Part shown: piece by piece, positions 1-62,669 of the stretch
Position numbering within the stretch: position 1 is the first letter of the stretch
How the letters are laid out: each line of letters opens with the position of its first letter
Source: Deltaproteobacteria bacterium
GTDB lineage: Bacteria; Myxococcota_A; Polyangia; Polyangiales; JADJMO01
Length of the DNA stretch: 62,669 bases
Assembly: GCA_025363655.1 (NCBI GenBank)
Contig: JANYDK010000005.1
Coordinates: 1 to 62,669 of the forward strand
Direction of reading: 5' to 3'
Notes under the pieces: generated by a model
Told to the model about the DNA's origin: nothing
Seen by the model: the letters and a program-made list of their open reading frames with translations, nothing else
Database searches by the model: none
Made by a program: the position numbers and the translations under genes

Positions 1-99
1 TAGAAGGGGGCCATCGCCGCGTCCTCGGCGTCGACGATCTCCGGCACATCGACGTCGAAGTCTTCGTGCTGCAGCGCCGGCAGCTCGGGCGAGAGCGGC

Positions 100-1161
100 A
101 TGTACGGCGACTCGAACATGACCAACGACTGGATCACCGGACGGATGCGTCGCGTCCTTCAGGGAAAGTACGGCGACGGCGGGCACGGCTTCGTCGCGCT
201 CGCCAAGCCGTGGCCTTGGTACCACCACATGGACGTGAAGCACGACCTGTGGCTGAACGCGTGGATCAAGTTCGCGGTCTCGACCGCACCGGCCAACGAT
301 CGTCTCATCGGCTTCGCGGGGATCGCGGCGCAGAGCCTGCACGAGGGAGCGACCACGTGGGTCGAGACGGCGCCCGCAGGCTCGCCCGTCGGCACCGCGG
401 CGGGGCGCTTCGATCTCTACTATTTGCAGCGCAAGGGCGCGGGCACGTTCAAGATCATCGTCGACGGGACCAAGCTCCAAGAGGTCGACGCCGCGGCCGA
501 GAGCTCGCAGGCGGCGTTCATCCACTTCGAGCTCCCCGATGGTCCGCACAAGGTGGCGTTCATCACCACCTCGCCGAAGCCGGTGCGCCTCTTCGGCGTC
601 TCGATGGAGCGCGAGCGCGAGAAGCCGGGCTTCGTCGTCGACTCGCTCGGCGTCGGCGCGCTCTCGGCGCAGCAAATGGCGGAAAAAGAAGATCAGACGA
701 TCAACGAGCAGACGCTCGCGCATCGTCACTACGATCTCATCCTCGACATGGTCGGCACCAACATGTGGGACAAGATCAAGCTCCCCTCGCACTGGAAGAC
801 GATCATCGACACCCACAAGAAGGCCATCCCCGACCTCTCGTGGCTGATGCTGACGCCGCCCGATCACGCGGAAAAAACCAGCTCGCCGCACTCCGACGCG
901 CGCATCGTGATGGTCGCCGACATGAAGAAGCAGATCGCCCTCGACAACGGCGCCGCCTCTTGGGACTTCCGCGGCGCGATGGGCGGCGACCTCGCCATCG
1001 TCCGCTTCATGCGTCACAAGATGGCGTGGGGCGATCTCATCCATCTCAACGAGAAGGGCGCCTCGTACATGGGCGATCGCATCGTCTACGCGCTCTTTCG
1101 CGGATTGCAGAAATACGTCGAGAAGCACCCCGAGGCCGGCTGCGGCACCTCGGGCTCCTGA
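100..1161 (+). CDS. SGNH/GDSL-type hydrolase, N-terminus incomplete
   Basis: Likely an SGNH-fold esterase or acyl-hydrolase, substrate unknown. Block I is visible as GDSN at residues 3-6 (Ser5 is the expected nucleophile). Block V is DLIHLNEKG near residue 313, supplying the catalytic Asp/His pair. The stretch GDGGHGFVALAKPWPW is typical of the myxobacterial branch of this family. The gene is odd at its 5' end: the frame is closed by TAG at bases 1-3, and the only in-frame ATGs are at 100 and 118. The hydrophobic strand that normally precedes GDS is absent, replaced by a Ser-rich stretch. Either the start is displaced by an upstream frameshift or the 5' end has been replaced. Fold call is confident; the start is not. 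Confidence 0.7.
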   Translation: MYGDSNMTNDWITGRMRRVLQGKYGDGGHGFVALAKPWPWYHHMDVKHDLWLNAWIKFAVSTAPANDRLIGFAGIAAQSLHEGATTWVETAPAGSPVGTAAGRFDLYYLQRKGAGTFKIIVDGTKLQEVDAAAESSQAAFIHFELPDGPHKVAFITTSPKPVRLFGVSMEREREKPGFVVDSLGVGALSAQQMAEKEDQTINEQTLAHRHYDLILDMVGTNMWDKIKLPSHWKTIIDTHKKAIPDLSWLMLTPPDHAEKTSSPHSDARIVMVADMKKQIALDNGAASWDFRGAMGGDLAIVRFMRHKMAWGDLIHLNEKGASYMGDRIVYALFRGLQKYVEKHPEAGCGTSGS

Positions 1162-1164
1162 GGT

Positions 1165-1479
1165 TCACTTCGTGTTGCGGTACGTGAGCTCGAGCAGCTC
1201 CTCGACCATGGCCTCGCGCTCGGCAGCGCCGCCCTGCATCGCGTGATGGGCGCAGTGACGGAGGTGATTGCGCATCAGCTCCTTGGACACCGCACGCAAC
1301 GCTTGTTGCACCGAGCTGATCTGCGTCATGACGTCGGCGCAGTAGCGATCTTCCTCGACCATCTTGGCGAGGCCGCGCACCTGCCCCTCGATCCGCGCAA
1401 GGCGCAGGAGGTTCTTCGACTTCGCGTCGGGATCGACGGCGACCGCTGTCTTCGTGGCTTTTCGACCGCTCGTTTTCAT
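1165..1479 (-). CDS. csoR: CsoR-family copper-sensing repressor
   Basis: A 104-residue all-helical CsoR/RcnR-family (DUF156) protein. The copper ligands follow the CsoR pattern Cys-(25)-His-(4)-Cys: Cys47, His72 and Cys76. RIEGQVRGLAKM is the family's characteristic first-helix sequence. When apo, such proteins bind G-tract palindromes and block transcription; Cu(I) releases them. Its ATG overlaps the copA stop by four bases (ATGA), so it is the last gene of copZ-copA-csoR. A perfect CsoR-type palindrome lies in front of that operon at 4058-4074, which implies autoregulation. Confidence 0.92.
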   Translation of the reverse strand: MKTSGRKATKTAVAVDPDAKSKNLLRLARIEGQVRGLAKMVEEDRYCADVMTQISSVQQALRAVSKELMRNHLRHCAHHAMQGGAAEREAMVEELLELTYRNTK

Positions 1480-3827
1480 GAATCCTCGAATCGGCGGAGG
1501 CGCAGGCTGTTGCCGACCACGCTGACGGAGCTCATCGCCATCGCCGCGCTCGCGAGCACCGGGCTGAGAAGAATGCCGAAGCTCGGATGGAGCACGCCAG
1601 CGGCGACGGGGATGCCGACGACGTTGTAGGCGAAGGCCCAGAAGAGGTTCTGTCGCATGGTGCGCATGGCGGCGCGGGAGAGGGCGAGGGCGGCGGCGAC
1701 GACGCGAGGATCGGGGCGCATCAAGGTGATGTCGCTGGCGGCGATGGCGACGTCGGCGCCGGTGCCGAGGGCGATACCGACCTCGGCCCGGGCGAGCGCA
1801 GGGGCATCGTTGAGCCCGTCGCCGACCATCGCGACGATCTTTCCGAGGCGCTCGAGGCGTTCGATTTCGGCCACTTTTCCCGAGGGAAGCACGCCAGCGA
1901 CGACGTGCTCGATGCCGACCTGCGCGGCGATGCTGCGCGCGGTGGCCTCGCCATCGCCGGTGAGGAGCCGCACCTCGATGCCCATCGCGCGGAGTCTCAG
2001 CACGGCGGCGCGCGAGGTCCCGCGCAGGGGATCGGCGATCGCGAGGACCGCGACCGCGGCGCCGTCGACGACGATCCAGCAGACCGTCTTGGCGTCTTTG
2101 GCGAAGCTGTCGGCGACGATGCCGAGCGAACCTTGCGCGGCTCCCAGCTCTTCGACCATGCGCGTGTTGCCGACCGCGACCACGCGTCCTTCGACGAGGC
2201 CGCGTGCCCCGCGCCCAGGCAGCGCGGTGATGGAATTGGCTTGTTTTGTAGAGGCATCGTGCGTGCGTGCCGCCTTCGCGATCGCGCTCGCGAGGGGATG
2301 TTCGGATCCACGTTCGACGGCCTCGGCGAGAGAGAGAACCTCGCGGGCGTCGTGACCTTCGGCGAGCCGCACCTCGACGACGACCGGTCTTCCTTCGGTG
2401 AGGGTGCCGGTCTTGTCGAAGACGACGGTGTCGACGCGCGCCGCTCGTTCGAGTGCGTCGCCGCCCTTCACGAGCACGCCGAGCTCGGCCGCTCGCCCGG
2501 TGGCGACCATGATCGCCGTCGGGACCGCGAGGCCCATCGCGCAGGGGCAGGCGATGACGAGGACGGCGATGGCGGCGGCGAGCGCGCGTACGGTCTCGCC
2601 ATCGACGATGCGCCAGACGACGAACGTGACGACCGCGATTGCGATCACGGCGGGGACGAAGACGGCGCTCACGCGATCGGCGAGGCGAGCGACCTTGGCG
2701 CGTGAGCCCTGCGCCTCGCGCATCGCCCGGACGATGCTCGCGAGCACGCTGCCGTCGCCCAGATCGGTCGCTCGTACGCGCAGGAGGCCGGTACCGTTCA
2801 AGGTCCCGCCCACCAGACGATCGCCCGGTTTTTTCGAGACCGGCAGCGGTTCTCCGGTGAGCATCGACTCGTCGACCGCGCTCTCGCCGGAGACGACCTC
2901 GGCGTCGCAAGGCACGCGCGCGCCAGGGAGCAGGTGGACGACGTCGCCGCGACGGACGTCGGCGAGAGGCACTTCGACGAGCTCGACCTCGCCGACCTCT
3001 CCGACCTCGCCGACTCGCTCACGCTCGATGCGCGCGCGATCGGGTCGCAGCGCCACCAACTTGCGCACGGCGATCGCCGATTGACCTTTGGCGCGCGCTT
3101 CGAGCGTGTTGCCGACGAGGACGAGCGCGAGGATGAAGACGACCGCTTCGTAGTAACTGTCGGCGGCGAGCCCACGCGCGGAGAAGACGTGCGGCGCGAG
3201 GGTGACCACCATCGAGTAGACCAACGCCGAGCCGGTGCCGACGGCGACGAGCACGTTCATGTCGGCGTGCCGGTGACGAAGCGCCGCCAAGGCCTTCACG
3301 TAGAAGGGACGACCGGTGGTGACGACCACGAGCAACGTCAGCACCAAGAGGAGCGCTTCCAGTACGCGCGGGGGCACTGCGTAGAGAAAGGGAAAGACAC
3401 GCTCCATCGTCGGACCGAGGGCGTTCGTCATCGCGCGCATCAGCGGGTCGGCCTGGTGCGCGGCGTGGCCCCCGCTCATCATCGGCAGGGAGACGAACAT
3501 CGCGAGGAAGGCGAGCGCCGAGGTCAGGAGGGCGCGTCGTCGCAACGCTTCGTACTCGGCGAGTGAGGCTTCGTCGTTTTCGATCTGCGTGGCGAGCGCG
3601 TCGGCGGTCGTGTCGGGGAGGGACGCCTCGTAGCCGGTGTCGAGGATCGTCGCGACCAACGTCTCGGGGGTGACGAGCGCGGGATCGAACTCGACGCGCG
3701 CGGCGCGGGTCATCAAGTCGACGGTCGCGTGTTGCACGCCCTTGGTCGACGCGAGCGCACGCTCGACGTGCCCTTGGCAGGCGGCGCAGGTCATTCCGCC
3801 GACGCCGAGGGTGACGTGGGTGCTCAC
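1476..3827 (-). CDS. copA: Cu(I)-exporting P1B-type ATPase
   Basis: Inner-membrane copper pump of 783 residues. It has one N-terminal HMA domain (GMTCAAC, Cys14 and Cys17), then hydrophobic helices, the actuator TGEP motif (MLTGEPLPVSK), the transmembrane CPC ion site (IACPCAMGLAVPTA), the phosphorylated Asp in DKTGT, the SEHP motif of the nucleotide domain and GDGLNDAPAL. All hallmark residues of Cu+ ATPases are present. The GTG start at 3827 is chosen because it overlaps the stop of the upstream chaperone gene (GTGA) and leaves a normal HMA N-terminus; the frame stays open upstream to 4160, but that stretch is only the shadow of copZ. The 3' end overlaps csoR by four bases. Confidence 0.95.
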   Translation of the reverse strand: MSTHVTLGVGGMTCAACQGHVERALASTKGVQHATVDLMTRAARVEFDPALVTPETLVATILDTGYEASLPDTTADALATQIENDEASLAEYEALRRRALLTSALAFLAMFVSLPMMSGGHAAHQADPLMRAMTNALGPTMERVFPFLYAVPPRVLEALLLVLTLLVVVTTGRPFYVKALAALRHRHADMNVLVAVGTGSALVYSMVVTLAPHVFSARGLAADSYYEAVVFILALVLVGNTLEARAKGQSAIAVRKLVALRPDRARIERERVGEVGEVGEVELVEVPLADVRRGDVVHLLPGARVPCDAEVVSGESAVDESMLTGEPLPVSKKPGDRLVGGTLNGTGLLRVRATDLGDGSVLASIVRAMREAQGSRAKVARLADRVSAVFVPAVIAIAVVTFVVWRIVDGETVRALAAAIAVLVIACPCAMGLAVPTAIMVATGRAAELGVLVKGGDALERAARVDTVVFDKTGTLTEGRPVVVEVRLAEGHDAREVLSLAEAVERGSEHPLASAIAKAARTHDASTKQANSITALPGRGARGLVEGRVVAVGNTRMVEELGAAQGSLGIVADSFAKDAKTVCWIVVDGAAVAVLAIADPLRGTSRAAVLRLRAMGIEVRLLTGDGEATARSIAAQVGIEHVVAGVLPSGKVAEIERLERLGKIVAMVGDGLNDAPALARAEVGIALGTGADVAIAASDITLMRPDPRVVAAALALSRAAMRTMRQNLFWAFAYNVVGIPVAAGVLHPSFGILLSPVLASAAMAMSSVSVVGNSLRLRRFEDS

Positions 3828-4045
3828 GGAGATCGCGGCCTTGCTGGAAAACCAGCGTCGCCGAGCGCGGTGATCAGCGTAGCCACGGTGGCCTCGGTGT
3901 CGGCGATGCACTGGACACGGCCGACCTCGACCTTGGCGCCGCGGACGCCCGGCACGCGCCGGAGCAAGGCGCTGACGCGGCGCACGCAGCCATCGCAGTG
4001 CATGCCTTCGAGGGACAAGTCGACGTCGGACACCGGGTACCTCAC
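3824..4045 (-). CDS. copZ: CopZ-like copper chaperone (single HMA domain)
   Basis: A 73-residue heavy-metal-associated domain with the metal site MHCDGC (Cys17 and Cys20). Such small cytosolic proteins carry Cu(I) to CopA. It is the first gene of the copper operon and overlaps copA by four bases, consistent with translational coupling. The start codon is GTG at 4045. No Shine-Dalgarno sequence is visible, and the candidate -10 ends only five bases upstream, so the mRNA may be leaderless. A downstream GTG (codon 5) is an alternative start. Confidence 0.87.
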   Translation of the reverse strand: MRYPVSDVDLSLEGMHCDGCVRRVSALLRRVPGVRGAKVEVGRVQCIADTEATVATLITALGDAGFPARPRSP

Positions 4046-4050
4046 CGCAG

Positions 4051-4079
4051 GAGATAGATACCCCAGGGGGGTATGTCAA
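4051..4079 (-). promoter_or_regulatory. Promoter of copZ-copA-csoR
   Basis: On the minus strand a consensus -35 TTGACA (4079-4074) is followed by a 17-base spacer and a -10-like TATCTC (4056-4051). The GTG of copZ begins six bases after the -10, which places the predicted transcript start at or next to the start codon. The spacer is occupied almost entirely by the CsoR-type palindrome. Confidence 0.65.
4058..4074. promoter_or_regulatory. CsoR operator palindrome
   Basis: ATACCCCAGGGGGGTAT is a perfect inverted repeat with 7-base arms (ATACCCC/GGGGTAT) around a 3-base centre. It matches the TACCC...GGGTA architecture of known CsoR operators and lies between the -35 and -10 elements of the copper operon, where bound repressor would exclude polymerase. 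It is also only 21 bases upstream of the divergent gene at 4096, so repression could act both ways. Confidence 0.82.
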
Positions 4080-4095
4080 CCCGTAGACTGCGCCG

Positions 4096-5676
4096 ATGCC
4101 GAGCTCGCGCGACGTTCGATTGCCGCACTTCACGCGGCTCGTGGCGTTCCTCTTCGGCACCGCCGTCGCGCTCCTCGGGGCGTTACTCGCCAGTACCTAT
4201 ATTTCCCGCCTTTCGCAGCACCGCGGCTACCTCTTGGTGGCGGTCGAGGACGTCGTTCGCGCGAAGATCGCAGCCCGGCCGAGGCGCACGGTGGTCATCG
4301 TCGTCGACGGTCTCCGCGCCGATCGTGCCGAGGAGATGCGGGTGACGTCTCTCTTGCGCGCCGAGGGTCAGTGCCTGCGCATGGACGTCGGGTTGCCGAC
4401 GGTGTCACGTCCCGTCTACGCGGTGCTCTCGACCGGCCTCGAGCAAGATCGCACCGGCGCTCGAAACAACGACGAGACCTCGCCGCTCGCCGCCGAGTCG
4501 ATCTGGGACGTGGCGAGACGAAGCGGTCTCACGCTCGAGGTGCGCAGTGAGCTGAGCTGGTGGACGCAGCTCTTTCCCAGCGCCTTCGAGCGCGACGTGC
4601 GGCTCGCGCGCGCCGACGATGGTTTCCAAGAGCCGCTCGCGCGCGACGTCACGCTCATCCATCCCGTCTACGTCGACGAGAACGGTCACGACTTCGGCGC
4701 CGCGTCGCCCGAGTACACCGCGGCCGTCACGCGCGCCGACGAGGAGATCGCGCGACTCCTTCGGGCCCTCGACCTCTCTCGCGATCTGGTGGTCCTCACG
4801 GCCGATCACGGTCATCGCGCGCGCGGAGGTCACGGCGGCGACGGCGCGGAGATTCGCGAGGTGCTCACGTGCTTCGCCGGCAGCGGCGTCCTTCGCCAAC
4901 GCGAGACGGGGCGACTCGATGCGCGCACCTTCGCGCCAGCCCTCTCGATGCTGCTCGGCGTCGCCTTTCCCAAGCACATGCGCGCGGGTGAAGACGACCT
5001 CGACGCCCTCGGCCGCCTCGTCGATCCAGCGCGGCTCGGCCGTCCCTTCGTCGACGATCGGCTCGCCGCGATTGCTCATTTTCGTGAGGAGAATGCGATC
5101 GCGGTCGAACGATTCTCCGGCGGAAGCACACGTTCGTGGGGTGAGCTGATGACGATGCTTCGAGTTCGGCAGCTCTTGCGCGCGCTCGCCGTCTCGGCGG
5201 TCGGTCTCCTCGCGCTCGTGCTCTGGGTGCGTCGCTCGGGGGTGCGCGCCCGGTCGGTGATCGTGCACGTCGTCATCGTCACCACGGTGATCCTCGTCGC
5301 CTACGCGCTTCTCGCCGGTGGCCTCGACAGCAACAGCATCAACAAGCGCGCCTTCTTCATCCGCAACGCGTCCATCGCCGGGGGCCTCGGCGTCGTCCTC
5401 GGCCGGTTGGTCGGCTTCGTCGAGAGACGGCTCGCGCGAGATCGTTCGCCGATCGCGCAGCTCGACCTCGCGACGTTCTCGGCGATCGCGCTGGTCACCT
5501 TCGAGCTCGCGCACCTCGCGGCCTACGGCTGGCCACTCGGTTGCCCGATCCCTTCGCCGTATCTATTTTTCGCGCCGTTTCTCGCTTCGATGGCGACCCT
5601 CTTCGCCGGGCTAGACGTCGTTCTTGGCGCTGTTCTCGGCGGGGCGTCGACGTTTCGCGCGCGCGATGCGCCGTAG
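4096..5676 (+). CDS. Membrane-anchored alkaline phosphatase/sulfatase-superfamily protein
   Basis: A 526-residue protein with one N-terminal membrane helix (about 14-35), a catalytic domain and a C-terminal group of about five helices (about 360-510). Metal and nucleophile positions of the alkaline-phosphatase fold are visible: Asp71 in IVVDGLRAD, Thr102 in PTVSRP as likely nucleophile, the ENGHD segment (194-199), TADHGH (236-240) and His246 in GGHGG. This fits a metal-dependent phospho- or sulfo-transferase/hydrolase acting outside the inner membrane; the substrate is unknown. It is divergent from the copper operon and shares the intergenic region containing the CsoR operator. The last 66 bases overlap the convergent gene at 5611. 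Confidence 0.75.
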   Translation: MPSSRDVRLPHFTRLVAFLFGTAVALLGALLASTYISRLSQHRGYLLVAVEDVVRAKIAARPRRTVVIVVDGLRADRAEEMRVTSLLRAEGQCLRMDVGLPTVSRPVYAVLSTGLEQDRTGARNNDETSPLAAESIWDVARRSGLTLEVRSELSWWTQLFPSAFERDVRLARADDGFQEPLARDVTLIHPVYVDENGHDFGAASPEYTAAVTRADEEIARLLRALDLSRDLVVLTADHGHRARGGHGGDGAEIREVLTCFAGSGVLRQRETGRLDARTFAPALSMLLGVAFPKHMRAGEDDLDALGRLVDPARLGRPFVDDRLAAIAHFREENAIAVERFSGGSTRSWGELMTMLRVRQLLRALAVSAVGLLALVLWVRRSGVRARSVIVHVVIVTTVILVAYALLAGGLDSNSINKRAFFIRNASIAGGLGVVLGRLVGFVERRLARDRSPIAQLDLATFSAIALVTFELAHLAAYGWPLGCPIPSPYLFFAPFLASMATLFAGLDVVLGAVLGGASTFRARDAP

Positions 5677-6228
5677 CGGAACGGCGAACGCGAGGGCGGC
5701 GCCGAAGACGCCCGCGCCGAGCAACGTCGCGCCGAGAGGAGCGAGCTGCGCAGCGTGCGGGGCGAAGCGACGAAGCACGAGCACGTCGACGGCGAACCAG
5801 AGCGCAGGCGCGAAGAGGAGCCCGAAGATGACCATCGGCATCGTCCGGACCACGTGACGCGTGAGGTGCGAGACGGCCGCGCCGAGGATCGCGCCGGCGA
5901 GGAGCATGACGCCGATCCCGATCGCGGTCGTCGTCGGTCCGTCGAACGCGTGACGGGTGAGCGCGCCGCCGATCACTTCTTCGATGCGTGCACGTGCGCC
6001 GCTGGCGTTGGCGACGAGCGCCGCTGCACCGAGCCCCAAGACGGTGGCGCCGAGGCCGGCGAGGAGTCCGGGCAGCCATCCGTTCTCGTCCTCGGAGACC
6101 AGGTCGAGCGAGTCGATCGAATCGCGGTAGTCGTGCGAGGGGCGTGAGGGCGGCTGCTCGTCGTACCAACCATCGTGCTTCTGAGCACGGCGGACGAGCG
6201 GCATCGGATCTTGGATCGCGGGGGACAT
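5611..6228 (-). CDS. Hypothetical multi-pass membrane protein
   Basis: A 205-residue protein with an acidic cytosolic-looking N-terminus (about 1-50) and four hydrophobic segments (about 51-75, 95-120, 130-150, 165-187), then an Arg/Lys-rich tail that fits the positive-inside rule. No enzyme motif is visible and no family was recognised. Its 3' end runs 66 bases into the convergent gene at 4096-5676. ATG at 6228 is the first in-frame Met and gives a plausible protein. Confidence 0.6.
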   Translation of the reverse strand: MSPAIQDPMPLVRRAQKHDGWYDEQPPSRPSHDYRDSIDSLDLVSEDENGWLPGLLAGLGATVLGLGAAALVANASGARARIEEVIGGALTRHAFDGPTTTAIGIGVMLLAGAILGAAVSHLTRHVVRTMPMVIFGLLFAPALWFAVDVLVLRRFAPHAAQLAPLGATLLGAGVFGAALAFAVPLRRIARAKRRRPAENSAKNDV

Positions 6229-6467
6229 GACCCTCGCAAAAGCAAACGGCGCACCACGTCATCCTCAGACGTACACCCTGTGTTTTTGCAGCGCTTCTTC
6301 GATGGACGTCGCGAAATAGCGAACTCCCGTCCTCATCCTGGGTGCCTCGCCCGACCTGATCGCCACGTGGCAAGAGTGCGCGGCTGAAGGTGGATCAATC
6401 ATCCGCACGCATCCGCGCTCGCCCGCGTTAGTTGTCCCGTTCGGCGCGAGTGGCTTACCGAAGAGGC

Positions 6468-7022
6468 ATGCTCCGGCCCCGTCGATTCCACAGGCTGCTC
6501 GCGCGTCTCCTCCTCGCCCTCGCGCCGCTCCGTCCGCGCATGCCGGGCTTCGGTCCGGCGATCGCGCTCGGCGCGACGTTGGTCGCGTGCATGTCGCCGA
6601 TGACGCCGGCGGCAAAGCTCAACGAGACGGTGCAAGAGACGAACATGGCGCTGCGCTTCGGGCGCAACGATTTGGCGATGGAGCGCGTCTTCGCCGACGC
6701 GCGCACGCAGTTCATCAAGGCCCACAAGTCGTGGGGCACCAACGTGCAGATCGTCGACATGGAGCTCGGCGGTCTCGAGAAGATGGGCGAGAAGGAAGCC
6801 ATCGTCCTCGTCGGCTTCAGCTGGTTCCGTCCGAGCGAAGGGCGCCTGCGCAACACCATCGTCCGCCAGACGTGGAAGAGCGAGGGCTCGGGCCCGTGGA
6901 TGCTCGCCAACGAAGAGCGGGCCTCGGGTGACATCGGCCTCCTCAACGAGGTCAACGTCGTGGTCGTGGTGCCGGAGAAGAAAGACCAGCACTTCGAGAC
7001 CAAGACGATCCCGGGCAATTAG
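6468..7022 (+). CDS. Putative lipoprotein, unknown function
   Basis: About 184 residues. An Arg-rich N-terminus and hydrophobic segment lead to a lipobox (LVAC, followed by MSP), so it is probably lipid-anchored. The mature part has an early helix (KLNETVQETNMALRFGRNDL) and a beta-rich C-terminus. No family was recognised. ATG 6468 is chosen over ATG 6432 because it gives a more usual signal-peptide length. It ends 40 bases before the kinase gene at 7063 and may be cotranscribed with it. Confidence 0.6.
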   Translation: MLRPRRFHRLLARLLLALAPLRPRMPGFGPAIALGATLVACMSPMTPAAKLNETVQETNMALRFGRNDLAMERVFADARTQFIKAHKSWGTNVQIVDMELGGLEKMGEKEAIVLVGFSWFRPSEGRLRNTIVRQTWKSEGSGPWMLANEERASGDIGLLNEVNVVVVVPEKKDQHFETKTIPGN

Positions 7023-7062
7023 AGCCGATTGGAGTCGAGGTTCGAGGTATCATGAGCGTCGT

Positions 7063-8700
7063 ATGGTCGATGTCGACCCGCTCATCGGGCGCACCCTCGC
7101 GGGACGTTACCGACTCATCTCCTGCCTCGGCACCGGAGGCATGTCGGCCGTCTATCTCTCGCGACACGCGCTGATCGATCGGCTCAGCGCCATCAAGGTG
7201 CTGAAGCAGGAGCTCGCGGTCCACCCCGAGCATCGCGAGCGCTTCCTCCGCGAGGCGCGCGCGGTCAATCGCATCAACCACCCGAACATCGTCGAGATCA
7301 GCGACTACGGCGAAGCGCAGATGACCTTCGGCCCCGAGAAGGCGCGCCGAGATCTCGTCTATCTGGTGATGGAGTACGTGCCGGGCGAGACGCTCGCGCG
7401 TCTGCTCCTCAAAGGTCCGTTGCCCGAGACGCGGCTCGTGCCGATCGCGTTGCAGGTGGCGAGCGCGCTCGCGCGTGCCCATCAGACCGGCGTCATCCAT
7501 CGCGACGTCAAGCCCGAGAACGTGCTGCTCGTCTCCCGGCGCGATTGGGTCGACTTGGTGAAGCTCACCGATTTCGGCGTCGCCAAGATCAACCACGTCG
7601 CGCGCACGAGCATGCCGGCGAGCGGCGTCAGCGATCAGGTGGTCGGCACGCCTGGCTTCGTCGCGCCCGAATACCTCGTCGGCGAAACCGAGATCGACGG
7701 TCGCGCCGATCTCTACTCGCTCGGCGTCGTCATGTACGAAGCGCTCTCCGGCGCGCTTCCTTTCGATGCCGCCGGTCCGGCCGATTTGCTGACCATGCCG
7801 CTCACCGAAGATCCGGTGCCGCTCCTCACGCGCGCGCCGATGGTGCTCCCCGAGCTCGCGACGGTGGTGATGCGCTGTCTCCGGCGTCGACCCGACGAGC
7901 GGCCGCGCGACGCCTTCGCCCTCATCGACGAGCTGCGCGCTGCGGCACCCTGGACGCGCAACCTCGCGCTCGATGGCGCGTTCAGCAGCGGTCCTTCGCG
8001 TCACTCGGGGAGCTCGGTGGTCGACTCCCGTCCGCCCGCCGAATCGAACGAGCCGCACACGCTCTCGCGCGCGATCGACGGCGTTTTGCCGCCCAAGCTC
8101 GGCGACGTCCCTCCGAGCAAGCTCGGCGCGCACTGGCGTCTCTACCACTCGGCGCTCGATCGTCGCGAGGCTGGTCGCGCCGACGATCCGCCGCGTGACG
8201 TTCGCGAAGGCCTCGCGCGACGAAGCTCGCTCCTCGCCGCCATCGACACCGTCACCGCGCGCATCGTCGCCCGCCAAGAAGAGCTCGACGTGCTGGCGAC
8301 GCGCGGCCGCGACTTCCGCGCCACGCTCGGTCGCGCCATCGACACGCTCGCGCACGACCTCTCTCGCGCGCACTCCCTCAAGCAAGAGCTGAAGACCAAA
8401 CGCGTCGATTTGCACCTCCGCCGCCGCAACGAGCCCAATCCGGCGCTCGCCGACGTCCTCCTCTGGGAAGAGGCCGCCGTCGACGACGACCTCCGCAAGT
8501 CGACGCACCTGACCGCCGATCTCGGCTACCAAATCGCCGCGCTGCAGGACGAGCTCTTTCGTCGCAACAACGGCCACGAAGCCGAAGCGCACCGCACCAC
8601 CGGCGCGATCGAAGGCGAGATGGGTGCACTCTCGACCCTCCACCGCGAGCTCGAAATCCTCACCGGCGAGCTCCTCGCGTACGTCCAGCGCCCCGGCTGA
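7063..8700 (+). CDS. Ser/Thr protein kinase with C-terminal coiled coil
   Basis: A 545-residue eukaryotic-like kinase. The catalytic domain covers about residues 14-285: glycine loop GTGGMSAVY (23-31), ATP-anchoring Lys45 in AIKVLK, catalytic HRDVKPEN near 145-152, a DFG motif and an APE-like VAPE in the activation loop. After a low-complexity linker there is a helical region rich in Arg, Glu and Leu (about 370-540) with coiled-coil character and no membrane helix, so the kinase is probably cytosolic and may dimerise through this tail. ATG 7063 gives a normal kinase N-terminus. The lipid kinase gene starts six bases after its stop, suggesting an operon. Confidence 0.9.
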   Translation: MVDVDPLIGRTLAGRYRLISCLGTGGMSAVYLSRHALIDRLSAIKVLKQELAVHPEHRERFLREARAVNRINHPNIVEISDYGEAQMTFGPEKARRDLVYLVMEYVPGETLARLLLKGPLPETRLVPIALQVASALARAHQTGVIHRDVKPENVLLVSRRDWVDLVKLTDFGVAKINHVARTSMPASGVSDQVVGTPGFVAPEYLVGETEIDGRADLYSLGVVMYEALSGALPFDAAGPADLLTMPLTEDPVPLLTRAPMVLPELATVVMRCLRRRPDERPRDAFALIDELRAAAPWTRNLALDGAFSSGPSRHSGSSVVDSRPPAESNEPHTLSRAIDGVLPPKLGDVPPSKLGAHWRLYHSALDRREAGRADDPPRDVREGLARRSSLLAAIDTVTARIVARQEELDVLATRGRDFRATLGRAIDTLAHDLSRAHSLKQELKTKRVDLHLRRRNEPNPALADVLLWEEAAVDDDLRKSTHLTADLGYQIAALQDELFRRNNGHEAEAHRTTGAIEGEMGALSTLHRELEILTGELLAYVQRPG

Positions 8701-8706
8701 GGTATC

Positions 8707-9657
8707 GTGCGAAAAATGCCCGAAGCGCTGCCGAAGGTCCTCGTCATCGTCAATCCGAGCTCGCAGGGCGGCGCGACGGCGCGCAAGCTCCCCGAGATCG
8801 AGCGCGCGCTTCGTCGCTACGGGTTGCCGTACACCTTGGCGCCGACCGATCGTCAGGGCCACGCCATCGAGCTCGCCCACGGCGCGCGCGAAAGGGAGTG
8901 CGACGTCATCGCGGTGGTCGGTGGCGACGGCACCCTCAACGAGGTCGCGCAGGCCTACGTCGCCGCCGACGGCAGCGCCCTCGCCGGCCCCGATTTGGCC
9001 GTGATTCCCTGCGGATCCGGCGGCGACTTCCGCAAGACGATCGGCCTCTCCGGCTCCATCGACGAGGCCGTCTCCCGCATCCGTTACGGCCAGCGCAAAC
9101 CCTGCGATCTCGGCGTCCTCGAGCTGCAAGACAACGACGGCAAGCCGGGTCGACGCTGCTTCATCAACATCGCCTCCTTCGGCGTCGGTGGCCTCGTCGA
9201 TCGCATCGTCAACGAATCGCCCAAGTGGTTCGGCGGCAAGGCAGCCTTCTTCCTCGGCAGCCTCCGAGGCACGCTCGCCTACAAGAACGCCGGCGTGCGC
9301 ATCCGCGTCGACGGCGCCGACTTCTACGAAGGCCCCATCTTCAACGTCGCCATCGCCAATGGCCGTTATTTCGGGGGCGGAATGAAGATCGCTCCCCAAG
9401 CCGACATCTCCGACGGTCGCTTCGAGGTCATCGCCCTCGGCGATCTCGGCAAGCTCGAGATCTTCGCGCTCAGCAGCAAAATTTACGACGGCGCCCACCT
9501 CGGCGAGCACGGCGTCACCGTCGGCGCCGGCAAAGTCGTCGAGGCCGAGCCCCTCCACCCCTGGGCCTCGGTCCTCCTCGACGTCGACGGTGAAACGCCC
9601 GGAAAACTGCCCATTCGCGCGACGATGCGCGAGGGCGCAGTCATGCTGCGCTGCTAG
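8707..9657 (+). CDS. Diacylglycerol kinase family lipid kinase
   Basis: A 316-residue DAGK/YegS/BmrU-type protein that would phosphorylate a lipid such as diacylglycerol at the inner membrane. Visible motifs are the N-terminal VIVNPSSQGG, the nucleotide-binding VVGGDGTLNEV (about 75-85) and IPCGSGGDF, with the C-terminal AIANGRYFGGGMKIAPQA strand typical of the family. Length is normal. The start is GTG 8707; ATG 8716 is an alternative. It follows the kinase gene by six bases. Confidence 0.9.
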   Translation: MRKMPEALPKVLVIVNPSSQGGATARKLPEIERALRRYGLPYTLAPTDRQGHAIELAHGARERECDVIAVVGGDGTLNEVAQAYVAADGSALAGPDLAVIPCGSGGDFRKTIGLSGSIDEAVSRIRYGQRKPCDLGVLELQDNDGKPGRRCFINIASFGVGGLVDRIVNESPKWFGGKAAFFLGSLRGTLAYKNAGVRIRVDGADFYEGPIFNVAIANGRYFGGGMKIAPQADISDGRFEVIALGDLGKLEIFALSSKIYDGAHLGEHGVTVGAGKVVEAEPLHPWASVLLDVDGETPGKLPIRATMREGAVMLRC

Positions 9658-9690
9658 CTGGCTGCCGACTGTGGTAAATCCAACCCGCTT

Positions 9691-9764
9691 GCGCTCGTAG
9701 CTCAGTTGGATAGAGCGTCGGCCTTCTAAGCCGATGGTCGCGCGTTCGAGTCGCGCCGAGCGCG
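9691..9764 (+). tRNA. tRNA-Arg(TCT)
   Basis: A complete cloverleaf. Acceptor GCGCTCG pairs perfectly with CGAGCGC. The D-stem is GCTC/GAGC, the anticodon stem TCGGC/GCCGA with loop CTTCTAA (anticodon TCT at 9725-9727), and the T-stem GCGCG/CGCGC with loop TTCGAGT. The discriminator base is G and no CCA is encoded. No integrase lies next to it. Confidence 0.96.
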
Positions 9765-9847
9765 CTGAGGAGTCGGAGCGTGCGTGCGGCTGCGCCCGCG
9801 CCCGCGCCCACCGAAACCAACCCATCTCCCCTGACGTACCCATCCCC

Positions 9848-10558
9848 ATGAAGTCGCTCAGCCTCGGCCTCGCCCTCGGCATCGCGCTCTCCCTCTCCGC
9901 CTGTCGGTCGGTCCCCACCTCCGCCGGCACCGATCCAACCCCCAGCGCCAACGGCCCGAAAAAAGCGGAAGGCACCTCGATGGGTGCGACCACCGAAGGC
10001 GCCACCACCGCCGTCGGCATCGATCCTGGCCACATCCGCGCAGGCGGTGCGCTCACGCCGACCGGCACCGATCAGCTCGCGGTCTTCGCCGCGGGCTGCT
10101 TCTGGGGCGTCGAATCGACGTTTCGCGCGGTTCCTGGCGTCGTCGCCACTGCCGTCGGCTACACCGGCGGCCACACGAAGAATCCGACGTACGAGGAGGT
10201 CTGCAAGCACACCACCGGCCACGCAGAAGCGGTGCTCGTCGAGTTCGATCCGGCGAAGGTCTCGTATGCGAAGCTCCTCGACGTCTTTCTCAAGAGTCAC
10301 GATCCGACGACGATCGATCAACAAGGGCCCGACGTCGGCGATCAGTATCGGAGCGCCGTCTTCACGCTCGACGCGGCGCAAGATGCCGCGGCGCGGGCGG
10401 CGATCGCCAATGCGCAGCCGAAGATCTCGGAGAAGATCGTCACCAAGATCTCGCCGCTCGGCACCTTCACGCTCGCCGAGGAGTACCACCAGCAGTGGCA
10501 CGAGAAGACGGGATCGCACGGGTGCCCGACGGGGAAGAGCCCGCTCGAGGGGACCTGA
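9848..10558 (+). CDS. msrA: Lipoprotein peptide-methionine (S)-S-oxide reductase
   Basis: A 236-residue MsrA with a lipoprotein signal (ALSLSAC lipobox, Cys about 18), a Thr/Ser/Ala-rich linker and then the MsrA domain. The catalytic motif GCFWG is present, followed by the family signatures GYTGGHTKNPTYEEVC and DVGDQYRSAVF. The signal places it in the periplasm, where it would repair oxidised methionine in exported proteins. The frame is open upstream through the tRNA, but ATG 9848 is the natural start because it begins the signal peptide. Confidence 0.93.
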   Translation: MKSLSLGLALGIALSLSACRSVPTSAGTDPTPSANGPKKAEGTSMGATTEGATTAVGIDPGHIRAGGALTPTGTDQLAVFAAGCFWGVESTFRAVPGVVATAVGYTGGHTKNPTYEEVCKHTTGHAEAVLVEFDPAKVSYAKLLDVFLKSHDPTTIDQQGPDVGDQYRSAVFTLDAAQDAAARAAIANAQPKISEKIVTKISPLGTFTLAEEYHQQWHEKTGSHGCPTGKSPLEGT

Positions 10559-10569
10559 TCGTCACCTTC

Positions 10570-10589
10570 GCCGGCGACCTCGCGCCGGC
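10570..10589. terminator. Short hairpin between convergent msrA and glgA
   Basis: GCCGGC, eight bases, GCCGGC forms a 6-bp GC stem in the 30-base gap between the convergent genes and touches the glgA stop codon. There is no T-tract, so it is only a weak candidate for a bidirectional terminator. Confidence 0.35.
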
Positions 10590-12109
10590 TAGGTCTCTGG
10601 GATCGGCAAATCGGCGCCCAAATCCAAATACATATGGATGTAATGTTTCGCCGAGAGATCCCACGAATGGTCCATGTGCATCGCGTTCCAGCGTAAGGCC
10701 TCGAGCGCCGAGCGGTCGCTGCAGACGTCGCGGGCCCAGTGGAGGGCTCCGAGGAGAGCGCCAGGATCGTTGGGCTCGCCGCGATAGACGATGCCGCTCG
10801 CGCCGCCGACCTCGTAGCGATTGTGCAGAGGGTAGATGGTGTCGACGAGGCCGCCGGTGGCGCGCGCGACGGGGATGGTGCCGTATCGCATGGCGTACAT
10901 CTGCGCGAGGCCGCAGGGCTCGAAGCGGGAGGGCATGGCGAAGAGATCGGAGCCGGCGTAGATGCGACGCGAGAGCCCGTCGTCGAAGGCGCGGCTGTAG
11001 GAGACGGCGCCGCGATGTCGGGCGGCGAGACGCGCAAACCGATCTTCGAGGTGGGCGTCGCCTTCGCCGAGCGCGACCAACTGTCCTCCGGCGGCGAGGT
11101 GCGCGGGGGCCGCGTCGCAGAGCAAATCGATGCCTTTTTGTGAGCTGAAACGCGAGACGATGCCGAGGAGCGGCGCGTGCTCGTTCTGTGCGAGGCCGGT
11201 TTCGAATTGCAGCGCCGACCGACAGAGCGCCTTGCCTTCGAGATCGTTCGCGGAGAAATGCGCGGGGAGGGCAGGGTCGAGCGTCGGATCCCAACTGCGC
11301 ACGTCGATGCCGTTGGGGATGCCACGCAGCTTGTGATCGACGTGACGAAGGAGGCCGTCGAGGTCTTGTCCGTAGCGCGCGGTCTGGATCTCTCGGGCGT
11401 AGTTGCCGGAGACGGTGGTCACGCGATCGGCGGCGAGGATCGCGCCCTTCATCAAGTTGAGCGCGCCGTGGTGCTCGAAGCCGGAGCGGAAGTCGTCAGG
11501 GCCGATGTCTAGATAGTGTGCGGTGCTCGGCTCGGCGACGCCTTGGAAGGCGAGGTTGTGGATGGTGAAGATGGAGGGCACGCGACGCAGCAGCGGCGAG
11601 CGACGCGCGTAGTAGATGGCGAGCGCGGTGTGCCAGTCGTGCGCGTGAAGCACTGCAATTTCAGCCGGATCACGCTCGGCGAAGCCTGGCGCGTCGGGCG
11701 GGCGAATCAGCGCCGAGGCGATGGCGACGGCGCCCTTGGCGAGGATGGCGAAACGATAGACGTCGTCGCCGTGTCCGTAGAGCCCACCACGCGAGAGGTG
11801 CGGCGCTTCGAGAAAGTACGTCGTGACCTCGCCGCCGTGGGTTCGCGCTTCGTGGACGCGCGCTTCGAGGCGCTTGCCGGCGAGCCAGATGTCGATCGTG
11901 AAGGGCCAGGTGACGAGCGCCGAGCGGCCGCCGATCGAGGCGAGCTTGGTGTCGGCGCCGAAGAGGCCGGTGATGATGCGCGTGTCGATGCCGGCCCGTC
12001 CGAGCGCGGTCGGCAACCCGCCGAGCACGTCGCCCAGCCCGCCTGATTTGTGGAAGGGGGAGACCTCGGCCGCGACGTGCAGCACGATCGGCCCGCGCGA
12101 ACTTGGCAC
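10589..12109 (-). CDS. glgA: Glycogen synthase (GT5, ADP-glucose type)
   Basis: A 506-residue GT-B glycosyltransferase that extends alpha-1,4-glucan from ADP-glucose. The N-terminal substrate motif KSGGLGDV (about 21-28) is intact, as are HAHDWHTAL and FTIHNLAFQG. The C-terminal nucleotide-binding region has the usual SRFSSQKG and PSRFEPCGLAQMYAMRYGT segments, the latter containing the catalytic Glu. Length is normal. The start is GTG 12109, just ahead of the first strand (VLHVAAEVSP). It is divergent from prmC, 43 bases apart; no other glycogen gene is in view. Confidence 0.94.
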   Translation of the reverse strand: MPSSRGPIVLHVAAEVSPFHKSGGLGDVLGGLPTALGRAGIDTRIITGLFGADTKLASIGGRSALVTWPFTIDIWLAGKRLEARVHEARTHGGEVTTYFLEAPHLSRGGLYGHGDDVYRFAILAKGAVAIASALIRPPDAPGFAERDPAEIAVLHAHDWHTALAIYYARRSPLLRRVPSIFTIHNLAFQGVAEPSTAHYLDIGPDDFRSGFEHHGALNLMKGAILAADRVTTVSGNYAREIQTARYGQDLDGLLRHVDHKLRGIPNGIDVRSWDPTLDPALPAHFSANDLEGKALCRSALQFETGLAQNEHAPLLGIVSRFSSQKGIDLLCDAAPAHLAAGGQLVALGEGDAHLEDRFARLAARHRGAVSYSRAFDDGLSRRIYAGSDLFAMPSRFEPCGLAQMYAMRYGTIPVARATGGLVDTIYPLHNRYEVGGASGIVYRGEPNDPGALLGALHWARDVCSDRSALEALRWNAMHMDHSWDLSAKHYIHMYLDLGADLPIPET

Positions 12110-12152
12110 GCTGCTCCTTGTACCACAGGCCCACGGGAACTACGTCCCTCTC

Positions 12153-13037
12153 GTGGCCGAGAGCACACCTCCGCGTACGTGGACCGTGCGCGACGTGGTC
12201 GCCTGGACGACCGACGACCTGAAGAAGCGCGGCGTCGAGAGCGCTCGCCTCGACGCCGATCTGATCGTCGCGCAGGTGCTCAGGCTCGATCGGGTGCGCG
12301 TGCTCCTCGCCGGTGAACGTGAGCTGACCGATGACGAGCTGACCCGTATTCGCGCGCTCGTGAAGCGTCGTCGCAGCTTCGAGCCGATCGCGTACTTGCG
12401 TGGTGAGCGCGAATTCTATGGTCATCGATTCCTCGTCGATGCGCGCGTGCTCGTCCCGCGTCCCGACACCGAGACGCTCGTCGAGGTCGCGCTCGAGCGG
12501 CTTCGTGGTCGCGATCTCGGCGGGCGCGTCCTCGATCTCTGCACCGGCTCGGGCTGCGTCGCCGTCTCGCTCAAGCTCGAGCGGAAGACGCTCACGGTCG
12601 ACGCCGTCGATCTCTCCGAAGGTGCGGTCGCCGTCGCGCGCGACAACGCACAACGGCTCGGCGCGGTGTGGAACGTGCGCATCGCGGTCGGCGATCTCTT
12701 CGCGCCGCTCGGACGGCCGCGCGCCCTCTACGATCTCGTCACCGCCAACCCGCCCTACATTGCCGCGAGCGAGATCCCGACGCTCCCACCCGACGTCAGA
12801 GATCACGAGCCGCGCCTCGCGCTCGATGGTGGCGACGATGGTCTCGAGCTCGTGCGTCGCATCCTCGCCGAGGCTCCGCGATGGATTCGTGCGGGCGGCA
12901 CGCTGGCGATGGAGATCGGCGCCGGCCAAGCCGACGAGACCCGCGCGCTCTTCGAAAAGGCCGGTTTTCTCGACGTTCGTGCGGCCAAAGACTACGGCGG
13001 CATCGAACGCGTGGTGAGCGGTCTCACTTCTTCTTGA
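12153..13037 (+). CDS. prmC: Peptide chain release factor N5-glutamine methyltransferase
   Basis: About 294 residues. PrmC methylates the GGQ glutamine of release factors using S-adenosylmethionine. The N-terminal helical domain is followed by a Rossmann methyltransferase domain with the SAM motif LDLCTGSGCVAVSL and the catalytic NPPYI motif. The late DHEPRLALDGGDDGLE segment is diagnostic of PrmC/HemK. The start is not certain: the frame is open far upstream as the shadow of glgA, and GTG 12153 gives the family length. The 3' end overlaps the convergent gene by 14 bases. Confidence 0.9.
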   Translation: MAESTPPRTWTVRDVVAWTTDDLKKRGVESARLDADLIVAQVLRLDRVRVLLAGERELTDDELTRIRALVKRRRSFEPIAYLRGEREFYGHRFLVDARVLVPRPDTETLVEVALERLRGRDLGGRVLDLCTGSGCVAVSLKLERKTLTVDAVDLSEGAVAVARDNAQRLGAVWNVRIAVGDLFAPLGRPRALYDLVTANPPYIAASEIPTLPPDVRDHEPRLALDGGDDGLELVRRILAEAPRWIRAGGTLAMEIGAGQADETRALFEKAGFLDVRAAKDYGGIERVVSGLTSS

Positions 13038-14841
13038 GAAGAACCATCACCACGATGGCGATGAAGACGAGCGCCGCGACGATGATGATGGCCATCGGCG
13101 GGCCACCCTTCTTCTTCGGCGGCGCGCCATCTTCTTCCTGATCGGCTTCTTCGCGCGCGAGCGGCACGGGCGGAGACTTGGTGCGCGCCTCGAGGGGCTT
13201 CTCGGTCTTCTTCTCCGGCTTCGGCTCGATCTTTTTCTCGGGCTTCGGCTCGGGCTTCGCTTCCGGCTCGTCGACGCGGGCCTTCGGCTTCGGCGCGTTG
13301 GCGGTGCGATTGGCTTCCTTCGCAGCCAAGCGACGTTCGCGCGCGGCGGCCTTTTTCGCGGCCTTGCGTGACGTCTTGCCGCTCTTCTCTCCGGAGCTCG
13401 CCGCCTTCTGATCGGGCTCGGAATCGGCCTCGTCGTCGTCGTCTTCGTCGTCCTCTGGCGCTTCGACCTTCGGCGGCGTGGCTGCGATGGGCGCGACCTG
13501 CGCGATCGGGGTAGCCACCGCTGCGACGACTTCGATGGGCTTCACTTCGATCGGCTTCGGTTCGATCGGCTTCGGCGGCGGCGCCACGACCTCGACCGGC
13601 TTGGTCGGTTCGGGCGCCTTCACTTCCGGCGCCTTCGGCGTGACCGGCTTCACTTCGACGGGCTTCGGCAGCGGCGTCGCTTTGACCTCCGGCGCCTTCG
13701 GCGTCACCGGCTTCGCCTCGATGGGCTTGGCCTTCACTTCCGGCGCCTTCACTTCGGGCGCCTTCGGCGTGATCGGCTTCGCTTCGACCGGCTTCGGAGT
13801 CGCCTTCACTTCGGGCGCCTTCGGCGTCGTCACCGGCTTCGCGACGGGCTTGGCTTCGATCGGCTTGGCTTCGACGGGCTTGGCTTCGACCGGCTTGGCG
13901 ACAGGTTTCGGTGCGACCTCGGCCGGCTTGACCGTCTCGGCGTCGTCGCCGCCCCAATCGTCCTCCTCGGCTGCGACCGGTGCGATCGAGACGGGACCGC
14001 GATCGCTGATCGCTCCGGAGACGACGAAGACGACGCGACCAGGCAGAGCGATGCGATGACCGCCGACGACGAGATCCATCGCCGTGCGGCTGACGCGCGT
14101 GGCCTCGCCGAAGAGGTGAATCGGGACGCGCACGTCCTTGCCGGCGGCCGCTGCTTCGAGCGTCTGCGCGATCGACTCTGCGCCGCTCTTCCACTTTTCG
14201 GTCGACTTCACGAGGGAGACGAAGGTCTTCTCGAACTCGTCGACGTCGACGACGATGCTGCCCTTCTCGGCGAGCGGCGGGAGCGCATCGGCGAGCTCGA
14301 CGCGCAGCTCGGTGAGCACGCCGCCGGAGAGGGTCGCCACCATGCGATCGACGAGGCGCGCCATGTGGCGATCGATGTCGGCGTTCTCGCTGCCGTAGGT
14401 CAGCACCGGCGCGATCATCTCGAGGAGGTCGCCCTGGATGCGCGTCGGCTCCTGCGTGCCACCTTCCGCGAAGTAGAAGAAGTTGGTCGAGACTTTGTCG
14501 AAGCCGATGGTGTGGACGCGGACGCCCTTCTCCACCAACTTGGCGGCGAGCGCGCGCGACACCTGGGCGATGGGGTTGGCTTGCGCAGCCCGCCTCGCGT
14601 TCGGATGTTTGGCGACGACGATGTGCTCGTGCGGCGCGGCGAGCGAGAGCGCGCGCTTCACGTCGTCGTTGATCTCGCCACGGGCGACGACCGAGACTTC
14701 GTGGGTCCAATTGAGGATACCCCGGGGGTGCATCCACCCGGCCGCCACGTCGAGCTCGACCACCGACGGGTCGGTGGCACCGACGTAAAGCCGGCCGGGG
14801 AGCACGAGGGGCGGGCGCTTGTCGCTGCCTGCGTCAGACAT
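13024..14841 (-). CDS. Tail-anchored protein with long Lys/Pro-rich repeat region
   Basis: 605 residues in three parts. Residues about 1-300 form a compact-looking domain of no recognised family. A strongly repetitive region (about 310-540) follows, built from short units such as KPVEAKP, KPIEVKP and PKAPEVKA. An acidic run and Lys/Arg-rich stretches lead to a single hydrophobic helix at the very C-terminus ending in LLKKK. This looks like a cytosolic domain tethered to the inner membrane by a long extended Pro-rich spacer. Repeats of this kind can be length-variable. ATG 14841 is chosen over ATG 14853; it is divergent from the response regulator across about 280 bases. Confidence 0.65.
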   Translation of the reverse strand: MSDAGSDKRPPLVLPGRLYVGATDPSVVELDVAAGWMHPRGILNWTHEVSVVARGEINDDVKRALSLAAPHEHIVVAKHPNARRAAQANPIAQVSRALAAKLVEKGVRVHTIGFDKVSTNFFYFAEGGTQEPTRIQGDLLEMIAPVLTYGSENADIDRHMARLVDRMVATLSGGVLTELRVELADALPPLAEKGSIVVDVDEFEKTFVSLVKSTEKWKSGAESIAQTLEAAAAGKDVRVPIHLFGEATRVSRTAMDLVVGGHRIALPGRVVFVVSGAISDRGPVSIAPVAAEEDDWGGDDAETVKPAEVAPKPVAKPVEAKPVEAKPIEAKPVAKPVTTPKAPEVKATPKPVEAKPITPKAPEVKAPEVKAKPIEAKPVTPKAPEVKATPLPKPVEVKPVTPKAPEVKAPEPTKPVEVVAPPPKPIEPKPIEVKPIEVVAAVATPIAQVAPIAATPPKVEAPEDDEDDDDEADSEPDQKAASSGEKSGKTSRKAAKKAAARERRLAAKEANRTANAPKPKARVDEPEAKPEPKPEKKIEPKPEKKTEKPLEARTKSPPVPLAREEADQEEDGAPPKKKGGPPMAIIIVAALVFIAIVVMVLLKKK

Positions 14842-15119
14842 GGATGGCGCCATCCTAGACGGGGCAGGGGGGGAGTAGACCACTATTGTGATCGGCCTCT
14901 CCATGAGGACCGACGACGAGCGCGAGAGGCTTGAAAATACGATATTTCGGCCGTGTCTCGTCGGTCTTCGGAGCCTCCGGACGGGCGATCGAGCGAGGGT
15001 CGTGGGGGCCACGCAGCGCGATCGCCACCACTGAACAGTGCTCGTCACGTGGAAATGACAGCGATCGAGGACTGCAGTGCTCGGTTGCAGCGCCGTCGAA
15101 GCGAGCTAACCCATGATCA

Positions 15120-15575
15120 ATGACCCGGCCGCGCCGCGCTTTCGATCCGCTCGAGCCGCCCAGCTCGTCGTCGGGTCTGCGGCCGCGCATCGACACCTCG
15201 GCGACCTCTGCGACGAAGCGCCGCGTCCTCATCGTCGACGACGAGCCGTCGCTCCGTCGCGTGATGGTGCTCTTGCTCGCGGAGCGCTTCGCGGTGGTCG
15301 GTGTTGCCTCCGCGGCGGCGGCGCTGGCGGCGCTGCAGTGCGAAGAGCCGTTCGATGCCATCGTCACCGACGTGCACATGCCGGGAATGTCGGGCCTCGC
15401 GTTCCACACCGCGCTGACGCGCATCGATCCTTCGCTCGCGCGTCGCGTCTGCTTCCTCACGGGAAACCTCGACGCGCACGTGCTCGACTACAGCGTGCGC
15501 TCGGGGTGTTGCGTGTTGACGAAGCCGTTCCGCCACGAAGACCTGGTGGCGACGCTCGACGACCTGCTGGCGTGA
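15120..15575 (+). CDS. Single-domain response regulator (CheY-like)
   Basis: 151 residues: a Ser/Pro-rich N-terminal extension of about 30 residues, then a receiver domain with no output domain. Conserved acidic Asp40/Asp41, phospho-acceptor Asp84 (in VTDVHMPGM), Thr114 and Lys135 (LTKPF) are all present, so it should be phosphorylatable. No histidine kinase is adjacent; the nearest signalling genes encode Ser/Thr kinases. The 278-base upstream region contains a short AT-rich patch (around 14930-14947) that could hold a promoter. Confidence 0.85.
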   Translation: MTRPRRAFDPLEPPSSSSGLRPRIDTSATSATKRRVLIVDDEPSLRRVMVLLLAERFAVVGVASAAAALAALQCEEPFDAIVTDVHMPGMSGLAFHTALTRIDPSLARRVCFLTGNLDAHVLDYSVRSGCCVLTKPFRHEDLVATLDDLLA

Positions 15576-15591
15576 CTATTTCTGCGCGTGG

Positions 15592-17019
15592 CTACTTCTT
15601 GGCGTGACCGCCGACGAACGCGGCGACGTCGTCGATGACGTCGGAGGCGACGTGCGAGTTCGGCTTGTCGTACTCGGCGGGCGTCGACGGACCTTCACCG
15701 GAGGTGAAGATGTGATTGAGCGTCGGGTACTTCTTCAGCGTCGCGGTCTTCTTGCTGGCGAGCGCCTTCGCCCAGACGGCGAAGTCGGCGAGCGTCACTT
15801 GATAGTCGCGCTCACCCTGCAGCACGAGGATCGGCATCGTCAGCGTGGCGGCCACGTCGGCCGGCTTGTAGTTGCGTAGGTCGAGCCAGTAGCTGCCGGG
15901 GCCCTTCGAGCCGATGAATTCGACGACGTCGCTCGCCTTCATCGCCGGGTTCTTCACGGCCTTCTTCGTCGCCTCGCCGAGCTCCGACATCGCCTTCGCC
16001 TGCTCGGGCGGCGTGCCGGGGATCGAGCCGATGTACTTCATCTGCTCGAGCACCAGATCTTCCAGCGGCCGCGCGGCGCCGGCGAGGATCACGAGACCCG
16101 CGAGCGTCGGTTCGGCCTTGCCGATGCGCGGCGCGAGGTAGCCGCCGAGGCTGTGACCGAGCAGGTGCACCTGCGCCGGATCGACGTCTTTGCGAGCTTT
16201 GAGGAGCGCGACCGCTGCGCGCGCGTCGGCGATGGTCTCGTCGTCGGCGGTGTACGGCTTCGTCTCCGGGAAGAGCTCGGGGTGGAGCAGCGTCCGCTTC
16301 ACGTAGCGGAGGACGACGATGCCCTTGCTCGAGAGGCCCTGCGCGAGATCTTTGAAAGGCTTGGCCGCACCGTCGGTCTCGTCGGCGTCGTTCGGTCCCG
16401 AGCCGTGGACGAGGACGAGCGCGGCAGCAGGTACGCCCGCACCGGTCGGCTTGCTGAGGATGCCGGGGAGCTTGAGATCGCCGACGGTGACGTGCTCTTC
16501 CGAGAACTTCGCGCCGTCGACGTAGGCCGGCGCGTCCCACGGCACGTCGACGAAGAGGCCACCGATGCGCCCCGCGTCGTAGACGACTTGGAGCTCTTTC
16601 TGACGCTGCTCGAAGGCGACGACGACGTGCGCCTTCTCGAACTTCTCGCGCTTCTCGACGACGACGCGCTCGATCGATTTGTACGCGCCGTTCTTCTCGA
16701 CGAGCGTGTTCCAGAAGGCCTTCGTCGCCGCAGCAGAGAGCGCCTTGGTCATCGCGGCGTCGTACGACTTCACCGCGTCGTCGAACTTGCCGTCGGCCAG
16801 CGCAGCGACGAACTCGCGCGCGGCGACCTCGGTCGTGGCCGGCACCGCCGCCGCCGTCTGCGAGCTCGAGCCCGCGCTCGCAGCGGACGAAGGCGAAGCA
16901 GCGGTCGACGCCGAGGGCGCGCCACCGTTGGTGCCCGGCGCCGGGTCATCTTTCGGACAACCCGTGATCACGAGCGTGAGGATGGACGCAAGGGCGGCGG
17001 AGAGTGCAACGCGGCGCAT
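15592..17019 (-). CDS. Lipoprotein alpha/beta hydrolase with N-terminal DUF3887-like domain
   Basis: 475 residues. A lipoprotein signal (lipobox ITGC) is followed by a Ser/Ala/Gly linker, a small helical/beta domain (about 62-165) resembling DUF3887, and an alpha/beta-hydrolase domain (about 180-470). The hydrolase has the oxyanion HGSGPND segment, nucleophile elbow GHSLGG, an Asp in QGERDYQ and a catalytic His in LNHIF. It is probably an envelope-anchored esterase or peptidase-like hydrolase with unknown substrate. The next gene upstream on the strand starts at 18229. Confidence 0.82.
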   Translation of the reverse strand: MRRVALSAALASILTLVITGCPKDDPAPGTNGGAPSASTAASPSSAASAGSSSQTAAAVPATTEVAAREFVAALADGKFDDAVKSYDAAMTKALSAAATKAFWNTLVEKNGAYKSIERVVVEKREKFEKAHVVVAFEQRQKELQVVYDAGRIGGLFVDVPWDAPAYVDGAKFSEEHVTVGDLKLPGILSKPTGAGVPAAALVLVHGSGPNDADETDGAAKPFKDLAQGLSSKGIVVLRYVKRTLLHPELFPETKPYTADDETIADARAAVALLKARKDVDPAQVHLLGHSLGGYLAPRIGKAEPTLAGLVILAGAARPLEDLVLEQMKYIGSIPGTPPEQAKAMSELGEATKKAVKNPAMKASDVVEFIGSKGPGSYWLDLRNYKPADVAATLTMPILVLQGERDYQVTLADFAVWAKALASKKTATLKKYPTLNHIFTSGEGPSTPAEYDKPNSHVASDVIDDVAAFVGGHAKK

Positions 17020-17053
17020 GGTCCGCGTCGTATCACGTCGCGCGAGAGCTCGT

Positions 17054-18229
17054 TCAGGGCGCCGGGTCGGGCTTCGGAGCTTTCGGTCCGAGCAGCTTGG
17101 CGTCGCCGTCGCAGAGCTGTTTGACGATCTCGTCGTAGAGGTAGTCGTACTTCGAGCGCACCTCTTCGGGGACGCGCTGGGCGTACGTCTGCTTGGTCAA
17201 CATGAAGTCCTCGTAGAGACGAGTCCACATGTCCTTCTTCTTCTTGCCCTCTTCCACTTCTTCCACATGATAGAGCTTGATTTCCGAGACGAAGAGCCGC
17301 GCGACGCGACGCGCTTCGGCGTGCGCCGGATCGGTCTTCTCGAAGTCGGCAGTCGACGAGACGCCGTCTCGCTTGGCGAGAATGCGCGCGAGGGCCGCCG
17401 CACGACGCTCCTCCGCGGTCATCCCCGCCGTGTCGGGAACTCTCTGCGGCTCGGCCTTCTTCGCCTTCGGTTCGGACTTCGCATCGATCTCGACCGGCTC
17501 GGGCTTGGGCTTCGGCTCGGGTTTCGGCTCCGGCTCGGGCTTCGCAGCAGCGGCAGCCTTCTTCGCCTCTTCGGCCTTGCGTGCGTCTTCCGCTTTGCGC
17601 GCCTCTTCGGCGGCCTTCTTCGTCTGCTCGACCTTGCGGGTCTCTTCGGCCTTGCGCGCTTCGTCGACCGCACGGCGCGTCTCTTCCGCGCGACGCTCGG
17701 TCTCTTCGGCTTTCTTCGCCTCTTCGGCCTTGCGCGCTTCCTCCGCCTTTTTTGCCTTTTGCGCCTCTTCCGCCGCCTTCGCAGCCAGCGCCTCTTCCTC
17801 GTCGGCCTTGCGCTTCTCCTCCGCCTCGCGCGCCTCGCGCGCCTCGCGCGCCTCGCGCTCTTCCGCTTCGGCCTTGCGCGCCTCACGCTCGGCCTCGTCG
17901 GCCTTGCGCTTCTCTGCTTCTTCGCCGGCCTTGCGCTTCGCGTCTTCGTCGGCCTTCTTCGCGTCGTCGGCCTTCTTCTGGCGCGCGCGCTCGGCTTCTT
18001 CTTCACGCGCCCGCTGCGCAGCATCTTCGTCCGCTGCTGAATCCTTGGCGCGCGGCTTCACGGCCGGTCCAGGCTTCGACGACGGCCCCGCCTTCAGCGG
18101 CGGGCTCGGACGAGACGAGTCGCGCGGCAACGGCGGTGCCTCTTTGCTCGCGGATTTCCGCGTCAGCAAGAAGATGCCGAGCAACACGACGACGACGGCG
18201 ATACCAATGAGAACCGGGAGGGGAAGCAT
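17054..18229 (-). CDS. TolA-like membrane-anchored coiled-coil protein
   Basis: 391 residues. An N-terminal membrane helix (about 3-24) is followed by a Pro/Ser linker and then a very long charged helix (about 60-240) made of Ala/Glu/Lys/Arg heptad-like repeats (KKAEEARKAEEA type). A Pro/Lys linker and a compact C-terminal domain (about 280-380, rich in Tyr and charged residues) complete it. The layout resembles TolA or IncA-like periplasm-spanning proteins, but the C-terminal domain is not a recognisable TolA domain III and no tol genes are nearby. Composition alone makes homology calls unreliable. Confidence 0.65.
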   Translation of the reverse strand: MLPLPVLIGIAVVVVLLGIFLLTRKSASKEAPPLPRDSSRPSPPLKAGPSSKPGPAVKPRAKDSAADEDAAQRAREEEAERARQKKADDAKKADEDAKRKAGEEAEKRKADEAEREARKAEAEEREAREAREAREAEEKRKADEEEALAAKAAEEAQKAKKAEEARKAEEAKKAEETERRAEETRRAVDEARKAEETRKVEQTKKAAEEARKAEDARKAEEAKKAAAAAKPEPEPKPEPKPKPEPVEIDAKSEPKAKKAEPQRVPDTAGMTAEERRAAALARILAKRDGVSSTADFEKTDPAHAEARRVARLFVSEIKLYHVEEVEEGKKKKDMWTRLYEDFMLTKQTYAQRVPEEVRSKYDYLYDEIVKQLCDGDAKLLGPKAPKPDPAP

Positions 18230-18258
18230 CGGAGACTGGCCTTCCGAAAGAGGGTCGT

Positions 18259-18288
18259 CGGCAGACGCCCAGCGATCCTAGTCTGCCG
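18259..18288. other. Inverted repeat upstream of the coiled-coil gene
   Basis: CGGCAGAC, 14 bases, GTCTGCCG: an 8-bp perfect stem, 30-60 bases ahead of the gene starting at 18229 on the minus strand. It has no T-tract. It may be a leader hairpin or mark the edge of the decayed region to its right. Confidence 0.4.
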
Positions 18289-18539
18289 AAGACCCGGGCC
18301 GTTGGGCAATCAAGTAGCTGAAGTGACCTCAGCCCGCGCCGGGGTCCGTGCTCGTGCTTACGCCCGCGCCTGAGCCCCGATCTCCTCTCGAGGTCAGTTT
18401 TGAGCCCGCATTGCGTTCGCGCGTCGTGGCAGCGTATTCGCGTGGGGCGTTGCACCGCAGATGCGGGAAGCCCCCTACCCCGCCCCTTCCCCGGGGAGCC
18501 CCCAGCTCTCCCAGACCTATGACGCGGACGAGATGCGGT

Positions 18540-18745
18540 GGTGACGACCAGCATGTCGCGACCAGCGGCCATGTCTCCCCGCGATGACGACCGGGACGCT
18601 GCTGCCAATGGCCGTGATACCCGGGAATGACGACCATCGATCCGGGCTTGCGTGGTCCTCATCCGCGGCGGTCACGAGCCTCACGGCCGGGGGTGACAGT
18701 CATTCTTCCCGAGGTGACCATCATGATCCCAGGTCCGGTGGCCAT
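18540..18745. repeat. Degenerate short direct/inverted repeat tract
   Basis: The tract contains several diverged units of the form GTGAC/ATGAC-N-CCCGGG, some on each strand (for example GATGACGACCGGG, GAATGACGACCATCGATCCGGG, GGGTGACAGTCATTC, GAGGTGACCATCATGATCCC). Spacing is irregular, about 25-40 bases. No convincing protein is encoded. With the integrase relic on its right it fills most of the gene-free stretch 18230-18917; bases 18300-18530 show nothing recognisable. Confidence 0.5.
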
Positions 18746-18764
18746 AGTCGGTGGGAGTGGCGGC

Positions 18765-18917
18765 CGTTATCAAACGGCTTCGCCTTGCCGATGCCGCGGT
18801 CGGGCGGCGCGATGCCGCTGCAGGGGTTGTCGGGGCGCACGCGGAGGTCGCGCCGCTTGCCGACGGACGCGTCCCGAAACATCCCATAGGCCGTGGCCCA
18901 GCTCTTGGAGTCGGCCT
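18765..18917 (-). pseudogene. Tyrosine recombinase (integrase) relic
   Basis: One minus-strand frame reads SKSWATAYGMFRDA, then RRDLRVRPDNPCSGI and PPDRGIGKAKPF. This is the characteristic core-binding-to-catalytic linker of a family of myxobacterial phage-type integrases (pattern ...RDLRVRxDNP...PPxRG..KAK...). Neither the N-terminal domain nor the catalytic Arg, His-x-x-Arg and Tyr motifs are present, and the frame soon becomes unrelated. It abuts the stop codon of the beta-helix gene, so it is a fragment left by a lost or rearranged mobile element. Confidence 0.7.
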
Positions 18918-20633
18918 TCACGGCCCAGTGATCGTCCCGCCGTCGGACTTCGTCGGGCCGGTGATTTTCGTCTTCTTCAGGACGATCGTGCCCGACTTCG
19001 CGAGGACCGCCGCGTAGTCGGCGGAGACGGACCCACGCGTCATCGTGATCGACGATGAGCCGCGCACCGTCGCGCCCTCGGACACCGCCTTCACGGTCGT
19101 GTCGTCGGCGGTGATCGTCCCGCCATTGTCGGCGAGGAGCCCATCGTGCCCCTCTAGCGTGCACGAATTCAGGTGCGCGGATGGCGGGGCGTTCGTGGCC
19201 GGTGACTTGTTCAAAACGTACAGCGCGAGGCCCACCTTCAGGTCGGTGACGATATGGGCGTCCTTCGCGTCGAGCGTGGAGCCGGTGCGGATCGAGACTG
19301 CCGAGAACCCGAAGCCGGTGAAAGTCCCACGCGTGAGTACGATCTTGCTGTCGACCGTCGCGGACAACGCCTCGCCCTGCACGGCGATCGTCGCGTCCTC
19401 GAGGTCGACCGTCCCGTGGTCGCAACGAAGGCCTTGAGAGCTGATGTTCGTCCCCGTGACCGCGAGCCGGTTCGCCTTGAGCGAGCCGCCAAAGACGGTG
19501 ACGCCTGCGGATATGGATGCATGCTTTCCCATGTCGATAGTGGCATCCACGGCGTCGACGGCGCAGTCGCTGACCGAGAGATTCGTGGCGACCATCTTCT
19601 CGAGTTTCATCGTGCCCTTCTGGCTGCAGCCGATGCTCCCGTCGACGGTGAGCCCCGTCGCGGTGACCTTCGAGTGGGACGCCGAGAGCGCGCTGCCGCC
19701 GTTCGCCTCTCGAGCGCCATGCAAGGTGGTCTTCTTGAAATCGGCGACGGTGGGCGTGTGGTTGGAGTCGAAGGTGTCGACGAGCCTCACCGCCGTGGCG
19801 TCGGTGTCGGTTCCGTCAATCGTCGAGTCCTCGAACGCGAGCTTCGCGCCGGCCGCATCGACCACGTACCCGTGCGTTCCCGTCATGCGGAGCGTGGAGT
19901 TCTTCACGGTCAGCGCGCCCTTTCGGACACCGATCGTGACCCCCGTGTCGTAGACCAATTCGAGCGTCGAGTTGGTAATCGTCAGATCGCAGTCCTCCGA
20001 GACCTCGATGAGCTGCTTGCCGGTGATCTTCACCTGCACGCCATCGAGCGTGACCTTGCCATGGCAGACCCACGGGAAGGTCTGCCCACCGGCGGTCATC
20101 GTGGTCGGCACGCTCGGCGTGGTCGTGGCCGACGGCGTGGTCGTGGTGGACGGCGTGGGGGCTGCGACCGAGGGCTTCTCTCCGAGCGCGACGGCGATCG
20201 GCGCGTAGAAGCCGTCGTTTTCTGGGAGCGGCGCCGCGGCGCCTTGCGCGGCGAGATCGGAGCGGAGCGCGTCGTAGCTCGGATCGGGGTGGAGCTTCGT
20301 GGCGAACGCGATGCTCAGGCGCGCGGTCGCGAGGTCGCCCATCTGGCGCAGGACGACGGCGAGATCGTAGTAGACGAGCGCGCGAGAGATCGGATCGGCC
20401 GTCTCGGCGACGCGCACGGCCTCGCGCATCTCGTCGCGCGCGTCGGTCACTTTGTGCGTGTCCTGCCATCGATAGAACGCCGCGCGGCAGTGCGGCGCGG
20501 CGTCGCCGGTGCAGGGCAGCCACGGCCAGCGCGCGACGATCACGCCCTTGCTCTGGACGTTGACCTCGTAGCTGGTCACGCACGCCGTCGCGCCGAACGA
20601 CGCGGCGACGAAGACAAACGGAAGGACGCGCAT
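18918..20633 (-). CDS. Lipoprotein with right-handed beta-helix repeats
   Basis: 571 residues. An N-terminal signal with a lipobox-like ATAC is followed by a helical, TPR-like region (about 45-125), a Thr/Pro-rich linker (about 155-185) and a long C-terminal region of repeated short strands. These include VKNSTLRMTG, FEDSTIDGTD and FKKTTLHGAR and are rich in Thr, Asp, Asn and Gly, the pattern of pectate-lyase-like parallel beta-helices. No catalytic residues were identified; binding or surface display is as likely as carbohydrate cleavage. The stop codon lies directly against the integrase relic, so the present C-terminus may not be the ancestral one. Confidence 0.7.
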   Translation of the reverse strand: MRVLPFVFVAASFGATACVTSYEVNVQSKGVIVARWPWLPCTGDAAPHCRAAFYRWQDTHKVTDARDEMREAVRVAETADPISRALVYYDLAVVLRQMGDLATARLSIAFATKLHPDPSYDALRSDLAAQGAAAPLPENDGFYAPIAVALGEKPSVAAPTPSTTTTPSATTTPSVPTTMTAGGQTFPWVCHGKVTLDGVQVKITGKQLIEVSEDCDLTITNSTLELVYDTGVTIGVRKGALTVKNSTLRMTGTHGYVVDAAGAKLAFEDSTIDGTDTDATAVRLVDTFDSNHTPTVADFKKTTLHGAREANGGSALSASHSKVTATGLTVDGSIGCSQKGTMKLEKMVATNLSVSDCAVDAVDATIDMGKHASISAGVTVFGGSLKANRLAVTGTNISSQGLRCDHGTVDLEDATIAVQGEALSATVDSKIVLTRGTFTGFGFSAVSIRTGSTLDAKDAHIVTDLKVGLALYVLNKSPATNAPPSAHLNSCTLEGHDGLLADNGGTITADDTTVKAVSEGATVRGSSSITMTRGSVSADYAAVLAKSGTIVLKKTKITGPTKSDGGTITGP

Positions 20634-20662
20634 CGGTGGATGCTACTCAAAGGCACCGTCGC

Positions 20663-21430
20663 TCACCCGGATTCGGCATAGGTCCTCGTCAGCGCCCCGA
20701 CGAGCTCGTCACTGGCCTTCCACGCATCGATGGTGGCCGCGAACGACTTCCCGACGGCTTGAAGGTCATTGGTCGGTAGTGCGCGGGCGAGGTCGTGATT
20801 GTGCTTCGCACCGAAACAGACCGCGTCCTTCGGCTTCGGGACTTCGTCCAGCTCGGCGCGATTGGCGCGCCACGTCTCGAAGCGTTCGACGTGCCTGCCG
20901 CAACCGCTCTTGCACATCTCCTTCGCCAGGTCGGCGCTCTGATAGAGCCAGGCCTCGATGCTGTAGAACGGCACCAGCGCGAGCAGTCGACCTTTGGCCT
21001 CGGCGATGCGCTGGCTCACGTTCTCTCGAGATGGGACGCGGTGAACGCTTGGGGCGTTCATCACTTGCTCGACTTTGGCCACGAACAGCCGGAAGTCTGC
21101 CTCGTGGGTGCTGCTTGCTCGGTCCGACCAAGTGGCGTCTCCATCGAAGTGGAAGACGACGAAGCTCGCGGGCGTGCTGAAGAGCTGCGAGGCGATCGTC
21201 CGTCGAAGATCGCGGAGCAGTCGTTCGTCTGCGTCCGCCCGGGACCGCCAAACGCTGGGCTGCACGGCGCGACGCAGCCGCGCCTCGGGCAGCGGCTCGA
21301 AGCTCACCCCTTCGCGAACGCGGACCTCGGGGACGATGAGGCGAAAGATGTGCTCGGTGACGGCCTCAATCGTGTCGTGGCCATCTTTGTCCTCCGTGAG
21401 GATGAGCACCGAGACCAACGGCGGCATCAC
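20663..21430 (-). CDS. Toprim-like putative nuclease, partner of the upstream ATPase
   Basis: 255 residues with no strong family match. Several features suggest a Toprim-type fold: a first strand ending in an acidic residue (VLILTEDKDG, Glu13), a later strand ending in Asp-x-Asp (FHFDGD, Asp96 and Asp98), and YSIEAWLY (Glu159), which resembles the E-A-W element of RloB/DUF4276-type proteins. The start is GTG 21430, overlapping the ATPase stop by four bases, or ATG 21427, sharing one base; either way the two genes are translationally coupled. An SMC-like ATPase with a Toprim-like effector matches the plan of OLD-, PARIS- and RloAB-type antiphage modules. Role is inferred from this architecture. 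Confidence 0.6.
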   Translation of the reverse strand: MMPPLVSVLILTEDKDGHDTIEAVTEHIFRLIVPEVRVREGVSFEPLPEARLRRAVQPSVWRSRADADERLLRDLRRTIASQLFSTPASFVVFHFDGDATWSDRASSTHEADFRLFVAKVEQVMNAPSVHRVPSRENVSQRIAEAKGRLLALVPFYSIEAWLYQSADLAKEMCKSGCGRHVERFETWRANRAELDEVPKPKDAVCFGAKHNHDLARALPTNDLQAVGKSFAATIDAWKASDELVGALTRTYAESG

Positions 21431-22686
21431 CAGAGACCCGTCGTCCGGAGGATTTCGCCGACGTGCTGAATGCCGGCGTCGTAGGCACGGTAGAAGACGG
21501 TGGCTTCGCGGTCGCTGAGGTTCGACCAGACCATTTCGCCATTCTCTGACGTGCAGCGAATGAGGCGGCGCTTGGCGTCTTCGAGAGACGAGAACGGGAC
21601 GTGGTCGAGGAGGAGGGGGTTTTGGCTGGCGAGGAAGCGTTGACGGCCAGTCGTCAATCGTAGGACGTCCTCGATCATCTCGTGATGAAGGCCATTCACA
21701 AGCTCATCGGCCACTACGGCTTCGTTGCCTAGCGCCAGATAGTGGTGCAGGGCAAACAATCGCTTCTGGCCGAAACTGAGGTGCTCACTCGGCACGACCT
21801 GGCGAGCGGCCGTCGTGAAATGAAACTCCAAAGGACCGAACATCGCGGCGGTCCCGTCGCTCGAACGATCCAACGCCTTCCGAGACATTGTGAGGCTCGC
21901 TTCGGCGAAGCCTAGCGAGGCAGCCGATGTGCGTAGGAACTCCAGCTCTTTGAACTGAAGTCTCTCATCAACTGGCAGGGCGCGGGCTCCGGGTAGGAGG
22001 GCCTCGCCGGTGATACCAAGCCAGAAGTCTTCTGGCATGAAGAGGGCCATGACCGCGTTGGTAACGACCCTGTTGGTCTCGTCCACAAACACCTTGAGTC
22101 GGTTGGATTCCGCCACCAATCTGTCAAAATACCCCAGGGCCTCATCGAACCGTACGAGAGTATGACTCGGCAGGATCGGCACGAGTTTTCGCGGGGAGAG
22201 CCTTGAGTGAATCGCCAGCATGACGACGAGATGAATGCCGTCTCTAGGGTCGAATTCTATTCGCTCTGAGGGCGAGTCGTCGACGAAGACGGCGCCGTTG
22301 TCTTCGATACGTACGGCGACGCGTTCAGAAATTCCGTCGATCGCGACGGTCGCTTGCGCGGTGAAGCTTCCTTTGAGAGCGTGGACAAGGCCGTTGGGTC
22401 GAATCGTGCCCGTTCGCTTCGGGTCTGCCTGATTCGAGATGTGGTAGCCCACCGATCCCCAGAACACGGCCAACTTGATTTCCAAATCGAGGTCTTCGGC
22501 GCCGAGACGGTTAAAGTCACCCGACACACACGCCGCGACCAACTCCAACAGCGTCGTCTTCCCCGTCCCATTCACTCCGAGCAGCACGTTCCAGTCATCG
22601 TCGAAGTGGAGCTCGGTCCCCGGCCGGACATGCCGGTACTTGTTCACCTTGAGCCACTCCAGCCGGTATCCGCGCTGCTCGGTCAT
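21427..22686 (-). CDS. ABC/SMC-type AAA ATPase (AAA_15/AAA_21-like), putative defence
   Basis: 419 residues. It opens like OLD-family and AAA_15/AAA_21 ATPases: a short strand (YRLEWLKVNKYRHV), then Walker A GVNGTGKTT (37-45). The ABC signature LSFGQKR lies near residue 310, Walker B-like VVADELVNGLH near 335, and the switch region FLASQNPLLLDHV follows. All parts of an ABC-type head domain are present without an SMC-length coiled coil. Third codon positions are visibly less GC-rich than in flanking genes, which suggests horizontal transfer. It is coupled to the Toprim-like gene at 20663-21430. Confidence 0.75.
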   Translation of the reverse strand: MTEQRGYRLEWLKVNKYRHVRPGTELHFDDDWNVLLGVNGTGKTTLLELVAACVSGDFNRLGAEDLDLEIKLAVFWGSVGYHISNQADPKRTGTIRPNGLVHALKGSFTAQATVAIDGISERVAVRIEDNGAVFVDDSPSERIEFDPRDGIHLVVMLAIHSRLSPRKLVPILPSHTLVRFDEALGYFDRLVAESNRLKVFVDETNRVVTNAVMALFMPEDFWLGITGEALLPGARALPVDERLQFKELEFLRTSAASLGFAEASLTMSRKALDRSSDGTAAMFGPLEFHFTTAARQVVPSEHLSFGQKRLFALHHYLALGNEAVVADELVNGLHHEMIEDVLRLTTGRQRFLASQNPLLLDHVPFSSLEDAKRRLIRCTSENGEMVWSNLSDREATVFYRAYDAGIQHVGEILRTTGLW

Positions 22687-22783
22687 CGCCCGCGGAGCAT
22701 CGCACGCACGCCGACGGCCCGCAAAAACAAGCGTCCGTCGACCCTCTTGATTTACCGGCCTGCCATTTCATACCCGCCCGCCC

Positions 22784-23300
22784 ATGGCAAACCCCAAGTC
22801 CCCGAAGACGACCAAGGTCCAGGCCGGCGCGCATCAACGCCGTCACCGACATCGGCCTGCGCCGCACGTTCGAGCACACGCTCGACATCGCGACCGGCTT
22901 GGCTATGGCGAGCGCTGACGCGAAGCTCGCCGCCACGCTCGGCGAGGTTCACCTGAGCGGCGCGGAGGCAGAGGGACTCGCCCGCGACGCGCTCCATCTC
23001 CTCGACGAGATCGCCGATCGCGATGCCAAAGACGCAGCTGCCCGGGCAGCCGTCGCCGCCGTCGACGCCACCGATCAGGAGATCCGCGAGCACCTGGCGA
23101 GCATCTCGTTGATCCTGCGTGCAGCAGGTAGCGAAGCAGCCCGCCATGTCAGGGTGAATCGGGCCGTCGGGATGGACGCACTGGAGACCGGCGGCACACG
23201 TCAGCGCGGCGATGCCTCCACAGGTGGCGGGCAGGCGACGGAGATCTTCGATGGCGCAACGCAAGGTAAGGACGTGGGCGCCGGCGATGGGGGAGCGTGA
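22784..23300 (+). pseudogene. Frameshifted helical protein of unknown function
   Basis: An ATG at 22784 opens MANPKSPKTTKVQAG. After about base 22826 the coding signal jumps to another frame, which reads RINAVTDIGLRRTFEHTLDI and continues as an Ala/Glu-rich helical protein to a TGA at 23298-23300. Both parts have GC-rich third positions and sensible composition, so this is best read as one gene with an indel near 22826. Alternatively the second part starts at ATG 22899 and is intact (133 residues). No family was recognised. It is divergent from the ATPase gene. Confidence 0.5.
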
Positions 23301-23648
23301 AGGTTTCATCGTGCGACGAGCGCTCTGGAAATGCATTGCGCAACTGCGCCCAGGCGAGGCGCTCGGCCGAATTGGTCGAATGGCTCGACTTTGGCCGCGT
23401 GCACGTCACTTCCGCTGACCAGCCCACGCGATCTTCGATGCATGACGATGCATCGGCGCGTCCGTCACCAGAGTTGCATGAATGTGCTCTCTTTCACGCT
23501 CCCCGCTCGCCGGCGCCCTCGTCTCCAAACTCGCGCGACGCCGGAGAGGGGGCCGCTGTCACCTCACCTCTCGGTCGTTCAGGGCGAGGTCTGCGGGGGC
23601 TGCCGCGTCGGAGAGCTCCGTAGGTTGACCTCGAGATGAGATGAGTGC
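23301..23648. other. Gene-free stretch
   Basis: About 350 bases separate the decayed gene from the deaminase stop. Only short frames without coding character are present; no tRNA, promoter pair or strong hairpin was seen. It probably marks the right edge of the 18.5-23.3 kb accessory region. Confidence 0.4.
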
Positions 23649-25025
23649 TCAAGCCCCTCTCGCAGCCGCTTCCCTCCCCGACAAAACCTCGCTCCTCGCC
23701 CCCCAGGCCGCCTCCCGCAACTCCCGCTCCCCCTCTTCCCCCAGCCCGGCCCTCTCCCGCACCCAGGCCACCTCATCCGCCAGCCGCGTCCCGAAGAGCC
23801 CCGGATCGTCGCTCGCGACCACCACGCGCAATCCCTCCCGCAGAAAACGCGGCGCAGGATGATGGGTCGGATTGGTGAGGCCGCCGATGCGGAGGTTCGA
23901 CGTCGGGCAGACCTCGATGACGGCGCCGGCGCGGCGGACGGCGGCCATCGCCACCGATTGGCGGGCGTGGACCTCGCGCAGGCGACTTTCGTCGTAGGCG
24001 TGCGTGATGCGCTCGTCCGTAGGGCGCGCGCGGAGACGAACGGCTTCCTCCGCGAGGGCCGAACGATCGACGATTACGCCTGATTTTCCGAGCGATTCGT
24101 GATGCAGCAGATCGTACTCGATTTGATCGAGCCGCTCTTCGACGCTCTCGTCTCTGGTGTGCACGCCGTAGGCGCTCGGTTCGACGCCGAGCGCGATCGC
24201 GTGACCAAGACGGTGCGCGCCGGCTTCCGCGGACTCTTGCACCCAGCGCACGGCGCTCTCGAGGGACTTGTCTCCGAAGCTCTCGCCCACGTGGTAGAGA
24301 ATCGAGAGCGCGCGCTCGGGGTGCGCCTCGTTGTGGGCGTGGACCGCGGCGAAGAAGGCGCGCTGCTTCTTCGGCGGATGGCCCTCTTCGAAGAAGCAGA
24401 AGTCGACGCCGGTGAGCGCTTCGCCGTGGGCGCCGAGCGCGTGCTTCTGCACGATTTCCCAGTGCGGCCAAGGGTCTTCGCGGGGCAAGCTGACGGCGAG
24501 GCGACGGGTGATGCCCGACGCGAGGGGCGCGCTGTACTGACGAAGCAAGGTATCGACCGTGCGATCGACGAAGCGATCGGGGGCCGCCTTGCCGAAGAAC
24601 ATGCGCTGCTCCGCGTAGCCGATGCCTTCGCTCGCTTGATCGTCGGCGATGCGCGCGGCGACCTCGGCGATCTCCTCGATGGCGGCCGTCTCGCGGACCT
24701 CGTCGTTCTCGCGATAGGCGCGGCCGACGATGCTGGCGGCGATGATCAAATCGAACTTCGCCTGAAAGCGCGCGAAGCTCCCAGCGTCGGCGTCGCCGAA
24801 CTCGAACACCTCGCGGAAGGCGTCGCGCACCGTCGGGTCGCCCTGGCGGTGACGCTCCACGAGAGCGCGTGCAGGGGACTCGTCGCCGAACGCGCGGAAG
24901 AAGCCCGGCTCGTAGCGCTCCCAGGCGACGGCCGGATGACGCGCCAGCATGTCGAGGACGTGGTCGCTGCGAAGGCACCCGTAGAGGTGGAGGTGAAGCT
25001 CGGCGAGCCTATTTTTCTCGGTCAT
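23649..25025 (-). CDS. Adenosine deaminase-family amidohydrolase
   Basis: 458 residues. The metal site is seen as ELHLHLYG (first two His), HVGES (His and catalytic Glu), HRLGHAIAL (His) and SDDPGLFGT (Asp pair), the order found in adenosine/AMP deaminases. The usual acidic residue after HLHL is Tyr here. It should deaminate adenosine or a related purine in the cytosol, but the substrate is not certain. ATG 25025 starts inside the stop of the small lipoprotein gene (ATGA overlap), making an operon with the lipoprotein and methyltransferase genes upstream. Confidence 0.85.
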   Translation of the reverse strand: MTEKNRLAELHLHLYGCLRSDHVLDMLARHPAVAWERYEPGFFRAFGDESPARALVERHRQGDPTVRDAFREVFEFGDADAGSFARFQAKFDLIIAASIVGRAYRENDEVRETAAIEEIAEVAARIADDQASEGIGYAEQRMFFGKAAPDRFVDRTVDTLLRQYSAPLASGITRRLAVSLPREDPWPHWEIVQKHALGAHGEALTGVDFCFFEEGHPPKKQRAFFAAVHAHNEAHPERALSILYHVGESFGDKSLESAVRWVQESAEAGAHRLGHAIALGVEPSAYGVHTRDESVEERLDQIEYDLLHHESLGKSGVIVDRSALAEEAVRLRARPTDERITHAYDESRLREVHARQSVAMAAVRRAGAVIEVCPTSNLRIGGLTNPTHHPAPRFLREGLRVVVASDDPGLFGTRLADEVAWVRERAGLGEEGERELREAAWGARSEVLSGREAAARGA

Positions 25026-25303
25026 TTGCACTCCGGGAGGGGCGGCTTCTTCGAGGCTTCGAGGAGCTTGCGGTAGCCGACGAGCGTCTGCCGGCAGGTG
25101 GTCTCGCTGGCGCTGTCGAGGTCGAAGCCTTCGTCGCACGTTTGGCCGGTGGCCTTCTCGAAGGCGCGGCAACACTTCTTCGCCCGCTCGCACGGCGGGC
25201 CCTTGCTCGGATCGAGATCGTCGGTCGATGCGCGCTTGCAGGCGACGATGACTACGCCGAGCGCGGCGAAGGCGAGGACTCGGAGCGCCGAGTACACACG
25301 CAC
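25022..25303 (-). CDS. Small Cys-rich lipoprotein
   Basis: 93 residues. A hydrophobic signal ends in lipobox IVAC; the mature part carries six further Cys (pattern C...C..CC...C...C...C-like), suggesting disulfide bonds in the envelope. No family was recognised. The GTG start at 25303 is supported by a strong Shine-Dalgarno sequence (GAGGAGG on the minus strand, 25316-25310) six bases upstream. It overlaps the end of the methyltransferase gene slightly, and its own stop overlaps the deaminase start. Confidence 0.7.
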   Translation of the reverse strand: MRVYSALRVLAFAALGVVIVACKRASTDDLDPSKGPPCERAKKCCRAFEKATGQTCDEGFDLDSASETTCRQTLVGYRKLLEASKKPPLPECK

Positions 25304-25304
25304 G

Positions 25305-26540
25305 TCACGCCTCCTCGTCGGCCTGTGCATCATCATCCCGATGCGCATCGGGATCCGTGTCGGGATCGTAGTGCGCCTCGTGTCGATCGGCCTTGGGCGC
25401 GTCGTCCGACTCGTCGCGTTCGGCGCGGTAGAGGAGCGCGCGGCACTCGATGGGGCCGTTGAAGACGGCGAGCGCCTTGGTCTCGCGACGGGAAATGGCG
25501 CGGGGAATCTCGGGTGTTCCGGCGAGGACGCAGGCGCCGTGATCGCGCAGACGTCGACCGATGGCGTCGCCGAGATCGCGATAGGTGGGGAGATCGGCCT
25601 CGAGCCGCTCGCCGTACGGCGGGTTGGTGACGATGGTGCCTGCGGGTGAGGTGCCGAGCATCTTGGCGACCGGACGCTCGTGGAAGCGGATGAACGACGT
25701 CACCCCGGCGGCCTCGGCGTTGCGGCGCGCGGCCTCGAGGACGTGGGGATCGAGATCGCAGGCGATGATCTCCGGCACGTCGTCGCGGATGCGGGCGCGC
25801 GCGGCTTCTCGCAGCTCGGCGGCCTTCGCGACGAGGGTCGCGTCCCACCTTGGCCAACGTTCGACGCCGAAGCGGGCGCGCGCGAGCCCTGGTGCGACGT
25901 CGCGGGCCATCAGCGCCGCCTCGATGGGGATGGTGCCGGAGCCGCACATCGGATCGACGAAGGGCGTCTCTCCGCCCCACTCCGAGAAGCGAATCAGCGC
26001 AGCGGCGAGGGTCTCCTTGAGGGGCGCCTCGCCGATGAAGGTGCGGAACCCGCGGCGGTGGAGCGACTCTCCCGCGAGGTCGACGTAGATGGTGACCTCG
26101 TCCTTCATCACCCGCACGCTGACGCGCAAATCAGGGTCGTCGGTGTCGACCGAGGGACGCTCGCCGTGCTTGTCGCGGAGCTGATCGACGATCGCGTCCT
26201 TCGTCTTCTGCTCGACGTAGCGCGTGTGCGTGAGCGTGCTCGCTCGACAGGTGGCGGCGACCGCCAGCGTCAGCCGCGGCGTCACGTACGGCGCCCACTC
26301 GAGGGCCTTCACCCCAGCGTAGAGCTCGTCCCCGGTGCGCGCGGAAAAACGCCCGATTTCGAGGAGGATGCGCACCGCGATGCGCGCGTCGAGGCAGGCG
26401 CGAAAACCGTCGTGCATCTCGCCGGCGAAGTGCACGCCACCTCGATCGGCGCGGATGCCGCGCAATCGAAGCATGCGCAGCTCGTCACGAAGGAGCGGCT
26501 CGGTGCCCTTGGCGGCGGTGGCGAAGAAGGAGAGATGCAC
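25305..26540 (-). CDS. rlmL: THUMP-domain 23S rRNA guanine-N2 methyltransferase, RlmL-type
   Basis: About 411 residues: an N-terminal ferredoxin-like/THUMP RNA-binding region (about 1-150) followed by a SAM methyltransferase domain. FVDPMCGSGTIPIEAAL is motif I and TNPPYGERL the catalytic NPPY motif, as in COG0116 proteins that methylate guanine in 23S rRNA. It matches the N-terminal RlmL half only; the RlmK half of the E. coli fusion is absent. GTG 26540 is preferred (GAGAG upstream; it begins VHLSFFATAAKG) over ATG 26579. The acidic His/Asp tail (last 35 residues) is unusual. Confidence 0.85.
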   Translation of the reverse strand: MHLSFFATAAKGTEPLLRDELRMLRLRGIRADRGGVHFAGEMHDGFRACLDARIAVRILLEIGRFSARTGDELYAGVKALEWAPYVTPRLTLAVAATCRASTLTHTRYVEQKTKDAIVDQLRDKHGERPSVDTDDPDLRVSVRVMKDEVTIYVDLAGESLHRRGFRTFIGEAPLKETLAAALIRFSEWGGETPFVDPMCGSGTIPIEAALMARDVAPGLARARFGVERWPRWDATLVAKAAELREAARARIRDDVPEIIACDLDPHVLEAARRNAEAAGVTSFIRFHERPVAKMLGTSPAGTIVTNPPYGERLEADLPTYRDLGDAIGRRLRDHGACVLAGTPEIPRAISRRETKALAVFNGPIECRALLYRAERDESDDAPKADRHEAHYDPDTDPDAHRDDDAQADEEA

Positions 26541-26617
26541 GTTTCTCTCTCTAGCACTGGTCGCTCCCCTCCTCTCCATTTACGAGCGCCCGTGCCTTCG
26601 GCACCTTCCTTCATCCG

Positions 26618-27697
26618 ATGACCACGAAGTGCCCCGGCTGTGGTCGCCTCGCGCCGGAAGGGGCGAGCTTCTGCCCCTACGACGGCGGAGCGCTGCCCAC
26701 GCGACGGGGTCCGGTCGTGCGCCGCGTGAAGAAGTCGGGCCGCGCAGGGGCGGTGCTGGGCGGTCGCTATCGAATCCAAGGTTTCGTCGACAAGGGCGCG
26801 ACCGCGCGGGTCTATCTCGCCGACGATCTCGAGACCGGGCACAAGGTGGCGGTGAAGCTCTTCGCGCCGTCGGTGGCCCTGGGCGAAGAGATGCGACAAC
26901 GCTTCTTCCACGGCGCCGAGGCGGTGAAGAACCTCTGCCATCCCAACGTCATCCGCGTGCTCGATCTCGGCGTCGCCGCGCATGGGCCTTATCTGGTGCT
27001 CGAGCCGCTCCACGGGGAAGGGCTGGGCGCGCGTTTGAGGCGTGATTTGAAGCTCTCGGTCGACTTCGCGGTGCGGCTCATCGTCGAGGCGGCGCGCGGC
27101 CTCGCGGCGGTGCACGCGCTCGGGCTCGTGCATCGCGACGTCAAGCCGGACAACCTCTTCCTCGTCGAGGACGAACAGGGTGAGGTGCACGTCAAGGTCA
27201 TCGATTTCGGGATGGCCAAGGTCGTCGATTCGCCCGCGTCGCACGCTTCCGGGCTGGTGATGGGGACGATGGAGTACATGGCGCCCGAGCAGGTGCTCGG
27301 TGACGACGTCGATGCGCGCGCCGACGTCTACTCGCTCGGCGTCGTCCTCTTTCGCGCGCTCACCGGCCGGCTCCCGTTCGAGGCCTTCGAGCCGCAGATC
27401 CTCCTCGCGCAGCAGGTGCATGCGCCGATGCCGCGTCCATCGCGCCTCGATGGCACGCTCGATCCGCGCATCGAGAAGGTGGTGCTGGCGGCGACGCGAA
27501 AGGTGCCGGAAAATCGCTACGAAAGCGCGCGGGCGTTCGCCGACGACCTGCTCCGCGCGACGCGACCGAAAGAGCTGGTGACGCCGCCGCCGATGAAGGT
27601 CGAGCCCGATCGCTACCTCGCACGCAACAAGCTCGGTGCCGACGCCCAGGCGGTGCTCGCCGAGATGCTGCGAAAATTCGAGAAGGCAGGACGTTAG
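26618..27697 (+). CDS. Ser/Thr protein kinase with N-terminal zinc ribbon
   Basis: 359 residues. A short zinc-ribbon-like head (CPGC at 5-8, FCPYDG at 18-23) precedes a protein kinase domain (about 48-315). The domain has VDKGATARVYLADD, the ATP-anchoring Lys in AVKLF, HRDVKPDN, DFGMAK and MAPEQ. The head has three Cys and an Asp in place of the fourth ligand, as in other myxobacterial kinases of this type. No membrane helix is present. The next gene begins three bases after its stop. Confidence 0.9.
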   Translation: MTTKCPGCGRLAPEGASFCPYDGGALPTRRGPVVRRVKKSGRAGAVLGGRYRIQGFVDKGATARVYLADDLETGHKVAVKLFAPSVALGEEMRQRFFHGAEAVKNLCHPNVIRVLDLGVAAHGPYLVLEPLHGEGLGARLRRDLKLSVDFAVRLIVEAARGLAAVHALGLVHRDVKPDNLFLVEDEQGEVHVKVIDFGMAKVVDSPASHASGLVMGTMEYMAPEQVLGDDVDARADVYSLGVVLFRALTGRLPFEAFEPQILLAQQVHAPMPRPSRLDGTLDPRIEKVVLAATRKVPENRYESARAFADDLLRATRPKELVTPPPMKVEPDRYLARNKLGADAQAVLAEMLRKFEKAGR

Positions 27698-27700
27698 CGG

Positions 27701-28372
27701 GTGAGCGTGACGCCGAGCTCGCCGGTGGCACCGATCACGCGCAGGCTGCAGACGCCGCAGGTCGCGCGGCTGGTCGACGCTGCCGTCTTCGACGACTTCG
27801 CTTGGTGCGAGAGCGACACACTCGAGTGGCGCGCGCCACGTGCCTCGCTCGACTGCGAGGCGCCGGTCGATGGTGCCGATCCGACGCGGATGGTGTTCGT
27901 GTTCCACGATCCGCGTCGCGACGATTTTCTCCCACGTGAGCTCGCGCGTTTGCATGCGCCGGGGCTCGGGCTGGTGGACGAAGAGGCGCTCGCGCCCTAC
28001 GGCATCGACGACGCCACCGATGGTCTCCACGCGCGAAGACGCCGGCCGCGCGAGGTCTTCTGGCTCGCCGCCGACAACCTCAACGCGCTCTTCTGGGGTC
28101 TCCACGACTGGGCGCACTTCCACGACCACGGGCCCTTCGAGCGTCGCGCCGAGACCGAGCTGCAGTGCGACGCGACCGCGCTCGCGTGGATCAAGGTGAA
28201 TCTGGCGCTGATCGGCCTCGACGACGTGCGCTTCGAAATGCTCCGTCGCCAAGTCGTCACCGTCGTCGGCCGACGTTTCGCAGAAGAAAAACTTTCGTGG
28301 GAAGAAGCTGTCCTGGAAGCAGAAGCGATCGATCGCCTGGCACGTGATGCGACGCGTGATCCCAATCGATAG
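27701..28372 (+). CDS. Conserved hypothetical protein, kinase-linked
   Basis: 223 residues; no function recognised. The most striking segment is LFWGLHDWAHFHDHGPFERR (about 131-150), which clusters His and Asp residues and ends in an acidic TELQCDATALAW helix. This could be a metal site, though that is inference. The start is GTG 27701, three bases after the kinase stop, so the two are very likely cotranscribed. The downstream membrane kinase starts 23 bases later, making a three-gene set. Confidence 0.6.
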   Translation: MSVTPSSPVAPITRRLQTPQVARLVDAAVFDDFAWCESDTLEWRAPRASLDCEAPVDGADPTRMVFVFHDPRRDDFLPRELARLHAPGLGLVDEEALAPYGIDDATDGLHARRRRPREVFWLAADNLNALFWGLHDWAHFHDHGPFERRAETELQCDATALAWIKVNLALIGLDDVRFEMLRRQVVTVVGRRFAEEKLSWEEAVLEAEAIDRLARDATRDPNR

Positions 28373-28395
28373 CGTTTCGTGCGACAAAAGTAGGG

Positions 28396-30321
28396 ATGTC
28401 CGCGAACGGATCCCCGCCGCCGCTCGAGCCCGCCTTGTCGCCAGCAGAAGCCGTCGAGCGCTTCGACACCATCGTCTCCGGGCCGCCCATCGAGCCGGGG
28501 ACGGCCGAGGCCGAGCTCGCGCCGGAGAGCGAGACCTACGTTCGCTACGAGAAGAAGGCGATGCTCGGCGAAGGAGGGATGGGCGAGGTCCACCTCTGTC
28601 GCGATCGTCGCATCGGTCGCGAGGTGGCGATGAAGGTCGTGCGCGCGGAGAGCACGCGCAACGACTTGCAGCGGCGATTTTTGCGTGAAGCGCGCGTGCA
28701 GGGGCAGCTCGAGCATCCGGCGATCGTCCCCGTCTACGACCTCGGCCGCGACGACGACGGGGCCGCGTTCTTCACGATGAAGCGGGTGCGTGGGCTCACC
28801 TTCGAGCACGTGCTCGACGCGCTGGTGGCGAAGGACCCGGCCGCGCTCGCCAAGTACACGCGTCACAAATTGCTCACCGCCTTCGGCAGCGCCTGCCTGG
28901 CGATCGACTTCGCCCACGCGCGTGGCGTGATTCACCGTGATTTGAAGCCTGCCAACGTCATGGTCGGCGACTTCGGCGAGGTCTACGTCCTCGATTGGGG
29001 ACTCGCCAAGCTCGCCGGTGAGCCCGATCCCGAGGTGAAAGAACGCATCAAGGTCGAGGCCACCGGAGAGCTGCGCGTCGGCATGACCGACAGCAACACG
29101 TTCATGGGCACGCCTGGATACATGTCTCCCGAGCAGATCCTCGGCGAGCCACAGGACGCGCTCACCGACGTCTATTCGCTCGGCACCATCCTCTTCGAGC
29201 TGCTCACGCTCGAGGCGGCGCACGGCGCGGCGAGCAGCAGCAACGCGCTCTACGCCACCATCGCCGGCATCAACGGCTCACCGCGCGCGCGTTTTCCCGA
29301 GCTCGACATCCCGCCCGAGCTCGACGCCATCTGCCTCCGCGCCACCGCGCGCAACCCGAAAGAACGCTTCCCCACCGCGCGCGCGCTCCACGAGGCGATC
29401 GAGCGTTTCCTCGCCGGCGATCGCGACATCGAGCGGCGCAAGGTCTTGGCGCGCGAGCACAGCCAAGCGGCGGCGATGGCGGCGGCGCGGGCCCTCGTGC
29501 GTGGCGTCCCCTTCGCGACGGCCCTCGAGCAACGCTCGTCGGCGATGCGCGAGGTGAGCCGCGCCCTCGCGCTCGATCCCGACAACGTGGACGCGATGCG
29601 CACGCTCTCTCGGCTCTTCATGGAGGTGCCGGCGGTGATCCCCGATCAGGCGCTGCAGACCTTGGCGCGTGCCCACGAGAAGACGCAACGCAAAGGCGCA
29701 CAGATGGCGGCGATCGCCTATTTCAGTTGGATCGTCTACGCGCCGCTGGTCATCCTCATCGGCACCAAACACGCTTGGTGGGGCGTGGCCTGCGATCTCT
29801 TCTTCCTCGCCGCCGGCATCGCCAGTTGGATTTCTTCGAGGGCCGAGCCTCGGCGCGCGCGCATCGGACAAGACTTGGGGATGGTCTTCGCAGCTTGTGG
29901 CACCGCTCTCGCGAGCGGCCTCTTCGGTCCGCTCATGTTCGTGCCGGTGGTCGCGGCGATGACGTGCGTGCTCTACGTCGTCTCGGTCGAGCGATCGCGG
30001 CGGGCCGTCGCCATCATCCTCGCGTGCTCAGCCCTCGCGATCCCCGTCGCGCTCGAACGCTTCGGAATCGGGCCGATTTATCACCGCCTCGTCGGCGGAG
30101 CGCTCGTGGTCGAGCCGCACATCATGTCGTTCGAGCAACCGACGCTCGCCTTCCTTCTCCTCGCCAACCTCGCCGTCATCATCACCGGAGCGATCTTCGT
30201 CGGACGCTTCCGTGACTCGGTCGTTCATCAAGAGCGGAAGATGGCCTTCCAGACCTGGCTGCTGCGACAACTCGTCCCCGGCGACGTCGCGCCTACATCG
30301 ATTCCCGACACCGCCCGCTGA
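28396..30321 (+). CDS. Ser/Thr protein kinase with C-terminal membrane domain
   Basis: 641 residues. The kinase domain covers about 50-345: GEGGMGEVHLCRD, Lys in AMKVV, HRDLKPANVM, DWG in place of DFG (VLDWGLAK), and MSPEQ. The DWG form is common in bacterial kinases of this clade and does not imply inactivity. A helical, TPR-like stretch (about 350-430) links to at least five membrane helices (about 437-610). It is an inner-membrane kinase whose sensor appears to be the membrane domain itself, since no periplasmic domain is seen. Confidence 0.9.
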   Translation: MSANGSPPPLEPALSPAEAVERFDTIVSGPPIEPGTAEAELAPESETYVRYEKKAMLGEGGMGEVHLCRDRRIGREVAMKVVRAESTRNDLQRRFLREARVQGQLEHPAIVPVYDLGRDDDGAAFFTMKRVRGLTFEHVLDALVAKDPAALAKYTRHKLLTAFGSACLAIDFAHARGVIHRDLKPANVMVGDFGEVYVLDWGLAKLAGEPDPEVKERIKVEATGELRVGMTDSNTFMGTPGYMSPEQILGEPQDALTDVYSLGTILFELLTLEAAHGAASSSNALYATIAGINGSPRARFPELDIPPELDAICLRATARNPKERFPTARALHEAIERFLAGDRDIERRKVLAREHSQAAAMAAARALVRGVPFATALEQRSSAMREVSRALALDPDNVDAMRTLSRLFMEVPAVIPDQALQTLARAHEKTQRKGAQMAAIAYFSWIVYAPLVILIGTKHAWWGVACDLFFLAAGIASWISSRAEPRRARIGQDLGMVFAACGTALASGLFGPLMFVPVVAAMTCVLYVVSVERSRRAVAIILACSALAIPVALERFGIGPIYHRLVGGALVVEPHIMSFEQPTLAFLLLANLAVIITGAIFVGRFRDSVVHQERKMAFQTWLLRQLVPGDVAPTSIPDTAR

Positions 30322-30455
30322 GCAGCTTGCGTGTCTCCGCGACTTGCGCTCCTCTCGTGAGCTTCGACAACCGAGCGGAGCGAGATTGACCGAAGCGGCC
30401 AAAGTTGCGAAGCAATCTTTGGCGAACGAGAAGATTCTAGTCACGGGAGGCACCC

Positions 30456-31160
30456 ATGCGCGTCGCGGCCGGAGTTCTGCTCATTCTTTGTTTCATCATC
30501 AACGGCATCGCCGGGCTCGGGTACGTCCTCGGAGGTGCGGTCGTCGGCGCCGTCGGCCAAGCGACCGAAGAGGTCGGCACCGAGACGTCGAAGACCGCCG
30601 ACGACGACAAGAAGGCCGCCGACAAGGCCAAAGACGTCGACACGAAGAAGACCAAGAAGGAGATCGCGGCCGACGAAAAGAAGACCGCCGACGATCTCAA
30701 AGACGAAGGCAAGAAGGCGAAGCAGACCGGCGGCCTCATCGCGCTCTTCGGCCTCTTCCTCGTCGCGCTGTGCATCACCGAGCTGGTCCTCGCGATCCTC
30801 CTCTTCATGAACAAGCACGTCGTCGTCTTCGGTTGGATCGTCGCGGTGCTCGGCATCGGCGCCGAGGTCGGCGGCGCGGCGCTCATCAAGTTCGGCGCGA
30901 TGAACATCCCTGGGCTCGTGGCGGCGCTCCTCGTGATCATCTGGGCGGTCACCGCCAAGAAAGATCAGGGCGTCGGTCAGCTCGCGGTCGCCGGTGGCGG
31001 CATGGCCGGTGCAGCTCCTTATCCGCAGCAGCCGATGGGCTACGGCGCACCTCCGCAGCAAGCTCCGTACGGCCAGCAGCCGCAGGCGCCTTATGGTCAG
31101 CCTCCTCCCGGCCAGGGCGGTCAGGGTGGCGGTTACGGCGGACCTGGTTCGCCTCCGTGA
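30456..31160 (+). CDS. Membrane protein with charged helix and Gly/Pro/Gln-rich tail
   Basis: 234 residues: one hydrophobic segment (about 4-36), a highly charged Asp/Lys helix (about 45-88), three more hydrophobic segments (about 91-170), and a low-complexity tail rich in Gly, Pro, Gln and Tyr (PYGQQPQAPYGQ type). The tail resembles those of bacterial Pro/Tyr-rich membrane proteins that self-associate. No catalytic motif or named family was recognised. Confidence 0.6.
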   Translation: MRVAAGVLLILCFIINGIAGLGYVLGGAVVGAVGQATEEVGTETSKTADDDKKAADKAKDVDTKKTKKEIAADEKKTADDLKDEGKKAKQTGGLIALFGLFLVALCITELVLAILLFMNKHVVVFGWIVAVLGIGAEVGGAALIKFGAMNIPGLVAALLVIIWAVTAKKDQGVGQLAVAGGGMAGAAPYPQQPMGYGAPPQQAPYGQQPQAPYGQPPPGQGGQGGGYGGPGSPP

Positions 31161-31212
31161 AGTGATCTGGTCGATCCAGTCGTCGATGTCGCCATAGACG
31201 TCTGCAGCGGAA

Positions 31213-31253
31213 CTAGCGCGCCCGGTACAGCGAGAGCTGGCCGGGCGCGCTAG
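31213..31253. other. Strong hairpin with GNRA-type tetraloop ahead of the FG-GAP gene
   Basis: CTAGCGCGCCCGG (31213-31225) pairs perfectly with CCGGGCGCGCTAG (31241-31253). Inside the loop CAGC-GAGA-GCTG adds four pairs closed by a GAGA tetraloop. The total is 17 base pairs, ending 12 bases before the ATG at 31266. There is no T-tract on the plus strand. It may terminate the upstream gene or control initiation of the downstream one. Confidence 0.7.
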
Positions 31254-31265
31254 CATCGGGCCCAT

Positions 31266-33365
31266 ATGAAGTCCGTGCTTCGCTCTTCCTTTCGGTCGTT
31301 CTCGTTCTCACTTTTGCCGGTGACCGCGCTCGCCGCGCTCGTCGCGTGCTCGTCGAAATCCGACGCACCGGCGGTCGTCGACGACAGCGGCACGTCGCCC
31401 GACGTGAGCACCGACAGCGCCGAGGCTGGTCCCGCCGATCCGTTCGGCGAAGGACCATCACCGACCAAGGTCGCGCTCGCACCTGCCTGCGCCGCTGATC
31501 TCGCGACCGACGGCGCGGCGCTGGCGTTCACCGACAAGACCGCGAAGTGGGAGCTCGGCGAGGGCGCGCTCGACGTCTTCGGCAACCACATCGAGGCGAT
31601 CGATCTCGACGCCGACGGGTACCCCGACTTGCTCGTCCACACCGGCGGCTCGGCGCGCAACGACCCTGCCGCGCCGGCCAAGTCGCGTGGTTGGCGCGTG
31701 CTCCTCAATCGCGCAAAAGACGGCGGGGGAAGGCATTTCGTCGAGTCGACCGACAGCGGCTACGGCGAGATTCGCCCCGACGCGCCGGTCGACGGCAAGC
31801 TGCGCACGGCCCAATTGGCGGTGGCCGGCGACGTCGACGGTGACGGCGATCTCGATCTCTTCAGCGGCACCTACGTCGATCCGACGCACCCCGAGACCGA
31901 CACCAAAGACCGCAACGAGATTCTCCTCGGAGATGGCACCGGCAAGTTCAAGCTCGCGACCAAGAGCGACGTGCAGAAGGTGCCGACCGGATTTCCTCCG
32001 ACGTCGGGCGCGAGCTTCGTCGACGCCGATCGCGATGGCATCCTCGATGTGTGGGTGGGCTTTTGGTACAAGAGCTACGGCTCGAGCGAAATCGGCGTGC
32101 AAGCGCGGCTCTTCAAGGGAGTCGGCGACGGCACCTTCGTCGACGCGACGCCGGGCTCGGGCCTCGAGACGCGCGCCAGCGGCTTCCCCGACGATCTCAA
32201 CCACAAGCCTTCGTACGGCGTGACGACGTGCGATCTCGACGACGACAATCTCCCCGAGCTCATCGTCTCGGCTTACGGCCGGCAGTGGAACAACCTCTAC
32301 AAGAACGCGAGCACGCCGGGCGCGATGGCGTTCACCGAAATCGGCAAGGCCTCGGGCTTCGCCGGTGACGACAACTACGACTACTCCGACAACGAATTCT
32401 ACAAGTGCTACTGCAAGACGAGCGGCACCTGCACGCCGAGCTCGCCGCCGAAGATCACCTGCCCGTCGCCCGCCGCGTGGGATCCTTCGAGCGATCCGCT
32501 CCCCTGGCGCAACAACGGCAACACGTTCACCACCGCGTGCGCCGACTTCAACGGCGACGGCAAGCTCGACCTCTACAACGCCACCATCAAGCACTGGCAC
32601 ATCGGGCAGAGCGCCGACGCGTCGAACGTGCTCTTCAACGACGGCGCTACTGCAGACGCGCCGATTCACTTCCAGCGGCCTGATCGCGCGGCCATCGGCG
32701 TCGACTGGGTGCACACCACCACCGATTGGAACGAAGGTGGCATCTTCGCCGCGCCGGGCGATCTCGATCTCGACGGCCTCGAGGACATCTTGGTCGGCGC
32801 CACCGATTACCCCGAGAATTACAGTCTGATCTTCAAACAGAAGACCGGCGCGCCCGGCACCTTCGAAGAGGTCGGGCAGAAGATCGGACTCCATCACGCG
32901 TGCGCCAACGGGATGGCCGTCGCCGATTTCGATCGCGATGGAGACCTCGACGTCGTCGTCGGCAGCTCGACCGCGCGCGATTGCGCGAAGAGCTGGCCGC
33001 GCGGTCCAGAAGTGCACTTCTACGAGAACGCGCTCAACGACGGCGCGAAGAAGCGCGCGTTCCTCCAAGTGCAGCTCGCCGGCAAGGGCAAGGGCGCGTC
33101 GAACGGCACCGGCATCGGCGCGCGCGTGAAGGTCGCCGTCGGCGGGAAAATCCTCACCAAAGAGCTCGGCGGCGGCTACGGCACCTTCGGGATGCAGAAC
33201 GACACCGTCCTCACCTTCGGGCTCGGCAGCGCCTGCACGCCCGACGAAATCGAAGTGCGGTGGCCTGATGCGGCGGGCAGCAAGGTTCGCTTCACCGGCG
33301 TCGGCAGCGGCCGTCGCGTGCTCGTCACCGAGGGCGGGAGCGTCACCGAGGCCAAGCCGAAGTGA
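31266..33365 (+). CDS. FG-GAP/VCBS-repeat lipoprotein with UnbV/ASPIC C-terminal domain
   Basis: 699 residues. A signal with lipobox LVAC and a Ser/Asp/Thr-rich linker is followed by beta-propeller repeats with calcium-type loops (DLDADGYPDLLV, DVDGDGDLDLF, DADRDGILDVW, DFNGDGKLDLYN, DLDLDGLEDILV, DFDRDGDLDVVVG). The end has the UnbV/ASPIC-like module (GIGARVKVAVGGK...LGGGYGTFGMQND...FGLG...EVRWPDAAG). Probably a surface or periplasmic protein of the CRTAC1/UnbV type, ligand unknown. A Cys pair-rich insertion (about 377-398) is unusual. The MBL gene overlaps its stop. Confidence 0.88.
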   Translation: MKSVLRSSFRSFSFSLLPVTALAALVACSSKSDAPAVVDDSGTSPDVSTDSAEAGPADPFGEGPSPTKVALAPACAADLATDGAALAFTDKTAKWELGEGALDVFGNHIEAIDLDADGYPDLLVHTGGSARNDPAAPAKSRGWRVLLNRAKDGGGRHFVESTDSGYGEIRPDAPVDGKLRTAQLAVAGDVDGDGDLDLFSGTYVDPTHPETDTKDRNEILLGDGTGKFKLATKSDVQKVPTGFPPTSGASFVDADRDGILDVWVGFWYKSYGSSEIGVQARLFKGVGDGTFVDATPGSGLETRASGFPDDLNHKPSYGVTTCDLDDDNLPELIVSAYGRQWNNLYKNASTPGAMAFTEIGKASGFAGDDNYDYSDNEFYKCYCKTSGTCTPSSPPKITCPSPAAWDPSSDPLPWRNNGNTFTTACADFNGDGKLDLYNATIKHWHIGQSADASNVLFNDGATADAPIHFQRPDRAAIGVDWVHTTTDWNEGGIFAAPGDLDLDGLEDILVGATDYPENYSLIFKQKTGAPGTFEEVGQKIGLHHACANGMAVADFDRDGDLDVVVGSSTARDCAKSWPRGPEVHFYENALNDGAKKRAFLQVQLAGKGKGASNGTGIGARVKVAVGGKILTKELGGGYGTFGMQNDTVLTFGLGSACTPDEIEVRWPDAAGSKVRFTGVGSGRRVLVTEGGSVTEAKPK

Positions 33366-34195
33366 TTCGTCCGCGACGACTCGCCTCTGGTGTCGAGCTC
33401 TTTCCCGCGCAAACGCCGACGTTGCCACCGGCGACGCACACCAACAGCTACGCGCTCGGTGAGCGTGACGTGCTCCTCGTCGAGCCGGCGACGCCCTACG
33501 ATGACGAGCAGGCGGCGTGGCTCGAGTGGGCGCGGGGCATCCAGTCGCAAGGTCGCACCGTCGTCGGCATCTTCGTCACCCATCATCACGTCGATCACGC
33601 ATCGTCGGCGGCGTACTTCGCCCGCGCGCTCGGCGTGCCCATTTTCCTCCATCCGGTGACCGCGCGGCTCCTCGCGCACAAGCTCGAAGGCGTGACGATC
33701 GAGCTGCGCGAAGAGGGCGCGAGCTTTCGTCTTCACGGACACATGACCAGTGAATGGAACGTGCTGCACACGCCGGGGCACGCGCCGGGACACCTCTGTC
33801 TGCATGACCGCGACGCGAAGACGATCGTCGTCGGGGACATGGTCGCCAACGGCAGCACCATCCTCGTCCCGCCCGACGACGGCGGTGACATGGGCGAATA
33901 CCTGACGCAGCTCCGTCGGCTCGACGCGCTCTCGGCGAGCACGCTCTTGCCGGCGCACGGCGAGCCGCTCGACGATCCGCACGCGGTGCTCGATCACTAC
34001 GTGAAACATCGCTTGATGCGCGAAGAGAAGATTCGCGCGGCGAACGAGCGCTTGCAGACCATGCTCGGTCGCGCGCCGAGCTTGGAAGAGCTCCTTCCCC
34101 ACGCCTACGACGACGCGCCAGTCTCGATTTGGCCGATCGCGCGGCTCTCGCTCGAGTCGCACCTGCAGAAGCTACGTCGCGAGGGGCGGGCCTGA
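33362..34195 (+). CDS. MBL-fold metallo-hydrolase (LACTB2-like)
   Basis: 277 residues. Zinc-binding motif THHHVDHAS, then His in HTPGHAPGHLC, Asp in VVGDMV and the late PAHGEP give the full metallo-beta-lactamase-fold ligand set. A helical C-terminal region (about 215-275) of the LACTB2 type follows, in which relatives are RNA endonucleases or thioester hydrolases. The GTG start overlaps the stop of the FG-GAP gene (GTGA), and mutM follows three bases after its own stop, so it is in the middle of an operon. Confidence 0.85.
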   Translation: MIRPRRLASGVELFPAQTPTLPPATHTNSYALGERDVLLVEPATPYDDEQAAWLEWARGIQSQGRTVVGIFVTHHHVDHASSAAYFARALGVPIFLHPVTARLLAHKLEGVTIELREEGASFRLHGHMTSEWNVLHTPGHAPGHLCLHDRDAKTIVVGDMVANGSTILVPPDDGGDMGEYLTQLRRLDALSASTLLPAHGEPLDDPHAVLDHYVKHRLMREEKIRAANERLQTMLGRAPSLEELLPHAYDDAPVSIWPIARLSLESHLQKLRREGRA

Positions 34196-34198
34196 GCC

Positions 34199-35026
34199 AT
34201 GCCCGAGTTGCCCGAGGTCGAGATCGCGGCGCGGAACCTGCGGTCGTGGTTGCGGAAGAAGACGATCGACGCGGTGACCATCAGCAGGACGCGCGTGGTC
34301 CGCGGCGGCTCTGCGGCCAAGATCGCCGAGAGCCTCGTCGGAGGCCGTGTGACGAAGGTCGATCGTCGAGGAAAATGGCTTCGTCTGACGCTCGAAGGCG
34401 GCGCGCTCCTCTTCTCGCACCTCGGGATGAGCGGCCGTTGGGTGAAGCGTGCCAAGGTCGACGAGATCCTTCGCTCCGAGCGTGCGCGGCTCGATCTCGG
34501 CAGCGTCAGCGTTCGCTACGTCGATCCGCGGATGTTCGGACGTCTCGTGTTGGCGAGCGCCGACATCGACGAATGGACGAGCCTCGGCCCCGATCCGCTC
34601 ACGGACGGCGTCGACGCGAAGGTCTTGGAAAAAGCGCTCTCCAAGATCCGTCGCTCGATCAAAGAGGCGCTCCTCGATCAGCGCGTGCTCGCCGGGATCG
34701 GCAACATCCAGGCGACGGAGGCGCTTTGGCGCGCGCGCATCGACCCTCGCGCACCGGCGCAGAGCCTCGAGGGCGCGCAGGTGAAGGCGCTGGCGAAGGC
34801 GATGGTGGCGTCGATCGAGGACACGCTCGCGCACGAGGAAGGCCCAGAGATCACCTACGTCGAAGATGCGGGCGCCCCCAATCCGTTTCCCATCTATGGC
34901 CGCGAGGGCGAGCCTTGTCCGCGTTGTCGGACGGCGCTCGTGCGCATCGTCCAAGGCGGGCGAGCGACGGTCTTCTGCACCGAGTGCCAAGCTCGTCAGG
35001 CACGTCCGAAGCGTCGCGCGACGTGA
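34199..35026 (+). CDS. mutM: Formamidopyrimidine-DNA glycosylase
   Basis: 275 residues. MutM/Fpg removes 8-oxoguanine and cleaves the abasic site. The catalytic N-terminus PELPE (Pro2 nucleophile, Glu3) is intact. The beta-hairpin Lys (RRGKW, Lys59), the helix-two-turn-helix region (DQRVLAGIGNIQATEALW) and the C-terminal zinc finger CPRC-x16-CTEC are all present. Its end overlaps the convergent kinase gene by 31 bases. Confidence 0.93.
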   Translation: MPELPEVEIAARNLRSWLRKKTIDAVTISRTRVVRGGSAAKIAESLVGGRVTKVDRRGKWLRLTLEGGALLFSHLGMSGRWVKRAKVDEILRSERARLDLGSVSVRYVDPRMFGRLVLASADIDEWTSLGPDPLTDGVDAKVLEKALSKIRRSIKEALLDQRVLAGIGNIQATEALWRARIDPRAPAQSLEGAQVKALAKAMVASIEDTLAHEEGPEITYVEDAGAPNPFPIYGREGEPCPRCRTALVRIVQGGRATVFCTECQARQARPKRRAT

Positions 35027-36267
35027 CGTTGCAGCGCCGCCACCAAGAGCGGCGTCAGTCGAGCCTCGAGCTGCGGGCCCTTGGTGATGATTTGATCGAC
35101 GCCGATCTCGTGGAGGAGCTGGACTTCTTGCGGACGCACCGACGCGCTGGCGACGATGATTTCGCAGCGTAGATGCGAGCCGCGCGCGTACATGCAGAGC
35201 TCGACGCCGGACGTACCGGGGAGGCTCAAATCGAGGATGACCACGTGGGGAGGGTCGATGCGCAGGCGCTCGACCGCCTTGTCGCCGTCGTCGAGGATCT
35301 CGATCTGCGCGCGAGGTAGCGTGCGTTTGACCAGGAACTTCATCAGCTTCGCGGTCGCCGGTTCGTCTTCGACGATGAGCACGCGCAGGTCGGCGTCGAA
35401 GGACGAGATCGCGTCACGCGCGCGGATGCGTTGCAGTCGATGCACCACCGCGTCGGCGCTCGACGGCCGCTCGTCCGGATCTTTGGCGAGCAGCTCGGTG
35501 AGAATCGTCTGCAGCTCGAGGGGAACGTCGTCACGATCGACCCCCGGGACCTCGGCGGCGAGGTGCTGGGCGAGCACGTCGGGCGTCGTGCGTCCGCGAA
35601 AGGGTGGGCGACCGGTGAGCACCTCGTGGCCGATGATGCCGAGCGCGTAGAGATCGAGGCGAAAGGCGTTGCGCACCTCGACCTCCTTGCTGATCGCTTC
35701 CGGCGCGATGTATTCAGGCGTCCCCGCGTCCTCGTCGGTCGGCGTGATCGACGTCGAGCGGACGAGGCCGAAGTCCATCAAGACGATGCGACCGTCGTGC
35801 GCGATCATCACGTTGGGCGATTTGACGTCGCGATGGACGAGCCCGGCGGCGTGCACGGCCGAGAGCGCGCTGGTCAGGGGAATGAGCACGTCGAGCGCCT
35901 CGTCGGTGCTCATCGGACCGCCGCGCTTGCGGCGATCGCGCAAGTACTGCCAGAGCGAGTGACCGAGCACGCGCTCGACGACGACGTAGTCGGTCTGGTC
36001 GTGTCTTCCGAAGCCGTGGACCACGAGGAGGCTCGGATGACGGACCGCCGCCAGCGCGCGCGCCTCGCTCCGCAGCTCTCCTTCGCGAGATTTCGGCCAC
36101 GCAGCCTTCACCGCGACCATGCGCCAGAGATCGTGATCGAAGGCCTCGAAGACCTGGCCCATCCCGCCCTCGCCGAGCAGCTCGCGGATCTCGTAGTTCC
36201 CGATGCGCGCGCCCTTGGCGAAGATCGGCGCGCGACGCGTGCGTCCCGAACCTCGTGCGGCCGCCAT
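34996..36267 (-). CDS. Ser/Thr kinase fused to a C-terminal receiver domain
   Basis: 423 residues. An intact kinase domain (about 25-285) has GEGGMGQVF (32-40), Lys54, HRDVKSPN (145-152) and DFGLV (165-169), with GTPEYIAPE in the activation loop. A response-regulator receiver domain (about 294-415) follows directly, with acidic Glu300/Asp301, phospho-acceptor Asp346 (VILDLSLPG) and Lys396 (ITKGP). Both domains look functional. This joins a two-component input to a Ser/Thr kinase output in one cytosolic polypeptide. The cognate histidine kinase is not in the window. It is divergent from the gene at 36457 across 189 bases. Confidence 0.9.
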   Translation of the reverse strand: MAAARGSGRTRRAPIFAKGARIGNYEIRELLGEGGMGQVFEAFDHDLWRMVAVKAAWPKSREGELRSEARALAAVRHPSLLVVHGFGRHDQTDYVVVERVLGHSLWQYLRDRRKRGGPMSTDEALDVLIPLTSALSAVHAAGLVHRDVKSPNVMIAHDGRIVLMDFGLVRSTSITPTDEDAGTPEYIAPEAISKEVEVRNAFRLDLYALGIIGHEVLTGRPPFRGRTTPDVLAQHLAAEVPGVDRDDVPLELQTILTELLAKDPDERPSSADAVVHRLQRIRARDAISSFDADLRVLIVEDEPATAKLMKFLVKRTLPRAQIEILDDGDKAVERLRIDPPHVVILDLSLPGTSGVELCMYARGSHLRCEIIVASASVRPQEVQLLHEIGVDQIITKGPQLEARLTPLLVAALQRHVARRFGRA

Positions 36268-36456
36268 CGCGCCGAATCATGACATGCCCGAAATTCCCAT
36301 CACGCCCGAAGTGCGTGTGGCGAGACGCAACGGTCGACACCGAGGTCTGGCGATTTGAGACGGTGCCCTAGCCGACGAAGATTGCGAAAATCACGGTTCT
36401 CCAGGGGTTTGGACGAGACTTGCGCTCGGCCCGACGATTGCTGTAGGCCGACGCTC

Positions 36457-37344
36457 ATGGACCATCTTCCTCGCTTGGCGTTCGGGCTCGCCGCGATTTC
36501 CATCGCGCTCGTCAGTGGTTCCGCGCTCGCCGAGGACGTCCCGACCGGGACCTCGGAAGCGGCCAAGGCCACCAAGGGAACGACCGACGTCACCTCCGAA
36601 GGGAAATTCGAGGGCGGAAGCAAGTTCGATCCGGAGGCCAAGGATGCCACCGAGCTCTCCATCTCGGCGGGCGGGCTCAGCGCCTCGGGCAACAGCAAGC
36701 TGCTCGCCCTCACCACCGCCAGCACCTTCCGCTTCCGTCGCATCGACAACCAGCTCTCGGCCGCGCTCGCCGCCAACTACACCAAGTCGGGCGTCGCCGG
36801 GGCCGACGCGGTGACGACCGTCGAGAACTTCCAAGGCAAGACCCGCTACGACCGGTTCCTCAGCGGCGACTTCGCCGTCTTCCTCGGCGTCCAAGGCCGT
36901 CGCGATCGCTTCCAAGGCCTGGATTTCCGCATCCAAATCGATCCTGGTGTCGCGTACTACTTCGTCAACCAGAAGTCCCAGCAGCTCTGGACCGAAGTTG
37001 GTTACGACTTCCTCCACGACATCCGCCGCGACGACGCGCTGCTCGATCCGACCACCGGCATCACCGCCGACAAGACGAAGACGGTGCACAGCGGGCGTCT
37101 CTACGTCGGTTACAGCAACAAGCTCAACGAGGCGGTGACCTTCGTCGCCGGCGTCGAGTATCTGCAAGCGATCAAAGACACCACCAACTGGAAGCTCGCC
37201 GGCGACGCCGCGCTCACCTCCAAGCTCGCCGGCAACTTCTCGCTCGCGACCGCCTTCTCGCTTCGCTACGACCACAACCCGCTCGCTGGAAAGCAGACGA
37301 CGGACACCATTACCAGCCTCAGCCTCGTGTACACCCTGTTGTGA
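36457..37344 (+). CDS. Outer-membrane beta-barrel protein (DUF481-like)
   Basis: 295 residues. A signal peptide (cleavage likely after SALA) and a short Lys/Thr/Glu-rich region precede alternating hydrophobic strands: STFRFRRIDNQLSAALAANY, RLYVGYSNKLNEAVTF, TAFSLRYDHNPL and a C-terminal strand ending in aromatic/hydrophobic SLVYTLL. This is the pattern of small outer-membrane barrels such as DUF481/YdiY. ATG 36457 is chosen because it starts the signal peptide. The function within this group is unknown. Confidence 0.78.
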   Translation: MDHLPRLAFGLAAISIALVSGSALAEDVPTGTSEAAKATKGTTDVTSEGKFEGGSKFDPEAKDATELSISAGGLSASGNSKLLALTTASTFRFRRIDNQLSAALAANYTKSGVAGADAVTTVENFQGKTRYDRFLSGDFAVFLGVQGRRDRFQGLDFRIQIDPGVAYYFVNQKSQQLWTEVGYDFLHDIRRDDALLDPTTGITADKTKTVHSGRLYVGYSNKLNEAVTFVAGVEYLQAIKDTTNWKLAGDAALTSKLAGNFSLATAFSLRYDHNPLAGKQTTDTITSLSLVYTLL

Positions 37345-37416
37345 GCTGCCGTGTCGGCGGGTAGTCACGAGATGTCGAGAAAATAGCTACGAGCGCGCGC
37401 CGAAGTCGGCGATGGG

Positions 37417-39639
37417 ATGGTCATGGCCAAGCAAAAGAAACACTGGAGCTTCTTCCGCGCCGGCGGTGTCGATCAGGTCGTCCTCGCGACGGGCGACGAC
37501 ATCGGAGCGCTCGCCGAGCTCGACCAGAAATTGTGGGTGGCCATCGCCTGCCCGACCAAAGGCACCGAGATCGAAGAGAAGACCCTCGACTTCGTCGACA
37601 CCGATCACGACGGGCGCATTCGTCCGCCGGAGATCCTCGAGGCGATCGAGTGGTCGAAGAAGGTCTTCTCCAGCCTCGACGTGCTCCTCGAGAAGGGCGA
37701 TTCGCTCGCGTTCGGCGCCTTCAACGGCGCGACGCCCGAGGGCAAGGCGGCGCTCGTCAGCGCCAAGCGCATCCTCGCCGAGAGCGGGAAAAAAGAGGCG
37801 AAAGAGATCACGCTCGACGACGTGAACGGCATGGTCACCGTCATGGCGGCGACGCGCTTCAACGGTGATGGGATCATCCCCGCAGGCAGCGCCGGCGACG
37901 ACGTCGTCGAGAAGGCGATCGAAGACATCGTCGGCGCCTCGGGCTCGGTCGTCGATCGCAGCGGAAAACCGGGCGTCGACAAGAAGATCGTCGACGGGTT
38001 CTTCGAACAGGCCGCCGCGCTCGTCGCCTGGGATGGCGGCCGCAGCGAAGCCGGAGTCGAAGCGCTCGGCGAGGCGACGGGAGAAGCCACCAGCGCGCTC
38101 GTCGACGTCGAAGCGAAGATCGACGACTACTTCGCGCGCTGTCGCCTCGCAGCGTTCGATTCGCGCGGAGCCGCCGCGCTCAACCCACAAGAGTCCGAGC
38201 TCGCCACCATCGCCGCAAAGTCGCTGGTCGCCACCGACGAAGGCGTCGCCAAGCTCCCGCTCGCGCGCATCGAGGGTGGCAAGGCGTTGCCGCTCGAAGC
38301 TGGCGTCAACCCGGCGTGGGCGCCGAAGATCGCTCGCTTCGCCAAGTTGGTGGTGACCCCGCTCCTCGGCGCCAAGTCGTCGCTCACCGAAGCGGACTGG
38401 TCGACGCTCGTCTCCAAGCTCGCGGCCCATCGCGGCTGGCTCGGCAAGCGCCCCGCGGGCGACGCCGGCAAGCTCTCGATCGATCGTCTGAAAGAGCTCG
38501 TCGCACCGGAAATCAAGACCGAAATCGATTCTCTGATCGCGCAGGACGCGGCGCTCGAGGCCGACTACGCGCAGATCGTGGCGGTCGAGAAGGCCATCCG
38601 CTACCGACGCGAATTCGCGCGGCTCCTCCGCAACTTCGTCACCTTCGCCGACTTCTACGGCGGCGTCGGCGCCAGCTTCCAAGCGGGCACGCTCTTCCTC
38701 GATGCGCGCGGCTGTGAGCTCACGGTCTACGTCAACGACCCGGCCAAGCACGCGGCGCTCGCCGGTCTCTCCGGCGCGTACCTCGCGTACTGCGACATCA
38801 CCCGCCCCGGCGGCTCGAAGAAGCAGATCGTCGCCGCCTTCACCGCCGGCGACACCGACGCGCTGATGGTCGGTCGCAACGGGGTCTTCTACGATCGCAA
38901 GGGCGTCGACTGGGACGCGACGATCACCAGCATCATCGAGAACCCGATCAGCATCCGCCAGGCGTTCTGGTCGCCCTACAAACGGCTCGTCCGCACCATC
39001 GAAGAGATGGTCGCGAAGCGCGCGGCGGAGAAAGAGAAGGCCTCGCAGGCGCGCATCGATGCGCAGGCTGCGGCCACTGCCAACGCCGATTCGACGGCCC
39101 CCGCTCCGGCTCCTGCCGCGCCGGTGCCGGAGAAGAAAATGGACGTCGGCACCGTCGCCGCCATCGGCGTCGCGGTCGCGGGCGTTGCCACCTTCGTCAC
39201 CGCGATCCTCGGCTCGTTCCTCGGTCTCGGGAGGTGGATGCCGATCGGCGTGCTCGCGATCCTCCTCCTCATCTCCGGCCCCTCGATGCTCATCGCCTGG
39301 CTCAAGCTACGCAAGCGTAACCTCGGGCCGATTCTCGATGCCAACGCGTGGGCGGTGAACAGCCGGGCGAAGGTCAACGTGCCTTTCGGCAGGCGGTTGA
39401 CGCGGCTGGCGACCCTCCCCGAGGGCTCGACGCGCAAGCTCGACGATCCGTACGCCGAGAAGCAGACGCCGTGGAAGCTCTACTTCTTCCTCCTCGTCCT
39501 CGTCACGCTCGGCGTCGTCTGGGTGCTTGGCAAGGCCGACCCGTACCTCCCCGAGAGCGTCAAATCGAGCAACGTCCTCCACGGAGGCTCGGCGCCGGTG
39601 CCCGCACCCTCGACCTCGGCCTCGGCTTCGGCGAAATAG
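37417..39639 (+). CDS. EF-hand-containing membrane protein, unknown function
   Basis: 740 residues. A canonical EF-hand loop lies at 61-72 (DTDHDGRIRPPE), implying Ca2+ binding near the N-terminus. A large alpha/beta region (about 80-560) has no recognised domain. An Ala/Pro linker, two adjacent membrane helices (about 588-640) and a third near 695-712 end the protein. The bulk is probably cytosolic and membrane-attached at the C-terminus. ATG 37417 or ATG 37423 may be the start; the second gives MAKQKKHW. Confidence 0.65.
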   Translation: MVMAKQKKHWSFFRAGGVDQVVLATGDDIGALAELDQKLWVAIACPTKGTEIEEKTLDFVDTDHDGRIRPPEILEAIEWSKKVFSSLDVLLEKGDSLAFGAFNGATPEGKAALVSAKRILAESGKKEAKEITLDDVNGMVTVMAATRFNGDGIIPAGSAGDDVVEKAIEDIVGASGSVVDRSGKPGVDKKIVDGFFEQAAALVAWDGGRSEAGVEALGEATGEATSALVDVEAKIDDYFARCRLAAFDSRGAAALNPQESELATIAAKSLVATDEGVAKLPLARIEGGKALPLEAGVNPAWAPKIARFAKLVVTPLLGAKSSLTEADWSTLVSKLAAHRGWLGKRPAGDAGKLSIDRLKELVAPEIKTEIDSLIAQDAALEADYAQIVAVEKAIRYRREFARLLRNFVTFADFYGGVGASFQAGTLFLDARGCELTVYVNDPAKHAALAGLSGAYLAYCDITRPGGSKKQIVAAFTAGDTDALMVGRNGVFYDRKGVDWDATITSIIENPISIRQAFWSPYKRLVRTIEEMVAKRAAEKEKASQARIDAQAAATANADSTAPAPAPAAPVPEKKMDVGTVAAIGVAVAGVATFVTAILGSFLGLGRWMPIGVLAILLLISGPSMLIAWLKLRKRNLGPILDANAWAVNSRAKVNVPFGRRLTRLATLPEGSTRKLDDPYAEKQTPWKLYFFLLVLVTLGVVWVLGKADPYLPESVKSSNVLHGGSAPVPAPSTSASASAK

Positions 39640-39676
39640 ATTTGCCCGCGCGGCTCACTGCAGTTCTCTCCCCCGC

Positions 39677-41296
39677 GTGACGCGCATCGTCCACCTCTCG
39701 GACGTCCACCTCGGCAGCAACGACAGCCACCTCGAGACGCTCGCGTGTCTCGAGGTGTCGATCCGACAGAAGCTCGCCGAGACGGGAAAACGAGCCGATT
39801 TACTCGTCGTCACCGGCGACGTCTTCGACAGCGCGACGATGGAGCCGACGGCGGCGCTCGAGCACTTCGATCGCTTCCATGCGCACCTCGTGCGAGCGGT
39901 CGGCGACGGAGTCCCGATCGTCGTCCTCCCCGGCAACCACGATCGACGCGAGCTCGGCGTCCTCGGCCCCGACAGCCGCGGTCTCTTCTTCGAGCTCGCC
40001 TCGCACGCGCCGCATGGCGTGCAGGTCGTCGATCGCGGTGCCAATTCGCTCGTCTCGCGGGTGCCGGCGCCCGGCGTGCCGGCGTGCATCTTCGCCTTCG
40101 ACACCACGTACCTACCGCGCGGTAAGTTCGGCGCCGGCGGTTGGTTGCGCACCGAGGACGCGCTGCGAATGACCACGGAAATCGCCGCAGTCCGCGATCT
40201 CCCGGACGACGCGCCGGTGATCGTGCTCATGCACCATCACCTGATTCCGACGCCCGTCACCGACGTCGGCGTCATCGACGTGCACGGCAAGCCTCCGTAC
40301 ATGCAGTGGGTCGTCGGCAAGCTCTTGCCCGAGCTCCTCGCCAACGCCGATCGCGAAGAGCTGATGATGACCGCGCTCGGCGCCGGCTCCGCGCTCTCGC
40401 TCCTGCACACCATCGGTCGCGCGGTGGTGGTCCTCCACGGGCACAAGCACTACCCGAACGCGCGCGTGCTCTCGGGGGTTCACCTCGGCGAGGGTGACGT
40501 GCTCCTCGCGTCGGCGGGGAGCGCCGGGCTCGCCGAGTCGTGGCGTCCGTCGAACCAACGGACGGCGATGCGTCTTTGGCCGAGCTTCAACGTCATCGAC
40601 CTGGAGGCGAACGGCGAGCCCGTCGTCCACGTCGAGTGCACCTGGTTTCCTCACGAGCTCTCGATGCTGGCGCAGCCGCATCCTTCGCGCCCGCTCGTCG
40701 CCGTTCGTCGAAAGGGCGCGCGCCTCGAGGTGAAGCACGTACCGCCGCCGCTGGCCTTCGACGTCCGGCTGGCGCGCAACGTCGCGAAGATGGTGCTCTC
40801 GGTGGAAGGCGGCACGCGCGACACCTGCAACCTCACGTGCATCCGCGAAATCGAGCCGCTCTCGAGCTGCGCCGCGTTCACCTATCGCGAACGGGTCGAA
40901 GGTCTTCCGGGTGGACACGTCGAGGTCTTCGAGCCGGCGGCTTCACGCGCTGCGCTGCCGCACGAGGTCGCGTTGCATGCGCCCGGTCGCTCCGAATATC
41001 GCGTCTCGCGCGCGGTGAGCGCTTCGAGAGCGAGCGCCGAGTCGATGCAAGGACCTGGCGCCGCGTACGAATCGGTCGAGTTCGTCAATCGCTACGGGGC
41101 CAACCTCGCTCGGCTCGAGCTGCAGAGCGAGAAGGGCGCAGCGCTCCTCGACGAGGCCTTCGGTTGTCTCACCGACCTCAACACCGGCCAGCGCCGCCCG
41201 ATGCCGGTGCACCGTCAGGACGACGGAAGCGTGGTGCTCGAGGCCGTGAAGTGTCCGGCGCGTACGCTGCTGAGCATCTATTGGCCTTTGCCGTAG
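39677..41296 (+). CDS. Calcineurin-like metallophosphoesterase
   Basis: 539 residues. The binuclear-metal phosphoesterase motifs are complete: LSDVHLGS (about 6-13), VTGDVFD, LPGNHDRR, MHHHLIP and HGHKHYPN. The catalytic domain covers about 1-310; the remaining 230 residues are beta-rich and of unknown function. There is no signal peptide, so it is cytosolic. The substrate is unknown. GTG 39677 is chosen because it directly precedes the first strand (TRIVHLSD). Confidence 0.83.
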   Translation: MTRIVHLSDVHLGSNDSHLETLACLEVSIRQKLAETGKRADLLVVTGDVFDSATMEPTAALEHFDRFHAHLVRAVGDGVPIVVLPGNHDRRELGVLGPDSRGLFFELASHAPHGVQVVDRGANSLVSRVPAPGVPACIFAFDTTYLPRGKFGAGGWLRTEDALRMTTEIAAVRDLPDDAPVIVLMHHHLIPTPVTDVGVIDVHGKPPYMQWVVGKLLPELLANADREELMMTALGAGSALSLLHTIGRAVVVLHGHKHYPNARVLSGVHLGEGDVLLASAGSAGLAESWRPSNQRTAMRLWPSFNVIDLEANGEPVVHVECTWFPHELSMLAQPHPSRPLVAVRRKGARLEVKHVPPPLAFDVRLARNVAKMVLSVEGGTRDTCNLTCIREIEPLSSCAAFTYRERVEGLPGGHVEVFEPAASRAALPHEVALHAPGRSEYRVSRAVSASRASAESMQGPGAAYESVEFVNRYGANLARLELQSEKGAALLDEAFGCLTDLNTGQRRPMPVHRQDDGSVVLEAVKCPARTLLSIYWPLP

Positions 41297-41312
41297 AATT
41301 CGTCGAGTCGTC

Positions 41313-42284
41313 ATGCGCGAAGGTCGTCGCCGCTTCTTCGCTCGAGCAGCCGCCGTCACGGCCGGCTCGGCTGCGGCCTTCGCACTCCCGAAGTCGGCGC
41401 GCGCCGACAAGCCGGTGCCTTTCGCCGCCAAGCTCGAGCGCACGCGCATCCTCTACGTGGTCATCGATCGCCCGGCGGACGCGCTCCCCGAAGATCACGC
41501 ACCGAACACCCGCGGCTTGGCGGTGGCTGCGAGTAGCTACGATCCTGCGCTCCAGGTCACCGTCGTCACCGTCGACGAGCTGATGGGAATGGACGCCCAG
41601 ACCCTCGACGCGACGTACAAACCGCTCGCGATCTACGGCGCCGGAAGCTTCAGCGAGTGGTTCATGTACGGCATCGACGCCGATTGGCGAGGCAAGCTCG
41701 ACTCGTACATGCGCCTCATTCGTTCGACGACGATTCCGATGTTGGCGGTGTGCGGCAGTCATCAGCTCGTCGCCATCGCCTTCAACGGATTCTCGGCCGT
41801 CGCCCACATGACCGCGGGCCCCTCGCCGGTGCGCATCTCCGAAGAGCTCTCGATGCCGACGCCGCGTGGTCTGTGGCCGAATCCGCGGCCTGGCGAAGAA
41901 GGCACCTATCCCGTCATCGCAGCCTCCGCCGCCGAGACGGATGATCTCGTGCGTGCCACGACGCGAGCGCCTTGGGCGGCCTCGCACCACAAAGACATGG
42001 TCGTCGACACCAGCGGATTCGCGCTCATCTACCAAGGCGATGACGGTCGTGCTCCGGCTACCACGGCAGGTGATCAAGTGCCGCTTCGTTGCCGCGTGCA
42101 GGCGATGCGACGCCTCGATCCCGGACGAATTCTCTATTCGACGCAATTCCATCCCGAGATGACGCGCTTCGACGAGAGCACCATGACCGACGGCGGCTTC
42201 GGCAAAGCGTGGATGGCCTCATTTCTTCGGCTCGCGCGGAGCTGGTGGGATGCGCGCTCGCCCGACGTTGTCGGTGGACAATGA
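41313..42284 (+). CDS. Tat-exported class-I glutamine amidotransferase-like protein
   Basis: 323 residues. The N-terminus has a Tat-like RRRFFARAAAV followed by a hydrophobic stretch and ALPKSARA cleavage region. The mature part resembles a class-I glutamine amidotransferase: nucleophile elbow AVCGSHQ (Cys about 145) and late QFHPEM with the His and Glu of the triad. Export of such a domain is unusual because most GATases are cytosolic; it may be a peptidase-like hydrolase instead. It starts 17 bases after the phosphoesterase stop. Confidence 0.65.
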   Translation: MREGRRRFFARAAAVTAGSAAAFALPKSARADKPVPFAAKLERTRILYVVIDRPADALPEDHAPNTRGLAVAASSYDPALQVTVVTVDELMGMDAQTLDATYKPLAIYGAGSFSEWFMYGIDADWRGKLDSYMRLIRSTTIPMLAVCGSHQLVAIAFNGFSAVAHMTAGPSPVRISEELSMPTPRGLWPNPRPGEEGTYPVIAASAAETDDLVRATTRAPWAASHHKDMVVDTSGFALIYQGDDGRAPATTAGDQVPLRCRVQAMRRLDPGRILYSTQFHPEMTRFDESTMTDGGFGKAWMASFLRLARSWWDARSPDVVGGQ

Positions 42285-42345
42285 CGGATGGAGTGATGGA
42301 AGAGCCCTGTCGTCAGTGACGCTTTCGTGTCAGCTTGATCGTCCC

Positions 42346-43878
42346 ATGGCTTTTCCGAAACGCGCTCCGTTCGCTGCGCTCGCGCTCGCTCTCCCCTTCA
42401 CCTTCTTCGCTGCCTGCTCGTCCTCGAGCGATGCTGGTGCGCCCGCCGACACGGGCGGTCCCGTCGACACGGGAGTCGTCACCGACGGCGGGAGTGACGG
42501 CGGCCTCCTCGAGTTGCTCGAGGTCGCTTGCAACGACTCGGTCGCCGATACCTACGCAGCGCCCACGTCGGTGACCGGCGCCAAGGGCAGCATTCTCAAG
42601 TGTGCGAAGGACGGTGACGTCTCGAAAGACGTCATGTACGCCGACGACGTCGCCGAAGGCTATTCGGGAAAGACGTTCGCCAGCGGCGCGCGCATCTATC
42701 GCATCCAATACGTCACCGAGCGCGCGAATGGAAAGCCCGGTTTCGGCAGCGCCATCGTCTATCTCCCGACCGCGCCTGCGGCAGCGAAGATGCCGATCGC
42801 CGTCGTCAACCACGGCACCGGCGGACAAGCCGGCAAGTGCGCACCGTCGCAAGACGTCAAAGGCTCGGCCAAGGGCGGAATGCTCTACATGGTGCGGCCC
42901 CTCGTCGGAATGGGCATTCCCGTCATCGCCCCCGACTACGCGGGATTCGCCGGCTTCGGCGCCAAAGACAATCCCCCGAGTGGATATGCCTTCTCCGAAG
43001 ACGTTTCCCGCTCGGCGCTCGACGCGGCGCGCGCACTTCAACTGATGATTCCGAGCCGGCTCGCGGGCAAAGTCGTGCTCGTCGGCCACTCGCAGGGTGG
43101 GCACACCACGCTCAGCGCGCTCGCCAAGGCCGAGTCCTATGCGCCCGAGCTGAACATCGCCGCAGTCGCCGTCTATGCGCCGCTCTGGTTCAGCCAACTG
43201 AGCTGGGGCGCGATGATCGGGCTCCCCGATTACTTCCAAATGAAGGACAGCTCCTTCGCGATTGCCGTCAACATTTGGTACCACTACTCGCACGCCGAAA
43301 TCATCGACGGTCCGGGCAAGGGCGCCGAGCTCTTCGTTCCTGCCAAGCGCGCTGCACTGAAAGACTTCTTCGACAACAAGTGCCAGGTCGACGACGCCTT
43401 CAAGGCGCTCGGCAACACCGTCGCCGACTTCTACGATCCGGCGCTGAGCGCGGCCATCGGCACCACCGCCGTCGGCGGCGATCCTTGCACCAACGCCGAT
43501 CCCACGGCGAAGGCGCTCTGCGAGACGTGGAGCGCACGCTACAAGGCCGATCGTCCGCACCTCACCGGCAAGGCGCTCACCGTGCCGCTCCTCGTCTGGC
43601 AAGGCGACGCGGACGCGACGCTGACCCCCGATCGCGCCGTCTGCGGCTTCGATCGACTCCGCGCCGACAAGGCCAACCTCACCGCTTGCGTCAAGCCCGG
43701 CGCCGACCACACGCCGCTCGTCTACCAAGCCTCGAGCGAGGTCGCCGACTGGGTCGCCGCCCGCGTCCTCGGCGCGCCCGAACCGACCAAGTGCGCAAAA
43801 GACGACAGCGCGCTGATCGATCCGAAGACCGGCAAACGCTTCACCTGCAACACGCCTCCGCCCAACGACAAGGATTAG
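42346..43878 (+). CDS. Secreted lipase-like alpha/beta hydrolase lipoprotein
   Basis: 510 residues. Signal with lipobox FAAC and Ser/Asp/Thr/Gly-rich linker (typical of myxobacterial lipoproteins), then an alpha/beta-hydrolase domain of the secretory lipase (LIP-like) type. NHGTGG is the oxyanion region, GHSQGGH the nucleophile elbow, [10 protein letters not shown] carries Asp and GADHTPL the His. Six or more Cys in the mature part suggest disulfides. The start at 42346 begins the signal peptide; the longer frame upstream is not needed. It overlaps the convergent MmcQ gene by four bases. Confidence 0.8.
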
Positions 43879-44327
43879 CGAGCGCGCTTCTTCGCCGTCC
43901 TCTTCGCCGCCTTCTTCGCAGGCTTCTTCGCCGTCCTCTTCGCCGGCTTCTTCGGCACGATCGGCGGTGCCTCTTCGAGCCGTGCCGCGAGCTTCTTCGT
44001 GGCTACGGCTCGGTAACTTTCGACGACCCACTCGGTGAGCATGTCGACCGGTGGGTCGTGCTCGAGGAAGCGCGCGGTCACCCAGCCGGCCTTGCCGAGG
44101 CCGTAGCCGGTTGGCGCGGTGAACGGCAACGAGAGGGCGAGGTCGGCCGAGTCGGGGAGCTTCACGCTCATCGAGAGGCGCTTGTCGTCGATGAGGCCGA
44201 GGAAGACGAAGATCTTCTTCCCCACTTTGATCACCAGCTCGCCCCACGGGTGATCTTCCCAGGCTTCCGGAAGCGAAAGGGCATAGGCACGGAGGGCGTC
44301 GCGCGCGCGGCTGTGCGAAGAAGCCAT
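43875..44327 (-). CDS. MmcQ/YjbR family protein with basic tail
   Basis: 150 residues. The first about 110 residues match the MmcQ/YjbR fold ([28 protein letters not shown]... and the later [14 protein letters not shown]). The C-terminal 35 residues are a Lys/Ala/Pro repeat ([16 protein letters not shown]) like histone-H1-type tails, which would favour nucleic-acid binding. The molecular function of the family is not established. Confidence 0.78.
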
Positions 44328-44347
44328 GTCCGAGAAGTAACATCGGA

Positions 44348-45526
44348 ATGCAGATGAGCGCGACGACGTTGTCTCGGGCCGTGTCCGTCTTCGTTCGTCC
44401 GTGGGCTCGTCACCTGTTCGGGACGATCTGCGCGGTGCTCGTGATGCGCGTCGCCTTGCCTTGGTGGTGCGGGCGCGACGCCGAGGCTTGGTATCAGGGC
44501 GACGTCGAGATGCAGCGCAGCCTCGCCGACGAGCTGGTCGCCTTCGAGCTACGCGCCCAACCGACGTCGGTAGGAGGCAGCCGCTTCGACGGCGAATGGG
44601 CGCTCGTCACCCATCAAATGACTGCGCTCGGGCTCGCGCAAGTCTGCCTCCGACATCCTGAATTGAAGTCTCGCTATGCGCCTGTCGTCACCCGCGCCGC
44701 GCTCGCCAGCTTTGGCCCCGAAATGCGCGACTTCGGCACCGCCGCGTGGCACGGCGAAGACGCGATGGCGAGCCTCGACTCGTCGCACGGTCACGCCTAC
44801 CTCGGTTATCCCGCGCTCGCGATCGGCATGGCGCGGGTGGTCGATCCGGCGTTTCCGCCTGACGTGGCGCATGCACACGATGCGCTCATTGCAACGTTCG
44901 AGCGGAGACTGCTCGCATCGGACACGGGTCTCATCGAGACGTATCCAGACGAGGCCTTTCCCACCGACGTCGCCGCCGTCGCTGCTGCGATTGCCGTGCA
45001 TGGTCGGGTCACCGGCGTCGATCACGCACCTGTGCTCGCGCGTTGGGCCGCCGCAGTGCGCCGCTTTCAACTCGATCCCGCGAGCGGTCTCGTTCATCAA
45101 CGCATGGGCGCACTCGAGGGTCGCTTGCACGATGCGCCACGCGGCTCGGGAACGGCGCTCGCCGCGTACTTCGCCGGCTTCGCCGATCGCGCGCTCGCTG
45201 CCGAGCTCGCCGCCGCCGTCTCACGCCACGAGTCGACCTTCTTCGGCTTCGCCGCCGTCCGCGAATACGCTGCGGGACATGATGGATCGGGCGACGTCGA
45301 CAGCGGTCCGGTGATCCTCGGCGTCTCGGTCAGCGCGACTGGCTTCGCGCTCGCGTCGGCGCGCGCACATGGCCTCCACGATGATTTCGTGCGCCTCTAT
45401 CGAACGACGAATTTCTTCGGCCTGCCCGTGACGTCGGGCGGTCGTCGTCGCTTCGCGGTGGGGGGCGTGATCGGTGATGCGCTGCTGCTCGCGCTGCTCA
45501 CGTCGGGGCCGGAGCTGGCGCCGTGA
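44348..45526 (+). CDS. Hypothetical protein, alpha/alpha-barrel-like
   Basis: 392 residues. One N-terminal membrane helix (about 18-40) and a helical body with repeated paired helices. Segments [21 protein letters not shown] and [20 protein letters not shown] recall linalool dehydratase-like or other (alpha/alpha)6-barrel proteins, but this is a tentative resemblance. Next to it, and overlapping by four bases, is a small membrane protein gene, so they are coupled. Confidence 0.55.
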
Positions 45527-45732
45527 TCGCGCTCATCGTGCCATTTTGCGTGCTTCGAATGGTGCTCGCGCGACTCGGCGACACGTACGGGGTGCTCGAC
45601 TCGTCCGGGCGTCCGAACGTCGCGATGGTGGTGCTGACGGTGGTGGTGTGCGGGTTGCGTTGGGCGCTCCTGCTGGGGGTTCCCTCTCGCCTCGGGCATG
45701 CGGTCGCGTACCTGGCCACGGGGCGACGATGA
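45523..45732 (+). CDS. Small two-helix membrane protein
   Basis: 69 residues with two hydrophobic segments (about 2-14 and 33-54) and an Arg-rich end. GTG 45523 overlaps the stop of the preceding gene (GTGA), supporting translation. No family was recognised. It is the last gene before tRNA-Ser. Confidence 0.5.
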   Translation: MIALIVPFCVLRMVLARLGDTYGVLDSSGRPNVAMVVLTVVVCGLRWALLLGVPSRLGHAVAYLATGRR

Positions 45733-45778
45733 CTTTTGGGGTCGCGTCCGATCGACGGAGCAGCTAGAAACACGTCTC

Positions 45779-45863
45779 GGAGGAGTGGCCGAGTGGTCTA
45801 AGGCAGCGGTTTTGAAAACCGCCGTGGGGCAACCCACCGGGGGTTCGAATCCCTTCTCCTCCG
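45779..45863 (+). tRNA. tRNA-Ser(TGA), probable island attachment site
   Basis: Class II tRNA of 85 bases. Acceptor GGAGGAG pairs perfectly with CTCCTCC. The anticodon stem is GCGGT/ACCGC with loop TTTGAAA (anticodon TGA at 45813-45815), the variable arm is GTGGGGCAACCCACC, and the T-loop is TTCGAAT. The discriminator base is G and CCA is not encoded. The accessory region with integrase lies immediately to its right. A duplicated 3' end (attR) was not found in the window and may lie beyond the right edge. Confidence 0.96.
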
Positions 45864-45957
45864 CTGGGGTTTCAGCTGGGATTTCCGGGGGATGGGGCCG
45901 GAACGAGGCGTTGGTCGAGGGGACCGGAGGTGCCTGGAGAGGACCGGTTTGGACCCC

Positions 45958-45979
45958 CGATCTCGGCACGATCTCGGCA
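45958..45979. repeat. Tandem 11-base repeat downstream of tRNA-Ser
   Basis: CGATCTCGGCA occurs twice in tandem, without mismatch, about 100 bases beyond the tRNA. It could be an integrase arm-type site or chance. The rest of the 45864-46078 gap shows nothing else recognisable. Confidence 0.4.
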
Positions 45980-46078
45980 CGGCGCTGGCGTGTCGCCCCG
46001 CCCATGTGACATCACTTGCGGCCGCTGCACCACGTCGCAGCAGCCCGAGCGAGAGCGTGCGAAACCGGAGGTACCTGC

Positions 46079-46885
46079 GTGGCTGAACCGAACGGGCGGG
46101 TCGAAATCTATCTTCAGGCTCGTCGATTGTTGCAGCACCTGTACGAGCTGTACCTCGAGCATGGCCATCTCAGGTGGGACTACTCGGTCGATGACGACGA
46201 TGTCGCGGAGATGTTGGCGCTCGGCATGACGGTGGCGGAGGGCAAGCGTGCTCTCGACGTCCTGGAAACCAAACGCCTCGTGCGCGCGTCGACCCTCCAC
46301 TCCGTCGAGCTCGATCAATTCGGCGTCGACGCCGTAGAAGATCTCGCACGGCTCGACCGGCTCTTGCCCGTCGCAAGGGCCGCCGGTCTCGTCCCCCGCG
46401 GCATCGAGGGGGGAGTAGACGTCGCGGAACTGGAGCAACACTTGAGTTTCGTGCGCGAAGTCGAGCTCCGATCGCTCCTTGCGCGGGATCTCGACGAGCT
46501 CCGCCGTGCGATGGACACCGGCCTGGTCAAGGCGAGCCTCATCCTCTGCGGCTCGATTTTGGAAGCTCTGCTTCTCGACGTCGTCAGTCGAAGGTCCGAC
46601 CTTGCCGCGGCCTACCGACCAAAGAAGAAGTTTCCGGACGGTTTCTCGCTCTGTGACTTCATCGAGATCGTCGTGGGCGAGCAGATCGTGCCGGAAGCCG
46701 TGGGCAAGATGGCAAACTGCGTGGTCGACCACCGAGACCTGATCCATCCAGCCGCCGAGCAGCGAAGAGCAACCAAGATCGACACTGAGCGCGCCGTCGC
46801 CATGGCCGCCTTCCTGAGGGTCGTCACCAAGGATCTTGCCGACGCCTACGTCAGCGGCGCGATCGCCGCGTTCGAGAATCGGTGA
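46079..46885 (+). CDS. Island hypothetical protein, possibly HEPN-like
   Basis: 268 residues, mostly helical. The N-terminal part (about 1-95) resembles a winged-helix-type segment, and the C-terminal part (about 150-265) has a hydrophobic helix (ASLILCGSILEALLLDVV) followed by VVDHRDLIHPA. The R-D-L-I-H element near residue 222 recalls the Arg-x(n)-His motif of HEPN proteins, but spacing is not canonical. GTG 46079 has a strong Shine-Dalgarno sequence (GGAGG, seven bases upstream). It is convergent with the next gene, 26 bases apart. Confidence 0.55.
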   Translation: MAEPNGRVEIYLQARRLLQHLYELYLEHGHLRWDYSVDDDDVAEMLALGMTVAEGKRALDVLETKRLVRASTLHSVELDQFGVDAVEDLARLDRLLPVARAAGLVPRGIEGGVDVAELEQHLSFVREVELRSLLARDLDELRRAMDTGLVKASLILCGSILEALLLDVVSRRSDLAAAYRPKKKFPDGFSLCDFIEIVVGEQIVPEAVGKMANCVVDHRDLIHPAAEQRRATKIDTERAVAMAAFLRVVTKDLADAYVSGAIAAFENR

Positions 46886-46911
46886 GCGAGGATTGCGACC
46901 CGCTCACAAAT

Positions 46912-47796
46912 TCATCGCAAGACGATCCCGACAAGCGAGGTCGCGACCGCGAGCACATGCTCGGCGAGCGGGCGATCGAACTCCAAGCCGTCATGGTGGG
47001 GAGCCGAACCGTGACGTTCCGGGTTGCAGAGCGAGCGAGCTTTGTCGATCTGGTCGTTGATACGCGCTGTGGCATAGGCGCCATACCGCTCGGTGACGCG
47101 TCCCGTGAGCTTCGAGATTTCGTCGAGCGCGCGATAGCCAACACGCGCCACCTCCGCGTAGCGGCCGTCGTCGAGTGCTCTTCGCGCGTCGCTCAGGTGT
47201 GCGACCGCCCGCTGGGCGCCGTCGTCATGCTGTGCAGGCAGCGTGATCTCGATCAGTAGCCGTCCTGGCGGACGAAGCGCCGAGAGGATCTCGCTGCACC
47301 AGCGGTCCCGCATCTCGAACGGCTCAGAACGAATGTCCTGGCAAGGACTGCGTCCAGTGCCGCCGTCCAGCATGGCGACGAGATCGTCGAACCAGGGCGC
47401 ATTGCCGGTGATCAGCGGACCCTTGGTCAGGTAGTAGAGTTGCCCCTCGAAACGGGCGAAGAGCCGCCCCGACTCGCGAAATCTCTCGATTGCATCGAGA
47501 GCTCCTCCAGGAAGGTCCGTCGCCATCGAGAAGCTAGCCTCGGCGGGGAAGAACAGACGGCACGCCTTGTCTCGGTTCGTCCATCGCGCCCGCACCGACA
47601 GTCTCGGTTCGGCTGGCGCCGTCACGATATTCGAGGGCAGAGCAGCTCGCGTGAACGCAATGACGCCATCAAAGTGGAGCGCGTAGCCTCGCTGCTGAGC
47701 GGGCCCAAGCCCATCGGTCGGCACACGAATGGTCCATTCCAAGCGATCAATGGCGTCGCGCCGTGCAACGACTTCGGTGATGAACGTCGAGCCCAT
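46912..47796 (-). CDS. Island hypothetical protein with abortive-infection-like C-terminus
   Basis: 294 residues; no family recognised. The N-terminal two thirds is mixed alpha/beta, while the last about 90 residues are helical and end NPERHGSAPHH, then AEHVLAVATSLVGIVL. This resembles the C-terminal HEPN-type domains of some abortive-infection proteins. ATG 47796 is chosen because upstream sequence is the shadow of the plus-strand relic. It is divergent from the hsd region. Confidence 0.5.
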   Translation of the reverse strand: MGSTFITEVVARRDAIDRLEWTIRVPTDGLGPAQQRGYALHFDGVIAFTRAALPSNIVTAPAEPRLSVRARWTNRDKACRLFFPAEASFSMATDLPGGALDAIERFRESGRLFARFEGQLYYLTKGPLITGNAPWFDDLVAMLDGGTGRSPCQDIRSEPFEMRDRWCSEILSALRPPGRLLIEITLPAQHDDGAQRAVAHLSDARRALDDGRYAEVARVGYRALDEISKLTGRVTERYGAYATARINDQIDKARSLCNPERHGSAPHHDGLEFDRPLAEHVLAVATSLVGIVLR

Positions 47797-47891
47797 CCGA
47801 GAAGTAGAATATGAGGGCGTCGCTACAGCAAGCCATCGCTGGCGCCCCCTCACGGCACACTCGCCGCCGGCAGAGATGATGGAAGTCGGCC

Positions 47892-48284
47892 ATGGCCGCC
47901 AAGAAGCAGCGCAAGCCCACGTCCGAGCCCGCCGCCGCGGCCGGTGCTTTCGGCTTCGAATCCAAGCTCGGGGAAGCCGCCGACAAGATGCGCGGCCACA
48001 TGGACGCCGGCGAGTGCACGCGTGTCGTGCGGATCGTGTGCATCGGCCAGGACGCGCGCATCGACCCGGACGTGCCGCCCACGTGACAGGTTCCCTCGCC
48101 GGGCGCGGTTCCTCTGTCGGCGAGCGGGGTGACGCTGGATCCCGTGGAAGCGTCTCTGCCGCCTCGACCTGCCACCGAGGGTACGAGCCCGGTGGATGGC
48201 CCCGCGGGGAGGTCGACCCCATCGCGCCACGGGGATCCGACAGCGCCGTCGGCGAAGCCGCCGTCCAGCCACGGCCACATCTAG
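47892..48284 (+). pseudogene. HsdM N-terminal relic joined to an unrelated tail
   Basis: The first about 40 codons read like the start of a type I modification subunit: a Lys/Pro-rich leader, then FESKLGEAADKMRGHMDAGE, matching the SKLW-AADK-RGNMDA-EY pattern. Homology then stops abruptly; the same frame reads on to TGA at 48084-48086 and, beyond that stop, to TAG at 48282 as a Pro/Ser-rich, high-GC3 stretch unlike HsdM. This is a truncated second hsdM recombined onto the 3' end of another gene. The intact hsdM starts 15 bases later. Confidence 0.65.
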
Positions 48285-48299
48285 TACCCTCGAGCCCTC

Positions 48300-49853
48300 A
48301 TGCCCCTCCCTGCCGACTTCGAGAAGAAGCTCTGGGCCGCCGCCGACCAGCTCTGGACGAATAGCGCCCTCCAGCCGTCGGAGTACTCGACGCCCGTCCT
48401 CGCGTTGATCTTTCTTCGCTATGCCGACGCCCGGTTCGCCCAGGCCGCGAAGGAGCTCGCCTCGAAGTCGCGTCGCCGCGGCGGGATCAGCAAGGACGAC
48501 TACCACGCGCTCGGTGTCCTCTACCTCCCCGAGACCGCCCGCTTCCGTCGGCTGCTCGAGCTGCCCGAGGGCTCGGACATCGGCAAGGCGCTGAACGACG
48601 CGATGAAGGCCATCGAGGCGGAGAACGACGAGCTGAAGGACGTGCTGCCGAAGACCTACGGCCGCTTCGACTCGACGATGTTGAAGGAGCTGCTCAAGCT
48701 CTTCGGCACCATCGCCGACGACGTCGAGGGCGACGTCTTCGGGCGCATCTACGAGTACTTTCTCGGCAACTTCGCCCCGGCCACGTTGCAGAAGGGCGGC
48801 GAGTTCTACACGCCCGTCTCCGTCGTCCGTCTGATCGTCGAGATCCTCGAGCCGTACCACGGCCGCATGCTTGATCCGGCGTGCGGCTCCGGCGGCATGT
48901 TCGTGCAGAGCGCCAACTTCATCGCCGCGCACGAGAAGAGGGCCCAGGACGAGATCTCCGTCTACGGCATCGAGAAGATCGCGCAGACCCTACGCCTCGC
49001 GCGCATGAACCTGGCTGTGCACGGCCTCTCCGGCGACATCAAGGAGGCGAACACCTACTACGACGCCGACGCGCACGGCGCCGAGTGGGGCAAGTTCGAC
49101 TTCGTTGCGGCCAACCCGCCGTTCAACCAGAACGCCGTCGACAAGGATCGCATCAAGGACGACACGAAGCGCTTCCCGTTCGGCATGCCGAGCACGGACA
49201 ACGCGAACTACCTCTGGATTCAGCTCTTCTACTCGGCGCTCGGCGACAAAGGACGCGCGGGGTTCGTCATGGCCAACAGTGCGAGCGACGCACGCGGCAG
49301 CGAGCTCGAGATCCGCAAGAAGCTGATCCAGTCCGGCGCCGTCGACGTCATCGTGACGCTCAGCCCGAACTTCTTCTACACGGTCACGCTGCCCGTCACG
49401 CTGTGGTTCTTCGATCGCGGTAAGGCGAAGACCGACCGCAAAGACAAGGTCCTCTTCGTCGACGCGAGGCATATTTTCCGTCAGGTCGATCGTGCGCATC
49501 GCGACTTCACGTCCGAGCAAGTCGAGTACCTCGCCAACATCGTCCGGCTCTATCGCGGGCAGTCCGCCGAGAACCGCCACGGCGGTGGGAAGATGCTCAA
49601 GGAGCACTTCGGCAAGGGCAAGTACGCCGATGCCGCGGGACTCTGCAAGCTCGCGTCGATGAAGGAAATCGCGGCGCAGGGGTGGAGCCTCAACCCCGGT
49701 CGCTACGTCGGCGTCGCCGAGCGTGAGGCGGAAGCGTTCGACTTCAAGGAGAAGCTTGAGACGCTGAACGAGGAGCTCGAGCGGCTCAACGGCGAGGCGC
49801 GCGAGCTTGAGACCAAGATCGCCGAGAACGTCAGCGCGATTCTGGAGGCGTGA
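48300..49853 (+). CDS. hsdM: Type I restriction-modification, DNA methyltransferase subunit
   Basis: 517 residues. N-terminal helical domain ([23 protein letters not shown]) then the N6-adenine methyltransferase domain with SAM motif DPACGSGGM (192-200) and catalytic NPPF (272-275), ending in a coiled coil (about 480-515) that contacts HsdS. Length and order are normal, so modification should be functional. No Shine-Dalgarno sequence is seen before ATG 48300. The hsdS ATG shares one base with its stop (TGATG). First intact gene of a five-gene chain. Confidence 0.95.
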
Positions 49854-51091
49854 TGCCGCGGCCCCATGAATGGCATCGCGTCGTCTTGTCGGAAGTCTGC
49901 GAATCGATCGTCGACTGCGTCAACAAGACTGCCCCTGTCGCCGATGAGCCAACGCCGTTCAAGATGATCCGCACGACCAACGTACGGGATGGCTGGGTCA
50001 ACCTAGACGAGGTGAAGTTCGTCACCGAGGAGGTGTTCGCCAAGTGGACGCGACGGCAACTGCCACGCCGCGGCGACGTAATTCTCACGCGCGAAGCACC
50101 TCTCGGCGAGGTGGGGATGCTTCGATCGGACGACACCGTGTTTCTTGGCCAGCGTCTCGTGTCGTATCGCGCGGACCCAGCGAAGCTCGATAATCGATTT
50201 CTTCTGTACGCGTTTCAAGAGCGTGACCTGCAAGCTCAGATAAAGTCGCTCGGCTCCGGAGCGACCGTCGAGCACATGCGGGTGCCCGACGCGGAGAAGC
50301 TCACGCTTAGGCTCCCGCCGCTGCCCGTTCAGCGCCACATCGCCGACATCCTCTCCGCCTACGACGACCTCATCGAGAACAACGCGAGACGCATCCAGAT
50401 TCTCGAGGAGATGGCACGCTCGTTGTACCGGGAGTGGTTCATCGAATTCAGGTTTCCGGAGAACCGTAAGGCGCGGTTCGTCGGTCATGGCGATGCGCGC
50501 ATCCCGAGCGGGTGGGCGGTAGAGACGCTTGGCAAAGCAGCATCGTTCATCAGCCGTGGCGTGTCGCCGAAGTACGCCGACGACGGGCCCGAAGTGGTCG
50601 TCAACCAGAAGTGCATCCGTGATCAGCGTCTATCGCTCGAACCAGCCCGACGCCACGCGACAAAGGTTCCAGCCGAGAAGTACGTTCGTGTCTTCGATGT
50701 CCTCATCAACTCCACCGGCGTCGGAACCCTAGGCCGCGTCGCTCAAGCTCTCGCAGACCTGAAAGGCTGCACCGTCGACACGCACGTGAGCATCGTACGG
50801 CCCGGCCCGGCCGTGACGCCACACTTCTGGGGCTACGCGCTGATGGCGAAGGAGCCGTACTTTGAGGCGCAGGGGGCCGGCGCCACTGGGCAGACCGAAC
50901 TGGCCCGAACTCGCATCGGCGAAACTCCGATCGTTCTCCCGCCCCGCGAGCTTCAAGCCAAGTTCGACAAACTTGTTGCCCGGTGGCGCGACTCGGCGAC
51001 GATCCTCCAAACCAAGCAGCGCGTGCTTCAGACGACTCGCGACCTGCTTCTGCCCCGCCTCATATCCGGCGACTTCGAGCTGCAACCATGA
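49853..51091 (+). CDS. hsdS: Type I restriction-modification, specificity subunit
   Basis: 412 residues with two target-recognition domains (about 1-150 and 205-360). They are separated by a central conserved helix (PLPVQRHIADILSAYDDLIENN...ARSLYREWF) and closed by a distal one (PPRELQAKFDKLV...LLLPRLISGDFEL). It therefore specifies a bipartite target. ATG 49853 is preferred over GTG 49850 because GGAGG sits four bases upstream. Base composition is a little more AT-rich than hsdM and hsdR, as is common for exchanged specificity genes. Its stop overlaps hsdR (ATGA). Confidence 0.93.
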   Translation: MPRPHEWHRVVLSEVCESIVDCVNKTAPVADEPTPFKMIRTTNVRDGWVNLDEVKFVTEEVFAKWTRRQLPRRGDVILTREAPLGEVGMLRSDDTVFLGQRLVSYRADPAKLDNRFLLYAFQERDLQAQIKSLGSGATVEHMRVPDAEKLTLRLPPLPVQRHIADILSAYDDLIENNARRIQILEEMARSLYREWFIEFRFPENRKARFVGHGDARIPSGWAVETLGKAASFISRGVSPKYADDGPEVVVNQKCIRDQRLSLEPARRHATKVPAEKYVRVFDVLINSTGVGTLGRVAQALADLKGCTVDTHVSIVRPGPAVTPHFWGYALMAKEPYFEAQGAGATGQTELARTRIGETPIVLPPRELQAKFDKLVARWRDSATILQTKQRVLQTTRDLLLPRLISGDFELQP

Positions 51092-54000
51092 GCCCCGGCA
51101 CACTCGAAGCCGACGTCGAGCAGGCCGCGCTCGACCTCCTCGCCTCGATGGGCTGGGCGTCGGAGAACGTCTACGACGAGGTCTTCGGCGAACACGGCAC
51201 GCTCGGCCGTGAGACTAAGGGCGACGTCGTCCTCGTGCGCCGGCTGCGGGCTGCCCTGGAACGATTGAACCGGAGCCTGCCCGCCGAGGCCATCGACACC
51301 GCCATCGAGGAGCTTGCTCGCGACCGATCGGCAATGGGCCTCGCCAGCGCCAACCGAGACGTCTACGGCCTGCTCAAGAACGGCGTGAAGGTGAAGGTCG
51401 CGGCGGCGGCCGACGATGACGACGAGCGTGACGTCACCGTTCATGTCATCGACTGGAGCAACCCGGCGAACAACGACTTCTTCGTCGCTCAGCAGCTTTG
51501 GGTGCAGGGCGAGATCTACCTCCGGCGCACCGACCTCGTCGGCTTCGTCAACGGCTTGCCGCTCGTCTTCATCGAGCTAAAGGCGATCAACCACAACGTC
51601 GAGACCGCGTACCGCGACAACTTCCGCGACTACCTGACCGCCATCCCGCAGATCTTCTGGTTCAACGCGCTCGCCATCGTCTCGAACGGCTTCGAGAGCC
51701 GCATCGGCAGCGTCACCGGCGCCTGGGAGCACTTCAAGGAGTGGAAACGCATCGAGCACGAGGACGAGCCGGCGCGCGTCAGCCTCGAGGTCATGCTGCG
51801 CGGCGTCTGCGAGAAGGGTCGTCTTCTCGATCTGATCGAGAACTTCACGCTCTTCTCCGAGGTGAAGTCCGGCGTCGCGAAGATCGTCGGGCAGAACCAC
51901 CAGTTCCTGGGCGTGAACAACGCCATCGCCGCGGTGAAGAAGTACCAGCTGGCATCGTTGCCGCCGGGCGTGGACGCGAAGAAGCTCGCCGAGCGTCGCC
52001 GCCTCGGCGTCTTCTGGCACACGCAGGGCTCGGGCAAGTCGTTCTCGATGGTCTTCTTCTCGCAAAAGATCCTGCGGAAGATCCAGGGCAATTGGACGTT
52101 CGTCATCCTCACCGATCGCGAAGACCTCGACGACCAGATCTACAAGACGTTCTCTGCGTGCGACGCCGTGAAGGACAAGAACGTCCAGGCCAAGAGCGCT
52201 GATCACCTCAAGCGGCTTCTCACCGAGGACCACCGCTATGTCTTCACGCTCATCCAGAAGTTCCGCACCGACGTGAAGGGCGCGACGTACCCGATGCTCT
52301 CGGACCGGAGTGACATCATCGTCGTCGCCGATGAGGCGCACCGCAGCCAATACGACACTTTCGCCCTGAACCTGCGCAATGCCCTGCCGAATGCTGCCTT
52401 CATCGGCTTCACCGGCACGCCGCTCATGGCCGGCGAAGAGAAGACCAAGGAGGTCTTCGGCAATTACGTCAGCGTCTACAACTTCCGTCAGGCCATCGAG
52501 GACAACGCCACCGTCCCGCTCTACTACGAGGCGCGCATCCCCGAGTTGCAGCTCTCGAACGAGGATCTGGCCGATGATCTCGCGGAGCTCGTCGACGAGG
52601 CCGACCTCGACGACGACCAGCAGAAGAAGCTCGAGCGCGAGTTCGGTCGGCAGTATCACCTGCTCACCCGCGAGGACCGCCTCGATACGATCGCCGCCGA
52701 CATCGTCACGCACTTCATCGGCTTGAACACATCCAAGGCCGACGGAGCCAAGCTCTTCGCCACCAAGGCGATGATGATCGCCATCGACAAAGTCACCGCC
52801 GTGCGGATGCACGACAAGGTGAAGCTCGCTTGGAAGGCGCGGTTGGACGAAGAGAAGGCGAAGCTCGGCAGCTTCCAGGATGCCGAGCGCGCTGCGGCCG
52901 TCGCACTGGTGAAGTTCATGGAGGAGACCGACATGGCCGTCGTCGTCTCCCAGGCGCAGAACGAGGTCGAGACGTTCAAGAAGAAGGGCCTCGACATCGC
53001 GCCGCACCGCGCCCGCGTGATCAAGGAGGACCTCGACACGAAGTTCAAGGACGAGAAGGACCGTCTGCGGATCGTCTTCGTCTGCGCGATGTGGATGACC
53101 GGCTTCGACGTGCCGAGCTGCGGTTCGGTCTACCTCGACAAGCCGATGAGGAACCACACCCTCATGCAGACCATCGCGCGCGCAAACCGCGTCTTCGAGG
53201 GCAAGGTCAACGGCCTCATCGTCGACTACGTCGGCGTCTTTCGGAACTTGCAGAAGGCGCTCGCCATCTATGGCACGGGTGCCGGCGGTGGCGTGCGTGA
53301 GGGCGACTCGCCGGTGCAGCCGAAGGAGGTCCAGCTCCAGCAGCTCGCCCACGACATCCAGGAGGCCAAGGCCTTCTGCAAAGCGAAGGGTGTGGATCTC
53401 GACGCGGCCCGGGCGGCGAACCCACTCCAGCGCCTCGCGGCCCTACGCGCCGGCGTGGACAAGCTCGTTCGTCCCTCAGAGACGAAGAAGAGGTACCTTG
53501 AGCTCGCCGGGGGCGTCGACCGCGTCTACCGGGCCATCGGCGTCGATGAGCGCAAGAACGCCCTCGCCAGCGACTGGGCCGTCATCACCGACCTCGCCCG
53601 CGGCATTCACGGCCTCGAGCAACCCGTCGACATCAGCAAGCTGATGGAGTCGGTCGAGCGCCTCCTCGACGAGTCCATCGACGCCGGCGGCTACGTCATT
53701 CGGGAGCCCAAGGGCACGCCGTACGGCGGACGCGTCCACCTCGGCAACATCGACTTCGACGCCCTCGCCCGTTACTTCAAGAAGGCGAAGCAGAAGGCCG
53801 TCTCCGCCGAGGTGGTCACCGTCGCCGTCCGACACCAGGTCGACACACTCGTCCGCCTCAACCCAACCCGCAAAAACCTCCGCGACCAGCTCGAGCTACT
53901 CATCGCCGACTACAACGACGGCGCCCACTCCACCGAGCGGTTCTTCAAGGAGCTCCTCGCCTTCATGAAGAAGGTCGGGGCCGAGCAGGGCCGAGCGCAG

Positions 54001-54324
54001 GGCGAAGCGCTCGACCAGGAGCAGCTCGCCTTCTATGACCTCGCCGCGGTGCCGGCGGTGACGCTATCGCCGGCGGAGCGGGAGCTGGTGAAGAAGATCG
54101 CGCGGGAGTTGCCGAAGAAGCTCGAGAAGAAGCTGGTGATCGACTGGCGGAAGACGCAGCGGTCGCGGGCGGCGGTGAAGGCGGCGATCAAGGATGGGCT
54201 CGACGCGTTGCCGGAGGCGTACGGGGAGGACGAGTACGGGAAGCTCGTCGAGGCGGTGTACGAGCACGTGTACGAGTCGTATTGGGGTGAGGGGAAGAGC
54301 AAGTACTTGGAGGGGGGGAAGTGA
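51088..54324 (+). CDS. hsdR: Type I restriction-modification, endonuclease/translocase subunit
   Basis: 1078 residues. Order: N-terminal PD-(D/E)xK nuclease (VFIELKAINHN, Glu-x-Lys), SF2 motor with Walker A HTQGSGKSFSM, DEAH-box ADEAHRSQYD and FTGTPL, a second motor lobe (IVFVCAMWMTGFDVPSCG, QTIARANRVF), and a C-terminal helical domain binding HsdM/S. All key residues are present. ATG 51088 overlaps the hsdS stop. The frame reads upstream to 50983 only as an hsdS shadow. Its own stop overlaps the next gene (GTGA). Confidence 0.95.
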   Translation: MSPGTLEADVEQAALDLLASMGWASENVYDEVFGEHGTLGRETKGDVVLVRRLRAALERLNRSLPAEAIDTAIEELARDRSAMGLASANRDVYGLLKNGVKVKVAAAADDDDERDVTVHVIDWSNPANNDFFVAQQLWVQGEIYLRRTDLVGFVNGLPLVFIELKAINHNVETAYRDNFRDYLTAIPQIFWFNALAIVSNGFESRIGSVTGAWEHFKEWKRIEHEDEPARVSLEVMLRGVCEKGRLLDLIENFTLFSEVKSGVAKIVGQNHQFLGVNNAIAAVKKYQLASLPPGVDAKKLAERRRLGVFWHTQGSGKSFSMVFFSQKILRKIQGNWTFVILTDREDLDDQIYKTFSACDAVKDKNVQAKSADHLKRLLTEDHRYVFTLIQKFRTDVKGATYPMLSDRSDIIVVADEAHRSQYDTFALNLRNALPNAAFIGFTGTPLMAGEEKTKEVFGNYVSVYNFRQAIEDNATVPLYYEARIPELQLSNEDLADDLAELVDEADLDDDQQKKLEREFGRQYHLLTREDRLDTIAADIVTHFIGLNTSKADGAKLFATKAMMIAIDKVTAVRMHDKVKLAWKARLDEEKAKLGSFQDAERAAAVALVKFMEETDMAVVVSQAQNEVETFKKKGLDIAPHRARVIKEDLDTKFKDEKDRLRIVFVCAMWMTGFDVPSCGSVYLDKPMRNHTLMQTIARANRVFEGKVNGLIVDYVGVFRNLQKALAIYGTGAGGGVREGDSPVQPKEVQLQQLAHDIQEAKAFCKAKGVDLDAARAANPLQRLAALRAGVDKLVRPSETKKRYLELAGGVDRVYRAIGVDERKNALASDWAVITDLARGIHGLEQPVDISKLMESVERLLDESIDAGGYVIREPKGTPYGGRVHLGNIDFDALARYFKKAKQKAVSAEVVTVAVRHQVDTLVRLNPTRKNLRDQLELLIADYNDGAHSTERFFKELLAFMKKVGAEQGRAQGEALDQEQLAFYDLAAVPAVTLSPAERELVKKIARELPKKLEKKLVIDWRKTQRSRAAVKAAIKDGLDALPEAYGEDEYGKLVEAVYEHVYESYWGEGKSKYLEGGK

Positions 54325-55115
54325 CGACGGCGAACCTCGATGCGGAAGCGCGTCGAATCCGGGTTGAACTCGTGGGCTGCCCTCGTCAGTGCGAAGGCGT
54401 GGTCAGACGAAACCCCGGTAGTGGGCATGTCCCTCGGCTCGTCCATCTCGAGCGGCGCGGCATGCGATCCGACGACGGCGTCGTGATCGTTGGCATGAAT
54501 CCCGGCGCCGCGGGTGACGACGAGTCAAACATCGTCAGAGATAGCGCTAAGGAGCATGACGAGGCCGCCGCTGAAGAGATCAACGGCCGGATTGCCACGG
54601 CTCTCTACGCGCATTTCGAGAAGAACATTCTTCCCGAGAACCGCTACTACAAGCTCGCGCGCGAGGCGGTGAGCGCCCTAGGGTTCTCCGGCCCCATATT
54701 CTGGACAGAAGCAGTGAAGTGCTCGTCGACGTCGCGCGGAAGCTTGAGCGTCACTGCGACCACGGCAACCTTCGCGACGTGCGGATCCATATGGCTTCGA
54801 CGAGAGTTGGAATTCGTTCCGACAGCTTGGCCGCTGATCACCGTTGGACGCGACGCCTTCGTCGCGGCGTGCCTGCTGGCAACAGACCGGCGTATCCTCG
54901 GCCTCCCACATGTAACGGCCGCGAGAAGCCCGGCATTCTGGCGCGTGTTCCAGAGGCTAGAGCGCGACGGCGATCTGCGATTACGACGGCCCGCCAATAA
55001 GGCGCTGGTGGCGTGGCTGACGGGCGCGCAGCGCCACTTCATGCTGTTCGCCGCGGCACCCAAAGAGTCGCGCAACGATCGACCCCGAGCTCAGCGACCA
55101 AACGCTTGTAGGTGA
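54321..55115 (+). CDS. Uracil-DNA glycosylase-superfamily protein with likely Fe-S cluster
   Basis: 264 residues. Motif A-like VVIVGMNPGAAGD (about 54-66), central FWTEAVKC, and PLITVGRDAF strand follow the UDG fold. Four Cys at 20, 24, 134 and 154 are spaced like the [4Fe-4S] ligands of family 4/5 UDGs (C-xxx-C here instead of C-xx-C). The second catalytic motif (usually HPS) is not obvious near PHVTAARSPA, so activity may differ. GTG 54321 overlaps the hsdR stop (GTGA), so it is translationally coupled to restriction. Role in recognising unusual bases is inference. Confidence 0.72.
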   Translation: MTTANLDAEARRIRVELVGCPRQCEGVVRRNPGSGHVPRLVHLERRGMRSDDGVVIVGMNPGAAGDDESNIVRDSAKEHDEAAAEEINGRIATALYAHFEKNILPENRYYKLAREAVSALGFSGPIFWTEAVKCSSTSRGSLSVTATTATFATCGSIWLRRELEFVPTAWPLITVGRDAFVAACLLATDRRILGLPHVTAARSPAFWRVFQRLERDGDLRLRRPANKALVAWLTGAQRHFMLFAAAPKESRNDRPRAQRPNACR

Positions 55116-55120
55116 GGACC

Positions 55121-56828
55121 ATGGACATCAAGCCCACCGATTCCACAGTGAAAAGCCTCCTCGAATCGGGCTTCTACAAGATTCCGCGTTTCCAACGACC
55201 CTACTCTTGGGATCGTGAAAACATCGAGGAGTTCTGGAACGACGCCATTCAATCCGATGCCAAGGACTACTTCATCGGGTCCTTCGTCGTCTACAAGGGG
55301 CCCGAAGCGTACGGTCCGCTGTACCTCGTCGATGGGCAGCAGCGCCTGAACCACAATCACTCTTCTGCTCGCGGCCGTCAGGGATGCGCTCGATGGCGCG
55401 GGCTTCAAGCCGCAGGCACTCGGCGTCCAGCAGCTCATCGAGCGAAGGGATATCGAGGCGGAGACCCAGTTCGTCCTCCAGACCGAAACATCGTACCCAT
55501 TTCTTCAGGAGCACATTCAAAAGTTCGGCACTCCCGAGCTCAAGGGCGGCGACGGCGACGAAGAGAGCGCGTTGCGCGAAGCCTACGGATTTCTTCGCCG
55601 TCAGCTCCGAGCCGGGCTTGAGGCGGTCGATGCCAACACCAGCGTGTCGAAGGTCAAGAAGGACAGGGAAAAGCTGGCCTACCTTGTGCGGGTACGTGAT
55701 CAGGTCCTTCGGCTCCAGCTCATTCAGATCCAGCTTACCAAGGAAGACGAAGCCTATCTGATCTTCGAGACCCTAAACACACGCGGCAAGGACCTCACGG
55801 TCTCCGACCTCGTCAAGAATCACCTCGCGCGGCTGATGAAGCCGAAGAACAAGGGAGTTGACGTTCTTCGCGAGAAATGGAGCGAAATGCTGGACCGACT
55901 CGAGTCGTCGAAGGCGGACCTCGACTTGAACAGGTTCCTCCACCACTCGTGGCTGTCGCGTCGCAACTACATGGGCGAGAAGCAGCTCTTCGTTGCTGTC
56001 AAAAAGGTCGTAGACAAGAGCAACGCGTCGGACTTCTTGGACGACCTTCTGAGCGATGCCGCCGCATATCGAACGGTGTTCGAGCCTGAGTACCACAAGT
56101 GGACAAAGCAAGAGCGTGAAGTGGTTGAGTCGCTTCGCGCTCTCCAAGTGTTCCGCGTGATGCAGCCGGCTCCGATGCTCCTCGCTGTCGTCCGCGCCCA
56201 CTTCGCCAAGACAATTTCGATGAAACAAGCGGCTCAGGTTCTTCGCGTCATGGAGCACTTTCACCTTCAATTCACTGCACTTACTGCGCAGCGCACCGGT
56301 GGTGGAACGGCGAAGATGTACGCATTGGGCGGCCGATCGCTTTGCGAGGCGACCGACAAGAACAAGGCGGCTGCCGTGCTGAAAGAGTTCGTGGCAAAGC
56401 TTCGAGAGCGAGTGCCATTGGAGACCGAGTTCGTCCCCGGGTTCGTGCAACTCCGCTACTCGGACGAGAACACAAAGCAGCGAAATCTCGTCAGGTACGT
56501 CCTCCGTCGGCTCGACGAGTACTTTCGAAAGGGTGCTCCGGTCGATTACGAGAAGTTCTCGATCGAGCACATCGCGCCGCAGAACCCAACCTCGGGCGCG
56601 CCGACCAGCCGCTTCGCGGAGATCGGCAATCTGATCCTGGTCCCCGAAGAGCTGAATGGCGAGCTGAAGAACGAGCCATTCCCGAAGAAAAAGGCCAAGC
56701 TGGCGACCGCCCAGATTCCCTTCGATGCCGTACTTAGCAAGGCCACCACTGCCTGGGGCGACGCAGAGATTGAAGCTCGGTCGTCGGCGCTCGCCAAGGT
56801 CGCGCATAGCAAGATTTTCGTCGTGTAA
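55121..56828 (+). pseudogene. GmrSD-type DUF262/DUF1524 nuclease, one-base frameshift
   Basis: The first part (55121-55348) is a DUF262 N-terminus: IPRFQRPYSWDRENIEEFWND, FIGSFVV and the nucleotide-site motif VDGQQRL. Immediately afterwards one extra A (55349 or 55350, in GCCTGAACC) shifts the frame. The shifted frame gives TTITLLLAAVRDAL and continues without a stop to 56828, including a DUF1524 nuclease end (IEHIAPQNP, IGNLILVPEELNGELKNEPF). With the base removed it would encode about 568 intact residues. GmrSD-type enzymes cut modified phage DNA. Either a recent inactivation, an assembly error, or a recoded site. It starts five bases after the UDG-like stop. Confidence 0.8.
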
Positions 56829-56895
56829 CCGGTGAAGCCGCGTCGGCCTCCAGCTAGAAGCGCGCCGATCATCCATATTCAGTCAGGAGCAAGCC

Positions 56896-57162
56896 ATGCC
56901 TGTTGACCCAAGGAACTTCGAAATGCACAGGGCCGTCGTTGCTACTCAGATGTTCGACGACAAGAACCAGGATGCCGCTCAGCGATACGTCGACGCGGTG
57001 GAACGACGCATCGTGAACGACTTCCACGGCGACGCTGACGCGGGGGCGAAGCTCGCCGAATTGCGGGGGTACTTACTCGGGCTCATCGCCGTTGCCGATA
57101 TGGCAAGGCGTCGGTCAACGGAGGTTGACGAGTATCTCGGTGAGTTCCTCGGCGAGACCTGA
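56896..57162 (+). CDS. Small hypothetical protein
   Basis: 88 residues, helical and acidic, with one hydrophobic stretch (YLLGLIAVADM) that is too short for a sure membrane helix. A good Shine-Dalgarno sequence (AGGAG, six bases before ATG 56896) supports translation. It follows the nuclease gene by 67 bases and may belong to the same transcript. Not recognised. Confidence 0.55.
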   Translation: MPVDPRNFEMHRAVVATQMFDDKNQDAAQRYVDAVERRIVNDFHGDADAGAKLAELRGYLLGLIAVADMARRRSTEVDEYLGEFLGET

Positions 57163-57552
57163 CTGGCAGGCGCAGCGCCGTCGTTCCCCCCGCAGTGCGT
57201 TTGTCGTCCGAGTCGGGGCGTCCCGACTATTGTGCCGCCAGCGCGGTCGCTCCTCCGCCTGCCCGTGCACCGACCGGCGGCAGATCCTCCTTCGACGCCT
57301 GCTGAGACGTTGTGCCGGGAGAGTGCGTGGAAGCGCCGAAATCCGAGCCGTCGGCAGTGCCAATGCAGCGATGGAAATAGCGGCCAGCAGGCATGCTCTC
57401 CCGAGTGGTCGAGTGGTCTCGGGGTCGCACGCGCCACCGGCCTTGGTGGTGACCTTGCACGCTACCGCGAGCACGTATGCGGTGCAGACCAGCGTCAGCG
57501 AGGCGAGATCGCGAAGCCGCCGCCTGCTTCGGTCGCTCGTAGGTGTCGGCAT
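57115..57552 (-). CDS. Small putative membrane protein
   Basis: 145 residues. Two hydrophobic segments (about 16-32 and 53-72) with a Cys-containing loop between them, then a basic tail. ATG 57552 has a strong Shine-Dalgarno sequence (GAGGAGGGG on the minus strand). The final 48 bases overlap the convergent gene at 56896. One of the two 18-bp palindromes lies inside its 3' half, the other about 100 bases upstream of its start. No family recognised. Confidence 0.45.
   Translation of the reverse strand: MPTPTSDRSRRRLRDLASLTLVCTAYVLAVACKVTTKAGGACDPETTRPLGRACLLAAISIAALALPTARISALPRTLPAQRLSRRRRRICRRSVHGQAEERPRWRHNSRDAPTRTTNALRGERRRCACQSGLAEELTEILVNLR
57211..57228. promoter_or_regulatory. 18-bp palindrome, copy 1
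   Basis: AGTCGGGGCGTCCCGACT: seven-base arms AGTCGGG/CCCGACT, with one centre mismatch from perfect symmetry. It is the same element as the copy at 57651-57668, 440 bases away, and lacks a T-tract. It is probably a protein-binding site of the element. Confidence 0.5.
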
Positions 57553-57611
57553 GCTCCCCTCCTCGACAGTACGAGCGAGGCATCGCTCGGCAACGACCCC
57601 ACGGGGTTCTC

Positions 57612-58331
57612 TCACGCGCGATTAGCTACTGGGTGGGCTACCATGAGTGGAGTCGGGACGTCCCGACTTTGCCTTCGCGGGTGACGGGCAGAGGGAGCCC
57701 AAACCGTCTTCGTCGACGTTCGCAGCTTACGTAGGCCCCCGCGCAGCGCCTTGATGGCGTTCTTCACCATCGGGTCGTCCCCGGCGTTGTCGGCTGCCAG
57801 TCGTTCCGGCAGACGACCTATCATCCGCTCAATCCGGCCCACCATCTTCGCGGCGTCCTGGATGGCCTTGGCGATAGTTGCGGCGCCCGACAGCTTCTTG
57901 CGAAATTCGCTCTTCAGCGCACGCACCGAGAGCCCCTCCTCGACGATGCGATTCAAGAGGACGTCTCGCTCGCTGCGCTTCTTCCGTTTCGCTACCAGTT
58001 CGAGGTGCGACCAGGTTATGCCGATGCCATTCGGCGCCGCCCTTCCCTTGAGGCGCCGGAAGGCGGCACTGTCCCAGTGCTTCGCGATGGTTGCTGCGCG
58101 GAAGAGCGTCGACTTGTCTCGACCGAGGGCGTTGGCGAGCCGCAGCATGCCGCGCTTTCCGTATTTCTCGGGGTCGTCCTGCACGTCCTTTGCCAGCTTC
58201 CCGATCGCGTAGCGCTTCTCGAGCTCCGTCTTCGACGCGTCGCGCTCATACTCCTTAGCCTTCTCGATCGCGGACTCGAGCGCCGGCGTGAGCTGCGGTT
58301 TGCGACGTTTGGGGGGGGGCTTGTCGACCAT
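57612..58331 (-). CDS. DUF1016_N-like DNA-associated protein
   Basis: 239 residues. The N-terminus is Lys/Pro-rich. The central part (about 40-165) resembles the DUF1016 (YhcG) N-terminal domain: YAIGKLAKDVQ...YGKRGMLRLANALG and ITWSHLELVAKRKK...VEEGLSVRALKSEF, the TWSH...WSVREL pattern. The nuclease domain of full YhcG proteins is missing, so it is more likely a regulator or partition-type DNA-binding protein of the element. A perfect 18-bp palindrome lies within its last codons. Confidence 0.6.
   Translation of the reverse strand: MVDKPPPKRRKPQLTPALESAIEKAKEYERDASKTELEKRYAIGKLAKDVQDDPEKYGKRGMLRLANALGRDKSTLFRAATIAKHWDSAAFRRLKGRAAPNGIGITWSHLELVAKRKKRSERDVLLNRIVEEGLSVRALKSEFRKKLSGAATIAKAIQDAAKMVGRIERMIGRLPERLAADNAGDDPMVKNAIKALRGGLRKLRTSTKTVWAPSARHPRRQSRDVPTPLMVAHPVANRA
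57651..57668. promoter_or_regulatory. 18-bp palindrome, copy 2 (perfect)
   Basis: AGTCGGGACGTCCCGACT is a perfect 18-bp inverted repeat. It differs from copy 1 by one central base. It lies between the small membrane gene and the DUF1016_N-like gene, within the 3' codons of the latter, so selection on the protein alone is unlikely to explain it. Confidence 0.6.
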
Positions 58332-58397
58332 CGCGAGAGGATCGCGCTGCTCACGGGCCCCGTCGAGATCGAATCGAGAGCGAGGCGTCGAGGGGCT

Positions 58398-58420
58398 AAA
58401 GAAGACGGCCCGTGAGGCCG
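58398..58420 (-). terminator. Intrinsic terminator of the integrase gene
   Basis: On the minus strand CGGCC-TCACG-GGCCG forms a 5-bp GC stem, followed at once by TCTTCTTT. It begins 8 bases after the integrase stop, the position expected for an intrinsic terminator. Confidence 0.65.
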
Positions 58421-58427
58421 CCTCCCG

Positions 58428-59495
58428 TCACCGGTGCAAGAACTCGTGCCCCGTCGACTCCGTCTCGAAGAGACGAATGTACCGTTCCGTCACCGCGATC
58501 CCCGAATGCCCGAGCAGCACCGAGACCCGCTTCAGCGGCATCCCTCGCGCGTGCAGCGCGCTCGCCCACGCCCGTCGGAGGTCGTGGATGGAGAAGCGCG
58601 GCAGCCCGAGGTGCTCCCGGACCTTGCGGATCGCCTCCCACGTCGCCTTGTCGTCCAGGCGCACGCTGCCCTTCGTCTTCACGAACTCGAGCGCCGCCTC
58701 GCGCGTCGCCTTCGAGACCGGCACCCGGCGACAGCGGTAGTTCTTCGGCTGCCAGCCCTCCTTCGGCGTGACGACGAGGACGCCCTGCTCGTTGCCGACG
58801 ACCTCGACGTTGACGGCGTCGAGGTGACGCGCCTCGTCGATACGGATGCCACTGCCGGCGACCAACGCGATGAGCGACGCATGACCAGGGGCGAGGAGCG
58901 CCTTGGCGACGCGGACGACCTCGTCCACCTGGTCCGGCGACAGGGTTATCGCGCTGGGGTTCGGCTGCGGCTCCCGCAGCTTGAGCTCCTCGAAGTCTTC
59001 CCCGCGGAAGGGGTTCGATGCGATCAACCCCTCTCGCTTGCCGAAGGCGAACATCCGACGCACGGGCATCAAGTCCCGGTTCACCGTCCGGGCCTTCACC
59101 TTCGCGCTTCGCGTGCGGACATACTCGGCCATCAGTTTGAACGTCACTTCGTTGGTCGTGACGACACCCTTGGTCTCGCACCAGTCGACGAACATGGTGA
59201 TTCGGCTGTGGTAGGAAGCCGCGGTCTTCTTGGTGACGCGGGGCGGGCAGAGGTGCTCGGAGTAGCGAGCGGCGAGCTCGGTCACGAGGGGTTCCGGAGC
59301 CGCTTCAGGTGCTCGCGCAGTTCGCTCGCGCTCCGCGGCCAGCTCGAAGAGCTTGCGCTGGGCGACGGCGGCGTCGGCGGTGCCGAGGGCGACTTCACGG
59401 CCTTCGAGGAGGCCCGACCAGAACTTCGACTTCCCCCTCTGTCGGAAGAGGTGCGGGGCGCCGCGGATGTACTTCTTTCGTTTCCTTCCTGCCAT
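58428..59495 (-). CDS. Tyrosine recombinase (integrase)
   Basis: 355 residues. A SAM-like core-binding domain (about 70-160) precedes the catalytic domain. Catalytic set: Arg218 (GSGIRIDEARH), Lys245 region, His304 and Arg307 (SIHDLRRAWAS), His330 (LLGHSG) and nucleophile Tyr339 (ERYIR). All are intact, so it should be active. It would move the element between tRNA-Ser and the right edge. Its first 214 bases overlap the upstream HTH gene in another frame. A terminator follows. Confidence 0.93.
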   Translation of the reverse strand: MAGRKRKKYIRGAPHLFRQRGKSKFWSGLLEGREVALGTADAAVAQRKLFELAAERERTARAPEAAPEPLVTELAARYSEHLCPPRVTKKTAASYHSRITMFVDWCETKGVVTTNEVTFKLMAEYVRTRSAKVKARTVNRDLMPVRRMFAFGKREGLIASNPFRGEDFEELKLREPQPNPSAITLSPDQVDEVVRVAKALLAPGHASLIALVAGSGIRIDEARHLDAVNVEVVGNEQGVLVVTPKEGWQPKNYRCRRVPVSKATREAALEFVKTKGSVRLDDKATWEAIRKVREHLGLPRFSIHDLRRAWASALHARGMPLKRVSVLLGHSGIAVTERYIRLFETESTGHEFLHR

Positions 59496-59671
59496 GACGA
59501 GTCCTGCGAGTCGTCCGTTCGCGACGTCTCGAGAAAGTGCGTCACGCTCGCGGCGTCGACGCGGATGGAACGACCGATCCGGTACGCGACGAGGGCGCGA
59601 CGGCAGATCAAGCGGCGGACGGTGCGGGGGCAGACGCCGAGGGCGGCGGCCACCTGCTGCACGTTGAGCAC
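59282..59671 (-). CDS. Excisionase-type helix-turn-helix protein
   Basis: 129 residues. The first about 50 are a MerR/excisionase-like winged HTH (MLNVQQVAAALGVCPRTVRRL...VAYRIGRSIRVDAASVTHFLE), the usual recombination directionality factor beside an integrase. The remaining 75 residues are low-complexity Ser/Pro/Arg and run through the integrase 5' end in a different frame for 214 bases. That tail is probably a read-on after loss of a nearer stop. The start is GTG 59671. Confidence 0.75.
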   Translation of the reverse strand: MLNVQQVAAALGVCPRTVRRLICRRALVAYRIGRSIRVDAASVTHFLETSRTDDSQDSSWQEGNERSTSAAPRTSSDRGGSRSSGRASSKAVKSPSAPPTPPSPSASSSSWPRSASELREHLKRLRNPS

Positions 59672-59674
59672 GAC

Positions 59675-59956
59675 CTACTTCCTTCTCGCGATGGTGGTCG
59701 CGGTGGCCGGCTTCGCGTTGCCGTGGCGGTCTGCGGGGCCGGGCGTGCCGTCACCGGCCTCAGCCCACTCGCTTCCGAGCTTCACTCGCCAGCGGTTGGC
59801 GAACTTGCGGGCGCGGACGCCGTCGAACGAGGCTTCCACCACGCCGTCGGCTGCGACCTCGGCGCGACGCTCGAGCGTGCGACGCAGTGCACTCGGCTTG
59901 TAGTCGAGGAGCGCGGCGGCACGGTCCAACGAGATCCAGCCGACAGGGTCGTTCAC
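59675..59956 (-). CDS. Small element protein, putative DNA-binding
   Basis: 93 residues. GWISLDRAAALLDYKPSALRRTLERRA looks like an HTH (excisionase/AlpA-like), followed by a short basic beta part (KFANRWRVKLGSEW). The GTG start overlaps the stop of the XRE gene (GTGA), and its stop lies three bases before the next start, so the XRE gene, this gene, the excisionase gene and the integrase gene form one operon. Confidence 0.6.
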   Translation of the reverse strand: MNDPVGWISLDRAAALLDYKPSALRRTLERRAEVAADGVVEASFDGVRARKFANRWRVKLGSEWAEAGDGTPGPADRHGNAKPATATTIARRK

Positions 59957-60210
59957 GGCTCCCCCGTCGGCTTCGCTTCCGCGGACGCCTCGGCCGTTGA
60001 CTCGGCGAGCCGATCGGGGAGCACGCCGAGCTCCTTGGCGACCTCGGCACGCTCGTGCTCCGAGAGGCACACGTACCCGCGCTCCACGCGCGAGAGCTTC
60101 GACTGTGACATCGACACGCGGGCAGCGAGCTCGTCCTGCGAGAGCCCGGCACGTTCGCGAAGCGTGCGGAGGTTCGCCGAGACGCGTCTACGTTCGCTTC
60201 GGTCCTTCAT
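59953..60210 (-). CDS. XRE-family HTH transcriptional regulator
   Basis: 85 residues. Cro/CI-type HTH over most of its length (LRTLRERAGLSQDELAARVSMSQSKLSRVERG). ATG 60210 is chosen as it starts the HTH domain. It heads the minus-strand operon with the integrase and is divergent from the gene at 60316; the 105-base gap contains an AT-rich patch (ATTATTAC on the minus strand) likely to hold the promoter. It is a plausible switch for element excision. Confidence 0.85.
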   Translation of the reverse strand: MKDRSERRRVSANLRTLRERAGLSQDELAARVSMSQSKLSRVERGYVCLSEHERAEVAKELGVLPDRLAESTAEASAEAKPTGEP

Positions 60211-60315
60211 GTCGCGAGCGTGACCGCTCCGAGCGTAATAATGGCGTCGATGCGCTAACCGAGCGTCGCGTGAAGTCGTGCAGAGTCGCGCCGAGCGGTC
60301 TACGTTCGAGATGCC

Positions 60316-61449
60316 ATGGCGAAGCTCATACCTCCCCGGCGTGGGGAGTCGGCGATCCGCGAACTTGTGGCCTGGATGCGCAGTTCTCGGACCTTTGATC
60401 CGTTCGCGGACATGTTCCTCGACACCTTGTTTGCTGAGCTCCTCGCGCGGGGCTCCAGGGACCTTGAGCACGACGCCAGACGACTCCAACGAGAGGTCGA
60501 GAAGGACGGGCGTCTAGCTCGGGCAGTCCAGGCCGAGTACGTCACCGCCTACGCGGCGGCCGTTGCGTACGTCGCCATGGCGGGGGCCAATCCGAAGCCG
60601 GAAGGCGTGTGGGCTGCGGCGACCTCGGTGCAAGCGAGGCCGATTGACATGTTCGTCCGAGCCATCAAGGCCTCGCTTCTAACGCGATTGGTGAGTGGCG
60701 GAAGCGCCATCACGCAAGCTGCGACCTCGCCGACGCTTGGCGGGCTGGTGAGGATCAAGGCCAGCGTGGACATCGGTCTGTTGCTCGGCGTCGACCATGA
60801 CGTCGTATGGGGCCATGCCAAGCGGTCTCAGGCGGAGGAGACGTTGCGATGGAAGTCAGGTCGAGCCCGAGATTCCGTCGCCTCCCTCGTCCGGCGCCAA
60901 CGTCAGCGTGCTGCCGACTTGGGTTTCGTCACGGAAGGGGCGCGCAAGGATGGGAGGAAATGGCTCAAGGAGGCGCGCAGGACCCTGTGGTTCGCGCGCC
61001 TCCAGCCGCTCCACCCGGCGATGGTGCAGCCCGCGCACCTGGACCGCATCGCCAACGCCATCGACGCTCCCCTCGCGTCGTTGCGCAAGAAGCCTGCACG
61101 AACTCTTCGGAAGGAACGGCCGGCACCGACTAAAATCGAAGAGGTGAGGCTGCTCCTTCCCGACGATCTATGGGACGCGATTCGATCCCATCTCCCGAGT
61201 GGCGCGCGCATAGCCGTTCTCGCGGTCCTGGTCGTGCTCCACTGCGGAATCCCGTGGGCGAGCTTGCCCTCCGCGCTTGGCCTCGGATCGGGCGCCGCCG
61301 CGCTGCGTGCCGTTCGTGCCTGGCAGACGTCCGGAGCTTGGCCGGCGGTCGAGGGCTTGCTGCGCGTGCCATACCCGAATCTCGAGCTCGGACGCCTCAA
61401 GCCCGCGGGTGAGCCTGTGACACGGGCTCGTAGAAAGAAGGTCCCGTAG
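60316..61449 (+). CDS. Element protein with C-terminal IS5-type DUF4096-like domain
   Basis: 377 residues. Residues about 1-270 are helical, basic in places and not recognised. Residues about 277-350 (LLLPDDLWDAIRSHLPSG, then LHCGIPWASLPSALG and RAVRAWQTSGAWPAVEGLL) match the DUF4096 N-terminal module of IS5-family transposases. No DDE catalytic domain follows. The transposase DNA-recognition module therefore seems to be fused to an unrelated helical protein, perhaps as a replication or regulatory factor. It is followed 56 bases later by the primase gene. Confidence 0.6.
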   Translation: MAKLIPPRRGESAIRELVAWMRSSRTFDPFADMFLDTLFAELLARGSRDLEHDARRLQREVEKDGRLARAVQAEYVTAYAAAVAYVAMAGANPKPEGVWAAATSVQARPIDMFVRAIKASLLTRLVSGGSAITQAATSPTLGGLVRIKASVDIGLLLGVDHDVVWGHAKRSQAEETLRWKSGRARDSVASLVRRQRQRAADLGFVTEGARKDGRKWLKEARRTLWFARLQPLHPAMVQPAHLDRIANAIDAPLASLRKKPARTLRKERPAPTKIEEVRLLLPDDLWDAIRSHLPSGARIAVLAVLVVLHCGIPWASLPSALGLGSGAAALRAVRAWQTSGAWPAVEGLLRVPYPNLELGRLKPAGEPVTRARRKKVP

Positions 61450-61505
61450 CAGCCGTTAGCGCTTCGCAGCCACTGTTACGCGGGCGTGATGATGATGAGG
61501 CGTCA

Positions 61506-62669
61506 ATGACGCAGTCATCTCCCACCGCCGAGACGGGGCCGCCGTCGGCGAATCGTCGAAAGTTCGTCTTGCCCGCCTGGTCGATCCACCTCGACGGCTT
61601 GGTCGCGCCTCGCCTTGAGGTGAAGGACGTGCGGGCGCGCCTCAACGATCCCGCGGGGCTCTGTGCCGAGCTCGGTCTCGTCGGTGCCTGCCGCCGGCAG
61701 CTCAACGGCGTCATGATCGCTTGCCCGTGGCACGACGACTCGACGCCGTCCTGCTCGGTGAGCCTGGCGGAGTCGGGCACCATCCGCGTCAAGTGCTTCG
61801 GCTGTGGGGTCGCTGGTGACGCCCTCACGCTGATCGCGCGTGCCCTCGACCTCGACCTCCAATCGCAATTCCAACAGATCCTCGTCGAAGCAGACCGGAT
61901 TGCGAGCGTGCTGCCGATCACCCGCCTGTCACCGGTGGTCCCGGCCCCGACCGGGCCGCGCGTGAGCAGCACCGATGCCGTCGCCAAGGCGGTGTTCGAC
62001 GCCTGCCCGGTGCGCGATGGCAGCGAAGTGGCGAAGTACCTCGCCGGGCGTCGTTTGCTCGCGGCAGCCCAGCGCGACGGGTGGGGCGAACTTCGAACGG
62101 GCGAAGAGCAGGTCGCTCTCTATGCTCGCCTCGTCAGTGAGTTCGGCAGGATGACGGCGTCCTCGGTCGGCATCTTCGACGAGGAAGGGCGCGTCCGGTT
62201 CAAGGACCACTCGCTCCTCATCCCGTGGCGCAACGAGCAGGGGGAGATCGCCACGATCCAGCGTCGCCTCGTCTGTGGCGGAGTCCCGAACGTGCCGAAG
62301 TACGTCTTCCCGCGGGACGTTCCAGCGACGGTCCCCTACGGCATCGAGCGTCTGGCCGAGGCGGATCCCAAGGCCCCGATCACCCTCGTGGAAGGCGCGG
62401 TCGACGTACTCGCCTACCGTGCACTGGCCGGCCGTAGCGAATCCGCCGGCGTCGTCCTCGGATTGCCTGGCGTGGCTCCAGGGCGATCGCGCGCCATGCC
62501 CTGGGCTCGAGGGCGCGTCTGCCGCATCGGGTTCGACGCAGACGAAGCGGGCCACCGAGCCTCCAAGACGCTCTGCGACCTGCTGCTCGCCGCCGGGGCG
62601 ATCCGCGTCACCCGCCTGCTCCCCAACGACGGCAAGGACTGGGCCGAGGCGCTCGAGCGGTGGACGCTG
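61506..62669 (+). CDS. DNA primase (CHC2 zinc finger plus Toprim), 3' end outside window
   Basis: 388 codons are visible, running off the right edge. A CHC2-type zinc finger (CPWHDDSTPSCSV...KCFGCG, about 73-103) is followed by a linker and a Toprim domain (LVEGAVDVLAYRAL with catalytic Glu, GFDADEAG with the Asp pair). This is the layout of DnaG-like primases of phages and integrative elements, which make RNA primers for replication of the element. The sequence following the edge may carry a helicase domain. ATG 61506 is the likely start. Confidence 0.88.
   Translation, partial: MTQSSPTAETGPPSANRRKFVLPAWSIHLDGLVAPRLEVKDVRARLNDPAGLCAELGLVGACRRQLNGVMIACPWHDDSTPSCSVSLAESGTIRVKCFGCGVAGDALTLIARALDLDLQSQFQQILVEADRIASVLPITRLSPVVPAPTGPRVSSTDAVAKAVFDACPVRDGSEVAKYLAGRRLLAAAQRDGWGELRTGEEQVALYARLVSEFGRMTASSVGIFDEEGRVRFKDHSLLIPWRNEQGEIATIQRRLVCGGVPNVPKYVFPRDVPATVPYGIERLAEADPKAPITLVEGAVDVLAYRALAGRSESAGVVLGLPGVAPGRSRAMPWARGRVCRIGFDADEAGHRASKTLCDLLLAAGAIRVTRLLPNDGKDWAEALERWTL

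What the first reader, a model, noticed from the sequence alone, without database searches (positions are those of the whole stretch)
55340..55360. Single-base insertion after DGQQRL in the DUF262 nuclease
Removing one A from GCCTGAACC restores a continuous frame of about 568 codons, with DUF262 before and DUF1524 after the site. Everything else in the gene is intact, so the lesion is recent, an assembly error, or a recoding or phase-variable site. There is no homopolymer, which argues against simple slippage.
Basis: seen in the sequence. Interest (0 to 1): 0.6.

Follow-up and report, generated by a model that had tools for sequence, protein, structure and literature searches.

The report
Frameshifted GmrSD-type defence nuclease gene
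An otherwise intact bacterial anti-phage nuclease gene carries one extra base inside its most conserved motif, which most likely means that the gene was recently switched off by mutation or that the draft assembly has a one-base error; it is ordinary either way.

Summary
At window 55346-55350 (CTGAA) the reading frame of a DUF262-DUF1524 (GmrSD-type) gene shifts by one base. It falls exactly between ...VDGQQRL (76 aa, from ATG 55121) and TTITLLL... (492 aa, to 56825). Read through, this is one 568-aa protein with both GmrSD domains.

Sixteen of 16 fetched relatives read straight through the site, including eight close ones (31-46% identical). The break is inside the DUF262 domain, in the family signature (I/V)(I/V)DGQQRLTT, so it is not a GmrS/GmrD gene split. 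I found no slippery sequence, repeat, unusual RNA structure or downstream restart, which leaves nothing to support recoding or phase variation. The rest of the gene is as conserved as in intact relatives, so the lesion is recent or an assembly error.

The draft genome carries a few other single-base frameshifts (about 3 per Mb by my estimate). Two other family members, on complete plasmids, are broken by single-base indels at other places. Sporadic one-base breaks are therefore unremarkable here.

Best explanation: a recent inactivating mutation in a dispensable defence gene (about 60%). The main rival is a consensus error (about 35%). Only reads or a second isolate can decide.

The parts
55121..55348 (+). 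N-terminal part of the DUF262-DUF1524 gene (76 aa, ends ...VDGQQRL), preceded by an AGGTGAGG ribosome-binding-like sequence
   Evidence: Pfam GmrSD_N positions 3-68, E=2.8e-18
55346..55350 (+). site of the one-base frame change (CTGAA), inside the conserved DGQQRL|TT motif; in-frame TGA 55347-55349 in the downstream frame
   Evidence: coding-model shift placed at 55358
55349..55621 (+). out-of-frame tail actually encoded after the lesion (about 90 codons to the stop)
55350..56828 (+). remainder of the gene in the shifted frame (492 aa): rest of DUF262 plus intact DUF1524 HNH domain (IEHIAPQ...GNLILVPEELN...NEPFPKK)
   Evidence: GmrSD_C E=2.1e-17 and the second half of GmrSD_N; motifs aligned
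55572..56828 (+). only ORF a ribosome could start in the downstream frame (first start codon TTG; 418 aa, lacks the DGQQR part)
48300..49853 (+). hsdM, type I methyltransferase (same operon, intact)
   Evidence: N6_Mtase E=1e-80, HsdM_N E=7.6e-23
49850..51091 (+). hsdS specificity subunit (intact)
   Evidence: Methylase_S E=1.9e-16; PADLOC Specificity_I
50983..54324 (+). hsdR type I restriction subunit (intact; the true start is probably downstream of the listed GTG)
   Evidence: SWI2_SNF2 E=1e-75, HSDR_N E=9.3e-43
54321..55115 (+). ORF of 264 aa between hsdR and the broken gene; possibly uracil-DNA-glycosylase-like
   Evidence: Pfam UDG only E=0.015, below cut-off

Best explanation
This is a GmrSD-type (DUF262-DUF1524) restriction nuclease gene, last in a tight operon behind a complete type I restriction-modification system. 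It carries a single-base frameshift in its DGQQRLTT signature. Most likely it is a genuine, recent loss-of-function mutation. The ribosome makes a 166-aa product (76 native residues plus about 90 out-of-frame) with no nuclease domain. The downstream part has no start codon for more than 200 bases, so no working enzyme is made. Shown: the lesion, the otherwise intact gene, and the absence of a second copy. Inferred: loss of function, and that the lesion is in the organism rather than in the assembly.
For: Lesion and open flanking frames. Domains on both sides. PADLOC defence labels (Orf5 E=1.4e-133, HEC-06 E=2.1e-92) for the read-through protein. Sixteen of 16 fetched relatives are uninterrupted at the site. 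Only one copy in the own genome. Window protein keeps 94 of 103 columns invariant in its close relatives (0.913; intact relatives 0.904-0.989), so constraint acted until recently. Absence of any second lesion bounds neutral divergence since loss to about 1.4-2.7% under stated indel rates. Independent one-base breaks at other positions in family members on complete plasmids (Haloprofundus, Klebsiella). Literature: DUF262-DUF1524 loss-of-function is tolerated without cost in plasmid-free Pseudomonas SBW25 (PFLU4242, PMC8544851).
Against: The assembly is a 150-contig draft of 9.0 Mb, and no reads or second isolate could be examined. Other single-base shifts occur in it, including in the conserved PrkA gene 248 nt from a contig end, which is what sporadic consensus errors would give. 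The complete absence of other decay is also what an error predicts.
Confidence: 0.6

Rival explanations
1. Consensus error: the organism's gene is intact and the extra base was introduced by sequencing or assembly (or by collapsing strain variants).
For: Draft of 150 contigs; gene otherwise fully conserved; a few other single-base shifts elsewhere, one 248 nt from a contig end. Precedent: apparent GmrS/GmrD splits, including that of the founding E. coli CT596 member, were attributed to annotation or sequencing error (PMC4619093).
Against: The rate of such events is low (4 clear ones in 1.95 Mb; about 3 per Mb after correcting for 66% sensitivity). The site is not a homopolymer and not near a contig end (the contig ends at 62669).
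Confidence: 0.35
2. Programmed +1 ribosomal frameshifting produces the full-length enzyme from the two frames.
For: Only that the downstream frame has stayed open and conserved.
Against: No relative has a frame change here (16 of 16 continuous). The P-site CUG would re-pair poorly with UGA after a +1 slip. There is no stop codon in the zero frame at the site to cause pausing. Downstream RNA is not unusually structured (z=-1.11). Broken family members elsewhere are broken at different places.
Confidence: 0.02
3. Phase-variable on/off switch at this site.
For: Defence genes are sometimes phase-variable (general knowledge).
Against: No homopolymer or short tandem repeat at the site; the motif region is not repetitive in relatives.
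Confidence: 0.02
4. Selected loss of function: the mutation was favoured because the nuclease conflicts with an incoming plasmid or element, as for PFLU4242 in Pseudomonas fluorescens SBW25. This is a sub-case of the best explanation.
For: PFLU4242 has the same DUF262-DUF1524 architecture, and its loss removes the fitness cost of pQBR plasmids (PMC8544851, PMC11637435).
Against: No specific conflicting element was identified here; homology to PFLU4242 itself was not tested, only shared architecture. A tyrosine integrase lies nearby (58428-59495), but this is only suggestive.
Confidence: 0.07

Closest known systems
GmrSD type IV restriction enzymes (PF03235 + PF07510), single-chain form
   Same: Both domains in the same order; DGQQRLTT signature; (I/L/V)(E/D)H(I/L/V)xPQ and NxxFxxKK-type motifs in the C-terminal domain
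   Different: The gene here is interrupted by one base; substrate unknown
PADLOC 'Orf5' / HEC-06 candidate defence proteins
   Same: Best model matches: Orf5 PDLC02699 E=1.4e-133, residues 19-541; HEC-06 PDLC04157 E=2.1e-92
   Different: Only the read-through protein was scanned against these models; neither encoded fragment could cover them whole
PFLU4242 of Pseudomonas fluorescens SBW25
   Same: DUF262 N-terminal plus DUF1524 C-terminal architecture; loss-of-function alleles known and tolerated (PMC8544851)
   Different: Sequence relationship not tested here; PFLU4242 alleles arose in experiments with pQBR plasmids
Broken DUF262 genes on plasmids of Haloprofundus halobius (NZ_CP083668) and Klebsiella pneumoniae (NZ_CP141856)
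   Same: Family members annotated as two ORFs because of single-base deletions
   Different: Breaks at other positions: about 20 nt before the DGQQR codons in Haloprofundus; two sites in A-runs in Klebsiella

Membership tests
GmrSD type IV restriction enzyme (single chain) | DUF262/GmrSD_N followed by DUF1524/GmrSD_C | tested here: met
   Read-through protein: GmrSD_N E=9.2e-37 (12-235), GmrSD_C E=2.6e-17 (447-560), both above curated cut-offs
GmrSD type IV restriction enzyme (single chain) | (I/V)(I/V)DGQQRLTT(I/L/V)xLL motif | tested here: inconclusive
   Present as LVDGQQRL|TTITLLL only across the frame break; neither encoded product carries it whole
GmrSD type IV restriction enzyme (single chain) | HNH-type motifs (E/D)H..PQ, GNL, NxxFxxKK in the C-terminal domain | tested here: met
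   IEHIAPQ, IGNLILVPEELN, NEPFPKKK in the downstream frame
GmrSD type IV restriction enzyme (single chain) | Continuous open reading frame | tested here: not met
   One-base frame change at 55346-55350
GmrSD type IV restriction enzyme (single chain) | Cleavage of modified (e.g. glucosylated hydroxymethylcytosine) DNA | not testable with these tools
   Biochemical
Two-gene GmrS/GmrD form | Gene boundary between the DUF262 and DUF1524 domains, each with its own start | tested here: not met
   Break at residue 76/77 inside DUF262 (domain 12-235); first start of the second frame is at 55572
Programmed +1 frameshift gene | Shift site conserved in relatives | tested here: not met
   16 of 16 relatives continuous
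Programmed +1 frameshift gene | Slippery codon pair and stimulatory structure | tested here: not met
   CUG-AAC, no zero-frame stop at the site; z-score -1.11
Phase-variable gene | Homopolymer or short tandem repeat at the lesion | tested here: not met
   Longest run at the site is AA

The most novel reading that the evidence does not exclude
The extra base is real and the population keeps both alleles, or the ribosome bypasses the base at low frequency, so that a costly type IV nuclease is held in a mostly-off state.
Probability: 0.03. Interest if true: 0.5.

Novelty: new member of a known kind. Interest (0 to 1): 0.12.

Why it matters
Little turns on it. If real, it is one more example that defence nucleases of the DUF262-DUF1524 type are gained and lost quickly, with the neighbouring type I system kept. 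If it is an assembly error, it warns that such 'split GmrSD' genes should not be read as two-component systems, as already happened with the founding member of the family (PMC4619093).

Tried and rejected
A first one-strand codon-frame scan gave roughly 500 candidate shifts, mostly shadows of opposite-strand genes; it was discarded and replaced by a two-strand model. Of that model's 16 events in 1.95 Mb, most are gene ends, fusions or low-complexity tails. Four are clear single-base shifts: this one, PrkA on L055, a sigma-54/FHA regulator on L066, and a DUF3223 protein on L032. Two are uncertain.

No close copy of this gene was found in 56 nearer relatives (best E=3.2e-37) or in 329 genomes of the phylum at E<=1e-60, nor in viral contigs. 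A phage search gave only distant matches.

No direct repeat of the tRNA-Ser 3' end was found that would mark an island attachment site. A two-gene GmrS/GmrD split, recoding and phase variation were considered and rejected.

Full report
Observation. The sequence at 55343-55352 is CGCCTGAACC, once in the window. From ATG 55121, which has a good ribosome-binding-like AGGTGAGG upstream, the frame encodes MDIKPTDST...LYLVDGQQRL up to 55348. It then continues out of frame (NHNHSSARGR...) to a stop at 55619-55621. The continuation of the protein, TTITLLLAAVRDAL..., lies one base over, from 55350 to 56825. In that second frame there is a TGA at 55347-55349, so the switch point is fixed to within a few bases. 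A coding model trained on this genome puts one frameshift at 55358 with about 35 nats of support.

What the gene is. The read-through protein matches Pfam GmrSD_N (E=9.2e-37, residues 12-235) and GmrSD_C (E=2.6e-17, 447-560). Each encoded piece matches only its share, with GmrSD_N cut between profile positions 68 and 69. PADLOC's best models are Orf5 (1.4e-133) and HEC-06 (2.1e-92). By sequence, the only PDB relatives are called DUF262 domain-containing proteins (9jfl E=7.4e-12). The break lies within (I/V)(I/V)DGQQRLTT(I/L/V)xLL, the best-conserved motif of the GmrS domain, proposed to bind and hydrolyse NTP (PMC4619093). The predicted nuclease motifs of the second domain (IEHIAPQ, GNLILV, NEPFPKK) are intact but in the other frame.

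Surroundings. The gene is last in a tightly packed run: hsdM 48300-49853, hsdS 49850-51091, hsdR ending 54324, an ORF at 54321-55115 with only a sub-threshold uracil-DNA-glycosylase match, and then this gene 5 bases later. A tyrosine integrase lies at 58428-59495 on the minus strand. G+C dips to about 0.62 at 54-58 kb against about 0.66 for the window. This looks like horizontally acquired defence cargo, and the closest relatives found are in Acidobacteriaceae, Pseudomonas, Phaeobacter and Vibrio rather than in the window's own phylum. There is no second copy in the genome.

Relatives. Sixteen relatives were extracted, eight of them 31-46% identical over the length (L020-L022, L043-L047). All read through the site in one frame with DGQQ(R/Q)L-(T/A)T or similar. 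So neither a two-gene split nor a conserved shift site exists here. At columns invariant among the other close relatives, the window protein keeps 94 of 103 (0.913), within the range of the intact ones (0.904-0.989). The rest of the gene has not drifted. Given no second lesion in 1.7 kb, neutral divergence since the break is at most about 1.4% (if indels are 10% as common as substitutions) to 2.7% (if 3%). So the lesion is recent or it is not in the organism.

Recoding or switching. There is no run longer than AA, no tandem repeat, and no stop codon in the zero frame at the site. The P-site CUG would pair poorly after a +1 slip (inference). RNA downstream folds no better than shuffles (z=-1.11). 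The first start codon in the second frame is TTG 55572, which leaves out the DGQQR region. I see nothing that would let the cell make the full protein.

Real mutation or error. In 1.95 Mb of this genome a conservative scan gave 16 candidate shifts. By inspection and Pfam, four are clear single-base shifts: this gene, a PrkA kinase 248 nt from a contig end, a sigma-54/FHA regulator and a DUF3223 protein. Sensitivity for implanted single-base duplications in genes of 900 nt or more was 79/120, so the true rate is about 3 per Mb. That is compatible with either a few natural pseudogenes or sporadic consensus errors.

Natural precedents exist in the family. A Haloprofundus plasmid copy has lost one base about 20 nt before its DGQQR codons, with no homopolymer there, while the 76%-identical Halapricum copy is intact. 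A Klebsiella plasmid copy has lost single bases at two A-runs, while 92%-identical E. coli copies are intact. These records could contain errors too, but they are complete plasmids. Published work shows that loss of a DUF262-DUF1524 gene (PFLU4242) carries no detectable cost in plasmid-free cells and is favoured when certain plasmids are present (PMC8544851, PMC11637435, PMC10062694). It also notes that apparent GmrS/GmrD splits have been sequencing errors before (PMC4619093). On balance I give 60% to a genuine recent inactivation, 35% to an assembly error, and under 5% to recoding or phase variation together.

Verdict. The finding itself is ordinary.

Noticed in passing
54321-55115 (+): 264-aa ORF between hsdR and the DUF262 gene, possibly a uracil-DNA-glycosylase-like protein (Pfam UDG E=0.015, below cut-off). 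No relative in 282 genomes of the phylum at E<=1e-10.
   Followed up: partly
58428-59495 (-) and 59282-59671 (-): Tyrosine integrase with an overlapping HTH/excisionase-like ORF next to the defence operon; no tRNA-Ser-derived att repeat found.
   Followed up: partly
57612-58331 (-): ORF with a sub-threshold match to the DUF1016 N-terminal domain (E=0.00013).
   Followed up: no
L032 about 1125 (-): DUF3223 protein of the same genome with a single-base shift.
   Followed up: partly
L055 about 14871 (+): PrkA kinase gene with a one-base shift 248 nt from a contig end, a likely consensus error or pseudogene.
   Followed up: partly
L060 about 7207 (+): Apparent fusion of a CzcB-like adaptor to the middle of a CzcA-like pump (by eye), suggesting an internal deletion or misjoin.
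   Followed up: no
L131 223-2054: Haloprofundus halobius plasmid DUF262 gene split by a one-base loss just before its DGQQR codons; annotated as two genes.
   Followed up: yes
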